Assembly: GCA_016748015.1 (NCBI GenBank)
Contig: JAAOMT010000436.1
Coordinates: 566,354-630,353, forward strand
Direction of reading: 5' to 3'
DNA: 64,000 nt
Origin: Geosiphon pyriformis
Taxonomy: Eukaryota > Glomeromycota > Glomeromycetes > Archaeosporales > Geosiphonaceae
The notes under the pieces were generated by a model. It ran no database searches, had not been told where the DNA came from, and saw nothing but the letters and a program-made list of their open reading frames with translations. This document shows, piece by piece, positions 1-64,000 of this stretch. The first letter of the stretch is position 1. Every line of letters starts with the position of its first letter. A program made the position numbers and the translations under genes.

Positions 1-1731
1 GGCCTCTTTCCAATAGACTGGAACATTACCAAAATGCAAACTAGAGTTCAGCAAAGACAACAAACACTCCAAAACCAAACAGCCAGCGTGTTTCCAAAGT
101 TTATTGGTAATACCAGACAAACCAGCAGCTTTGCCATCAGGAAGATCACTTATAACCGAAGACATCTCACACATGGTAATATCACACATAACCAGACTGA
201 AGGCGCTATCATCAACATAAGCCAAAGGGGCATATTGTTGTGCCCAGGGACCAGACAAGGCAAAAAGAGCATTTCACTTCCTGGTCCAATTAATTATGAT
301 GTCATCAACTTTGAGCTTCATTTCGTCAAGTTCCAAAATAAGAGAATTACCAACAACCAAATGGTCCAGAACAACTTTGCAAAAGAGCCGCTCCAAGATG
401 CTCCGAATCATCCCATCTTTGTCCGTTTTGAACTTTTCCATACACTTATCAATTGCATTTCTGATAACAGATCTTTTGGCCACCTCAGATTCACAATATT
501 TAGACTTTCTATATTGCTTTCTAATCTTTGAAAGATGACTTATCAAGCCAGCAGAACTCACACCATCCCCGACCATACCAAAAACTTTGAAAGCTTCAGA
601 AGGGTCAATCTTAAACCAAGTATCAGCCAGATGATCAAAGCCCAAAGTATCATTCCGTCTCAGCACTTTTAATAACTTGACAACCAAAAGCTCCAACCTG
701 GAAAATTTAGAAAAGAGTCTATTCTTAGCACAATCAAATTCACTATACCAATGTCTTGAAAAAATCTTTTCAGCAGAAGCAGTCATGGCATCAGCTAGCA
801 TTCCCCACATTTCATCCAAATTGCCACCATCCTCAGCTGTCTTGAACCTATCCAGAGAACCCAAAAGCACACACTCAAAAAGGTCCTTAAAATGCGCCCA
901 CTTTTTCTTATCAGCATCCTTAATCTTAAACTTCCAGCAATTCTTATTAGCATGCTTGTGGATGCTGTTCAAATGAGCATCCAGAAGACCACCCAACCCA
1001 ATAGACATTGACACAGCCAAGTGATCCATGTCAAAAAATTCCGAAACAGAACTAACATCACAATCCACAACTGCTGAAATCAAGGAGTTACTAACTAAAA
1101 TGTAATCCAAAACCTTGCTAACACTCTTTGAATTGCTCCAAGTAGGAGTCCTAGCTAGAGAGTGACCACCAAAAACATTAACTAAACCCAAACCTAAACA
1201 TTTTCTAAGACTCGCCCCCTTGACTGAATTATCTTTATTGAAGTCCCCACTCAAAACAACAAAAGAACTCTTGTTGACAGTATCAGCAATGAATGAATTA
1301 ATAACAAAAGCTTGAGCAAAATGGTCACCACTAGATGCACAGGCATAAAGCCCAATGACAGACACAGAAAGCTTGTTCTTGAACAAAAAGCGAATTGAAA
1401 AAACTCTGCTCTTCACCTCCTCAACTTTGGAAACATGATGAGCCAGAGAATTGTTCACAAAAATAGCCACACCAGCTCCACAAAACCCAACATCCAAACC
1501 AGATGTAAAAACCCGAACATCCTCAAACCTTTTCATGATCCATAATTGTGAACTGGAACACAACTTGGTTTCCGTAACAATCGAGATCGAATTACCAGAT
1601 TCCTTATGCCAGCGAAAAATGTCCTTCTGCTTTGCAGGATTGTTGATTCCCCTAATATTACACGTGGCAATTTTCCAAATAAAACTGGTCATTGTGATGA
1701 AGAGATAACCGAAAAACCCGAGCCAGCACAT
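1..1731 (-). pseudogene. LINE-A ORF2: AP-like endonuclease plus start of reverse transcriptase
   Basis: ORF2 of LINEs nicks target DNA and copies the RNA there by target-primed reverse transcription. The endonuclease fold is clear from the blocks in order: WKIATCNIRG (metal-site Asn), VTETKL (Glu), VVLSGDFNKD (catalytic Asp), VLDYILVS and the C-terminal DMDHLAV with His. Reading continues through a TGA at 274-276 (a Cys codon in LINE-B) into the RT N-terminal blocks DLPDGKAAGLSGITNKLWKH, which run to the window edge. The likely start is the ATG at 1690-1692, which overlaps the ORF1 stop; a longer in-frame start at 1731 is possible but would lie inside ORF1. All endonuclease catalytic residues appear intact, and the TGA is the main lesion seen. 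Confidence 0.87.
1689..1692 (-). promoter_or_regulatory. ATGA stop-start overlap joining ORF1 and ORF2
   Basis: The ORF1 stop TGA (1691-1689) overlaps the ORF2 start ATG (1692-1690) in the context CAATGACC. The same CAATGA junction is intact in LINE-B (near 24567) and has become CAATAA in LINE-C (37718-37723) and LINE-E (near 55893), one G-to-A change that removes the ATG. Coupled termination-reinitiation is known from other LINEs; that it operates here is inference. Confidence 0.7.
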
Positions 1732-3667
1732 AACTGATCTAACTTAGCCAAAATCAAACCAACGGAGATGTCGAGGGCAACCAACTTTGATTTCAGACCA
1801 CCAACTTTGGAAGTCAGGACTTTGGAACTACTCAGACCCAATAGCAAACTGGTAACACCTGGAGAGAAAGAGGTAGACTGGACAAAAAGATCATCAACCG
1901 CCATGTCAAAATCCAAGTCGGAGTTTGCAACCACAAGAAGAACAGAGGTTGGGAATTGAGAAACTACCACAGAAGGAGCCAATTGAGAGGAAGGTACCAA
2001 AAGTGCCAAACTAATATTGTCAAGACGAGAAAGAATGTTTGAAATTTGTTCAGACAGAAGCCCCACAGAGCATTCCAGAAGCGCTAAGCAAGCACTCAAA
2101 AGAGAATTGACCACAGGTAGAAGGGGGAGTACCCCACCTGAACTCAAATCACTGGAAGGCAGGGAACCAGAACCAGAACCAGCACAAAAACCATGAGAGA
2201 CTGAAGCAACCGAGACCACTTGGGCCCAAGATTTACTACCAAAGGCAACAGAACGAGAGATTGGCACATTCTTCTTCGCATATAATTTGGCCAGCTAGAG
2301 ATGAGTATCAGGGTTGGTAGGCCTTATAAGAAACTTTGAAAATTTGAAAGCTGACGCAACCTTAGCATCACATTCCAAGGCAGAATGACCAAACTTCTCA
2401 CACCGTTCACAATGAACTAAATCCAGCCTAGCCCATGAGAGTTTCACACCACCAAGGATCAGTTCTGTGCGAAAAACTGACTCCAAAACCTCATCAGAAT
2501 CAAAACACACAACAGCACAGTAAACCCTATTACCAGTCTCCAATGACCGATTTATGACACAAGTTTTTCCACCAGCCCCTTCAAGAAAATTTCCAAAATC
2601 ATGAGCAGTAGTCCCCACTGGCAAAGTAAACAAAAATGCCCTAAACTGGTCTCTAGATGCCCAAGTTTCACAATCACCCATCACCATAGCCACACGAACC
2701 GAGTCTTTATCAATCAGGAAGGACCACCTAGCAGCCAAAGACACAGCCTGTTCCAGTTCGGTGAATTCTACCACAGCCTTTTGCCATAAACCAATCAACT
2801 AAATTTTGATCAACTTAATTTCTCCAAACTCGGATACTGTGGTGATGATCATTTCCTTTGGCATGTCCATGGGAATTTTCTTGATTATTATGGCCCGATC
2901 TGAGCATATTCCTTGTCTCTTAAGATTGCTGTTTACAATGACATTATTTTCCCTGGCCAATGACATGGCCTTTTCCATGCTTTCCAATGAAGTAAACGTT
3001 GATCAGATGATCCCTTCAAATTTTGAGGGGGTAATGGCCCCCCAAAACCATTGATTGTTGAAAACAATTTCCTGATAACCTGAGTCTTGGCCGTAGCCAA
3101 TTTTCTCTCCACAACAGATAGATTAATGTCCAATGTGAATGATTTCTTCACAGCAACTTCCACCTGAGACTTAACAATTTTGGGGTCCACTCACACCTTT
3201 TCCAAAGAGAAAGACAAACAGGGAGAAAGAGAAACTTCCTTCTTATTATCCATGCCATAATCAATAGAGCCGATAGGGGAACCGATAGCTGCACCAGTAT
3301 TGAAACGCTTTACATTAGGCGTATTTATTTGGAAGTCAGAAGTGCTTTTATCATCAGAGGTTCCTCCATCCATATTCATGCTAGCAAATTGCCCATCCTC
3401 GCAAACAGACCCACCATTCTTGAGATTCTTATTTGCACTTAAAGATTTAATAGTACCAAGAGACTTTCTGACTTTTTGGGTTGAACTTCCACCAACTGAA
3501 CCAGTGGTCGAGACTCTAGCTGACCTTCTCTTAGCTCCAGGCCCACTTATAGTGGTAGCCAGTTCAACAACAAAGGAGTTTGTTTCTTGTAAAATAGTGG
3601 AAGATAATATGCAAAACAGAAAAAGGCTTCTTTCAAAATTTGACTCTTTTTTAGGAATTTGGAACAA
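1689..3667 (-). pseudogene. LINE-A ORF1: RRM-like RNA-binding protein with CCHC zinc knuckle
   Basis: ORF1 proteins of this LINE type bind element RNA. Order: Ser/Lys-rich N-terminus (3667-3191), an RRM-like block ending in INGFGG (about 3190-3040), a second block with AIIIKKIPMDMP and LIGLWQKAVVEF, a zinc knuckle with intact C-x2-C-x4-H-x4-C spacing (CERCEKFGHSALEC), then a coiled-coil-like Leu-rich tail (SKLVALDISVGLILAKLDQL) ending at the TGA at 1689. Breaks: TGA at 3191-3193, a frameshift in the G/C run near 3035-3045, TAG at 2799-2801 replacing the Gln of KMQLIGLWQ, and TAG at 2295-2297. Homology to LINE-B, -C and -E is colinear throughout. Confidence 0.85.
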
Positions 3668-3690
3668 AGGAGAGAAAGAAGTTTTATTAT

Positions 3691-6130
3691 ATTCTTAGCT
3701 TTTTATTTAATTAAATAAGCTTTATATCAATATTAAAAATTTTATTTATGATTAAATTAACAATTTGGCTGTGATTTGTTTTTTGTTTTACAAATTTAAA
3801 GTTATAGATAAGTATTATTGTATTCTATAAGTTTTTAAAATATTAAAGTTTAATAAACTAAAGAATACTGTTTTTTAATTTTTTAATAAATTGAATTAAA
3901 TTTGGCCAAATATATAATAGTCTTATTTGATAGCTTAAATTTAATAAAAAATTTGATTAAATTGGCCAAAATAAATAATAACTGTTTTATAATTTTTTTG
4001 TTTTATAATACTAAATTAATTTTGTAATTAAATTAAAGTATTAAAGTTACAAAAGTATTATAGAAAATCAAGTTTAAAAATAATAAAGTTAGTTAGTTTT
4101 TTATTAAAGCTTTAGTACTAAGAGTTAAATAGTTCTTATTAAAAAAAAAAGTAATGCTTAAATAGTTTTAGTATCATCTTAACTGTTGACCATAATTGTT
4201 TTTTTAGCTTTTAAAATCTATATATATGTATTTTTTTTTTATCAGAGAATTTTTTTAATTTAATATTGTCTTTGTAAACTATGACCAAATAATAAAAAAT
4301 TGTTTATTTGTTAATAAAAAAGAGATTGACAAAAATATGTTTGGTTGTTTTTTTTTATTAATTTTTATAATAGATTAAAATAGTGATGTTCTTCTTAAAA
4401 AAGTAGTTGTTAATTCAGTTAATAATTATAATATTTGTTGTTTTTAAGTAAAAATATTTCAAAAAGTGGTGTTTATTATTAAAGTAAAATTTTTGAATAG
4501 TGTTCTATATTTTCTTAATAATTTAGTTCAGAGATTTTTTTTAAAGTTTTAAAAATAAAAATTTTCAGAAGTTTTTGGAATTTTTGGCTATAAATTATAT
4601 GGTTGATTTAATAAAATTCTGCTTTCTAGAGTTTAATAGTAAAATAGTGTTGTTGGTAAAAAAAATCTTAACTTTTTGCTTGTTGTAAATTGGAATTTTT
4701 TTTGTATAAGTTGTTGCTAAATATTACTTTTTATATTTGATTCGAATTCTTTAGAAAAAGTTTTTATGCTGCAATTTTTTTTAAACTATAAATAACAATT
4801 TTGCATATATATTTTAATTTTTTTGTCTATAAAAAAAAAGATTTCTGTAATTGTTCTTTTGATGATTAAAATTAAATATAATAGTAAATTTTGGTAAATT
4901 TGCTTTTTAAGTTTTTTAGTATTTACTGTTTTGCCTAAATAATAGTTAATTTTAACATATATATAGTAAAAAAAATCACTTTTGGCTGCAAAGATTTTTT
5001 TGAGATTTTTAAATCTTCTCAAAAATATTGATATAATGCTTTTTTAAAAAGTAAATAATTTTTTTAAACCATTTTAATAATCACTACTTTTGTGAATTTT
5101 TTAGATGCTCTGTTTTTATGGATTTTATAACCTTATAGAAAACACTAAATATTATAAATAAATTAATAAAATATAGTTATAATGTTTAGAACTTGTAATT
5201 TAATAATAAGAGCAGTATAAAAATCAAATAAATTAACTTTAATTATGTTGTAAGTTATTAATTTTTGAAGATTTTTCTGTTTTTAAAGTTTTATTTGTTA
5301 GGTTTTTTTTGTTATAAAATACAGAAATATTGTTTTTTTAATTGCATAATTATTGTTGTGTTTTTTTCTAAAGTTAGTAAATATAATCATTAGAATTTAG
5401 TATTGTTTTTTTACTTTTTTAATAAGCTAACAAGATAAAATTAATATTTAAACTTAAAAAAAGTTTTTTTTTTTACCAAATTATTATAAAATCTATTTTT
5501 AGATAATTAATTTTCAATATTACTGTTTTATAAGAAAAAAATAAAAAAAATAAAAAAAATAAAAAAAAAATAAATAATAAAAAAAAATAAAAAAAAATTA
5601 GTATTCTATTAATTACTATATTTAAAAGCAATTGGTCTAGTTGTTTAAAGTTCTAAAAACATTTATGCTAATAATATCTGATCTAAAATAAAAACAAAAG
5701 CAATAATTAATTTAATTTTAAAAATCAGAATATTAAAATTATGTACTTTATAAATTTGAATAATAATATTTTTATTTGATTAATATAGAATATAAAAAAA
5801 CAAAAAATTATAAAGCTAAAAAAAAATATTTAAAAGAAATTAATTTTTGTTGTGTTTGTTTTTTATTTGCTAAAACTATTTCTTTTTATACATATTTTCT
5901 ACTTTTATAAAATTGTATTTAATTGCTTATTATTACTAGCTATTATTTATTGTTTTAATTATTGCTTTGTTTTTTACATTATATTTAATTATTTTATATT
6001 ATTATTAGTTATTTTGTATTATTTTACATTATTGTATATTATTTTATATTATTTTGTATTATTTTGTATTATTTTGTATTATCATGTTTTTTTATATTAT
6101 TATATATTAATTATATTTTTTTAATAGTTT
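3691..6130. other. AT-rich tract, unresolved; T/G-skewed on the plus strand
   Basis: No credible gene. Plus-strand composition is rich in T and G, opposite to 6130-9660, which is A- and C-skewed. Since LINE sense strands here are T/G-rich, this may be a plus-sense relic, but I could not place any LINE or LTR domain with confidence. A-rich simple repeats lie at about 5535-5600. Open frames at 4786-5022 and 5852-6124 are low-complexity and not genes. Confidence 0.5.
5985..6085. repeat. 10-bp minisatellite, TTATTTTGTA-like units
   Basis: About ten imperfect head-to-tail units of TTATTTTGTA or TTATTTTATA. The open frame over it (5852-6124 plus) is a repeat artefact. Confidence 0.7.
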
Positions 6131-6339
6131 TAGATTGGTTTTTTTATTCAAATAACAATGTTTAAATAGTAATACAGTTTTTTTTAATAATCACAATAAA
6201 TAAATTACTAATAAATAAAAAACATTAACAATATGTTTATTAATTAAAATAATTACAGTCTTATTAGTATTAATAAAAATATTATTAAATTTAAAAAATC
6301 TATTAACTATGTCAAATATATACTGTATTATAATATAAA

Positions 6340-9300
6340 TATTTTTAATTCAGATTATATTATTTATAAAAGCACTAATTATCAAATATAATATAAAACT
6401 AAATTGTTTAACAATTCAATTTGTTTTTAAAATATATTTAAAATTCATATAATAATTAAAAAATTGTTCATATTTCTTTATTTTATACAAAAAAAGATTA
6501 TAAAAAATATGTTATAATAACAAAAAAAAGATTTTATTTTAATCTAAACTATTATAAATTTTGTAGTTATTAATTAATTTAAAGTTATAATATAATTTAA
6601 ATAATTATTATATATATTATCAAAAAACCTAATAAATTTAAAACATATTTTAATTTTTTGTAAACTGTTTTTTAAATAAAATCAATTAACAAAATTATAT
6701 GTTTTATATATATTTTATAAAATTAATTAAAGTTCACAATTCTTTTTTAAGACATTTTTTATTATTAAATTAATAGTAAAAATTAACAATAAAATTAAAA
6801 TACTTTTAAAGACAAAAAAATTGTTGTTTTAAAAAATGTTAAATTTACTATATATTATTAATATTTAATTTAAAAGTATTTTTAACAAAATTTTACAAAC
6901 AGTTTTAATAAATACTATTAAATAAGTATTAGTTATAATGCTTTTTTACTTATAAAACTTAAGAATTATAAAAACTTAAATACACTTCTATTAACCAAAT
7001 ACTAATTTAAAAATTAAACAAAAATATAATAAAACTAATAGCAAGCTAATAATATTATTATTACAATACTTTTAAAGTTTGTTTAATATGTTAAAAAGTT
7101 TAGCTGTCTTATTATTAAGAAACAATATAATAATTAACAAAAACTTACTTAAAAAAATCAAATTTATTATCTTTAAAAAATAATATTATTTATAGAATTC
7201 AAAAAAACATATTAATACTGCCAAAAAAAAAGAATTTTATTTAACACAATCTGCTTTTTAGTTCAATTTTTTATAATAAAATTTACAAATAATTTAATTT
7301 TATTATTTATAATTAAGTAATCTAAAATTATTTTGTAAAATAAAAATTTAAGAATACTATATATTATATAATTTTTATTATTTGCAAAATTTTTTATCTA
7401 TTTATTAATTATAATATTAATTCTTTTTATTTTAATTTTATAAAACTCACAAAGCTTTTTGACATAATAATATCTTTTAGTTTTATAAAAAACCAAATAA
7501 ATTACATTAGCTCTTAAACTTTTTTAAACTAAATTTCAGATAGTATTAGCTTTTTTAAAATTTAATTTTAACTATTTATTTATAAATTTAATAAATTTAA
7601 CATTCAGATATAATAAAAAATATTTAAAAAATCTTGAAACCAAAAATTCAGTTCATAAAAATAAAAAAAACAATAATTTTTAATATATGAATACTTATTA
7701 TATTAATACTTAAAAAAAATCTAATTTATAGTAAAGCCAATAATGTTTTTAAAACAATTTTATATTATATTTAAATTATTAACCATCTTAAATTCTTAAA
7801 AATGCTTTTTAAACTATTTTTATATAATTTTATTTGTATTTTTAAAATTGTATTTTTAATAATTTTTATTATATTGTTTTTATAAAGAAAAATATATTAT
7901 TTAAAAAACTATTTAATCTTATTAAAATACTTACAGCATTAAAATCAGTAAAAATTTTTTTTACTTTCAGAACTTTATAAATAACAATTGTATTAACCAA
8001 TAAAAAAACCAAAATAAAATTAATAGTTTTATAAACACTATATAAATTATATTATGTTAAATTTTTAATAAATAAATTATTAGAAAAAGAATAACCAAAT
8101 TTAAATCCAAATTTTTTTTATAATTAGTAATGTACTTTATATTATTTTTATTAAAATTATTTTTTAAAATAACAAATATGCTTTTATTATAAACTTTAGC
8201 AATAAATAAGTTAATAATAAAAGTTTAATTTAATATTGTATTAATAAATATACTTATATATAAATTTAATATTATAACTAATTATTTATGTTTAAATAAT
8301 AAGTAAATTAATAAAAGTTTATCTAGAATCTTAAAAACTTTAAATATATATTTAATTAAATAACTATTATTTAAATATAAAGAATTTAATTTTTTAAAAC
8401 CATATTAATAAACTCTTTTAAAACCAATAATTTGGTTTTTAAGTTATTAATTTTGACAATACAAACTTTTAAACTATTTATAATTAAGTTAAAAAAATAA
8501 TTCAAGATATTAATTATAATAAACAAATTAAATAAATTCATATTTATTATTATGTCTAAAACCAAACTATTAAGTTATAAAGTTATATTATTAGATTATA
8601 ACAATAAAAAAAAATACAATAATTTTAATTTATACAAAATTTTTATAACTTTATTAGTTAAAATCTCTAAGAAACATTTTAATATACACAAATAAAAATT
8701 CAAAATTAATGCCATAAATAATAAATCAAGTTAACTAATTATATTTTTTAATATAAAAATACCAAATAACAAAATACAAAAAAAATAGAAAGTAATCTGT
8801 TAACAATTAAAACTTATATTATATTATTAAAAAAAAAACAAAAAAATATAAGAGCTTATTTTTTTGTATAAATATATATAAAATATTTTTTATTATATTT
8901 AAAAAGCTTGTTTTTAACTTAATTAAATAATATTCTATTAAGTAAACAAATAGTAAAACATAACTACTTAATTTATATTTAATATATATAAAAGTCAACA
9001 AATTAATTTAACTTAAGGTTATATTTTTAAAAATTAGTATTAAACAAATAGCAGTATCTTTGATAACAACAAAATTGAAATACATAATAATACAATATAT
9101 TTATATATAAAAAATAAAATTGTAAAAAATAAAACAAGTTTTTTTACTATATAACAACAAAAAATTTAACAGATTATAGACAGTAATGTTTATTAACAGT
9201 ATATATAAAAAAGTATAATAATAGTTTTTTAAGTTTTATATTTATTTATTAGTATTGGCTTTAATTATATGTATAAAGTTTTTGTTTAGCAAAATTAATT

Positions 9301-9665
9301 ATTAAAAAACTACCAGATTTATGTCTTTAATATTCTCAAACTTAATTAACACTTTTTGCCAAAAATTAATCAACTGTATTTTAATTGTTTTGATTTTACT
9401 AAATCTAAATAATATTAATTCTAATACCAATTTAAAAAGATTGATTAAAATTTTTTTAATAATAATTTTTTGATTTAATTTAATATTAATTCTCTTTAAA
9501 TTAATATTAACCAAAATTTTTTTATTAATAACCAGTTTTTTAATTTTTTTAAACTCGATTTAAAAATAAATATGAATTAATATTATAAAATTTTGGAAAA
9601 AAAACGTTTTTTTAAAACTATTAAATTAATAAAAATTTTTTTAATATATCTAAGTTTATTATTTA
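6340..9665 (-). pseudogene. Fossil 1, main segment: AT-decayed LINE (ORF1, endonuclease, RT)
   Basis: Read leftward this AT-rich DNA follows the LINE protein order. ORF1: KTIKIQLINFWQKVLIKFEN (9302-9514) against KMQLIGLWQKALV of LINE-B; then FLYILL, KKTCFIFYN and a degraded knuckle region continuing through 9001-8819 against LLYTLP, EKTCFIGHN and the LINE-B knuckle. Endonuclease: 8147-8176 matches 55440-55469 of LINE-E (GDFN site) with 9 differences in 30, 8 of them transitions. RT motif A: 6701-6736 matches 53940-53975 with 14 differences in 36, 12 transitions. RT catalytic block: 6352-6382 matches 53588-53618, with FVDD read as FINN. RNase H and the 3' tail were not found. This is inference from manual alignment, supported by several ordered anchors. 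Confidence 0.78.
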
Positions 9666-9674
9666 ATGTTTTTT
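9666..9674. repeat. Target-site duplication of LINE-B, left copy
   Basis: ATGTTTTTT at 9666-9674 is repeated at 35491-35499 on the other side of LINE-B. Dropping one copy joins the two fossil 1 pieces in frame (KT-LNNKL-IKKIF against LINE-B KSVSDKLISIKKIF). The T-run at the poly-A side makes the exact length uncertain by a few bases. Confidence 0.75.
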
Positions 9675-9691
9675 TTTTAATTGCTTTATAA

Positions 9692-9800
9692 GTGAGGTCC
9701 AAACACTACCTAGTGCTATACATCAAAGAAATGATCTAAACTAGGTGTGAATCATCCACTTTCTACATGTGACCAGCCACTTGGACTAATCAGAACAACA
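9692..9800 (-). repeat. LINE 3' tail (LINE-B copy)
   Basis: Follows the ORF2 stop at 9801. Reading the minus strand it contains TGATGTATAGCACTAGGTAG then GTTTGGACCTCACTT and an A-rich end. Related tails end LINE-C, -D, -E, -F and -G, so this is the probable RT recognition site. Confidence 0.85.
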
Positions 9801-12800
9801 CTATGCAGCTATGTAAACTGAAACTGAGTCACCTACACCTGAAAAAAACAAACAAAGTTTGCAAAAGCCAAAACAAACATTAAAAGCATCAACAATGCCA
9901 AGCAATTTGACCACCCCAGCTGACAACCCAAAGGCCAAACCAAAAACCAATACAAGAACCAAACCATCAAGGGAAATCAACACATTTTTCTCCATATACA
10001 CATAATGTTTAGCACGAACTGACCAAACATTACTCCTAAAATTAAGACTAAGAGAGCACACAAATTTGACAATCTCCAAACCAGCAACCTTAGGATCATA
10101 AAAGATGGAGACCACCTTACAGAACCAATTATTAAAAATGAAACCCTTATAAAGAGCCATGGCCAAAGAGGAGTCAGAAATACATGAAGACAACATTTGT
10201 AGTATGCCCAAAGAAGAATGAAAGAAATCAGAGATTGCCTTCCAGGAGTCCACATAGAATTCCAACAACTGATGTTAGACAGAGTTATTAATCTTGCAAA
10301 AAAATACATGATCTAATGCCTCCACATCACCACAATATAAGCACAACATACTTGAATATAGTCTATTATAAAGGTGCTTCTGAATAGCAACTGACAGCTG
10401 GTGGTGCAAAGTCTTTATGAAATAAGAGTGGGCATTAGCCGAGAGTCTGCTGGTAAAACCAACAGCCATGTGCAAGTTGGAGTGCCAAACCAAAAATGAA
10501 TGGAGCCAGTCAACCTCAGAAAGCAAATCACCTGCCAAAAACTTGGAACCAAAACCAACCTCTTAGTATACACAACAAACCAAATAATAAATATTATGTA
10601 CGAAATGTCTGAAATTGCCAGAAACCACACTACTATCAGCCACTATGAAGCATTTACCCAAGTGATAAGGAAAATACCAACCAGAGAGAGAAGTATCACC
10701 AGCAATCACATCAGCATGCTCATTCTCTGAAATCCCAGAGTGGTCTTTAACCTTATGCCAGCTGACCTTCAAGTTCTTATAGTGAATAACATTGACAATA
10801 TAATAACATTTGACCCAACACTGATTATGAAAGTTAGAACATGCCAAACCTAATTCAGACTTACAGGCATCCAGAGCAGATTGACTATCTGAAAACAGTT
10901 TAACAGAGCTTAGCAGGAGAACACACTTTAGAGCCAGTGCAATAGCCTGCAACTCCACCAAAGTAAATGACATCAAACCTGACACATTGATGTCCAAACC
11001 CAAATCAATGTCCTCAAAAAATGCAGTGGTACCAGCTCTACAACCAACTGTGCCCAGATTACTAAGAGACCCATCTGTATATACTGACAAACTATCAGCA
11101 CCAACTTGCAAGAAACAATTACAGACAAAAACAAAATCACTAGATTCAAGAATGTTCAAAAAACCAATCCCATCCAAAACTGAGGGATAAGTGAAAAAGA
11201 AACCTCTACTATCAAAAAACACAACAGCAAGCCTGAACCATTCAAAAACAGGACCACAGGGGTCTAATCTCTTCCAATGCTTGAAGGTGTGCCAATCAAA
11301 GACAGAACCATAATGATCATGAAGTTGATCCACAAAGACAACACCATACTATTAGAGAGAAGGAAAAAACCTGAGAAACTGCGATTCACCCAGAACAGCA
11401 GACATAGGAACTCCACCACGAAACTAAAAGAAATTGGCCAAAGAGCCACCTAAGGACAAATTGCAGTCAAAAAGAACGCGAACCATGCCTGCCAGAAAGT
11501 TATTAGAAAAACTGACATGAATACGCACAGGAAAACTCAATGAATGAACAGGGCACCAGCACAAAACCTGCGAGTCATGGGATCTGTAAAAGAACAAACA
11601 TCCCAGGATGCTGCCTGAATTTGCAAAACTAACAAGAGAGGCTATCTTGCTTTCAGACTGGACTTGAAAAAAAGATTTCAAACCATAAAAGGAAGAGTGA
11701 AGAATTGTATCACTAAGAAAATCAAAAAGTAGACTGGATTTAAACTTCAATCTTCTATGAATCAAGACATCCCACTTGTTGCATGTACTAATAGGAACAA
11801 AACTAAACTGAGTTCTATAACTAACTATAAAATGAAGAACTGCTGACACCAAATATAAAAACTGTTTATCTGAAACAGCTTTTTTCAAGACCAGATTGGT
11901 AAAAAAACAAATGTCTGAATTTGCCTTTGCCAAACTAGGCTTTGAGAGACCTTTAGTCGAGAGAAAAATACTCAAATATTGATGAGATTCACCCTTTTTG
12001 GCAATGGAGATTAGCAAGCCACTAATAAAAAGAGAAGAAATGCTGACTCTGCAATTGATAGAAATAGCCACTGTTTTGTCATTATTGATAGAAATATTAT
12101 TTATCTGAAAAAATTCACTTACAACATCTAGAATGTGTTGAGTAGCTGCCTGACTACTATCAACTCAAATTGTATCATCAACAAAAGCACCAGCAGCAAA
12201 AAAAAAAGAGAGCCCAGCCTGGGACTCAGCATGACCATTCCTTGAAATAAAATGAGAACTTAACTTATAACCACATATGCTTTTCTGTCTCTTGACTTCG
12301 CATAATAGAGGATCATAAAATATATGCCACAGAAGAAAAAAAAAAACCTCTCTTTGGTCCAAACCATTATGTACACAATAACCATCCGTCAGTTCAAAGT
12401 CTGTTATCACCTTGTTGGTACAATTTTTATGAATACTACCAAAAAACTGAATAAACTTGCCACACATCTTGATCCTGACCAAACTTTTCTTGAAATGTTC
12501 TTAGCCAACTGAATTGTATGTCTTCTGCATATCCTGCAAAACCAACCAGAGTTCTCAATCCTTTTTCAATGCATCTTCAACTACTGATCCAACTGCAAAA
12601 ATAGGAGAAGAAGTTGTTGTACCTTTTAAAACTGAAAAATTGTCCCCACAAAGAACGTCAAAAGAGCTGTATGCCAAAGAGATCCTATCAGAAAAAATCT
12701 TGGAAAGAATCTTATGAGCTGTTTCAATTAAAGCAATAGAGTAGATATTCGTAAGAACACCTTTCTACTCATATGATTTAGGAATTATTGAAACCCAAGC

Positions 12801-14434
12801 TTTTAGCCAAGATCCAAACACTAATTTGGAAGACAAACAAAAGTTTAAAAGCACTAAAAGCATATCCAGAATTGACCTGTCACAATGTTTCCAAAGCTTG
12901 TTTGTAATACCTAAAAGACCAGCAGCTTTGCCATTAAGCAGATCAGAAATCACATTAAGCAGCTCATTAAGTTCAACTGAACACATTACACCAGAAAAGA
13001 CTTCATCAAAAACGTAATCCAATGGCCGATATTGATAAGACCAAACATCAGTGACATCAACAACCATATTACACTTCCTGGTCCAACCTTCTATAATAAT
13101 GTTTATCTTAGATTTAACTAAATTGGGCTTCAAAATAAGCTTGTTCTTTACAACCAGATGGTCCAAAACCACTTTGCGAAAAGAACACTCCAAAACACTC
13201 CTAATAGTATGATCTTTATTTATTTTGAAGCCTTTTATTCTCTTATTTATAGCAACTCTAATGTTTGTTTCCTTAGTTGCCAAAGATTCAGCAAGCTTGG
13301 ATGCATAATAAGACTTTTTCATACCAGAGAGAACAGAATAAACATGACTAGAGGTTGCACCAGAGTTAATGAAGTCCTAAATAACTGAGGCTTTGACACT
13401 GTCCAAAGAGTCCTAGCACTTTATAAGAGAGATGAAACTACCAACATTGCCCTCACAAGAGACTTTGACAATCTTCAAAACCAAAAACTCCAACCTATGA
13501 AACTTTGAAAAAACTTTGGTAAAAACACTATCAAAATCCTTGAACCATTTTTTTCTAAATATCTTATTTGCAGAAAGGACCACTATCCTGTGTAAAACAT
13601 CCCACATGGCATCCAGATCTGAGAACTTGACAGCAGTAGTGAATTTGTCAAAGAACATCTCAGCATTGGTCAATATAGCATTTCTAAAATTTTCCCACCT
13701 ATTGTCATCAGCACTCTTGAAATCAAACTTCCAACAATCCTTATTAGCCTGCTTACAAAGAGAGTTTAACTGCACATCCAAAAGTCCACTCAAATCTACT
13801 AACACAAAAACAGCTTGATGATTAGTATTAAAAAATTCACCAACATCATACACTACATGATCCACCACAGCATTAACTAAGTTTGCAGAAACAAACAAGA
13901 AATTAATAGTCTTAGCCATGCCCCGAGAGTTAGCCTATGTGGGCATTTTGACAAAAGAACTTCCACCCAAGGAATTGACCAAACCAAGATCTAAACACTT
14001 CTTAAAACTAGCACACCTTTGGAAGCTGTCCTTATTGAAGTCACCACCCAAAACCACAAATGAGGATTCATTAACTGCCTTTGCTATCACAGAATTAACA
14101 TTATTAGCCTGAGAAAAGCGAACAGCTAGGGATGCTCTAGTGTAAAGCCTCAAAATCAACACAGAAAGTTTATTTTTGAACAACAGCTTGACTGAAAGGA
14201 GCCAACCAGGCACCTCAGAAACCTTACAGACATGACAAACTAAAGAATTGTTCATAATGATTGCAATGCCAGCACCAAGAAACCCCTTATCTAATCCAGA
14301 TAAAAAAACTTTGATCCTATTGAACTTATCCTTAATCCAGAGCTTACAACTAAACTTTAGCTTTGTCTCAGTAATTATTGAAACCAAATTTCTAGAATCT
14401 CTATGTCAATGAATAATGTCTTCTTGCTTGGTGG
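9801..14434 (-). pseudogene. LINE-B ORF2: endonuclease, RT, RNase H, C-terminal zinc motif
   Basis: Endonuclease (14434-13413): ITETKLKF, VVLGGDFNKD and NTNHQAV, with TAG for Trp at about 13932-13934. RT (13322-11424): NGKAAGLLGITNKLWKH, then the catalytic block AGAFVDDTI followed by TGA for Trp. RNase H (11333-10563): VYTDGSLSNLGT (Asp), VELQAIALAL (Glu), LFSDSQSALDA (Asp) and the C-terminal ENEHAD. A zinc motif LCLYCGDVEALDHVFFC lies near 10330, typical of LINE ORF2 C-termini. Further stops occur near 13425 and 13380, and the C-terminal part is split into three open frames. The ORF ends at 9801, just before the 3' tail. Its first codons are on the far side of G1. Confidence 0.86.
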
Positions 14435-15218
14435 TGTTACAGATAATTATTTGAGATCTTAAATCAAATAACAAATCTGTAACTTGATGCTCAATATCTT
14501 GACAATACTGGTTTTACTAGTATGTAAGTTGTATCTGAAGGTTTTTAGAGTTGAGTTCTTTGTATAATAGACAGAGATTTAATGATGATGTAGTTGGTTG
14601 GTAAGTTGTGTTCCCAATTTCTGTTTTCAGCTTGGTGGCCAGTTTATTCTGGCATTCATGCCCTTTTGGTAAACTATCTATTAATATATATATAATTTTA
14701 CTCTTATTTCTGGGTTTTTTACCAGGCTATCTGTGATGTCAATTACTCAGTATTTTAATCCTTAATCAGTTAGTATACAACAATAAAATTAAAGGAAGAA
14801 AGAAATAAAAAAAAATAAAGAAATGAGCCAAGACAATGTGCAAGTTAGAATCTTGTCAATAGCTGTAATCAAGAACTATTGTTCCAGCATGATTAAGTAT
14901 CAATTACTATCAATATAAAGTGTTGATAATAGAGAGTGAATTTGAATAGTAAATAATTTATTTATTTAATATTTGTTGATGGAAGATTTCTAACTAAAGG
15001 ATTCTGCTTTTTTCTACTTTTAACATTATCACTATATATACATAATTGATGTTCTATGAGATTGCTCACATTCCTGAGTGATGTGTTATAATTTCTTGAG
15101 CAATGTGCCATGATTTCTGACATTGCTTCATATTGCTGAACAATGTGCTCATGTGCTAAATACTATTCTCTTATTGGTCTACTATTTTTTTATATCTGTT
15201 TTTTTTTTATAAGTAACA
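14435..15218 (-). repeat. G1 3' LTR (784 bp)
   Basis: Pairs with 23627-24510. The first ~55 aligned bases differ at seven positions, all transitions. It is 100 bp shorter than its partner, mainly because it has fewer copies of the repeat built on TTGCTGAACAATGTGC near its right end. Confidence 0.9.
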
Positions 15219-15867
15219 TTATCTCCTCTTTTTAATATTGAGCTCCATCAAAATCTTTGTTTTGAATTAATTTTAATACTTCTTTTTCAAGTATTGTTTG
15301 TTCAACTCTGTTTTTCATGTCTTTTACTTGTGTATTGTTCATTTTTCCCCATTAGTTAATGGTTATAGTTTCTATGTCAAAGTGTAACAGTATTTCTGAA
15401 TAATTCTGAAATATGTTGTGTAGTCAATAAATTGTTCTCACATATAGTGTTGAGTTTGTCTTTTTTCCAATAAATTCTTCAATTTGCTGTATTATGTTTT
15501 GGTTAAATACTTTCTTGGATTTGTTGATATACAACTTTTGAATATTCAACTTTCGACCTAATTGGTAGTAACAGTATAATATTGGAAATTGTTCTGTTTA
15601 TTGCTTCCAATTTTCTTTTGTAAGTTTTTCTGTTGGTATCATATTAGATATTTTCCCAAAAGTGTTTTTTACTTTTTTTATTATATTATCTGACCAGTTT
15701 TTATTATTCTTTGGTAACTGCTGATATGGTGTATTCTTTGTCTTTCTTTTGATATTTTGATAGCAAATTGTTTGATTGTTAATGATAATTGTTATGTCTA
15801 AAGGTTGTTAACTTAAGGCCTGGAATAATTGTTGAGCTATAACATGAATATAATCTGGTATTTTCAT
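15189..15867 (-). pseudogene. G1 ORF3, unknown protein in the env position
   Basis: A short ORF following integrase, starting at the ATG at 15867 (MKIPDYIHVIAQQLFQAL) and running over the polypurine stretch AAAAAGAGGAGATAA into the 3' LTR. The product is unrecognised. It aligns in order with the 3' ORFs of G2 and G3: an N-terminal I-x2-LFQ block, FPILYCYYQLGRKLNIQKL against YPPIYRYFYIGKTLYEQKL, then NS-Y-R and LHNIFQNYSEIL against LYNLFHTCENVL, and a terminal EE-I/V-M/I-L. I see no transmembrane helix or signal peptide, so it is not an obvious envelope. Several in-frame stops break it. Confidence 0.6.
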
Positions 15868-15879
15868 TTTTTTTTGGTT

Positions 15880-17354
15880 GTCTTTGTCATGTATACTGTG
15901 TCTTTATATATTCTTTTATTGTTTAATATTACATGTTTGGTCCAATGATTATTATTGGTTTCAGATCTCATAGAATCTTATCTGGTTAAACTAGTATTTG
16001 TTGTACTCCCAATTGTGGAATGTTATTGGTAGATAATGATGCTATTTGGTGATATGGTTTTAGTCAATCACTATGTGCTGCTTTAGCTAAGATTTTGTTG
16101 TTCCATCTTAGTTTATAAGCTCCATTTCCAAGAATTTTTTCTATGTAAAATAGTCCATCCCATTTGGAGTCAAATTTTCTATTCCATTGTTTTTCCACTT
16201 TGGTACAATGTAAAAGTACTTTGTCTCCAATCTTGAATTCAACTGGTTTATCTAGTAATTGATTATCATGTCATTCTTTTTGCTTCTTTTGAGACTTTTG
16301 GATGTTATCAACTGCTTTTTGCTATTTATTTTCTAATGTTTCCATTAAGTCATATGTTTTTTTTAGCAATATTTCCTGAAAATTGTCTTCAGTTATTGGT
16401 TCTATTGGATAAGTGGTAACTTCCATCTCAATTGGTAATGTTGCTGTTTTACCATATACTAATTCAAATGGTGTTGCTTATGTAGTGTTTTGCTTCATTG
16501 TCTGATAAGCAAATAATACTAATGGTATGAACAAATTCCATTTGTCCTGATTTTCTTGACTGATCTTGGCGATTGCTTCACACAATGTTCTATTAAATTT
16601 CTCAACTAACTTATTTGTTTGTGAATGATATGGTGATAATAATAGTCTTTTAATTCCAAATCTTTGACTTAATTCTGCTAATATTCTGTTCACAAAGTGA
16701 GTTCCTTAATCTGATAATAGTTCTTTTGGACAACCATGTCAACAAATCAAATCTTGATAAACAAATTTGGCAATGGATTCTGCATCTGTTCTTTGAATGG
16801 CTTTTGCTTCTGGCCATTTAGTGAGATAATCTATGGCTACTGTGATATATCTGTTGTCTCTGCTGATAATTGTTAATGGTCTGACTAAATCAATTCCAAT
16901 GTGATCAAATAGTTGTCCCACTTTGATTGGTCTTAATGGTTCACTTGGTCTTGTTCCATCTCTTCTCTGACAAGTATCACAATTCTGAACATATTGGATG
17001 ATGTCTGGATACATTGATGGCCAATAGTATTTTTTTCTGGTTTTTTCTATGGTTGTTTCTTTATGGAAATGTCCTGCTGTTGGATTTGAGTACATGTTGA
17101 ATAGTATTGTTTCTTTTTTTGATTCTGTAATTACTCTGGTTGGTTGGTCTGGATTTCTTTTGTTTTTCTAATAAAGTATATTTTGATGATTGATGAAATA
17201 TTTTGATTGCTGTTTTATGTTGTTTTGTTTTTTTTGAGATAATTTCTCTTTGAATGATTGAGTATTTATATAATGCTGAAGTTGTTGGTATTTTTGTGTG
17301 TTCATCTTTTGTTATATTTTTGGGTTGAAATGTTATTAGATTTGTCTTATTCAT
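15880..17354 (-). pseudogene. G1 integrase
   Basis: Integrase inserts the cDNA copy into the genome. The zinc-binding N-terminus is read at 17095-16970 (GHFHKETT, YYWPSMYPDI, CDTCQRRDG). The core has FDHIGIDLV (first Asp), KELLSD followed by TAA where Gln is expected (second Asp), and PYHSQTNKLVEKFNRTL carrying the Glu. Stops include TGA for Arg and TAA for Gln between 16693 and 16739. The basic C-terminal part can be followed to about 15890, just before ORF3. The piece at 17354-17061 is in another frame, so a frameshift lies near 17090. Confidence 0.83.
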
Positions 17355-17430
17355 GACAATCCATTAGCATTTCCATTGTCTTTTCTCTTTTATAATGTAC
17401 TGTATAATTAAATGGTAAAAGTTCTATTTT

Positions 17431-18750
17431 CTATCTGGCATGACAATTGTCTGCAAATTCTTGTTTCTGAATTGAAGTCAATCCTTTGTGATCAGTATGC
17501 ACTTCAAACTTTTGATTCAAGTATTCTTTCCACTTGATAACAACCCAATAGATAGCTAAGTGTTCTAGTGCTGGAGTTTCATAGTTCTTCTCAGCTGGAC
17601 TTAAACTTCTACTGGCATAAGCTACTGGATGCTCTCTTTCATCGGGTCTTTTCTGTGATAGTACTGTTTCCAATGCTTGACCTGATGCATCAGTAGTAAT
17701 GATAAATGATTTGTTGTGATCTGGATACATCAATACTGGAGCTTAGATAAGCTTTTTTCTCAATGTATCGAATGCTTCTTGTTGAGCTTCAGTCCATTCA
17801 TACTTTACATTCTTGGTTTGTAAATAGTGAAGTGGCTGAGCTAGTTTAGAAAAATCCTTGATGAAGTGGTAATAGTAGCCTGCAAATCCCAAAAATACTC
17901 TTAGTTTTGGCAAGTTGGCTGGTACTGGAAAGTTCTTAACTACTTTGATCTTGTCTGGATCTGTTTTGATTCCGTCTTTGCTTACCACATGTCCCAAAAA
18001 CTTGAGTTCAGTTTTTTCAAAGAAACATTTGGTTGCATTTAATTTCAATTCAGCTCTTCTTAACCTTTTGAATACTTGTTGGAGATAATACAGATGATCA
18101 TTAAATGTTTTTGAGAACACATTGGTGTCATCCAAGTATATGACTACTGATTTCCATAGTAGTCCAGTATAAACAATTTCCATAAGCCATTGGAATGTGG
18201 CTGGAGCATTCATCAAGCCAAATGGCATGACTTCAAACTCAAAATTTTCTTCTCTTGTGGTGAATGCTGTTTTTTTTTTGTTGGCTGGATCTATGGCTAC
18301 TTGCCAGTATTCACTATCTAGATCTAATGTTGAAAACCATTTATTTCCTCCAAAAGCATAGAATAGTTCTTGGATCTTGGGGATTGGATAACTATCTCCT
18401 TTGGTTACTCCATTCAGTTTCTGGTAATCTACACAAAAGCGGATTTTTCTATTTTTCTTATGAACTAATACTACTGGTGACAACTATGAACTCATTAATG
18501 GCTGAATTAGCCCGTTGTCAAGCATCCAGTTGATTTCTTGATAAATGATCTTATGGCTAGCTGGTGGTACTTTGTATGCTCTTTGTTTAATTGGCATTGC
18601 ATCACCAGTCTTGATCTAATGCTGGATGATGTTGGTTCAGCCAAATTCATTTTCACTAGCAAAAATGTTATTGAAATTGTTGAGTAACATCTTGAGTTGC
18701 ATCTGTTGAAGTGAATTTAGATTCCCCATGTTCATTTGTTTTAATTGTTC
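17431..18750 (-). pseudogene. G1 reverse transcriptase and RNase H
   Basis: RT copies element RNA to DNA and RNase H removes the RNA strand. RT at 18483-17743 is open for 246 codons: PVVLVHKKNRKIRFCVDYQ, FSTLDLDSEYWQVA (motif A Asp), VMPFGLMNAPATFQ and an intact catalytic VIYLDDTNVFS. Upstream, GDAMPIKQRAYKVPP extends the domain to about 18750 past a stop. The connection block FLGHVVSKDGIKTDPDKI and the RNase H start TTDASGQALETVLSQ follow, with YASRSLSPAEKNYET and FEVHTDHKGL. A stop near 17740 separates RT from RNase H. RT itself keeps all catalytic residues seen. Confidence 0.9.
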
Positions 18751-18753
18751 TGG

Positions 18754-19806
18754 TTAGAGCAGATAACATTTACTTCTTCCATAGATGGTTTGTGATGTAA
18801 TGTCCACATATCTGCAAAGCTGTGGAAAATTTGGAATGTGGTTTGGTAGTTGATCCTCAACTTTGGTGGTTAAATATCCAATGATGGTTCCCTTTGGTAT
18901 TTCAATGACTTTTCCAGTTGTGTTATAGATAGGAATTTTGATGTTTTTGGGGCTTTTGGCTGATATGTAAAGATTGGTGAGTCCAATCTCCTCTGATTTA
19001 CAAATGATGGCTTCTGCTTCAAATAATTGAGCTTGATTCTTTACTTTTTTTTTTATAGCTAACATATACTGGTCATATAGTGGAATAGAAATTGATTGAT
19101 GAGTTGAGATAATTTCTCTTTTGTCAACAATTTTTTCCTTTGCCATATTAATTGGTATGTCTATTCTACCCATTAATCCAAATCCCTGTATCTTTCTTGC
19201 AGTTATACTTAGTTCTTTCCTTTTTCTCACTGAAACTAACTGAGCTATTTTCACCAGAGATAAGAATATTGTCTGTACTATCTTTTCATTTGGTTCTATA
19301 ATATAGGCCTTTTCTGAATCATTTTGTAGCATGATAATGATATTTTCTATATATCTCGCATCAATTATTCCTCCTTTGATGTTGATTCCTTTTTTCATTA
19401 AACTACTTCTAGATGCTAGTTAAACTATAGTTGTTGTTGGAATTTCCAGAGCTATTTTGAGATCAATACATGTGTATGAATTTGGTTCCAATTTGATGAC
19501 TTCTTTTCCCAGATATCTCAAATCAAACTCTGTATTGGTATCATGTGTGCATTCTGGTATAATACTTTCATTATTATTACTATACCATTTGAGTTCTTGC
19601 TCCTTAGAGAGATCAGAAAGTGCAATGTATATTTTGGAGTTTGAATCAGAGTCTAAATTGTTGATATTTTTGTTGCCATATTGTGCAGAGCTAAAACTAA
19701 TGTTTTTGTTGTTATTGTTATCAGAGTTTGAATCGGGATTGAAAACTGATTCTAATTCTAATACACAGCTGTTGATTAATTCTTCTTCTGGGATCGTGTA
19801 GATCAT
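18754..19806 (-). pseudogene. G1 dUTPase domain
   Basis: dUTPase hydrolyses dUTP to dUMP and limits uracil in DNA; here it is encoded inside Pol between protease and RT. Motifs in order: I, TEFDLRYLGKE; II, SRSSLMKKG; III, GGIIDARYIENI with the Asp kept; IV, NEKIVQTIF; V, KIQGFGLMG. A TAA replaces Gln (VQLxSRSS) near 19419, splitting the frame. The N-terminal extension before motif I is Asn/Ser-rich. C-terminal to motif V comes a second ~150-residue linker ending near SKCYLL. Homologous to the G2 copy at 30613-31230. Confidence 0.85.
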
Positions 19807-20560
19807 GTGTGATAGTAGATTGTAAATTAAATCACACTTATTACAATTTTAAAAGTCACAGGGAATTAAGCAATATTGACATAACCGAGTATTCAACTGC
19901 ACTAACCACTGCTCTTGTTTTTCCCTGGTAGGTGCTAGCTCTTGATAATGTTCGTAGAATTGTTCTGGATCTAAGAGATTTATGACTGGTTTTGGGTCTC
20001 AGTCAAGTTCTATAGGTTCAGGTGGGTTATTTTTAATTGTTTTTATTTCTTTTGGAGTCACTCCTTCGATTTTGGTAAGTGCCATTTGCCAAATTTTGTC
20101 ATTGTCATGTGGGCACCTGTTCAAACATTTGATGGCTTGTCTTCAGGCAGTGTTTATGGGCATTTTTTTTCTCACCCAGTTGTTTATAAAAATTGTGTAT
20201 TGACACAATTTGTTGTATGTTTTTCTTCGCCCAAGAATGTTATTCCACATTCCTTTGTTCAGAAAAGTTTTCCACAAGCCAAGCATGGTTCATTGTTCTA
20301 TTTCCCAATCCGTTTTGGCCTTTCAAAGCATTCAATAATGCATGGGTGACAGTAGAATTTCATTGTCAAAGTGTACTCCTTATCGTTGCCACAACAAGCA
20401 CCTATTGATGACAATTTCTTGTCACAATTGATGCATACCAGTTTTGGGCAGCAATAAGTGGATTGGTGGGGTGTAGTGTAGGAATTATAAGTGGGTTTGC
20501 TGTCAGTTGTTGGTTCTTCTTCCTTCCTCTTTCCTTTTCCCTTTTTGTCTTCTTTCTATT
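19807..20560 (-). pseudogene. G1 cysteine-rich multi-zinc module
   Basis: Unrecognised domain between protease and dUTPase. It starts after a Lys/Arg/Glu-rich linker (KRKEEEPTTDSKPTYNS) and has Cys pairs in order: CCPKLVCINCDKKLSSIGAC, YCHPCIIEC, EPCLACGKLF, then the block MPINTA ... CPHDNDKIW, and finally RLCQYCLIPCDF-stop-NCNKC, spaced C-x2-C-x3-C-x4-C-x2-C. The same series with the same last spacing lies in G2 at 31214-32110. Zinc binding is inferred from the Cys pattern. Stops of the TGG-to-TAG/TGA and CAA-to-TAA type interrupt it. Confidence 0.65.
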
Positions 20561-20566
20561 TCCAAT

Positions 20567-21398
20567 TTATTTGTTTTTCCTAGTCATTGTCAGTTTTCCA
20601 GGCTTGGTTGGCTTTCCAGGTAAGTTCTTTGCTTTGCTTTCCTTTGCTGTTGTCATCCCACAAAGGTACTGACAGCAGCTTGTTGTGTTCTGTGTTGGTC
20701 CAGAAAACTTGGTAAGCTTCCCAGGTAGGTTTCTTCTCTTCTTTCTCGAATTCAATAAGTGGTGCTGTCAAGTTAATGGATTTAAAATGGCTGTATGTGG
20801 CTGGTATGCATGTGTGTCAACTGTTTTGGCTCAGTTGGAGCTTCTGCATTATCCAGTCCAGTATGGCATTGGTTTTAGATAACCAATTATTCCTTACTAA
20901 TGCCTAATATTGGGTTGCTTCCATCACTAGGACTTTGATGAAAATGATGATGCCATTGACTTTAAAAAAGAAGTTATCAATCTCACCAATAGGAGTTTTG
21001 GTTGCTCCATTGGCAGTTATGATCCTGGTGCTGGCAGTGCAATCAACTCAGCAACTTAATTGGTTCATGAGTTGTTTTGTAATGATGCTGTCAGCTGATC
21101 CACTATTTAAGATCAGTTTAATGGAGTGGCCATCAACTTTGACATTAGTATACATGGCGGTGATTGGTTTGGTGTTAAGAACAGTTCCACTGAATAATAG
21201 AACTGGTGTGGTTTCCTTGAGTTTGAATGGAAAGATGGTGTTCAGTGTTTTGTTCTCAGTAATAGTAGCTAGGAGAATATTGCTGGTAAGTGTTGATTGT
21301 TGTTTGGTTTCCAAATTATTGGGTTGGGCATCTTCTGGGGTAACCAGAATACTTAAATAGTTCTGGGCATTTGAATTCTGGGCATATCCGGTGTCCAA
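20567..21398 (-). pseudogene. G1 retroviral-type aspartic protease
   Basis: Processes Gag-Pol. The core reads VDGHSIKLILNSGSADSIIT, where the expected catalytic D-S-G is N-S-G (GAT to AAT). The G2 homologue keeps LILDSGSVRSIIT. Later blocks TPIGEIDNF and IKVLVMEATQY match the G2 protease C-terminus. A piece at 20771-20567 continues toward the Cys-rich module. Loss of the Asp should abolish activity. Confidence 0.8.
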
Positions 21399-21419
21399 AT
21401 TCTATTGTTAAGATCCTGC

Positions 21420-23563
21420 TGGTTGTGTGGAAGAACTGAGGATCAGTTGGTGGACTATTATCAACAATTTCCAGCTTTGTTGAGTCAATTTCGGTCTTTG
21501 AGTTCTATTTTAAGGTAAGTTCTGGGGTGGTGTTGGAATTTGTTGGGGCTGATAAATTACCTGCAGCTGATAAATGGATTGTGTTTATAGCTAATAAATT
21601 GTCGGTGTTGTCAGTTGATAAATTGGCACTTGATATACTGGTGGTTGATAAATTGGCTGCTGTGTCATAGATATGTAATTCTGATGGTGTGGCTTTGAGT
21701 TTGGTAGATTATTTGGAATTCAAAACTGGTGATCAAGATTTTGATATTGATTTCTCAATCATTGGTTATTTAAACAATGGCAGCAATTAATTTGTAGATG
21801 TCCTTGTTTACCACAATAGTGACAAACACCCATTTCCTGTTGTCACTGTTGATTGGTTGATGATGATAGACATGACTGATTCTGGAAACAATTTATGTTT
21901 CCAGAATTATTGCATCATTGTGCTGGTTGATAAATTACACAATTGTCAGCTAAGTATCCCTCTAATTTCTGATTGATGGAATCACTAAATTGTTTCAATT
22001 TGGAATCCAATTCAGATAATCTATTCATTACTAGATTAATGGCTTAACATGGTTGGCTTCTAATTCAGCAGCTTCAAAATCTCTGGCATTTGTGATGACT
22101 GCTTGCAGATTGACAAAATACATTGGACATATGCATTGCAGGATGCTACTGTGTAATCTGTAAATAAACTGATTTAGGATCTGGGCTACTGTGAAGTAAT
22201 TGGCATCAATGGTTTGGATTTGGTGCAGATTCCTGTAGAAGTGTCCTAAGTAAATAGTGACTGCTTCATTTTCTCTTTGTTTGATGATAGTGAAAGTGTT
22301 TATTAGCCTATTAATACTGTTATTATTGCTGAAATATCTTAAGAACTCAATTTTGAATGCATTGAAATCTTGGAGTTTGTTGACTAGGCTTTAATATTAT
22401 GAATTAGTGGTATTCTGAAGAAAATATAAAATGGCTTGTATTGCTCTGGTGTTATTCCATCCATTAGCTGCTATGGCTTTTTCTACATTGTTAAGCCATA
22501 CTTGGGCATTATTCTTTTCGCTGGTGAATTTTTCGAGTTTTGCTATTGGAGCGTAGGCTATTGGATCCAAGTTTGGTTGTTGAAGTTGTTGTTGCAGCTA
22601 TAAAAGTGGCTGCTATGGTAGTTGAAGTGGTTGAAGTGGCTGTTGTTGCTGTTTGTCAATTGGTGGAGCTGAGGTTGGATTGATCACAATTACTGGAGGT
22701 AAGTGTTGTTGATTATTAATGTTGGGGTTTTGATCATTCTGATTGTGCTGTGTTTGAAAATTTGGAGTTTCAATTTCTGGATTTTCTAAATTTAGATTTT
22801 TCTGAGTCTAAAAGTTCGGGGTTTCAATTTTCTGATTTTCAGTGATCAGGTTCTGGTAAGTAAATTCTTGATCTTCAGATTCTTCTTTCTCTTTTTTTTG
22901 GTCTTCTTCTGATTTTGTTACTTCTCAGGAACTTGTGGTTCTGAAATCTGGTTGGAATAGCAGAAATCGGAGCCCTGATGGCATAGACAATCAAAACTTA
23001 AATCCTTTGAAATATGCACCATATAGTCTTAGAAGATCTTCTTTCTTTTGTTTACTCTGAAATGGAAATTGTCCAAAGGTTGATGTCATGTTTAATGTGA
23101 ACACACCTGTTAATGTAATATTGATGGCACTTCTGGGTGTATAATGGTATAATGGATTAGTTGGTGATTTAACTCTTGTTTTCTTCCAAGTAGATGGTTA
23201 TATCCTTTGAGATGTTATTGTTGGTGTTTGTAATTTTCTTTTGTCTTTGTTTGCATAGGTAATTGGATATCTTTGTTGAGTGTGAATTTCAATTTCCTTA
23301 TTGATTTCAGTGAGGATTGCTGTGAAATTATAATTTGTTGGTAAGCTGGTATTTTGGATTAATTTGTTGTAGAAGTTTCCTTTAGCTGAGTTGGTTTCTA
23401 CTAGTACTCCTAGTAAATATGAGATTTTCTTGTGAATGTAGAAATTAAAAGCTGATTCTGCTGATAAGTAATTGTCAGTTAATCTTAAATGTTGACAGTA
23501 ATGTTGAAATAAAGATTTCGCAAATTCTAAATGGTTTGTCCCTGTTTCTTTGGATTCTGTCAT
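21420..23563 (-). pseudogene. G1 Gag with zinc knuckle
   Basis: Structural protein of the particle. The first ORF, 23563-23198 (MTESKETGTNHLEFAKSLFQ), begins 63 bp inside the 5' LTR and is open for 121 codons. The capsid-like part follows in broken frames (VWLNNVEKAI, AFKIEFLRYFSNN, LGHFYRNLHQI). The zinc knuckle CHYCGKQGHLQINC lies at 21783-21824 with correct C-x2-C-x4-H-x4-C spacing. Downstream is a Gln/Asn-rich region leading to the protease. Many stops. Confidence 0.78.
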
Positions 23564-23610
23564 TGTTTAAATGGGTGTTATTAGTGCTGATTCTCTGTAG
23601 GATTATATTT

Positions 23611-23626
23611 CACAGGGAGCACCAAA
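23611..23626 (-). other. G1 primer-binding site candidate
   Basis: Directly inside the 5' LTR the minus strand reads TTTGGTGCTCCCTGTG. TGG complements a tRNA CCA end and the following bases fit an acceptor stem. I cannot name the tRNA. Confidence 0.55.
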
Positions 23627-24510
23627 TGTTACAAATGATTATTTGGGGTCTCAAATCAAATAACAAATCCATAACTTGATGCTCAATATCTTGACAATGC
23701 TGGTTTCACTGGTATTTGGATTGTATCTGAAGGTTTTTAGAGTTAAGTCCTTTGTATAATAAACAGAGATTTAATGATGATGTAGTTGGTTGGTGAGTTG
23801 TGTTCCCAATTTCTGTTTTCAGCTTGGTGGCCAGTTTATTTTGGCATTTGTGCCCTTCTGGTAAGCTATCTGTTAATATATATATAATTTTACCCTTATT
23901 TCTGGGTCTTTTATCAGACTATTCATGATGTCAATTACTCAGCGCTTTAATCTTTAATTAGTTAGTATACAACAATAAAATCAAAAGAAGAAAGAAATAA
24001 AAGAAAATAAAGAAATGAGCCAAGGTGATATGCAAGTTAGTATCTCATTAATAGCTGTGATCAAAAGTTATTGTTCTAGCATGGTTAAGTATTAATTACT
24101 ATTAACATAAAGTGTTAATAGTAAAGAGTAGATTTGGATGGTAAATGATTTATTTATTTAATATTTGTTGATGGAAGATTTCTAACTAAAAGATTCTGTC
24201 TTTTTCTACTTTTAACATTACCACTATATATACATAATTGATGTTCTATGAAATTGCTCACATTCCCGAGTGATATGTTATGATTTCTTAAGCAATGCTC
24301 ACATTGCTGAACAATGTGCCCTAATTTTCTAATATTGCTCCATATTGCTGAGCAATGTGCTGTGTTTTCTGACATTGCTCCACATTGTTGAGCAATGTGC
24401 CATGATTTCTGATATTGCTCCATATTGCTAAGGAATATGCTCATGTGCTAAATACTATTTTCTTATTGGTCTACTATTTTTTTATATCTGTTTTCTTTTT
24501 ATGAGTAACA
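23627..24510 (-). repeat. G1 5' LTR (884 bp) with internal tandem repeat
   Basis: Starts TGTTAC, ends GTAACA. At about 24280-24445 it carries around four ~40-bp units containing CATTGCTGAACAATGTGCC-like sequence; the 3' LTR has about two. An open frame on the minus strand there (24444-24154) is made by the repeat. Confidence 0.9.
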
Positions 24511-25565
24511 GCGGAAACATTGATACCATGAACATTACACATCACAAATTTTCAAACAAAATCACTCATTGGGGAGAAAGAGAAGTAGACAATCCCAAAA
24601 CAGAGCACAAATAATCCAATCTTTCCAAGACAAATTCAACTGACACCTCTAAAGCCACCATCTTGGATTCTAATTTACCCATCTTGGTGGTTAAAACTTT
24701 AGAACTACTTGAACTAAGATTAGCAACTGAGTCTGTAATAACAACTGAAAGAGAGAAAAAAGAAGACGCCAGTGTTCTATCTAAAGCCATTTCTAAGTCC
24801 AAATTAGACACTACAGGTGCAAAGACAACCAGAGGAGGGACATGAAAATTGGATGCCAAAAGTACTAATTCCATAAAGCTCAATTTCGTTATAATAGCCA
24901 AAACCTGGTCTGTCAAAAGCTCCAAAGAGCATTCTAGAGAAACCAATTAATCAACCAAGCAGGAATTACCAAGAGAGTTAGAAACCAGCAAGCCAGATTT
25001 AGCACCTGAAAATGAACCAGTACAAAAAGGACCTGACAAAACCACACAAAAAGAATAACTGCTAGCAATCTGTGTCCAAGTCTTTCCACCAAAAGAAACT
25101 GGACAAACAATTGGTGCCTGTTTCTTCTTATATATGTTGGCCAAACAGACCTGATCCTGAGAAATTACCATCTGCTTACCACAAGCACCAGAATTCTCAC
25201 TCAATGAACACACTGTAGAGATATGACCCAATTGTTTACACTTGGTACAACAAGCCAGAGAAAAACCAGCCCAGCACAAATTTACATCTTTATAAACTGG
25301 AATAGAATTAATAGCAGCCAATTTGGATGTTTCATTTTTAAAACAGACCCCTGCATATCTGTTACATACATAAGAACTAGAATTGTGACCAATAAAACAG
25401 GTCTTTTCACCATATGATTCAAGTAAACCAGACAAATCATGAGCAGTGGTACCAATTGGTAAAGTATAGAGCAAACTCCTATGCTGATCCCTAAATATTC
25501 AAAATTGTTTATCTTCAATTGTCAAGACAACTCACACAGAATTCTTTCCCACAAAAACTGACCAT
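24511..25565 (-). pseudogene. LINE-B ORF1, C-terminal half and ORF2 first codons
   Basis: Between the G2 and G1 insertions. It reads LLYTLPIGTTAHDLSGLL, EKTCFIGHN, an intact zinc knuckle CTKCKQLGHISTVC, VCLANIYKKKQAPIVCPVSF, and a coiled-coil-like tail (SKMVALEVSVEFVLERLDYL) ending SLSPQ with the CAATGA overlap to ORF2. The first ORF2 codons follow to the G1 boundary, with TGA in place of the Trp before the endonuclease start. A TAA near 24947 splits the frame. Confidence 0.85.
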
Positions 25566-26533
25566 TGTTACCAGAGGTTTTTGGGTCTTTTTTCTTCAAT
25601 ATTGTTGATACCTGTTTACTGTGAATTCACGTTTTCTGGATGTGGTTGAACCTCCAGTAACTGAATTTATCTTCAAATTATCTCCTATAATTTGAACTGC
25701 TGGGCTTATAAGTGGAATGGCCAATTTTGTGCCAGTTACTTTGTATAGTTACATTGTAGTAAATGTCAACTCTTTCTCAGGAATTGCTTATCTGAAAGTT
25801 CACTAAAATGTGTAGTTACTTTGCTGTGAAAGTCAACTCTTCTACAGAAATCTTGTCTGTATGCTACTCTAATAATTGTAATAAGAAAATAAAAGAAAAA
25901 TAAAATAAATGTAAAAGAAAAAGTAAAACTGATGATTTATAGAAGTCGTTTTGGATCCAGGCCTGGAAGTGCTTTAACAGTCTTACTGAAATTGGTAGCT
26001 AATCAATTTCAAACTGTTAGTAAGGATTGATTAATTTCAAGAGAAATAATTTAAAAATTTGATTTTTCGAATTATTTGATATTTATTTTGTTTTTGTATG
26101 TAAAGGATGATTCTAATTATTAAATCTGAAGTAAGATACATTTCCTTGAAGAGAGAAGCTCTTCTTTTATACAACTTGTCATAACACTATTCTATGAACT
26201 TAAACTTTGCTATTTTCTATAATTTTGCTGAACTAATGATACATTTCAGCAAACTACAAGTTATTTCTGCAAACTATTAGATATTTCGGCAAATTTCTTA
26301 CAAATTTTGGTGAATTTTTTAAATGTTACATAATTTGGGGTATTGCATGATTGATCATCACAATTAGGTTACATTTGTGTTATGTACAAATTGAGTTATT
26401 AATTAAATGATAATTTCGGATATTTTGCTAATGTAATAAGTGATAATTTGAAATGATAATATATGCTAATTAATGATAAGATTTATAAGAGTAATTTCAT
26501 GCTAAACAATATCTTTAATTTCGTCTGGTAATA
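25566..26533 (-). repeat. G2 3' LTR (968 bp)
   Basis: Pairs with 33437-34390 and is related to the solo LTR at 51617 and the G3 LTR at 62318. Its right end reads TAATA where the other copies read TAACA, a C-to-T change. Confidence 0.9.
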
Positions 26534-27220
26534 TAACCTCCTCCTCAAGACTGAGCTCTGTCGAAATCCAAGTACTGTCTGTAATTTCCAGATAGTAATC
26601 CAAAATTATTGAAGAAATTTGGTCTAAAAATTGTTGAAATTTCAGTTCTGTGAGCTTTCCAATGTATTGAATCTTCAAAGGCTGTAAAATTGGGTTTTGT
26701 AGAACGTTTTCACAGGTGTGGAATAGGTTATAAAGTCTAAGGGCAGCTCTTAGTTTATAATGACTGTTTGTAGGTCCAGCTGTTGTCTTGAATTCATTGT
26801 GAAATTGTTTCTGAATAGCTTCTTTTGTGAGGTTTGCTGATGTAAGCTCTAGTTTTTGCTCATAAAGTGTTTTTCCAATATAGAAATATCTATATATTGG
26901 GGGGTATTTGTCATTTTCTTCATTAAGACACAGTTGAAGTTTTTGTTGAATAGTAGTATTTAGTAGAATACTAATAGGAGTGAGCAATAAATTTTTTCTT
27001 AAAGCAAGCTTCAAAAGTTTTGGTAAATAAATTTCAGAATAACTTCTTGTGTTCTTCCTATAAAAGTGATACTTTCGTGAATTTGGGGCTAGATTTGTAA
27101 CTATTTCTGTTTGGGTATAATTAATATGTTTTCCAGTAATAGTATGGATAATTCGGGTATTGTTTTTAAAGCTAACATTAGTTTTTGGAATAATTGTTGA
27201 ATGTTTTGAGGAATAGTCAT
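26502..27220 (-). pseudogene. G2 ORF3, unknown protein overlapping the 3' LTR
   Basis: Starts at the ATG at 27220 (MTIPQNIQQLFQKLMLALK) and ends at 26502, 32 bp inside the LTR. The open part from 27014 is 170 codons. The acidic end LSLEEEVIL is the translated polypurine tract GAGGAGGAGG. Nothing recognised; helical, soluble-looking, no transmembrane segment. One base fewer than G3 near 27150 shifts the frame, so one of the two copies carries an indel. Strongly similar to G3 (63264-63984) and recognisably to G1 (15189-15867). Confidence 0.68.
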
Positions 27221-27399
27221 TATATGAGATTTGAAAATAAAAGAAAATTATTTTTGGTGCATGGGTTTTTATGTTATTTTGTTTTGTTTTTGTGAGATTG
27301 TTTCTAAATTATAAGAAAATAACTATAATAATAAATTTAATTTAAGTGTTCAAGTTGGGAGGTTGTTCAATGACAACTATTGGTTCTAAATTCCAGGGA

Positions 27400-28650
27400 A
27401 TATCTTCAGGATTGATTAAAAAGGAATGTGTGCCAATTTGTGGAATTAATGGTTCGGATTGTTTCTGGAATTATAGTGTTTCAAATAATCTCCATGTGCA
27501 ACTTTTGCTAGGATTTTGTCATCAAGTCTTAGCTTATATGATCTATTGCCTAGAATTTTATGAATAAAAAATGATTCATCTCATTTATTTTCAAATTTTT
27601 CACTCTATTGTTTTTCAGCTTTAGTTCTGTGTAAGAGAACTTTATTTCCAACTTTAAATTCATTGGTAATAGGTGGTAATTTGTTGTCATGTCTTTCTTT
27701 TTGTTAAGCTTGAGAATGTTCAATATGAGTTGCTGCTATTTGTCGTTTTCTTTTCAATGTGCTAAGCAGAGTGTAGGCTCTTCATTGTAGTGTTTCCTGG
27801 AAATTGTTTTTATTAATTGGTTGTGCTAAGTATGTTTCCACTGTGAAACTAATTGGTAATGTTGCTATCCTTCCGTAAGTTAAATCAAATGGTGTGTGTT
27901 TTGTGGTATCTTGTTTTAATGTTCTATATGCTAGTAACACTGATGGAATAAAGATATCTCACTCTTGCTCAAAATCGGTTGAGACTTTGGCTAATGACTC
28001 ACACAATGTTCTGTTAAAACATTCTACAAGTCTGTTTGTTTGTGGATGGTAGAGTGAAGACAGAGGCCTTTTGACATTGAATTGTTCGCAAATTTCTTGT
28101 ATCAGGTTGTTTACAAAGTGTGTTCCTTGATCAGATAAAAGTTTAATTAGACATCCATGTCTACAAATGATGTCTTTGTAGATGAAATTTGCTACTGATT
28201 TTGCATCTGCTCATTGAATGGCTCTGGCTTCGGGCCATTTAGTAAGATAGTCTACAGCTACTGCAATATAATGATTTCCTTGAGTGATAATAGATAGTGG
28301 TCCAACTAAATCGATACCAACTCAGTCAAAGGGTTGTCCAACTTTGATTGGATTTAATGGTTCAGTAGGGTGTGTTTCTTCTCTTCTTTGACAACTATCA
28401 TAAAATTCGACATATTTGTGAATGTCTTTTCTCATTCGAGGCCAAAAGTAGTATTCTAGTGTTCTTTGGGTGGTACTGTTTTTTCCAAAGTGTGCTGATA
28501 AAGGATCTAAGTACATGTTGTATAATATAGTCTCTTTTTCCTGTTCTTGTATTAATCTGGTTTGTCAGGGTTTTTGAAATTTTGATGATAAATAATGTTG
28601 TTGTATAGAAAATATTGTTTGGCTTGTTGTTGTAGTCGATGTTTTTCATC
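27400..28650 (-). pseudogene. G2 integrase
   Basis: Zinc-binding part: AHFGKNSTTQRTLEYYFWPR, then FYDSCQRRE where the first Cys of the pair has become Tyr. Core: VGIDLVGPLS, LLSDQGTHFVNNLIQE and PQTNRLVECFNRTL supply the D, D and E positions. The C-terminal part has FKVGNKVLLHR and ILGNRSYKLRLDDK. Stops include TGA for Trp and TAA/TAG for Gln. ORF3 follows. Confidence 0.82.
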
Positions 28651-28893
28651 TGGAGACCAATCTATTGGGATTGTTAATGTTTCCAAATATTTTTTGAGAT
28701 TGTTGTAGTTTTCCAAATTCATTGTTTGTTGGCTGTTTTGGTTGGTTAAGTTGAGTGTTGGTTTTTGTGTTTTCTAATCTTGTCTCATTCTGAAGAGACA
28801 ATCAACATTGGTGTGGAGTTTTCCTGGTTTGTGATGTACTATGTATTGATAGTTTGCTAGAAATTCTGTCCATCAGGTTTGTTTTGCATTCAG

Positions 28894-30060
28894 CTAAGTA
28901 TTTTTGTTCTGAAACCATTTGAATCCAATATTATCAGTGATAATATCGAATTCCTTTGGCTGGAAATAAAGGTTGAAATAATGTAGGGCCCAAATTATGG
29001 CTGCTGTTTCCAATTCAGTGGCAGGATAATTTTTTTCAGCTGGTTTTGATGTTCTGCTAGCATAGACAATTACTTGCTCGTTTTCATTGTCATCCAATTG
29101 TGATAGGATAGCACCAAAGGCAGTATAAAAGGCATCTGTTGCTAATCGGAATTGGTTGCCGAAATCTGGGTAGGCAAGAATTGGAGCTGTCATTAGTTTT
29201 TTTTTGAGGATTTCAAATGCATTTTGGCATTCAGCAGTCCATTTGTATTCGACGTTTTTGGTGGTAAGCTGGTTGAGAGGTTTTGCGATTTCTGAGAATT
29301 TTTTGATAAACTTCTGAAAGTAGGAGGCTAATTCTATGAATCCTCTTAGTTCTGTAGTGTTTTGAAGAATTTTGAAGTTTTTGACAGCACTGATTTTTTC
29401 AGGGTCCGGTTTGATTCCATCTTTACTAATAATATGACCAAGGAAGGCCAAGTTTGTTTTTTCAAAGTAGTATTTTTCAATGTTGAGTTTTAGTCCTGCT
29501 TTTCATAATCGTTAAAAAACTTCTCACAGGTGTTTTAAGTGTAATTTGAACGATGGAGAATAAACATCAGTATTGTCAAGATAAATGACTACTGACTTCT
29601 AAAGGAGTCCTTGGTACACAATATCTATTAATCTCTGAAACATTGCTGGTGCATTGCATAATCCGAAAAGCATTACATTGAACTTGTAATTTCCGCCTTG
29701 GGTGGTGAATGCTGTTTTGGGGCAATCTTTGGAATCCATTGCAACTTGCCAGTAACTGCTTTCTAAATCTAGTGTTGAAAAGTATTTGGATTTTCCAAGG
29801 GCATCTAACATGTCATCAATTCGGGGAAGGGGGTAGGCATCTCCAATTGTAACACTGTTGAGTTGTTGATAGTCAACACAAAATCATATCTTTCCATTTT
29901 TCTTTTTAACTAGCACTACAAGTAAAGCCCAAAGACTTATGGAGGGTTGGATGAGCCCATTGTTAAGCATTCATTGTACTTCTTTTCAGATGAATTGGTG
30001 GCTTTCTAGGACAACTCAATATGCTTGTTGTCTTTTTAGTTTGGCATCTCCTGTATAAAT
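28894..30060 (-). pseudogene. G2 reverse transcriptase and RNase H
   Basis: RT blocks: GDAKLKRQQAY, KNGKI-stop-FCVDYQQLNSV, YFSTLDLESSYWQVAMD and GLCNAPAMFQRLID. The catalytic motif reads VIYLDNTDVYS: the second Asp of YLDD is Asn by G-to-A on the coding strand, so the enzyme should be dead. Connection and RNase H at 29451-28894 are open for 185 codons (FLGHIISKDGIKPDPEKI, LATDAFYTAFGAILSQ, YASRTSKPAEKNYPATELE, FDIITDN). Stops lie near 29580, 29515 and 29920. Confidence 0.88.
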
Positions 30061-30131
30061 TTGGTGTTAAACCAAATTGGTTCTTCTTAAGTCATTGTTG
30101 TTTTCAGCAAAAATATTGGCAAATTCTGCAA

Positions 30132-31230
30132 TTAGCTCTTTGAGCTGGCTTCATTGTTGTGATTCAAGTTGTCCCATGTTAATTCGAGATAGTTTTTCCA
30201 TACCAACATAGTAGTTTTCAGAGCTAGGGTTTGGATTGATTTTTGATAGTGAATGTCCAATGATTTCCAAAAAATTGGTGACTGTTTGGGGTAATTTTTG
30301 TTGAAATATATTACTGTGAATAACTCCAATTTCTAAGTTATTTAATAAAACTATGGGGTAATTATTGGGGTTGTAAAAAGTAACTCGGACTTTCTTTGTT
30401 CTTTCTGGAATATAAATGTTTGAGATCAAAATATTATGTTCCAAGCAGACTTGTTTATTGGACTCAAAAATTTGTTGTGTGGTTGTTGGCTTTGGGCAGG
30501 TGTAGATTTTCGGATGTTCTCCAAAGGGTAAGATGGTAATTGGTTGTGGAAGTCTGAGAATCTGATGAGATTCATTCTGTGTGTTAAGAGCTATATTAAC
30601 TGGAACTGTGAATCATCCAGTTGAACCAAAACCTTGGGTTCCTCTATCACTTTTTCCTAATTTTTCTCTTTGATTGACTAGTTGCAAACCTGAAATGTTG
30701 ATTAGAAGTAGGTAAATAGCTTGGGCAATTTTTTCAGCATGGTTGATCTTGAATGGTTTGTTAGTTTCATTTTGAAGCATCACTGTAATGTCTCCAGTAT
30801 ATTCAGCATTGATTATTTCTCCTCTGACATTGATTTTTTTGCTTGCCAAAGAGGACCAGGAGACAATTTGAACCATTGCTCCTAGCGGGATTTCATGTGC
30901 AATTTTGAGGTTGATTTTTGTGAGAGATTTGGGTTTGAGAACAAGAGTATCCTTGTCTGAATATCTTAGGTCATATCCAGCATTAATTTCATGTGCTTTT
31001 TCGGGTTTTATTCCTTGTCCATTGTTGTTGAAGTATTTGAGTTGTAAGGCAGGCTGATTTTTAATAAGATAGATGGGTGTTGTTTCAATTTCTTCCATTG
31101 TTTTAGGTTCTCCAAATTCAATTTTGTTCTCATTACTTTTGCTAGACAAGGGGATTCTAAAAGCATAGCATTCAGGACACCACTGTTCATCACAAGGCAT
31201 AATGCATTTTTCACATAGCCTAATGTTCAT
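30132..31230 (-). pseudogene. G2 dUTPase domain and linker to RT
   Basis: Open at 31230-30613 (205 codons). It begins with the last zinc motif of the Cys-rich module, CEKCIMPCDEQWCPEC, then dUTPase motifs: I, NAGYDLRYSDKD; II, VSWSSLASKK, where the usual Arg of RSS is Trp (CGG to TGG); III, GEIINAEYTGDI, where the catalytic Asp is Asn; IV, AEKIAQAIYLL; V, RGTQGFGSTG, intact. The 30444-30132 stretch is the linker (VRVTFYNPNNYPIVLLNNLE) that leads into RT, after a stop at 30612. The two motif changes predict an inactive enzyme. Confidence 0.86.
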
Positions 31231-31239
31231 TTGTTCTAA

Positions 31240-32110
31240 TTATTGAATTTGAACTTCTTGGGTTGGGTAAGTGTGACTTGCAATTTGGTGGTAGATTTTT
31301 ACTTCATCTTCATAATCAAATCCAGCTAATTCCATGGTGTATTCAATGTATTCTGCTTCCTTCATTTGACAGATATCTTCTTTGGTAGCTTCATTAATTA
31401 ATGCCATTGCTAGGTTAAAAATCATCTCAGCATCATGAGGGTAGTAATAAAGTTTGTTGAGAGCACTGTTGTATGCTGCATTAAAGGGTGTTCCTCTTTT
31501 TACTTTTTCTGAAATTGATAAAGCATATTGGCAGGTCTGATTGCAGACTCCTCTTTTCATTGTTACATCAATCCAATTACATTCTTTCAATAGCATATCT
31601 TTACAAGTTAAACAAAGAGTGTTGTCTTATTTTCCACTTTTTTTTATTAGATGGCTCCATCGTTTTCTGTGGCAAGCCTTGCAGTAGTAACAAGTATGAT
31701 TTTCATATTCTTCTTCAGGTGAAATGCAGGCTCCCATTGATGATAGTTTCTTGTGGCAGTCTTTACATTTAAGGGGAATGTAGAGGCATTGTTTTCTTGG
31801 TTCAGGCTTTAAGTAAGGGATATTCCATCCAGGAGTTTCGGGTTCAGAGTGTGGTGTAAAATGTTCTTGTTCAGTTTTGTCAGCCTAATTAGACGTTGAT
31901 CCAAGAGCCATGAATGTTTTGATTATTGGTTTTTCTTCTTTTGGTTTGAATTCAAAAGCCGGGACTTTTTCGAAGCATTTGTTAAATGTACCACAAGTGG
32001 CAGGTACTTGGGCATGTTGTCTTTGGTAAGAGATTTGTAGTTCTTGGGTTTCCCAGTCTAATTTTGCATTGGCTTTTTGAAGCCAATCATTTTCGACAAG
32101 GGCTTGATAC
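31240..32110 (-). pseudogene. G2 cysteine-rich multi-zinc module
   Basis: Lies between protease and dUTPase as in G1. Cys pairs: PLKCKDCHKKLSSMGAC, HTCYYCKACHRKRW, NTLCLTCKDMLLKECNW and VCNQTCQYA; then GTPFNAAYNSALNKL and YYYPHDAEMIF, a helical block (31596-31240), and the final C-x2-C-x3-C-x4-C-x2-C counted in the next entry. The KLSS-x-GAC and PHD blocks match G1, so the module is ancestral to both families. Function unknown; RNA or DNA binding is a guess from the Cys pattern. Confidence 0.65.
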
Positions 32111-32905
32111 TAGGGAGCATTTATTACAAGAACTTTGACTGAAATGGTGATTCCATCAAGAGTGAATGGAAAATTGTCAATTTCTCCTACTGGAGTCTTT
32201 TTTATGCCATCAGTAGTGACAATTACTGTCTGAGCTGATTGGTTAACATTTTTTTTTAACTGTTGCATCAACTGGTAGGTAATGATGCTTCTGACGGATC
32301 CACTGTCTAGGATCAAGTGAATTGGCTTTTCTTCTGCTTCAGCTTCTGTGTACATTGCAGTGATGGCTTTTTGCTCATTAGCCGCTGCATTGCTAAGCAA
32401 GAATGGTGATTCATTTGCTTCAAATTCAAAGGGGAATATATCTGAAAAGTTGGCATTTTCAGCAATTCTGGCTGGTGGGATTGTGATAGGAGTATAGGAA
32501 GAGTTTTGTTGTTGTGCTGCAGCTCTACCTTCCAAGAGTGCAGTATAGTGAAAATTCTGTTCTTTAGGTATTGTTAAATAACTGGGTTGAGTGTGATAGT
32601 GGTTGGGTCTTGGTTGAGCAGAATTTTGGGGAACCAGTTGGTTGTTTGAACTGATTCTATTGTTGTTTACTTGGTATCGGTTTTGTGATGTGAATTGGTT
32701 TTGTGGAGTCAATTTTCGAGCAGGTACTTGGTAATGTTGTGTGGGTGGTTGTTGGTATTGCTGTTGGATCAGCTGTGGGATGGGCTGATAATAGTTACTT
32801 TGGTATTGGGGTCTTGGTGGATAGTAAGCTGGTACTGGTGGTGGATAATAAGATTGTTGTGGTGGAGGGTAACGTTGATTACTCCTATTTTGTTGATTTC
32901 ATTGT
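32110..32905 (-). pseudogene. G2 aspartic protease with Pro/Gln-rich leader
   Basis: Open at 32712-32110 (200 codons). Catalytic LILDSGSVRSIITYQLMQQL is intact, followed by TPVGEIDNFPFTLDGITISV. Upstream, 32905-32713 reads Tyr-Pro-Gln-rich (YYPPPVPAYYPPRPQYQ), a spacer between the Gag knuckle and protease. This is one of the few G2 domains with catalytic residues kept. Confidence 0.85.
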
Positions 32906-32913
32906 AACTTTCT

Positions 32914-33413
32914 GCAATCTTTTTTTCAGTGGCCAGAGATTTCACAGTAATGGCAATTCTAGGCTGGTTATTAGAAAGTGGTGCAGAGTTATTTTGATTT
33001 CATCTTTGGGGAGTTTAATATCTTTGGGTTTGCTGTTATTGATTGGTAAAATAGCTTTCAACCTTCTTTGTCAGTTGGTCAATTTTCTCTTCAGCTACTG
33101 AGCTGGTTTCTTCAATTGCCAAATTTACAAGTTTTGTGTGATTGGTTTCTTCCATAGCCATTTCATATCTTTTTGCATGCTGTATGGCAGAGTTTAAATC
33201 TTTTGGGGCATGTGGGCGAACTTTTTTAATCAGTTTATCTTTTAGACCAGCGATAAATTAATCCAAGATTTGAGTGTCAGAATAATAATCATTAGTTTCA
33301 AGTTGGCGAATTTGTCTGAGAAGTTTGTTGAATTTTCTAATATAAGTCATGACAGATTCGGAGGGTTCTTGTTTAATATTTCAAAAACGATTGCAAAGAG
33401 TGATGGAGGTATT
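32914..33413 (-). pseudogene. G2 Gag, C-terminal part only
   Basis: Reads KQEPSESVMTYIRKFNKLLR, RQLETNDYYSDTQILD, FIAGLKDKLIKKVRPHAPKD and AIQHAKRYEMAME, a standard retrotransposon Gag capsid block, then a zinc knuckle at 32914-32955 (CHYCEISGH-stop-KKDC, Trp to stop) in another frame. The N-terminal half of Gag, the leader and the primer site are absent: the sequence ends at the adapter-like 19-mer. Confidence 0.75.
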
Positions 33414-33432
33414 AGATGTGTATAAGAGACAG
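33414..33432. other. Nextera/Tn5 mosaic-end adapter sequence
   Basis: AGATGTGTATAAGAGACAG, an exact 19-bp match to the mosaic end used in Nextera libraries. It sits between truncated Gag and 4 bases before the 5' LTR of G2, where a primer-binding site is expected. Best read as an untrimmed adapter that produced a chimeric join. Confidence 0.93.
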
Positions 33433-33436
33433 ATGC

Positions 33437-34390
33437 TGTTATCGGAGGTTTTTGGTCTCTTTTCTTCAATGTTGTTGATACCTGTTTGCTGTGAATTCAC
33501 GTTTTTGGGTGTGGTTGAACCTCCAGTAACTGAATTTATTTTCAAATTATCTCCTATAATTTGAACTGCTGGAATGGCCAATTTTGTGCCAGTTACTTTG
33601 TATAGTTACATTGTAGTAAACATCAACTCTTTCCCAGGAATTGCTTATCTGAAAGCTCACTAAAATGTGTAGTTACTTTGCTGTGAAAGTCAACTCTTCT
33701 ACAGAAATCTTGTCTGTATGCTACTCTAATGATTATAATAAGAAAATAAAAGAAAAATAAAAGAAATGTAAAAGAAAAAGTAAAACTGATAATTTATGGA
33801 AGTCATTTCGGATCCAGGCCTGGAAGTGCTTTAACAGTTTTACTGAAATTGGTAGCTAATCAATTTCAAACTGTTAGTAAGGATTGGTTAATTTCAAGGG
33901 AAATAATTTAAAAATTTGATTTTTCGAATTATTTGATATTTATTTTGTTTTTGTATATAAAGGATAATTCTAATTATTAAATCTGAAGTAAGATACATTT
34001 TCTCGAAGAGAAAAGCTCTTCTTTTATACAACTTGTCGTAACATTATTCTATAAACTTGAACTTTGCTATTTTCTATAATTTTGTTGAACTAATGATACA
34101 TTTCAGCAAACTACAAGTTATTTCTGCAAACTATTAAATATTTTGGCAAATTTTTTACAAATTTCAGCAAACTTTTTGAATGTTACATAGTTTGGGGTAT
34201 TGCATAATTGATTATCGCAATTAGGTTACATTTGTGTTATGTACAAATTAGATTATTAATTAAATGATAATTTCGGATATTTTGCTAATGTAATAAGTAA
34301 TAATTTGAAATGATAATATATGCTAATTAATAATAATATTTATAAGGATAATTTCATGCTAAACAATATCTCTAATTTCGTCTGGTAACA
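33437..34390 (-). repeat. G2 5' LTR (954 bp)
   Basis: From TGTTATCGGAGG to GGTAACA, followed by CCAT. Near-identical over long stretches to 25566-26533. The end that faces the element interior is flanked by ATGC plus adapter instead of an internal leader. Confidence 0.88.
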
Positions 34391-35466
34391 CCATTTAGAA
34401 GCAACTGAACTAGCTACTTCAGATGATTCATATTTGACCAAAGCTTTTTGCCACAAGCCAATCAATTGCATCTTAATTGACACAATTTTTTCAAACTTAG
34501 AAAACACAAATTCCACAGCCAATTTGGAAAAATCAACTGGGATCTTCTTAATGATCACTTTCCAATCTGAACAACTGTTTACTTTCCTTATCTCATCATT
34601 GACAAAAATTTTCTCACAGATTGCTATTTCTTTAGCCTTATTCAAGTTCAATTTCGAAGTAAATGAAGATCTGATGATCCCTGGAAATTTTGAGAGAGCA
34701 GAGGCTTCTCCAAAACCATCAACTCAATAAAAAATTTTTTTTATTGAAATCAATTTGTCACTAACAGATTTTCCTGGAATAGCCAAAAGCTCAATATCTA
34801 GCATAAAAGATTTTACTGGCTTGAAGTTTCTTTTTTCCAAAACACGTGACTTGAAACTTGGCAGCTGATTAAAATTTTTAAACTTAGGAAGTGGAACAGC
34901 CACCATATTCTCATCACCACTCAAAACATCAAACAAAGGAGGTTTCGAAGGTTGACCTAATACATACATACAAGTGTGTGTTTTTCTGGACGTGGTATTG
35001 TCTTCCATGCCATCAATTACTGAATTGTCCAAGTTAGTGTAACTAGTTTCTTCAGCAACAGTATTTTTTATGTTTTCTAAGTCTGACAGGCCACCCATGC
35101 TATTTGCTTTGCTTTCTATTTCACTGCCCCAAGATTTTGAAAACTTACTGTCAATGACACCAATATTAGCCAGGCCCAACAGTCTAGCAGACAAGTCAAC
35201 CACACTGACTCCAACTTTAGAATTTCTTGGCTTCTTGTAAGATGCACTGCATGAGTACACACTATTTACTCTTTTTTTTTCATATCAGGCTGGTTCCCCA
35301 ATTTAGCAGAAGTAGATCCAGAGCCACCAACAATAGGATTTGCCAGTTCTATGTTCACAAATAAAGGTACATCTGAAGAAATAGTTAAAATACGAAAAGA
35401 ATAAGGAGTAAGAGAAACTTTTTCTTCGATAATATTTTGCTCTCGTTGTGACCAGGGGATCAACAA
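34391..35466 (-). pseudogene. LINE-B ORF1, N-terminal half
   Basis: Starts near 35466 (MLIPWSQREQNIIEEK) in the 5' leader region shared with LINE-E (minus-strand GTT(G/A)ATCCCCTGG). A frameshift in an eight-base T run at 35272-35279 leads to the 178-codon frame 35260-34724 (KPRNSKVGVSVVDLSARLLG, MYVLGQPSKPPLFDVLSGD, FKPVKSFMLDIELLAIPGKS). A TGA follows IKKIFY, then the RRM-like block with SIKMQLIGLWQKALVKYE ends at ASKW, where G2 interrupts it. Confidence 0.84.
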
Positions 35467-35490
35467 AAAAAAGTCTTTTTTTTTTTTTTT

Positions 35491-35793
35491 ATGTTTTTTC
35501 AGCTACTATTACAAATTTAATATCTAAAATAAAAAACTTAACTGAATTAAAACATTTTTTTTCTTTGATTAAAATATTAAATTATATAATAAAAACAACA
35601 AAAACAAATAACAAAAGATTAAAAATATTATTATTATTTAAAAAATCAAAAAATAACTTTTTAAGTAGTTTATTTAAGCTATAAATTTTAGTACATATGT
35701 TTTATAATATAGTCTTATTTATATATTTACTATTACTAAAGTTATTTAAGTTAACAAAGCTAGTTTTTTTATTATCATATTTTTTAAATTCTT
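35491..35793 (-). pseudogene. Fossil 1, second segment (ORF1 N-terminal part)
   Basis: AT-rich DNA between LINE-B and LINE-C. On the minus strand it reads FNSVKFFILDIKFVIVAEKT against FKPVKSFMLDIELLAIPGKS of LINE-B, preceded by KLLKKLFFDFLNNNN against PSKPPLFDVLSGDEN and TSFVNLNN against TSYTNLDN. It joins in frame to 9665 when LINE-B is removed. The plus-strand open frame at 35448-35684 is its shadow. Confidence 0.75.
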
Positions 35794-35802
35794 AATATTA
35801 GA
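35794..35802. repeat. Target-site duplication of LINE-C (left)
   Basis: AATATTAGA here and at 42540-42548 directly bracket LINE-C. Confidence 0.8.
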
Positions 35803-35945
35803 AAAAGAACTTTTTTCTCTTTTTTGTCCAAAATTCCCAAAAAAGAGTCAAAAGTTTTTTTAAAAGAAGTTTTTTTACCATTCAGTACAATAAATCAAAA
35901 CTGTTCTTCGATTACGAGGCCACTGTTGGCTCTGTTATTGCTGTT

Positions 35946-37723
35946 ATGAAGAAGACTATTAAAGTTTCTGGTTCTGAGAGTGGTTTCAAGGTGGTTGTGT
36001 CGAGAAAAAAGAGGAAGGGAGATGTATTGGCAGAGAGTATTGATAATAGAAAGGTTGCTGCTGAAGCTCCTGGTGCTCATTCATGGAGTTCTGAGACAAG
36101 TAACACTACTAAGTCTGAGAGTATTGACATGGAGGAGAAGTGCTTGGTTGAAGAAACCAGTATTGACTATGGTAAAAGTAGTGCTTTTATGGAAGGGAAT
36201 CCTAATTAAACGCCAAAAGGTTTACGTGTAAAGACCAAAAAGGTGTTAGGAAAGCCTTTGGGTGTAATTAATTATGGTACTGTTAATACAGATGATGATG
36301 TGTTAGACAATTTTTTTCTATTAAACTGACCGTTCAAGTGCCTGTTTGCAAATTCTTCGCTTTAGATATTGATCTTGTGGCCATTGCTGGGAAGTTTTCT
36401 CAAGAAAAATTGAGTTTTATCAGGAAAATTTTTTCAAGTGTGAATGGTTTTGGAGGGGCTTCTACTTTCTTAAAATTTGGTGGAATTATTCATGCAACTT
36501 TCACTTCAGAAAAAGCAATTATGACTGCTGGGAAATTGGCAAATGATTGTGTTGTTGTGATAAATACTGATCTTAAGCATCCTTTGAACAACTGTACAGA
36601 TTGGGCAATTGTAATGAAAGAAATTCCTGTGAGAACTTCCGTGGAGACTGTGCGTGCTGCCATGTCTAAGTTTGAATTGATTAAGTCAATCAAGATGCAA
36701 CTTGTAGGTCTGTGGCAAAAAGCAATCATCGAATTAGAAGATCAGAATTAGGCTGATCTCTTGGCATCCAAATGGTCTATTCTTATTGAAAAAGATGCAG
36801 TACATGTGGCCAGGGCTGATGTTGACAAACAAATGTGAGATTCCAGGGACAAATTTAGGGCACTACTATACACTCTTCCTGTAAGAACAAATGCTCATGA
36901 CCTTTGGGATTTCATTGGTTTGGTTGGTGGAAAAACATGTGTTATTGATTGTAATCCTGTTAGCTATGCCTGTGCTTGTTGTGTTACTGTTTGCTTTGGG
37001 TCTGAATCTGATCTGGTTAGTGCGATGGCTGCAACTCCAGTTATAAAAGAGATTGGTCTTCACTGGTCTCGCCTCTCTTTGGCACTGTGCTTAGTCTGCA
37101 GTCTTTCTGGTTATACATCTCTTAATTGTGTTTTGGTTAAGGTTGGTTTATCCCTGAGGGGCAGAAAGGCATCTTTTTCTGCTCAAAATCAAATCAGATT
37201 GGCGGCTATCTATGCTCGGAAATCCACGCCTATTTCTCATCTATTGGCCTTCAGTAGTAAAACTTGAACATCAGTTGTTGGTGCTCCTCTGGTGTGCAAT
37301 TCTCATGGTGCTAGTTTGTTTCTTGGTTCTGACAATGTTGGTAAACCTCTCCCTTCTGCTGCAGATGATTTGGAAAAACATTTGGTTCATATTGAAAGCA
37401 GTTTTGTTAGCCTCGTGGGACAAATTGGTGAGTTGACTAAGAGGTTGGAATCATTTGTGTCAGCAGTTTCCCAGCCTAGTCCTGGATGTCAGCTGCCGGT
37501 GACCTTCCCATCACAGAATCAAGGGGAGGATATAGTAATGGGAGTGGGTTCAGATAATGTCACTAGTGACAAGACTGCTGTCATTCTGGGTTCACCTGTC
37601 TCACCTGAGATTGTGAAATTGGAAAACATGGAAGGTTTCTCTGCTTCGGTCATGATTCTTTCAATATGCTTAGATAGTTTGGCTTTGGCAGGTAGTGCTC
37701 TTCCTCTACCTCTTTCTCAATAA
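35946..37723 (+). pseudogene. LINE-C ORF1: RRM-like and zinc-knuckle protein
   Basis: Starts MKKTIKVSGSESGF; a stop at 36207-36209 and a frameshift near 36320 follow. Then VPVCKFFALDIDLVAIAGKF, IFSSVNGFGGASTF and SIKMQLVGLWQKAIIELE (Gln kept here). Stops replace Gln after EDQN (36749) and Trp after DKQM. The knuckle reads CLVCSLSGYTSLNC: the His of C-x2-C-x4-H-x4-C is Tyr (CAT to TAT). The coiled-coil tail (DLEKHLVHIESSFVSLVGQI) runs to a TAA at 37721-37723, where the ORF2 ATG has become ATA. Confidence 0.86.
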
Positions 37724-37732
37724 GTGGTCTAG

Positions 37733-40700
37733 TATGGAAAATTGCTACATGTAATGTTCGTGGGTTGAACAATTCTGTGAAGCAAGATAATGTCATTCGT
37801 TGGCACAAGGATATGAACAATTTGGTTTCTATTTTTATGGAGTCAAAACTTAAAAAAAAAATTTGTCCATGGTTGGCTGACAAATTTGATGGTGTTTGGG
37901 TTTTTACTTCTGGTCTGGATTTTGGTTCTTTGGGTGCTGGGGTGTTAATCATCATGAATTTTTCTTTGGCAAAACACGTTTGCAAGGTTTCTGAAGTGTC
38001 TGGTCAGCTCCTATCCATCAAGTTTCTTTTCAAAAATAAACTTTCAGTGTCTATTTTGGGGCTTTATGCTGGTGCTTCATCAGTGGTTCAGTTTTCTCAG
38101 GCTGGTGAGATCAACTCTCTTATTGCTAAAACTGTTAATGAGTCTTCTTTTGTTATTCTTGGTGGTGATTTTAATGAAGATGGTTTGCACAAATGTGCCA
38201 GTTTCAAAAAGTGTTTTGATTTGGGTTTAATTAACTCTCTGGGGAGAAGCTCTTTTGTGAAGTCACCTACTTGGTGCAATTCTCATGGTATCACTAAGAC
38301 AATTGACTATGTGTTTGTTTCTTCTAATTTGGTTGGTGCGGTGGTGGATCATGGTGTGGATGGCATTGAGGACTATTTTGATACCAATCACAAGGCTGTT
38401 TATGTTTCTGTGGATCTGGGTGGCCTGTTTGATGTCCAGTTGAACTCACTGCACAAACAAGCTAATAGAGATCATTGGAAGTATGATATCAAAAATGCTA
38501 GTGAGATTAAGTGGTCAGAATTCAGGAATGCTACAGCTGCTAATGCTGTTATGTTCTTAGATGAGTTTGTTACAGCTAAGCAGTTTTCTGATCTGGATGC
38601 AATATGGGACATTGTTTGTAAGATTATGGTTCTTTCAGCTGGTGAAACATTCAAAAAAAATGGTTTAAGAGTTTTGATTGTGTTTTTAATAAGGTATCTT
38701 CCTGGTTTCATAAACTGAAGCTACTTGTGTTTAAACTGGTGAAGACTTCTCAGTTGGTTTCTGGTGGGAATTTTGTCTTGTTGTTGAATACTTGAAACAG
38801 GCTTGATTCTATGGACACTTCATTAGTGAAATCTCTGTTTCTTTCTGGCACTGGTTTTGATGCGATCCATTCTAGACTGGCTAAGATAAGGAAGTCTTAC
38901 TGCTCTTTTAAGTTATTGGAATCCAAGCGTGCTGAAGAATCTCATATAAGGCAGGCTATTGAGAAAAGAATGGAGAGTTTTGAGGTAGATAAGGGTCACA
39001 CCATTAGAAGTGTTTTAGAGCATCTTTTTTGTAAAGTGGTATTAGATCATTTGGTGGATGGTGGGGAGTTGGTCTTGGAGCCTAATTTGGTTAAATCTAA
39101 GGTAGATGGAATTATGGAGGGTTGGACTAAGAAATGTGTGGTGGCTTCTGATATCTCTAGCGATTGGGCAAGGCAATTTCGGCCTTTGGATCATGTCTTC
39201 AATGGTGCCTTCTCTGATGTAATGTATTCAATCAGTTTTGATAAGATGTTTGGTGTTATTTCAAATTTGCCTGATGGGAAAGTGGCTGGTCTTTGTGGTA
39301 TCACTAATGAACTTTGGAAACACTGTGACAAGTCGGTCTTAGATATGCTTTTGGTGCTCTTAAATTTTTGTTTGGGTTGTGAGTCAGTGCCTGGACCTTG
39401 GAGGGAAGCCTGGGTCTCAATAATTCCTAAACCTTACAAGTGGAAGGGGGTTCTTATAAATACTTGCCCTATTGCTTTGATTGAGACAGCTCGCAAGGTC
39501 TTTTCCAAGATTCTTTCAGATCGGATTTCTCTGGCTTGTAGCACTTTTGATGTCCTCTATGGGGACAATTTCTCTGTCTTGAAAAGTATGTCTACTCATT
39601 CGCCTATCTTTGCTATTGGTTCAGTGATTGAAGATGCTTTGGAAAAGAACCAAGAATTGTGGCTGGTTTTACAGGATATGCGCAAAGCTTATAATTCTGT
39701 TGGTTGGGAGCATCTCAAGAGGAGTTTGATCAGGGTCAAAATGTGTGACAAATTTATCAGATTTTTTGGTAGCATTTATAATGGTCGCACTAACAGAGTG
39801 ATGATAGATTTTGGTTTGACTGATGGATATTATGTTTACAATAGATTGGATTAGGGGGAGGTTTTTTCGCCACTTTTCTGGCGCATATTTTATGACTCGC
39901 TTTTGTGTGAGATTAAGAAACAAAAGGGCATTTGTGGTTACAGGTTGATTTCTTATTTTGTTTCTAAGACTGGCCAGGTGGAATTTCAAGCTGGGCTAAC
40001 GTCATTTCTGGTCGCTGGTGCTTTTGTTGATGATACTATCTGGGTTGGTAGCAGCCAGGCTGCTACACAATACATCCTCAATGTTACTAGTGATTTCTTT
40101 TGTTTAAATGACATTTCGATAAACAATGACAAGACTGTAGCCATTCCTATCAACTATCAAGTTGTTGCTCCTTACCTAACTATCAGTGATATGCCAATTT
40201 CCATTGCTAAAAGAGGTGAATCTTATCATTATCTGGGGATTTTTTTATCTTCTGAAGGTCTTTTGAAGCCTAGCTTGGTTAAGGCGCATTCAGATGTTTG
40301 GTTTTTTGTCAATTTCATTCTGAGAAAAGTTATTTCAGATAAACAGTTTGCTTATTTGGTGTCTACAGTTTTCTTTTCTATTATTAGCTACAGAATTCAG
40401 TTCAGTTTTATTCCTTTTAGTGTGTGTAATAAATAGGATGCTTTGATTCACAAGGGCCTGAAGTCCAAATTTGGGCTGCCTCTAGACTTTTCCAATGATG
40501 TATTTCATCATCCTTTCTTGTACAATTTAAAAACTTTTGAGCAGATTTAGGCTGAGAGCAAATCGGCTTCTGTTATTGCTTTTGCAAATTCAGTTGGTGT
40601 TTTGGGTCACTTGTTTTCTCATAAGTCTCACGATCTCCAGGTTCTCAGCTAGTGTCCTCATCACTCTTTGTTGTTTTCTGTTCATATTAGAGTCAGTTTT

Positions 40701-42407
40701 TCAAACAACTTTTTGGCAGATGTGGTTTGTATTTTTTCTGGGTGTGATTTGTCTTTAGGTGGCTCTCTGGCCAGTGTTTTTTGTCTTCGGAGCAGTACTC
40801 CTATGTCTCTAGTTCTTGGTGAGACAATTTTCTTCAAATGTGTCTTTTCCCTTAGGTGTTATGGTATAGCTTTTGTAGAACAACTTTGTGACTAGAATGG
40901 CATTGTTTTTAATTAAAAGACTTTTAAGCATTGGAAAAGACTGGACTCCCATGGCCCAGTCCCCTTCTGGTTTGATTTCTCTGTACGTTTTCTTGGTGGT
41001 GTGGCTTTTCCTTCTGGTTGTTCTCCTTATGAGAGTGTTTGTGGCTCTTCTAACATCTGTCAGTCTCCTGGTTTTGGTGTTATTTGTAATAATCTGTTGA
41101 ATGTTGATGCTGCCCGCCTCTCTGTGTACATAGATGGGTCTCTGAGTAACTTGGGCACTGTTGACATGTTGGCTGGTGCTACAGTTTTCTTTGAGGACAT
41201 TGATTTGGGTCTGAGTGTAGGGGTTTTTGGTTTGGTTTCTTCTACTTTGGTGGAGTTACAGGCCATTGCTTTAGCTTTTGAGTGTGTTCCTTCTTTTTGT
41301 TCAGTTGACTTGTTCTCAGACAGCTGGGTGGCTTTAAATGCTTGCAGATCGGAGTCTTTATTGGTTGGCCCTAAATTTAGGAATTGTTGTTGAATTGAGT
41401 GTCGTTACATTGCCAATGTTATTCATTGCAAAAATTTGGATGTTAATTGGATTAAGTTTAAGGGCCATTCGGGTGTTTTAGGCAATGAGCAGGCTGATGC
41501 GCTTGCTAAAAATGCTGCCCTTTCTGCCTGGCATCTGCTTCACTTGGTCAATAAAAGGTTTTTGAAGGCTGGTGTTGATGTGGTTTCTGGTAATTTGAGG
41601 CATTTTGTTCATGACTTATTCAGGTCTATCAATCACACATATTGGGAAATTGGTTCTGGTTCTCAGATTGTTCCAGGTTGTCTGCATGCTAATATTGACT
41701 GGTTGAGGTCCTCTCTGGTGTGGCACCCAAATTTTCACATGACGACTGGTTTTACTAATATTTGGACAGCTGGCTTTTATACATATTTCATAAAAGCCCT
41801 TTATTATCGCCTTTCTGTTGCTGTGCGAAAGCATCTATATGATAGGAGTTATTTCAGTGTAGTTTGTTTGTTTTGTGGTAAGGTTGAAGTCTCAGACCAT
41901 GTTTTTTCTTGCTTTTCTGACACTGATAGTTGCACTGGTTTGTTAGACACTTATGCAGCTGCTTGGAAGGTACATTCTGGTCTGTCTTGTTCTTTTTCGT
42001 GCATATTGCAGTTGTTGTTGACTTGCATTTCAGATGTGACTGTCAGTATGGCCCTGTGTAAGGGCTTTGTTTTTGATGATTGGTATCACAAGTCTGTTTC
42101 TGTTTACAAAGATCCTAAGGTGGCAGTGGTCAATATTGTGAATTTTGTATGTGAGTTTTGTCTTGCATTTTGTAATAATATCTGGCTGGTCTGTGTGAAA
42201 CACCAGGCCATTATAGAGAAGAATAAGCTAATTCCACGTGATGGTTCCATTCTTGTTGCTGTTTCTGGTTTTTCTATGTGGCTTTCAGCTGGAGTGATTA
42301 GGTTGTTGGATGTTGCTGATGCACTTGGCATTAGTTTTGGGTATTGTAAGCATTGTTTGTTTTATGCAGGTGTTGGTAATCTGGCTTCTGTTTATATAAG
42401 TGCATAG
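37733..42407 (+). pseudogene. LINE-C ORF2: endonuclease, RT, RNase H, zinc motif
   Basis: Endonuclease at 37733-38650: VWKIATCNVRGLNN, FMESKL, VILGGDFNED, TIDYVFVS, DTNHKAVYV, all catalytic positions kept. A frameshift in an A8 run near 38655 and TGA for Trp near 38793 follow. RT at 38811-40436: LPDGKVAGLCGITNELWKH, VLQDMRKAYNSVGWEHL, a TAG for Gln at 39852-39854, then catalytic AGAFVDDTIWVGSS. More TAG codons lie near 40434, 40549 and 40650. RNase H at 41001-41520: VYIDGSLSNLGT, VELQAIALA, DLFSDSWVALN, NEQADALAK. The C-terminal zinc motif VCLFCGKVEVSDHVFSC is near 41870. The ORF ends at the TAG at 42405-42407. Confidence 0.9.
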
Positions 42408-42539
42408 TGTTGTTTTGACCAGTCTGAGTGTCTGGTCACATGTAACAAAGGCATGATTCGTGCTTAGTTTAGATTATTTGTATGATGTATAGCACTAGGT
42501 AGCATTTGGATTCCATTCATTAAACTTTAATAAAAAAAA
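42408..42539 (+). repeat. LINE 3' tail (LINE-C copy)
   Basis: TGTTGTTTTGACCAG to TGATGTATAGCACTAGGTAG, then a short A-rich end. Same layout as the tails at 9692, 46813, 50095, 58171 and 61125. Confidence 0.85.
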
Positions 42540-42548
42540 AATATTAGA
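42540..42548. repeat. Target-site duplication of LINE-C (right)
   Basis: AATATTAGA, matching 35794-35802. Confidence 0.8.
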
Positions 42549-42730
42549 TATTTTATTAATATTATTTTTCTTATTTTTAATTTTATTATTTCAAAAATAA
42601 TATATAAGTTTATTATTAACTTTAAGTACATTTATAATTAAAAAGCTTACTAATAAATTTACAACTTTAGACTTAACAAGTTTTTTGATTTTCTTGTCTA
42701 ATTTTTTTAGAATATAAATATGTATGTCTT
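42549..42730 (-). pseudogene. Fossil 1, third segment (start of ORF1)
   Basis: Minus-strand reading gives a Lys-rich block then VKSKVVNLLVSFL, placed against KPRNSKVGVSVVDLSARLLG at the LINE-B N-terminus; the plus strand around 42685-42715 aligns base by base with 57745-57775 of LINE-E. Weakest of the fossil 1 pieces, but in the expected position and orientation. Confidence 0.5.
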
Positions 42731-43608
42731 ATTTTTTTTTAGTATTAAAATAGTTTTTTAGTTTAATCTTATTAATATTTGTAGTTTTAGTTAAATTATT
42801 AACCAGTTTTATAATTACAAATAAATTTGTATTAAAAAAAATAATTAAGTATAAATACAAATAAAAAAAAATTAGAACTTTTTTTTTAAATTTTTTGGTT
42901 TTATTATAAGCAAAAGATTAACATAACAAAAATTTTTTTTATTAATATTTTAAAAATAATTATTAATAAAACAATTAAAAGATAAACATATATCATGTCA
43001 TTATAAAAAGAAAAAAAAAATTCAAAATCTTATGTTTTATATAATTTTATATAACATGTAATTTTGGATTTTTATTAGCCAATTAGAATATAAAAATGTT
43101 TAAATCTTATAACTTTAAATAGTACATAATTTATTAAACAATTAGAATATAAAAATACAATTTAATTTATGGTACATAAATTGAATTTTTAGTATGCTGA
43201 ATTTTTTGTGTTTATTATATGACTATATTCAAATATATTGCAAAATTTTAGGTGTTAATTTGTAAGAGTTTTATAAATATAAAACTTATTGTATTGTGTT
43301 ATAATTAAGAAAGTTTGCATATTAAGAAAGTTTAGCAATAAATAAAATCAAAAATACAATATTAAAAATGTGATAAATTAAGAAATAAAAAACATAAATA
43401 AAATATATATTAGATCAAAAAATAAAAAACATGTTAGATTAAAAGATAAAAAACACATTAGATTAAATAGTTATTTTTATATAAATAAAACAATACAATA
43501 AGTTGAAATGTTTAAGTTAGTATATTTTTATAATAATTTTAATCATAAGTTTGATTATATTTATTATATAAGTTTAATTATATTATGCTATATATTTATA
43601 GTATATAT
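42731..43608. other. AT-rich DNA, no gene seen
   Basis: Simple A/T-rich sequence with short repeats such as AGATTAAA(A/T)GATAAAAAACA around 43410-43470. No domain could be followed on either strand. Confidence 0.5.
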
Positions 43609-44273
43609 TGTTACAAGTGATTATTTAGAAGGTTAATACAAATAATAAACTTGTAACTTAGTGCTCAATAGCTGGTAATATTGGTGATTTTTAAAGATTT
43701 TAGAGTTTAAAGATTTTGGTTGAGTTCTTTGTATAATGGACAAAGATTTAATTAATGGTTTCTTCTGTGAATTTTTTTTTTAACATAGTGGCCAGTTTAT
43801 TTTGGCAGTTATGCCCTTTTAATAAGCTATCCTTAAATTTTTACTTTTGTTCTTAAGTCTTTTATCAGGCTATTTTTAATGTCAAATACTTAGCACTTAA
43901 TTTTTTTAATCAATTAGTAAACAACAAAGAAATAAAATAAAAAAAAATAAAAAAAATAAAAAAAGAAAATAAAAAATTAGTATTTCATCAATAGTTATGA
44001 TTAAGAGTTATTGTTTCAATATAATTAAGTATTAGATTTTATTAATATAGAGTGTTAATAGAATAAAATGAATTAATATTTTTTAATCAAATAATAATAA
44101 AATGAATTTAATAATAATAAATAATTTTATTAATATGGGAATAATTTTACTACAATTTATAAAAAACTATTTTTTAAAAGAAAAAGTATTGTTCTAAATT
44201 AATATAAACTTTATTGAATTCTTTTGGAATTATTTTTTTTGTTTTTAATATTTTTGTTATATATATATAATTT
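43609..44273 (-). repeat. Decayed, truncated LTR of the G1 family
   Basis: Starts TGTTACAAGTGATTATTTAG and follows the G1 LTR colinearly: CTTGTAACTTAGTGCTCAATA, GGCCAGTTTATTTTGGCAG, TATGCCC, TCTTTTATCAGGCTATT, CAATTAGTAAACAACAAAG. It is more AT-rich than the G1 copies and lacks their last ~200 bp. No second LTR or internal part adjoins it; it ends where LINE-D RT begins. Confidence 0.78.
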
Positions 44274-46812
44274 TCGCCTTTTCTGTGGTACATATTCTAT
44301 AATCCATTTCTGTATGAGGTTAAAAGACAAAAGAGTGTGTGTGGTTATAAATTAAATTCTTATTTTATTTTTAAAACTGGCAGAGTGGAATCTCAGGTTG
44401 GGTTGACTTTGTTTTTTGCTGCTGGCACTTTTGTCAATAATACAATCTGAGTTGGTAGTAGTCAAGCTGCTATGCAACACATTTTCAATATTGCAAGTGA
44501 ATTTTTTTAGTTTAATAACATTTCCATCAATAATGACAAGACTGTGGTCATCTCTATTAACTGTTAAGTCAAAAACTCTTATCTGACTATTAGTGGCTTG
44601 CCCATTTCTGTTGCCAAAAAAAGAGAGTCACATTACTACCTGGGTATCTTTTTGTCTTCTGAGAATTTATTGAAACCTAGTATGGCTAAGACTTATTTGG
44701 ATGTTCAATTTTTTGTCAATCTTGTTTTAAAAAAGGCAATCTCAGATAAACAGTTTGCATATTTGGTATCTGCAGTTCTTTACCTAATTATAAGTTATAA
44801 AATTCAATTCAGTTTCATTCTTATTGGTGTGTGTAATAAATAGAATGCTCTCATTTGCAAAGGCTTGAAGTCTAAGTCTGGTCTGCCACTTGATTTTCCC
44901 AATGACACAATCTATTATCTTTCTTTGTATAGTTTGAAGACATTTGAACAAGTTTAGACTGAGAGCAAATTGGCCTTAGTTGTTTTCTTTGCAAATTCAG
45001 TTGGTATTTTAGACAAGTTATTTTCTCATAGGTCACATAATTTTCAGGTTCTCAGCTGGTGTTCACTTTACCCTTTATAGTTTTTGGCTTATGTCAATAT
45101 CACTCTTTCAAATAACTTTTTGGTAGGTATAATGCATATATTTCTGAGTATGATTTGTTCTTGGACAACTTTCTGGCCAGTGCTTTCTGTTTTTGGGGTG
45201 GAACTTCTATGTCTCATGTCCTTGGTGAGTTGACTTATCTTAAGCATGTTTCTTCATTTTGATGTTATAGTATTGCTTTCATAGACCAATTGCATGACTA
45301 AAACAGTACTGTTTTTAAGTAAAAGACATTTAAGCAGTAAAAGTGATTGGACTCCCATGGCCCTGTTCCTATTTGGTTTGAACTTTTTATTCAATTTCTC
45401 AGTTGTGTTACTGTTTTCTTTATTAGTTCTCTCCTTTTAAAGAGTCATGGTTTTTTAGATATTTTGCAATCTTATAAGTTTGATATTGTCAGAGACAATC
45501 TGCTGTATGCTAATGTGAGTCATCTTTCAGTCTATACAAATAGATCTTTGAGTGGCTTGAAAACTTTAGGTGTAAGGACTAGTGCAGCTGTTTTTTTGAG
45601 AACATTAATTTGGGTTTAGGTGTATAGATTTCTAGTTTGTTGTCTTCTACTATAATGGAACTGTAAGCTATTGCTTTGGCTCTTAAATGTGTTTTCCCTT
45701 CTTATTTTGTGGACCTGTTCATAAACAGCCAGGCTGCCTTGAATGTATATAGATCAGATTTGAAGTTTATTTGTCTGGATTTTAGGAATTGGTGTTGGAT
45801 TAAACATCATTATATTGTAAGCACTATTTGTTACAAGAATTTAAATATCAGTTGGCATAAGATCAGAGGTCACTTTGGCATTTCTGGCAATAAGTGTGCT
45901 GATGAGTTTGCCAAAGCAACTGCTGTTTTCAATTGGCATCTACCTCATTTGATTAGTGAAAATTATCTTAGGGCTGGTGGTATTGCAGTTTCTGGTAATT
46001 CTAGACATTTTGTTTAAGAGATTTTTTGGTTTGTTAATTGTGCACATTGGAAAACTGGTTTTGGTTCTCAGGTTGTGGAGGATAGTATGCATGTAAAGAT
46101 TGATTGGTTCAAATTGTCTTTAGTGTGGAATTCTAATTCTCATTTGGCAGCTGGTTTTACTAGTAAATAGACTATTGGTTCCTAAATGTATTTTATAAAA
46201 GCTCTCTATTATCAGTTTCCTGTTGCTGTATGTAAGCAATTATATAATAAGTATTATTCCAGTATGATTTGTTTGTTTTGTGGTGATGTTGAAGTATCCA
46301 ACCATGTCTTTTTTTGTCTGTTTGATGCTGCTGATTATGCTTGGTTGTTGAATACTTATGCATCTGTTTGGAGGGTGCACTTTGATTTACTTTGTTCTTT
46401 TTCTTGTGTTTCATAGTTGTTGTCTACTTGTGCTTCTGATGTTGTAATTAGCATGACACTGTCCAAGAGTTTTGTTTTTAATAATTGGTATTATGAGTCT
46501 ATTTCAGTTTTTAAAGATTCTAAGATTGTAAGTCAACATATTGTGGATTTTGTGCATAGTTTTTGTCTTGCATTCTGAAAGAATATCTGGTTGGTGCATG
46601 CCAAGCACCATGCTTTTATGAAAAAAAATGGCCTGATTCCATGTAATGGTTCTATTTCTGTTCTGGTGTTAGGTTTTCTTTCAATGCTTTTAGTTGACAT
46701 GATTAAATTATTGGGTGTAGCTAAAGCAGTGGATGTGGGTTTTGAATTTCATAAATCTTGTTTGTTTTTCTCAGGTATAAGAAATGTGGTCTTTGTTCAT
46801 ATAGATGCCTAG
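44274..46812 (+). pseudogene. LINE-D ORF2 fragment: RT (part), RNase H, zinc motif
   Basis: RT reads FYNPFLYEVKRQKSVCGYKL and then GTFVNNTI-stop: both Asp of FVDD are Asn and the next Trp is TGA. ISINNDKT and LPISVAKKRESHYYLGIF follow. RNase H starts VYTNRSLSGLKTLG, with the first catalytic Asp changed to Asn; the Glu block and NKCADEFAK are recognisable. The zinc motif MICLFCGDVEVSNHVFFC lies near 46270. Numerous stops, mainly at Gln and Trp positions. Confidence 0.85.
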
Positions 46813-46943
46813 TGTTGTTTTGATTAGCCTAAGTGGTTAATTATGTGTGGAAAATGCATAATTCACATCTAGTTTAAATTATTTGTATAATGTATTGTAC
46901 TAGGCAGTGTTTGGACTTCACTTGTTAAATATTAATAAAAAAA
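46813..46943 (+). repeat. LINE 3' tail (LINE-D copy)
   Basis: TGTTGTTTTGATTAGCC to TGTATTGTACTAGGCAGTG then GTTTGGACTTCACTTG and A-rich end. Confidence 0.82.
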
Positions 46944-49129
46944 TATATATATAATTTATGTTATATTAAATTCTTAAAAATCTTACAATTCTTCAAGAAA
47001 AATTCTGGAATTCTGCAATTTCTTAAAAAAAATTCTGGAATTTTTCATTTATTATACTTATTTCTAATTGACTATTTTATCTATTATTATAATTCCTAAT
47101 TTTTATAAGTAATAATATATTTATAATTATGTATTATATATAACATATTATTATAATATAAGATAACATTATTATAGAATGTTTGATTATATATTTTACT
47201 AAAAAAAAAAAAAAATAATTCTATAATAATCAATAATAATATAATATATAATTATCTTTTTAGCATAAAATTGATTATTTTATTATAAGTTTAAATAATA
47301 TAAAATAATTTGAAATATAAAAAGTATTTTAAAAATAAATAAAATTTAACAACTTTTATTATTATTAATAATAATAATTAATATTAATAATATTAAAAAA
47401 AATCTTTAATAATAATATATAAAATATTTTTTAGATAAATTTTTATTTTATTACATATAAAAAAAAATATATTGTATTTAATTTTAAAATTAGAATAATT
47501 ATATTATATTAATAATAAAAAATTAACAAAAATACTATATATTAAATATTTATATGTTAATTAATTATTTAAATTTATTTTAAATTATATAAATTAAAAA
47601 ATCTATTTATTTTTAATAATTATTAATAATTTTTTATTAAAAAAATATAATTATTTATTTAAATTTTAATAACTTTTTTGTTATACTTTATATTAAAATT
47701 TTGCATTTTTTACAAAATCATTAATTTGTTAATTTTATTGTTAATTAAAAACAACATATTATAATCTTTTTTTGAATTTATTTTAAATTTTTAAACTACA
47801 TTATAATAGTATTAATTATATTTTAATTTGGTTTTTAAAAAACAATATTTTAAAGTTTATTATCTATACAAACTTATTTTTAAAAAGTTAAAATCAAAAA
47901 TTTTACAAAATAAATAAAATTTACTAATTTAAACCTAAAATTTAACAAAATATTTTAAAACCATTTTAATAAATTAAAAAAAACAATTATATAATGAACT
48001 ATTATATAATATAAACTTTATAATCTATAATAATAATAATATTTAAAAGTTTTTTATTAAATTTAATTTCTTTTTAAAATATTAATTTAATAATAATATT
48101 ATAAAAATAATTATGATATATTTTAAATAACAATTAAATTCAGAAAACCAAAAATAAAACAAGTTTAATTATAAATTTAAGTAATATATTGTAATATTAA
48201 AAACAATACAATTAAAAAAAAATAATAATTTAATTTTAAACATATTATTATAAATTAATAAATTTTAACTTAAAATTAAAAACTTTAATAGAAATATTCA
48301 AAAAATTATAATTTGTTTTACTTTTAAAATTGATAATAATTAACTAAAATTTATTATATTAAACAATATAATTAAAGTTAAATTTGCTAAATATAATATT
48401 ATTACTATTATTTAAAACCAAAAAATTAAAAAAAACCAATATTTTATTTTTTATAAGAAAAAACTAATTTTAAATTAAAATAAATGTTTTAAAAAAAGTT
48501 TTTTAGTAGTTTTATTTATTTTAAACTTTTAAAAATTTTATAAAATAATAATACTAATTATTATTTAATATAATATTTTGAATTTGTAAATTTTTTTTAT
48601 ATTTTATAATTATAATTAAAACAAAAAATAAAAATTGTTTAATCTTAAAAAAAAACTTTTTGTTTTGTTAATTTTTTGTTTATAATAAGATTATTAAGAT
48701 TTAAAAAAAAATTATACTCTTTTTTTTTTACTTATTCTTATATTTAACTATTTTTTTAATACAAATCTATTTATAATTATAAAGTTAACTAATAGTTCAA
48801 CTAAAAATATAAATATTAATAAAACTAAAATAAAAAACTATTTTAATACAAAAAAAACTAAAATTTATATATTTATATATTAAAAAATTTTAATAAAAAA
48901 TTTAAGAAACTTACTACTAAGTTTAATATTATAAATTTATTAACAAATTTTTTGGCTATAAAAATATTAAAAGATAATAATATAATTATATATTATTTTT
49001 AACAATAAAGTTAAAAATAAAAGAAATAGTATTAATAAAATATTTAATATTAAAAATTTGAAAAACATAATGATAAAAAAACCAGTTTTTCTAATTTTAA
49101 TAGCTTTAATAATAGTGAATACATAAATA
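46944..49129. other. AT-rich DNA, unresolved
   Basis: Almost only A and T with short A or T runs. It lies upstream of the recognisable part of fossil 2, so its right end may include the fossil's 5' leader, but nothing can be aligned with confidence. Confidence 0.5.
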
Positions 49130-50084
49130 AAATCACAATAAAAAGCATACATATTTAGATTTACAACTTAAAAAAGTTACTTAAGAAGTTATTTTATAAT
49201 TTTTTAAATAATAATAAAATTATCAATTTTTTATTATCTGTTTTTATTAATTCTATTTTGTTGTTTAATATTTTAATTAAAAAAAAATGCCTTAAATATT
49301 GACTTTATAATAGTATTTGGTAAAATAATAAATAAAAAATCCAGAAATATTAAGAAATATTTTTACAAAATTAATAATTTTAGAAAAACATTTATTTCCT
49401 TAAAATTTCAAGACATTATTTGATTGATATTTATTTTCGAATTTAGTTTAAAAGCAGCTAAAAAGCTGGTTGTTAATAAAAAAATTATGGTTAATACAAA
49501 TTTAAAAAAAATTATTATTAGATTAAATTAAAAATTATTATTAGATTAAATTAAAAAATTATTATTAAAAAAATTCTGGTTAATTTGTTCAAATTAATAT
49601 TAAAATTAACTTTATCTAAATTTGGTAAAATCAAAACAGTCAAAATATAGTTAATTAATTTTTGGCAAAAAGTATTAGTTAAGTTTAAAAGCATTAAAGT
49701 TACAAATCTGATCACTTTTAAATTGTTAATTTTATTAAATAGCATATATATAATTAAAGCAAATAATAATAAATATACATAAAACTTAAAAAATTATTAT
49801 TGTGATTTCTTATATACACTGTTAATAAGTATTACAATTTACAATTTATTAAATTTTTTGTTATTATATAATAAAAAAATATGTTTCATTTTTTACAACT
49901 TTGTTACTTATATATATATATATATTATACTGTTATGTATTTTAATTTTACTATTGTTAAAAATATTGTTATTTATTTAATTATAATGTTTAAAAATATA
50001 AGCTTAAACTAAACTGATTTGTCAATTTTAGTGTATACTAAATATAAAAAAAATAATCATGTTTTCAATATATTTTTTTTTATT
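49130..50084 (+). pseudogene. Fossil 2, first segment: AT-decayed LINE ORF1
   Basis: Plus-strand reading: KKLFYNFLNNN against PPLFDVLSGDEN of LINE-B; then 49371-49390 aligns with 36441-36460 of LINE-C, where seven of nine differences are G to A; KKLVVNKKIMVNTNLKK against RKLAVCENILVNNNIKK of LINE-E; KTVKI-stop-LINFWQKVLVKF against SIKMQLIGLWQKALV; DFLYTLLISITIYNLLNFL against LLYTLPIGTTAHDLSGLL; a knuckle remnant YTKYKKNNH with both Cys read as Tyr. The segment stops at the tail of LINE-E. A 24-bp AT unit is duplicated at 49510-49555. Confidence 0.78.
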
Positions 50085-50094
50085 ATATTTAACA

Positions 50095-50204
50095 AGTAAA
50101 ATCCAAACACAACCTAATATAATACATCAACTAAGTAATCTAAATTAGGCATGAATCATGCATTTTTTACATATAACCAGTCATTCAAACCAATCAAGAC
50201 AACA
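50095..50204 (-). repeat. LINE 3' tail (LINE-E copy)
   Basis: Minus strand: AATTTAGATTACTTAGTTG then ATGTATTATATTAGGTTGTG and GTTTGGATTTTACTTG. Same block order as the other tails, with more A/T changes. Confidence 0.8.
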
Positions 50205-53200
50205 CTACATGTCTATATGAACTAAAACCATACTATCTAGATCTGAAAAAAACTGACAAAAATTATGATAACCAAAACCAACACTAAAAGTGTCAGCAAT
50301 ATTCAACAATTTAATTACACTAGCAGAAAGTACTGAAGAAAGCCCAAATACTGAAACTGGAACAGATCCATCATGTGGAATTAGTCTGTTCTTCTCCATA
50401 AATGCCTGATGTTTGACATAGACCAACTAAATCTCCTTCCTAAATGCAAGACCAAATCTGTGCACAAAGTCTACAACTGTCCAACCTGCAATTTTAGAAT
50501 CATTGAAAGTAGAAAGAGACTTCTGATACCAATTATTTAAGACAAAACTCTTGCACAGAGCCACACAAATGGCAACATTAGAAGAACAAGAGTTCAAAAA
50601 TTGTGACACACATAAGACTGAGTAAAACAAACCAGAAATTACCCTCCATTCAGTTGCATAGGTGTCCAGCAACCAAACATGAACATCAGAATCAAATAAG
50701 CAAAAGAAAGCATGATTTGAGACCTCAATATCCCTACAAAACAAACATATTACACTCAGATAACTCTTGACATACAAATGTTTATAAACAGTGACAGGAA
50801 GCTGGTAGTACAAAGCCTTTATAAAATAAGTGCAAATATTAGCAGTATTCCTACTAGTAAAGTCAAAGGCCAAATACAAATCAGAATGCCATACCAAAGA
50901 TAACCTAAACCAATCAATGTCTATACACAAAAAGTTCACCACAACTTGGAAACCAGAGCCAATTTTTTAGCATGCCCGATAGACAGACTGAAATATATTA
51001 TGAACAAAATGTCTAGAATTAGTAGAAACAACTCCACTGCTAGCCCTAATATAACACTTGGCAATACAATAAAGAAGATACTGATTAGAGGTACAAGCAG
51101 TCTTCACAAAAGTATTAGCATGCTTATTGTCCAAGACACCCAAATAATCCTTAACCTTATGTCAACTGACCTCCAAACTCTTTTTATGAATAACACCCAC
51201 AATATAATGATGCTCAATCCAACACCAATTTTGAAAGTTAGGACACAACAAGTCTAACTCCAATTTACAAGCATCCAGAGCAAACTGATTGTCTGAGAAA
51301 ATTTGAACTAAACTAGAAGAAAGAACACACTCAAGTGTCAGAGCAACAACTTGTAGTTTAATTATGGTAGAGGACACCAAACCAGAAACTTCTACACCCA
51401 AACCCAAATCAATATTCTCAAAAAAAACTGCCATGCCAGCCTTCATGTTAAGAGTACCCAAACTGCATAGAGATCTATTTGTATAAACAAAAAGACAACC
51501 AGTATCAACACCCAACAAATGCTTATGAACAATTCCAAATTCATGTGATTCAAGAATGTTCAATGAAACAATGCCCACCAAATGAGAAAAACAAATAGAA
51601 AGAGAAGGGACACCATTGTTACCAGAGGTTTTTGGTCTCTTTTCTTAACTGTTGGTAATGTTGATTTGCTGTGAATTCACGTTTTCAGGAAGTAGTTGAA
51701 CCTCCAATAACTAAATTTATCTTCAAATTATCTCTTATAATTTGAACTGCTGGGCTTATAAGTGGAATGGCCAATTCCTTGCCAGTTACTTTATGTAGTT
51801 ACATTGTAGTAAATGTCAACTCTTTCCCAGGAATTGTTTGTCTGGAAGCTTACTAAAAATGTGTAGTTACTTTGCTGTGAAAGTCAACTTTTCTACAGGA
51901 ATCTCGTCTGTAGGCTATCCTAATGATTGTAATAAGAAAAATAAAAAAAAATAAAAGAAATGTAAAAGAAATAGAATTTTGTCAAGAGAAACGTTTTCTA
52001 TCCAGGCCTGGAGTCACTAACAGTTTACTGAAATTGGTAGCTAATCAATTTCGAAATGTTAGTTGGGTTTTGGGGATTTTCCAAGTACAATAATTAAAGA
52101 ATTTGGTTTTTCGAATTATTTGATATTTATTTCTTTTTGTGTGTATAAGAATGGTTTTTAAGAGATAAATCTAAAGTAAGATACATTTTCCAGAAGAGAA
52201 AAGCTCTTTTTTTATACAACTTGTTGTAGTACTAGTTTATGAACTTGCACTTTTTCTCTTTGCCCAAATTCTGGCAAACTAAAGATACATTTTGATGAAC
52301 TACAAGTTATTTTGCTGAACTATTGATTAATTTGGATGAACTATTCATAATTTCGGCGAATTTCTGTAAATTTCAGCGAATTTCTTATAAATTTCGGCAA
52401 ATTTCTGTAAATTTCGGCGAATTTTTGAATGTTACAAAGTTCAGGGTATTGTGTAATTTGATCATCTTACTTTCTGTTATACTAATTAGATTATTTTAAT
52501 TGAATCGTGATATGTGATAATTGATTAAATAATAAATAATAATTTGAAATGATATTAATATACTAATGAATTATAGAAATTATAAGAGTAATTTCATGCT
52601 AATTAATAGCTAAAATTCTACTGGTAACACCATTAAGAAAATGCACAAAAAGCTCAAACCATTTAGGAATTGGGCCATGAAAGTCCAATCTCTTCTACTG
52701 CTTAAATGTTTTTCAATCAAAAACTGCACCAGCATAATTGCAAAGCTGCTCAGCAAAAACAATCTTATATTGTTAAAGCAAAGAGACACATTTGTAAAAC
52801 TTAGGACCACCGAGAACAAAAGACAAAGAGATACCACCTCGGAAACAAAAAACATTAGTCACAAGACCACCCAGAAACAGATCACATTCCAGAAAAATGC
52901 AAACTACACCAGTTAAAAAATTATTTGATGAATTAACATTATCACAAAAAAGAAAAAGCAAGGAATAACAAGGATTCCAGCTGAGCACTTGCAAATTATG
53001 TGATCTATGCGCAAACAGACAACTCAGAATGCCAACTGAATTTGAAAACCAAACAATAGAAGCCAACTTGCTCTCAGCTTGAATCTGTTCAAAAGTTTTT
53101 AAATTATATAATAAGGAATGGTGAAATACATCATTAAGAAAGTTATAAGGAAGACCAGATTTGGACTTCAAGCCTTTGTAAATCAAAGTGTCTTACTTAT

Positions 53201-55887
53201 TACACATACTAACAGGAACAAAACTAAATTGAGACCTATAGCTAACAATCAGGAAAAAAACTGCTGACACCAAATATAAAAACTGTTTATCAAAGATAAT
53301 TTTTTTTAAAATAAGATTGGCAAAAAAATAAACGTCTACATAAGTCTTGGCCAAGCTGGATTTTGACAAACTCTTAATAGACAGAAAGATATCTAGGTAC
53401 TGATGGAACTCTCCTTTTTTAGCAACAAAAATAGACAAGCCACTAATCAACAAGAAAGGATGTATAATTCTGCAATTAATAAGAATAACCACAGTCTTGT
53501 CATTGTTGATTGAAATGTTATTGAGCCAAAAAAATTCACTAATTATATTGAAAATATGCTAAGTAGTGGTTTGGCTGTTACCAATCCAAATTGTATCATC
53601 GACAAATACACCAGCAGTGAGAAAAAATGTCAAACCAGCTTGAGATTTTAAGCAACCAGCTCTGGCTACAAAATGTGAATTTAACTTATACCCACATATA
53701 CTCTTCTGCCTCCTGACTTTACACAACAAAAGATCATAAAATATGTGCCAAAGAAGAGGTAAAAATACCCCCCCTGATCCAAACCATCATGTACCTAATA
53801 ACTATTTGTTAACCTAAAATTGGTCATAACTCTGTTGATCTGACCATTGTAAATGCTGCCAAAAAATCAAATGAATTTGTCACACATCTTTATCCTGACC
53901 AGGCTTTTTCTAAGATGTTCTTACCCAACAGAGTCATAAGCCTTCTGCATGTTTTGCAAGACAAGTCAGAGTTCATAGTCTTTCTCCAAGGCATTTTCAA
54001 TAACTGAACCAATTGCAAAAATAAGAGATTGTGTCATTGTGCTTTTTAGAACAGAAAAATTATCCTCTTTAAAAACATCAAAAACACTGCATGCTGAAGA
54101 AATCTTGTCCAAAAGAATTTTGGAAAGAATCTTGCAAGCCATTTCAATCAAAGCAATTGGATGTGTATTCATGAGAACTCTCTCCCACTTATATAGTTTG
54201 GGGATTATAGACATCCAAGCCTCTCTTTAAGGCTTGAAAACAAACTTACTACATAAACAAAAATTCAGAAGCACCAAAAGCATATCCAAAACAGACTTGT
54301 TACAATGTTTCCATAATTTATTAGAAATACCAGAGAAACCAGCTGCTTTTCTATTAAGTAGATTTGCAATTACACCAAACATCTCATTGAAACCAATTGA
54401 ACACATCACACTAAAGAAAGCATCATCAAAAACATACTCCAAAAGTTAATATTGGCAACATCAATTATCAGAAACATCAGTTACTACTACATGTTTTCTG
54501 GTCTACTCCTCCATAATTACATCTACTTTAACCTTAACCAGGTCAGGATCCAGAACCAATTTGTCATTGATAACCAGATAATTCAGAGTAATCTTGCAAA
54601 AAAAATGCTTCAGTACATTTCTGATAGTATAATACTTATTCAATTCAAAGCTTTTCATCCTCTTATCAATTGCTTATCTGATTTAAAAATCTCTAGCACA
54701 TTCTGATTCTGCCATTTTGGAAGAGCAATAAAACTTCTTAACCTTAGCCAAAACTGAACAAATAGTGTCAAAATAAGAACCTGAAAGGAAGAGAAACTTT
54801 ATCACAGAGGCATTGACCACATCTAAACTGTGCCACTTATCAAGTAAAGATACAAACTTTTCACTAAAAACCAGACAAGAGGCCTTAACAACTTTAGACA
54901 CCAAAAGCTCTAGCTTGTGAAATCTGGACAACCCTTTGTAAAAACACTGTTATAGTTTTTGAATCATTTTCTCTTAAAAACTATATCAGCTGATAAACAC
55001 AACATTTTGCAGAGAGTATTCCATATTGCATCCAAGTTTGAGTGCTTCTCTAACACAAAAAACTCATTATGAAATGTAGCAGCATTTGCTGTTGTGTCCT
55101 CTTTGAACTTAGCTCATCTGACATCTTCTGCATCTCTGTAATCAAATTTTCAATAATCTCTATTTGCCTGCTTGTGAAGGAAGTTTAGCTATACATCAAG
55201 CAATCCACCAATACAGAAACAGCCTAATGATCAATATCAAAAAATTTCACAATATCAGACATTTCATAATCCACCATAGCATTAACCAAGTTTAAAGAAA
55301 TGAACAAGAAATTGATTGTTTTAGCCACACCCTAAGAGTTAGCCCATGTTGACATTTTAACATAAGAACTTTTACCCAAGAAATTGACCAAACCAAGATC
55401 TAGACACTTTTTGAAACTAGCACACTTTTGGGAGTCATCTTTGTTGAAGTTACCACTCAAAACAACAAAAGAGAACTTATTAACTGCTTTTGCAATCATG
55501 GAATTAATATCATTAGCCTGGAAAAAATGAATGGCCAAGGATGCCTCAGCATAAAGCCCCAAAATTAACACTAAAAGTTTGTTTTTGAAAAGAAGTTTAA
55601 TGAACAGGAGCCAACCAGATATTTCAGAAACTTTGCACATATGTCTTACTAAAAAAAAGTTCATGACAATCATAACACCAGTACCCAGATAACCAGATTC
55701 CAAACCAAAAGTAAACACTCATACACCATCAAATTTGTTAACAAACTAGGGACAAACTTTTCTTCTTAGCTTTGATTCCATAAAAATAGAAATTAAATTG
55801 TCTCTGTTTTTATGCCAATAAATAATATCATTCTGTTTCACAGGATTGTTCATTCTTTTAACATTGTACGTAGTAATTTTCTACACC
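50205..55887 (-). pseudogene. LINE-E ORF2: endonuclease, RT, RNase H, zinc motif
   Basis: Endonuclease (55887-54950): the CNVRG site reads YNVKR, ESKL is kept, and GDFN reads GNFN (catalytic Asp to Asn). RT (54706-52640): LLNRKAAGFSGISNKLWKH and an intact catalytic VFVDDTIW near 53600. The solo LTR at 51617-52629 separates RT from RNase H. RNase H (51581-51162): VYTNRSLCSLGT with Asp to Asn, IKLQVVALTLE, IFSDNQFALDA. The zinc motif ICLFCRDIEVSNHAFFC lies near 50730. Several open pieces separated by stops and frameshifts; the ORF ends at 50205. Confidence 0.86.
51617..52629 (-). repeat. Solo LTR of the G2/G3 family (1013 bp)
   Basis: TGTTACCAGAGGTTTTTGG to CTGGTAACA, flanked by CCAT on both sides (51613-51616, 52630-52633). 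No internal sequence. It includes about five ~20-bp units like AAATTTCGGCGAATTTCTGT at about 52345-52430, fewer of which occur in the G2 LTRs. Formed most likely by recombination between the LTRs of a former complete element. Confidence 0.9.
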
Positions 55888-55894
55888 AGACTAC

Positions 55895-57964
55895 TTATTG
55901 GGATAAAAGAAGTAATAAAGCACCTAAATCAGAGCACAAACAATCCAATTTAACCAGCACCAAATTAATTAAAGCTTCCAAAGACACCATTTTTAACTCT
56001 AAGCCACCCATCTTGGTGGTTAAAATCTTGGAGCTATTTGAACTAAAACCAGAAATATTATCTTCAACAGCAGAAAGAGAGAGAACAGAAGACACCAACA
56101 TATTATTTAAGACCATGTCTGAGTTTAAACATGAAACCAAAGATATAGAAACAGCTGAAAAGAGCATTCGAAAGACAGATAGCAGAGGCACCAGTTCTAT
56201 AAGATTCAACTTCTTCATAACACTAGAAATTTGATTGGCTAAAAGTTCTAATGAGCATTCCAAAGACACCAAATGATCATACAAATTAGAGACACCAAGA
56301 AGAGCAGAGACATATGAGGAAGATATGGCACCAGGAAAAGACTTAGCACCAGAAAACAAACCAGTACCAAAAGGAAAAAAAGAAACCACAAGAAAAAAAA
56401 AACCACTGGCAACTTGGGCCCAAGTTTTGCCACTAAAAAAAACTGGGCAAATGATAAGAACCTGCTTTTTCTTATAAATATTGGCCAGACAAATCTGGTC
56501 CTGAGAATTAACCACCTGCTTACTGCAACCATCATAATTCTCATCCACTGCACAATCAACAGAAACATAACCAAATTGTTTGCACTGAGCACAACAAGCC
56601 AAAAATAGACCAGCCTAGTGCAAATTCACATTCTTAAAAACTAGAGTAAAACCAATAACAGCCACTCTAGATGCCTTATTCTCAAAACAAACTACTACAC
56701 ATCTGTTATGGACATATAAACTCAGATTGTAACCAATAAAGCATGTTTTCTCATCATAAGAACTTAACAAGTCAGAAAGATCATGAGCAGTAGTTCTACC
56801 TGGTAATGTGTACAACAATGCCCAATATTGGTCCTTTGAAATCCATGATTGCTTATTATCAATAGCCAAAGCTACATACACAGAATCTTTTTCCATAAGA
56901 ACAGATCATTCAGAAGCAACTAAACTAGCCACTTGAGATGATTCAAACTCCACTAAAGCTTTTTGCCACAAACCAATTAATTATATTTTGATTGCCACAA
57001 TCTTACCAAATTTAGAAAAAACTGATTCTACTGCCAATTTGGGAAAATTGATTGGGATTTCTTTGACAATCACCTTTTGATCTGAACAGCTGTTTATTTT
57101 TTTTATATTATTATTAACCAGAATATTCTCACAAACAGCTAATTTCCTTGTCTTAATCAAACTTAATTCAAAAGTAAAAGAGGATCTAATGATTTCTGAA
57201 AATTTTAAGAAAGTAAAAGCTCCTCTAAAACCATCTACTTGATAAAAAAAATTTTTCACATTGAACAATTTCTTACTAGAAGTTTTATCTAGTACTGCAG
57301 AAAGCTCAATATCAAGAACAAAATATTTGGTCAAATTGAAGCTCCATTTTTCTGAAACATGTAATCCAGCCAATGGAAGATGCTTAGAGCCAATGAACAT
57401 AGATAATAGAAGTGATATAGCATTGTTGTCATTGACATCACTTACATAGGTGAACACCAGACCTTTTGGAGGTTGGCCAAACACATACATCTAAGTGTGA
57501 GTCTTTCATGACATGATATTATCTATGTTCTTATTGATCACTGAATTGTCAGAATTCACATAATTTGTTTCTTCAGCAACCATATTTTTCATGTTCTCTA
57601 CATCTGACAAACCATTGATAATACTAGTTTCACTACCCATTTTACTACCCTAAGACACAGCAGGCTTTCCATTAGCACCAGCCATATTCTCGAGACTCAA
57701 AGAGCCAGCAGACAAATTAATAACATCTATACCTGCAGCAGACTTCCTTGGTTTCTTATGAGAAGCATTGTGAGAATACACACTATCCAAATGATTTTTT
57801 TTAGCATTTAGACAGGTCTCCAAACTAGCTAAAATTGAGCCAAAGCTATTAGCAGATGAGCCAACTGGTTTTATCATAACAAAAAGAGGTTTAGTAGAAA
57901 AAATGGCTTGAATAAACTAAGGGAAAAGGAAAAAAGAAAAAGCTATTTCTTCAATAAAATTTTT
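55895..57964 (-). pseudogene. LINE-E ORF1: RRM-like and zinc-knuckle protein
   Basis: From 57877 to 55895 all pieces are in one frame, so only stops and no frameshift break it. Blocks: KKPRKSAAGIDVINLSAGSL, MYVFGQPPKGLVF, LTKYFVLDIELSAVLDKT, FRGAFTFLKF, KVIVKEIPINFPKLAVES, then KI-TAA-LIGLWQKALV with the Gln lost. The knuckle reads CAQCKQFGYVSVDC with His to Tyr. The coiled-coil tail (LELKMVSLEALINLVLVKL) ends LLLLSQ-TAA, the degraded ATGA junction. Confidence 0.86.
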
Positions 57965-58000
57965 TGTTTTTGTCATGGCCAGGGGATTAACAGGAGAAAA

Positions 58001-58164
58001 AATTTTTTTTGGTTTAAATTCTGGTTTTTTAATATTTATATATCAAATATAAAATTACTTAATTAAAATAAAACCAATTTTTTTGAGTCTAATATAAATT
58101 ATTTTATATATATTATACAAAAAAATAGGTTTTTGTGTTTTATCTGGTTTTTTTTTTTTTTTTT
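58001..58164 (+). pseudogene. Fossil 2, second segment (ORF1, after the knuckle)
   Basis: Between LINE-E and LINE-F. The plus-strand stretch around 58115-58160 aligns with the LINE-E region coding LANIYKKKQ (13 differences in 42 bases), and Gln reads as TAG. It continues the ORF1 from 50084 in the right order. Confidence 0.6.
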
Positions 58165-58170
58165 TATTTG

Positions 58171-58309
58171 CTTAACGAGTGCAGCCCAAAAACAATCTAG
58201 TACTATACATCAAAGAAATGATCTAAACTAGATATTATTCATGCACTTTCTATACGTGACTAGTCACTTGGACCAATCAAGAACACACTATGTTGATACT
58301 ATAAAAGAA
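58171..58309 (-). repeat. LINE 3' tail (LINE-F copy)
   Basis: Minus strand: TTGATTGGTCCAAGTGACTAG, TAGTTTAGATCATTTCTTTG, GATGTATAGTACTAG, then A-rich end. Block order as in LINE-B. Confidence 0.82.
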
Positions 58310-60387
58310 AACTTGCCCAAAGATGATATCTTTTAAATAACAAAAAACAAAGTTGCACTGCAAGAAACCAAACCAACCAGCCACTTGGCAGTTTTAAAGA
58401 GATCAGTTTTAACAACAACAGATTCATGCTCCCAAAGAGACATTAGGTTAGAAAACACTTCATTATTCATAACAGGTGGAAGCTCTAAATTACCAGACAT
58501 ATTAACATTCTCTATGCAGCATTCTTTTTTCAAAAAAAACCACTTTTCTCCCCAATTTACCAATAGTCTTATTAAAGGAACTCATATGTACCAAAACCTT
58601 ATTGATTTTAAAACTGAGAGCACTACTTGAAACCAAATTATCATTAATAAACTGCTTAAAAGTTGCAACCAAAGAGCCAATAGGCTTAACAATAGACTTA
58701 ACCAAAACAGAAAGCTTAGTTAAATCAAATTCCAAAGAAGACAATTGGGACAGCACCAGAGAACCACCAACAGCAACAGAAAAAGAAACAAGAGGTGACA
58801 AAAGTGGAAATCCAGAAGAGCTCAAGAAAGCAGAAGCCTTGACATAAAACTTAGGACCAACAAAGCATGGTGTAAACACCTTGAAAAGCTTGGAAGGAGA
58901 AGATGGAGAAACCTTACAGTCTGCAGCCAGATGGCTCATTTCTTGATACTTGAAACAACACTAACAACCAGAAGTTTCCCACCAAATATGGCATTTTCTC
59001 AATGTACTAGTTTTGACAATAGCAGAGTCCAAATCAGCTTGAGAACCAAATCTAACTAGAGCAAACTGGGACCGATGACCAGACTCAAGAGAATGAGGGA
59101 TAAAACATGTCCAACCACCAACTTGAAAAATCATATTACTGATTTCAAAAGCTGTGTATCCAGAAGAAAGATTAATCAACTTGGCCTTAAACTTATCATA
59201 AGACAAAATAGTCTCATTTTGATTCACCAAAGAGAGGATCCTAACACTATCTTTGCCCACCAAAACTGACCAATGATTCAAAACAGTTACAGCAGAGTCC
59301 AACTTTTCAAAATAAACCACCATGTATTGCCAAACACCAGCAGGCTTCAGCACAATATAAGTAACACTACCAAACACACTAAAAGCTGTCTTAATATTAG
59401 CAGCAGACACACCCAAGGGCACATCATGCAGTGCAACAGCAGCAGAAAGGGAACCAGACTCAGAAATTACCAAAAACTTGGCAATTTTGAGAGTGGCCAA
59501 ATGTACAGAGCTTGTAAGCTCAACTAAAAATGCAATTTCCAAAGACACTTGAGAAGCAAACTCCACACAAAACAGCTTCACATTGTCTTTTGATACTGAC
59601 TTTGCATCCAAGAAACCATGTACTAACTGAAAAAGAGCCTTAACATAAGCCAATTTGATCTTAAAAGTAGCACCAGGCACCAGAGTAGAGGCCATCCACT
59701 CAGCAATAGTTTCTCAAACACCACCAGAAGTAGCACCAAAAACTAAAAGAGGAGATAATTCAGTTTCTATTTGATCAGCCCAGTTTTCAAGAACAGGTGA
59801 CTCAACAGAAGGAGATTGCTTTGCTTTTAAAATTAGCAATAATCTGCTGAAAGACACCACATTTGACAACACAGCCAGTGATTAATCTTGGCCCATCTTA
59901 GACAATATGCCAGATGATACTATGAAAATCTTATCTAAGATCTCATTGAGAACCACAAAAGGGTTCAGTGTAACAATAGCAGAGGCAAATAACTGCCCCC
60001 ACTTTTCTGAACTTTTGGTTTTTTTTTTGAAGAGGAGGTGCTAGCAGCACCAGATGTAGAAGCTATAGAAGGGAAGACCAGCTTGTTAACTGGTCTATTA
60101 TTAAACATCTTTGGGCTCTTAATAAGGGTAGAGGCAACACTGAAACTAACCCAAATGTGTCTTTTTGAAGGAACTTTGACTGGTAAGAAACCAGCCAAAG
60201 ATGAAGAAGTTGCTTCAATGGCTACCAAAGACAACTTATCACAATTACTGGGTAAAGAAAAAACTTCTAAAACATTCTGCCTAGTTGCTTCTACAACAAA
60301 AAGAGCTCCTCTGGTTAAAATTTTATTAGATATTTCAGAACAGATATTAGGTGCAGCTTTTTTACTCTTTGCTCTGATCGTGGTCAT
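58310..60387 (-). pseudogene. LINE-F ORF1: RRM-like domains and zinc knuckle
   Basis: N-terminal piece 60387-59965 (MTTIRAKSKKAAPNICSE, basic) ends in a frameshift at a T9 run (KKKP). The middle, ending in the open frame 59695-58961 (244 codons), contains an RRM-like fold: VALHDVPLGVSAANIKTAFS, VFGSVTYIVLKPAGVWQYM, then HWSVLVGKDSVRILSLV and TAFEISNMIFQVGGWTCFIP. The knuckle follows a TAA: CFKYQEMSHLAADC, C-x2-Y-x4-H-x4-C, second Cys read as Tyr. The C-terminal part (58939-58502, then 58563-58333 after a frameshift in an A run) has Leu/Lys heptads. It ends just before the tail. Role: element RNA binding, by family. Confidence 0.78.
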
Positions 60388-60429
60388 AAAATTAAGAAGA
60401 CAAAGAGTTTATTATTCCCTATGAGTTTT

Positions 60430-61120
60430 TTTTTAATAGTATAACTTAGACTTCTGTAATAAGTAATATAATAAAAAAAATTTTATTTATTATTTATTGG
60501 TTTTTTTTAATAAAGAATTTATTTAATATATTTAATAATAGTTTAATAAAAACAGTTTTAGATTTTTATTTAAAGATCTTAAAACATTCTTTAAAACTCT
60601 TTATAAATTATGTTTTAGAAATTTTTTACATATTAAATGCTTTTTGTTTCTTGTTTTTATTATTAAATATTAATAAAGTACCAATACAGAATTTTAATAC
60701 AAAATTATATATAATTATTAACAAATTATTATTAAGTTATCCAATTTTATTTAATATAATACATGACTTTTTAAATCTTTTTTTAAGTAGTTTTAAAGTT
60801 TTAATTATTAAAATTAGTAGTCTAAAAGCTAATATAATAGTCTTAAAAAATTTAAATTTATATTAAAAAAAACTTAATTTTTTTTGTTTAAATAGTAGTA
60901 TAATATTTTTTTCTTATTTTTAATAAATAACTTAATCTAAAAATAACTATTTATAATATCAAAAATATAAATGTTTTTGTTAAACAGAATAATATTATAA
61001 AATAGCATAAAAAATTAAAAAATAATATTTTAATTATTATAAAAACTAAACTTTATTTTAATATTAAATTGTAGATTGTTAATAAATTTAATAATATAAG
61101 AATTTTTATTATTATTATTA
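60430..61120 (+). pseudogene. Fossil 2, third segment: ORF1 end and endonuclease start
   Basis: The open frame 60651-60866 reads SSFKVLIIKISSLKANIIVL against NSSKILTTKMGGLELKMVSL of LINE-E, the coiled-coil end of ORF1. Further right the plus strand gives ITIYNIKNIN, VKQNNII and IVNKFNNIRIFI against ITTYNVKRMN, VKQNDII and FVNKFDGV-VFT at the LINE-E endonuclease start. LINE-G then cuts it. Order and orientation agree with the first two segments. Confidence 0.78.
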
Positions 61121-62317
61121 TTTAACAAGTGAGGTCCAAACACTATCTAAAACTATACATTAAAGAAATAATCTAAACTAAGTGTAAATCATGTATTTTC
61201 CACATGTGACTAGCTACTCGAGTCAGTCAAGACAACACTACGCAATTATATTAACTGAAACTGAATCACCAATACCTGAAAAAAAAGAACAAGACTTGTG
61301 AAAGCCAAAATGAATGCCAAAAGCTTCAGTAACACCAAGCAGTTTAACCACACCATTCGAAAATCTTGAAGCCAAACCAGAAACTGAGATGAGAACTGAG
61401 CCATCCACTGGGATCAGACTATTCTTTTCCATGTATGCACAATGTTTAGCACAGACCAACCAAATGTCATTCCTGAAAGTGACACAAATAGAGTGTACAA
61501 AATCAGCAATTTTAATGCCAGCAATTATGGGATCATGAAAGATAGAAATAGCCTCCTGAAGCTATTCTTTGAAAACAAAACCCTTACAAAGGGCCGAGAA
61601 TACCAGGAAATCCAAAGCACAGGTCAACAGCATCTGTAAAACGCATGAAGAAGGGAGGGAGAGACCAGAAGGCACCTTCCAAGAAGACATACAGGATTCC
61701 AGAACCCAACGACAAGCCGCATCATCAATCATACAAGAAAACACATGATTAGACACCTCCACCTTATCACAATACAGACATAACACACTAGGGTAACTTT
61801 TATCATAAATGCGCTTTCGAACAGCAATGAGAAGCCAATAGTGCAAAGCCTTCATAAAGTAAGTACAAATATTAGCAGTGCACCTGCTGGTGAAACCAGT
61901 CATCATATGCAAATCTGGGTGCCAAACTCTAGAAGAGGTAAGCCAATTAACATTCGAATGCAAATCACCAGCTAAAAACCTAGAACCAGAACTGACTTTC
62001 TAGCACGCCTAACAGACAGCACAAAAAACATCTCGAACAAAGTGTCTAGAATTACCAGAAACAATACCACCATCCACCAACAAAAACTGTTTAGCAACAT
62101 GAAGAGGGAGAAACAAATCAGAGAGAGCAGCAGTATTAGCGATGCTATCGGCACAATCATTTTCCAACAAACCAGAGTGGCCCTTGACCTTGTGCCAGCT
62201 AACCCTCAAATTTTTTTTGTGGATAATATTCCTAATATGCTGGCACTCAACCCAACACTGATTGTGAAAGTCAGGATACACCAAGTTAACCTCCGACTTG
62301 CAAGCATTCAAAGCTGC
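61121..62317 (-). mobile_element. LINE-G, 3' part, cut by G3
   Basis: 3' tail at 61121-61237 (minus strand GATGTATAGTTTTAGATAGTG) and RNase H end with zinc motif. The LTR of G3 begins at 62318 inside RNase H; the rest of LINE-G, if present, is outside the window. Confidence 0.85.
61238..62311 (-). pseudogene. LINE-G ORF2 C-terminus: RNase H part and zinc motif
   Basis: MNACKSEVNLVYPDFHNQCW, VSWHKVKGHSGLLENDCADS (last catalytic Asp of RNase H), then a frameshift near 62010. In the next frame VLCLYCDKVEVSNHVFSC is the C-terminal zinc motif, and the ORF ends at 61238. The RNase H N-terminal half (VYTDGS, VELQA) is beyond the G3 LTR. Confidence 0.85.
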
Positions 62318-63295
62318 TGTTACCGGAGGTTTTTGGTCTCTTTTCTTAAATGTTGGTAATGTTGATTTGCTGTGAATTTGCGCTTTCAGGAAGTAGTTGA
62401 ACCTCCAATAACTGAATTTATCTTCAAATTATCTCTTATAATTTGAACTGCTGGGCTTATAAATGGAATGGCCAATTCCTTGCCAATTACTTTATGTAGT
62501 TATGTTGTAGTAAACGTTAACTCTTTCCCAGGAATTGCTTGTCTGGAAGCTCACTAAAATGTATAGTTACTCTGCTGTGAAAGTCAACTCTTCTACAGGA
62601 ATTTTGTCTGTAGGCTACCCTAATGATTGTAATAAGAAAAGAAAAGGAAAATAAAAGAAATGTAAAAGAAATAGAATTTTGTCAAGAGAAACACTTTCTA
62701 TCCAGGCCTGGAGTCACTAACAGTTTATTGAAATTGGTAGCTAATCAATTTCGAAATATTAGTTGGGTTTTGGGGATTTTCCAAGTACAATAATTAAAGA
62801 ATTTGGTTTTTCGAATTATTTGATATTTATTTTTTTTTGTGTGTATAGGAACAGTTTTAAGAGATAAATCTAAAGTAAGATACATTTTCTCGAAGAGAGA
62901 AGCTCTTCTTTTATACAACTTGTCATAACACTATTCTATGAACTTAAACTTTGCTATTTTCTACAATTTCGCTGAACTAAAGATATATTTCGGCAAACTA
63001 CAAGTTATTTTGGCAAACTATTAGATATTTTGGTGAACTATCAATTATTTCAGCAAATTTCTACAAATTTCGGCGAACTTCTGAATGTTACATAGTTCGG
63101 GGTATTGCATGATTGATCATCACAATTAGGTTACATTTGTGTTGTGTACAATTTGGGTTATTAATTAAATAATAATTTTGGACATTTTTGCTAATATAAT
63201 AAGTGATTATTTGAAATGATAATATATGCTAATTAATAATAGGAATTATAAAATAATTTCATGCTAAATAATATCTCTAATTTTGTCTGGTAACA
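62318..63295 (-). repeat. G3 3' LTR (978 bp)
   Basis: TGTTACCGGAGG to GGTAACA. Its left two-thirds are closest to the solo LTR at 51617, while its right third (from about 62880) is closer to the G2 LTR, for example in CATAACACTATTCTATGAAC. Confidence 0.88.
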
Positions 63296-63984
63296 TAACC
63301 TCCTCCTCAAGACTGAGCTCCGTCGAAGTCCAAGTACTGTCTGTTATTTCCAAATAATAATCCAAAATTATTGAAGAAATTTGGTCTGAAAATTGTTGAA
63401 ATTTCAGTTCTGTGAGCTTTCCAATGTATTGAATCTTCAAAGGTTGAAAAATTGGGTTTTGTAGTACGTTTTCACAGGTGTAGAATAGGTCATAAAGTCT
63501 AAAAGCAGCTCTAAGTCTGTAGCAACTGTTTGTTGATCCAGCTGTTGTCTTGAATTTGTTGTGGAGTTGTTTCTGAATAGCTTTTTTTGTGAGGTTTGCT
63601 GTTGTAAGTTCCAGTTTCCATTCATAGAGTGTTTTTCTAATGTGAAAATATCTATAGATTGGAGGATATTTAGTGTTTTCCTCATTGAGACACAGTTGAA
63701 GTTTTTGTTGAATTGTAGCATTTGGTGGAATACTAATCAGAGTGAGCATTAGGTTTTCTCTTAAAGCAAGCTTTAAAAGTTCTGGCAGGTGAATTCCAGT
63801 ATAACTTCTTGTGTTCTTCTTATATGGGTGATATTTTCATGAATTTGGGGCTAAATTTGTAACTACTTCTGTTTGGGTATAATTTATGTGGTTTCCAGTA
63901 ACAGTAATGGATAATTCGGGTATTGTTTTTAAAGCTAACATTAGTTTTTGGGATAATTGTTGAATGTTTTGAGAAATAGTCATT
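63264..63984 (-). pseudogene. G3 ORF3, unknown protein overlapping the 3' LTR
   Basis: ATG at 63984 (MTISQNIQQLSQKLMLALKT), one in-frame TGA where G2 has CGA (Arg), then open from 63749 to 63264 (161 codons): YPPIYRYFHIRKTLYEWKLE, FRLYDLFYTCENVLQNPI, ISSIILDYYLEITDSTWTS, ending LSLEEEVMLPDKIRDII inside the LTR. Strongly similar to G2 ORF3, which confirms that this is a real coding region. Function unknown. Confidence 0.7.
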
Positions 63985-64000
63985 AAAAAAAAAAAAAAAA

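What the first reader, a model, noticed from the sequence alone, without database searches (positions are those of the whole stretch)
33414..33432. Nextera mosaic end embedded in G2: assembly chimera
AGATGTGTATAAGAGACAG is an exact 19-mer match. On the minus strand the LTR end plus GCAT runs into CTGTCTCTTATACACATCT, the usual read-through orientation. The Gag N-terminus, leader and primer site are missing at exactly this point. The G2 length and this LTR junction should not be trusted.
Basis: seen in the sequence. Interest (0 to 1): 0.85.

Follow-up and report, generated by a model that had tools for sequence, protein, structure and literature searches.

The report
Sequencing adapter left in fungal assembly
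A 19-base piece of a laboratory sequencing adapter sits inside a mobile element in this fungal genome assembly, at a place where about a thousand real bases are missing; it is an artefact, one of about a hundred such scars in the assembly.

Summary
The Tn5/Nextera mosaic end (ME) is exact at 33414-33432. The same assembly (124.7 Mb, 406 contigs held; recognised as Geosiphon pyriformis) holds 99 exact copies and none of the reversed control, plus 3 with an 18-nt core. All 99 sites differ in their flanks; the inner side of the ME carries the Tn5 target bias (0 of 2000 random sets reach it), the outer side does not (596 of 2000 do), and no site has a target duplication (0 of 99). This is a tagmentation remnant, not biology. 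In 6 of 7 native copies examined, 994-1021 bp lie between the window's gag edge and the LTR, so gag N-terminus, leader and primer site are missing here. Of 30 sites that could be measured, 26 have lost 297-2368 bp of collinear sequence. One correction: the bases GCAT are not the element's own internal start; the right-hand piece probably came from another LTR copy. How the pieces were joined (contig ends butted together) is inferred; the assembly paper is not held. Low interest, useful as a quality warning.

The parts
33414..33432 (+). Tn5/Nextera mosaic end, 19 bases, adapter remnant at a false join
   Evidence: exact match; 99 copies in the assembly, reversed control 0
33114..33413 (-). left side of the join: inner part of gag of the retrotransposon; its upstream part is missing
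   Evidence: 39 non-self hits listed at 90-92% identity; native copies continue for 994-1021 bp to the LTR
33433..33436 (.). ATGC, first bases of the tagmented fragment; resembles the outer host-side edge of an LTR, not the primer-site junction
   Evidence: 6 of 6 native 5' junctions read GAGCACCAAA|TGTTA; ATGC|TGTTA copies have unrelated upstream DNA
33437..34390 (-). LTR in 5' position, 954 bases; junction-near part possibly from another copy
25566..26533 (-). 3' LTR of the same element, 968 bases
25562..25565 (.). CCAT, 4-bp target duplication, copy 1
34391..34394 (.). CCAT, 4-bp target duplication, copy 2

Best explanation
The 19-mer is the double-stranded core of a Tn5 (Nextera-type) adapter that entered reads by tagmentation and was not trimmed. 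The DNA on its 3' side (ATGC plus LTR) is the start of a tagmented fragment; the DNA on its 5' side (gag) was not its natural neighbour. At assembly a contig end capped by an ME-bearing read was butted against a neighbouring contig end inside a repeat, and the real sequence between (about 1.0 kb here: gag N-terminus, leader, primer site) was dropped. Shown: adapter identity, recurrence, Tn5 bias on one side only, loss against related copies. Inferred: that the join was made by assembly or gap-closing software and not in a molecule, and that the right-hand read came from another copy's outer LTR edge.
For: 99 exact copies, reversed control 0, where chance would give well under one. All 99 flanks differ; inner side mean Tn5 motif 3.64 of 7 against 2.71 random (0 of 2000 sets), outer side 2.78 (596 of 2000). 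No target duplication, 0 of 99. Native copies: 994-1021 bp at this place in 6 of 7. Other sites: 33 of 34 linked pairs on the same strand, 26 of 30 measured joins lose 297-2368 bp, median over the 30 is 491. No overlap between ME and native continuation in most cases, so joins are blunt: 0-2 matching bases in 35 of 38 left and 32 of 32 right junctions. Runs of N of 20, 68, 132 and 396 bases in fetched loci fit a scaffolded assembly, if they are gaps and not withheld letters.
Against: The joining step was not observed; no reads and no assembly methods were available. Four measured joins step backwards (-140, -266, -855, -4010). 14 sites had no common subject. Nothing explains why no loss falls between 0 and 296 bp. 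The window site alone scores only 3 of 7 for the Tn5 motif, so that argument rests on the set. Two sites (L046, L108) share the same left end at 98% over 120 bases, which is odd if left ends are random; it would fit one contig end used twice.
Confidence: 0.97

Rival explanations
1. Chimeric molecules: during library making a broken DNA end was ligated, or carried by polymerase jumping, onto an ME-bearing fragment end, and the assembler used such reads. Still an artefact, but made in the tube.
For: It explains a Tn5-like inner side and a featureless outer side. The L046/L108 shared left end could be one chimeric unit in a repeat.
Against: Unlinked molecules should give both orientations and unlinked loci; 33 of 34 linked pairs are same-strand and most lose 0.3-1 kb. 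No microhomology.
Confidence: 0.25
2. Nextera mate-pair circle junction: the two ends of one long molecule were joined through the ME.
For: Reads cut at one half of a double junction would end exactly at the ME outer end, as seen in 99 of 102 sites (the trimming idea is from memory). Four joins step backwards.
Against: A circle junction must step backwards by the insert length; 26 of 30 measured joins step forwards. No back-to-back double junction in the held letters.
Confidence: 0.05
3. A natural mobile element of the fungus ends in this 19-mer.
For: Many copies in both orientations.
Against: The ME is an engineered hybrid of the two IS50 ends (recalled). Copies share nothing beyond the 19 bases and have no target duplication, 0 of 99; only one close pair of inverted copies was seen, 20 bp apart. 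No transposase search was run.
Confidence: 0.005

Closest known systems
Tn5/Nextera mosaic-end adapter remnants in assemblies
   Same: Exact 19-mer, scattered sites, Tn5 target bias on the inner side.
   Different: No outer adapter tail in the held letters, and the scar marks a collinear loss, median 491 bp over 30 measured joins.
Nextera mate-pair single junction adapter (recalled)
   Same: A lone 19-mer between two genomic pieces.
   Different: 26 of 30 measured joins run forwards, not backwards.
Fungal LTR retrotransposon with a dUTPase stretch, such as PosPlaTy3-5 (PMC2864245, passages seen)
   Same: Protease-like, dUTPase-like and RNase H stretches in that order, paired LTRs, 4-bp target duplication.
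   Different: Host is Geosiphon; element clade was not tested; its 5' internal part is missing in this assembly copy.

Membership tests
Tn5/Nextera adapter remnant | exact mosaic-end 19-mer | tested here: met
Tn5/Nextera adapter remnant | unrelated flanks at scattered sites | tested here: met
   99 distinct flank pairs of 99
Tn5/Nextera adapter remnant | Tn5 target preference next to the 3' end of the ME | tested here: met
   3.64 against 2.71, 0 of 2000 random sets; background drawn from the held letters
Tn5/Nextera adapter remnant | present in raw reads, absent from adapter-free DNA | not testable with these tools
   no reads available
Nextera mate-pair circle junction | backward step of insert length between the flanks | tested here: not met
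   26 of 30 measured joins step forwards
Natural IS50/Tn5-like transposon end | 9-bp target duplication | tested here: not met
   0 of 99 sites have 9 flanking bases alike with up to 1 mismatch, 0 of 99 have 4-12 identical bases
Natural IS50/Tn5-like transposon end | transposase gene between paired ends | not tested
   no transposase search was run

The most novel reading that the evidence does not exclude
The 99 to 102 ME scars are only the labelled part of a larger set of zero-gap collapses in this reference genome: contig ends without an ME may have been butted together in the same way, dropping 0.3-1 kb of repeat without a trace, so that element lengths and broken frames in the Geosiphon assembly are biased throughout. 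Not tested here.
Probability: 0.35. Interest if true: 0.3.

Novelty: not a real feature. Interest (0 to 1): 0.15.

Why it matters
By protein names and contig lengths the assembly is that of Geosiphon pyriformis, a genome used in studies of early arbuscular mycorrhizal fungi. At least 99 false joins, many of them in LTR elements, can be found by a simple 18-mer screen. Gene models and element catalogues that cross these points should be distrusted.

Tried and rejected
Mispriming of a strand ending in ACATCT on native AGATGT: native sequence after the left flank shows 0-2 matching bases in 35 of 38 sites; one has 3 (L104), and the two with 8 are L046 and L108 hitting each other's own ME, so they are not native. 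Rejected.

Tn5 insertion with target duplication: 0 of 63, 0 of 99. Rejected.

Mate-pair circle junction as the join: most joins run the wrong way. Rejected; it stays possible as the source of the reads.

A switch of copy inside the window's 5' LTR: the first 60 bases after the ME differ from L128 at 2 columns and from G2's 3' LTR at 10 (4 of these are the ATGC/CCAT edge). In the 14 blocks from 33553 to 34392 the 3' LTR is closest in 9, ties with L128 in 1, and L128 is closest in 4. Suggestive at best; not claimed as shown.

Shared ends: L083 and L041 share a right start, L108 and L046 a left end. Tn5 hot spot, reused contig end or chance; left open.

Literature: the listings for mosaic ends in assemblies and for Geosiphon with Nextera showed nothing on this assembly; only titles and abstract starts were seen. 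PMC9453076, PMC11809032 and PMC2864245 were seen in passages. The Geosiphon genome paper was not held.

Full report
What is there. AGATGTGTATAAGAGACAG lies at 33414-33432 on the + strand, exact, and is the only match in the window with up to three mismatches. Both outer ends of the LTR pair are flanked by CCAT, so the outer ends fit one insertion.

Whole-assembly view. The 19-mer occurs 99 times in the 124.7 Mb held, 48 forward and 51 reverse; the reversed control gives none. The 5' 15-mer occurs 99 times and the 3' 15-mer 102 times; three extras, C125, C132 and C326, differ in the first base only. I read flanks at all 99 sites, 63 with long flanks and 36 with 120 bases a side: 99 distinct pairs. 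Two Nextera tails, a TruSeq and a P7 string (recalled) do not occur in the letters held.

Which side is the cut. The nine bases after the ME match the Tn5 motif (recalled) with mean 3.64 of 7 positions; random stretches of the held letters give 2.71, and 0 of 2000 random sets of 99 reach 3.64. The outer side gives 2.78, reached by 596 of 2000 sets. The inner side is therefore a tagmentation cut; the outer side looks arbitrary. The window site itself scores 3 of 7, so the argument rests on the set. There is no target duplication at any of 99 sites.

What is missing here. The gag edge 33114-33413 has 39 non-self hits listed at 90-92% identity (40 of 969 candidates scored). I fetched what follows in six of them and used L067 as a seventh. 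In six the LTR begins 994 (L069), 1011 (L070), 1021 (L071), 1020 (L072), 1011 (L073) and 1019 bp (L067) later; L074 showed no LTR match. For L073 the position of the gag edge rests on the fetch coordinates, as its 20-base overlap gave no hit of its own. Open frames of 130-278 codons run into the gag edge in L069, L071, L072 and L073; L070 showed none of 70 codons or more. The window copy itself has in-frame stops just after the join.

A correction at the LTR edge. In six of six native copies the base run before the LTR is GAGCACCAAA, the primer-site side (L069-L073, L067). The window has ATGC. Sixteen copies chosen for an ATGC-like edge have other, mutually unrelated DNA upstream by eye; being chosen for that edge, they show what such an edge is, not how common it is. 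One of them, L128, has at its far end the same run into the element as the window's 3' LTRs, so its ATGC lies outside the element. The right-hand piece next to the ME therefore most likely came from the outer edge of another LTR copy and was merged with G2's own LTR. The column counts fit this only in part (see Tried and rejected).

How the joins look in general. Among the letters held, 48 of 99 sites have relatives of both flanks reaching the junction; 17 more have one flank only. Of the 48, 33 lie on one subject on the same strand within 8 kb, 1 on opposite strands at 67-69% identity, and 14 have no common subject. Of the 33, 30 have no ME of the subject in between: 26 lose 297-2368 bp, four step backwards (-140, -266, -855, -4010); median of the 30 is 491. 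With 80% identity or more on both sides there are 24, median 491, three of them backward. The joins are blunt with respect to the ME. Linked, same-strand, forward losses point to neighbouring contig ends joined at assembly or gap closing, one end capped by an ME-bearing read. That step is inferred; why no loss falls between 0 and 296 bp is unexplained. Fourteen fetched loci hold runs of N (lengths), which may be scaffold gaps or withheld letters.

Whose genome. The dUTPase-like protein gave 338 hits; the 120 listed are all named Geosiphon pyriformis, and contig lengths in that list equal lengths seen here, for example 2339621 (C330), 2733912 (C370) and 2355860 (C354). Passages of PMC9453076 give for Geosiphon 129 Mb, 795 scaffolds and a largest scaffold of 2733.91 kb. 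The copy held has 406 contigs and 124.7 Mb, so part of it is not held.

Verdict. The confidence of 0.97 is for the artefact; for the contig-level join as against a chimeric molecule I would say about 0.65. It is not a biological feature.

Noticed in passing
30613-31230 (-), 18754-19398 (-): dUTPase-like stretches in two LTR-element regions (Pfam PF00692), between protease and RNase H in the first. Known from other fungal Gypsy elements (PMC2864245, passages); 338 relatives found, the 120 listed all Geosiphon.
   Followed up: partly
L016 (C134:56914-56971): The only close pair of inverted MEs seen: two MEs with outer ends facing, 20 bp apart.
   Followed up: no
about 33570: The 5' LTR lacks 12 bases that the six other LTR copies that were aligned over this place have; natural deletion or another join.
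   Followed up: no
51617-52629: An LTR flanked by CCAT on both sides, apparently a solo LTR.
   Followed up: no
L129, L130, L131: Three further scars with an 18-nt ME core; first base T or G in place of A; right-side Tn5 motif 5, 4 and 4 of 7.
   Followed up: partly
L046 and L108: Two sites share the same left end up to the ME, 98% over 120 bases, with different right flanks.
   Followed up: partly
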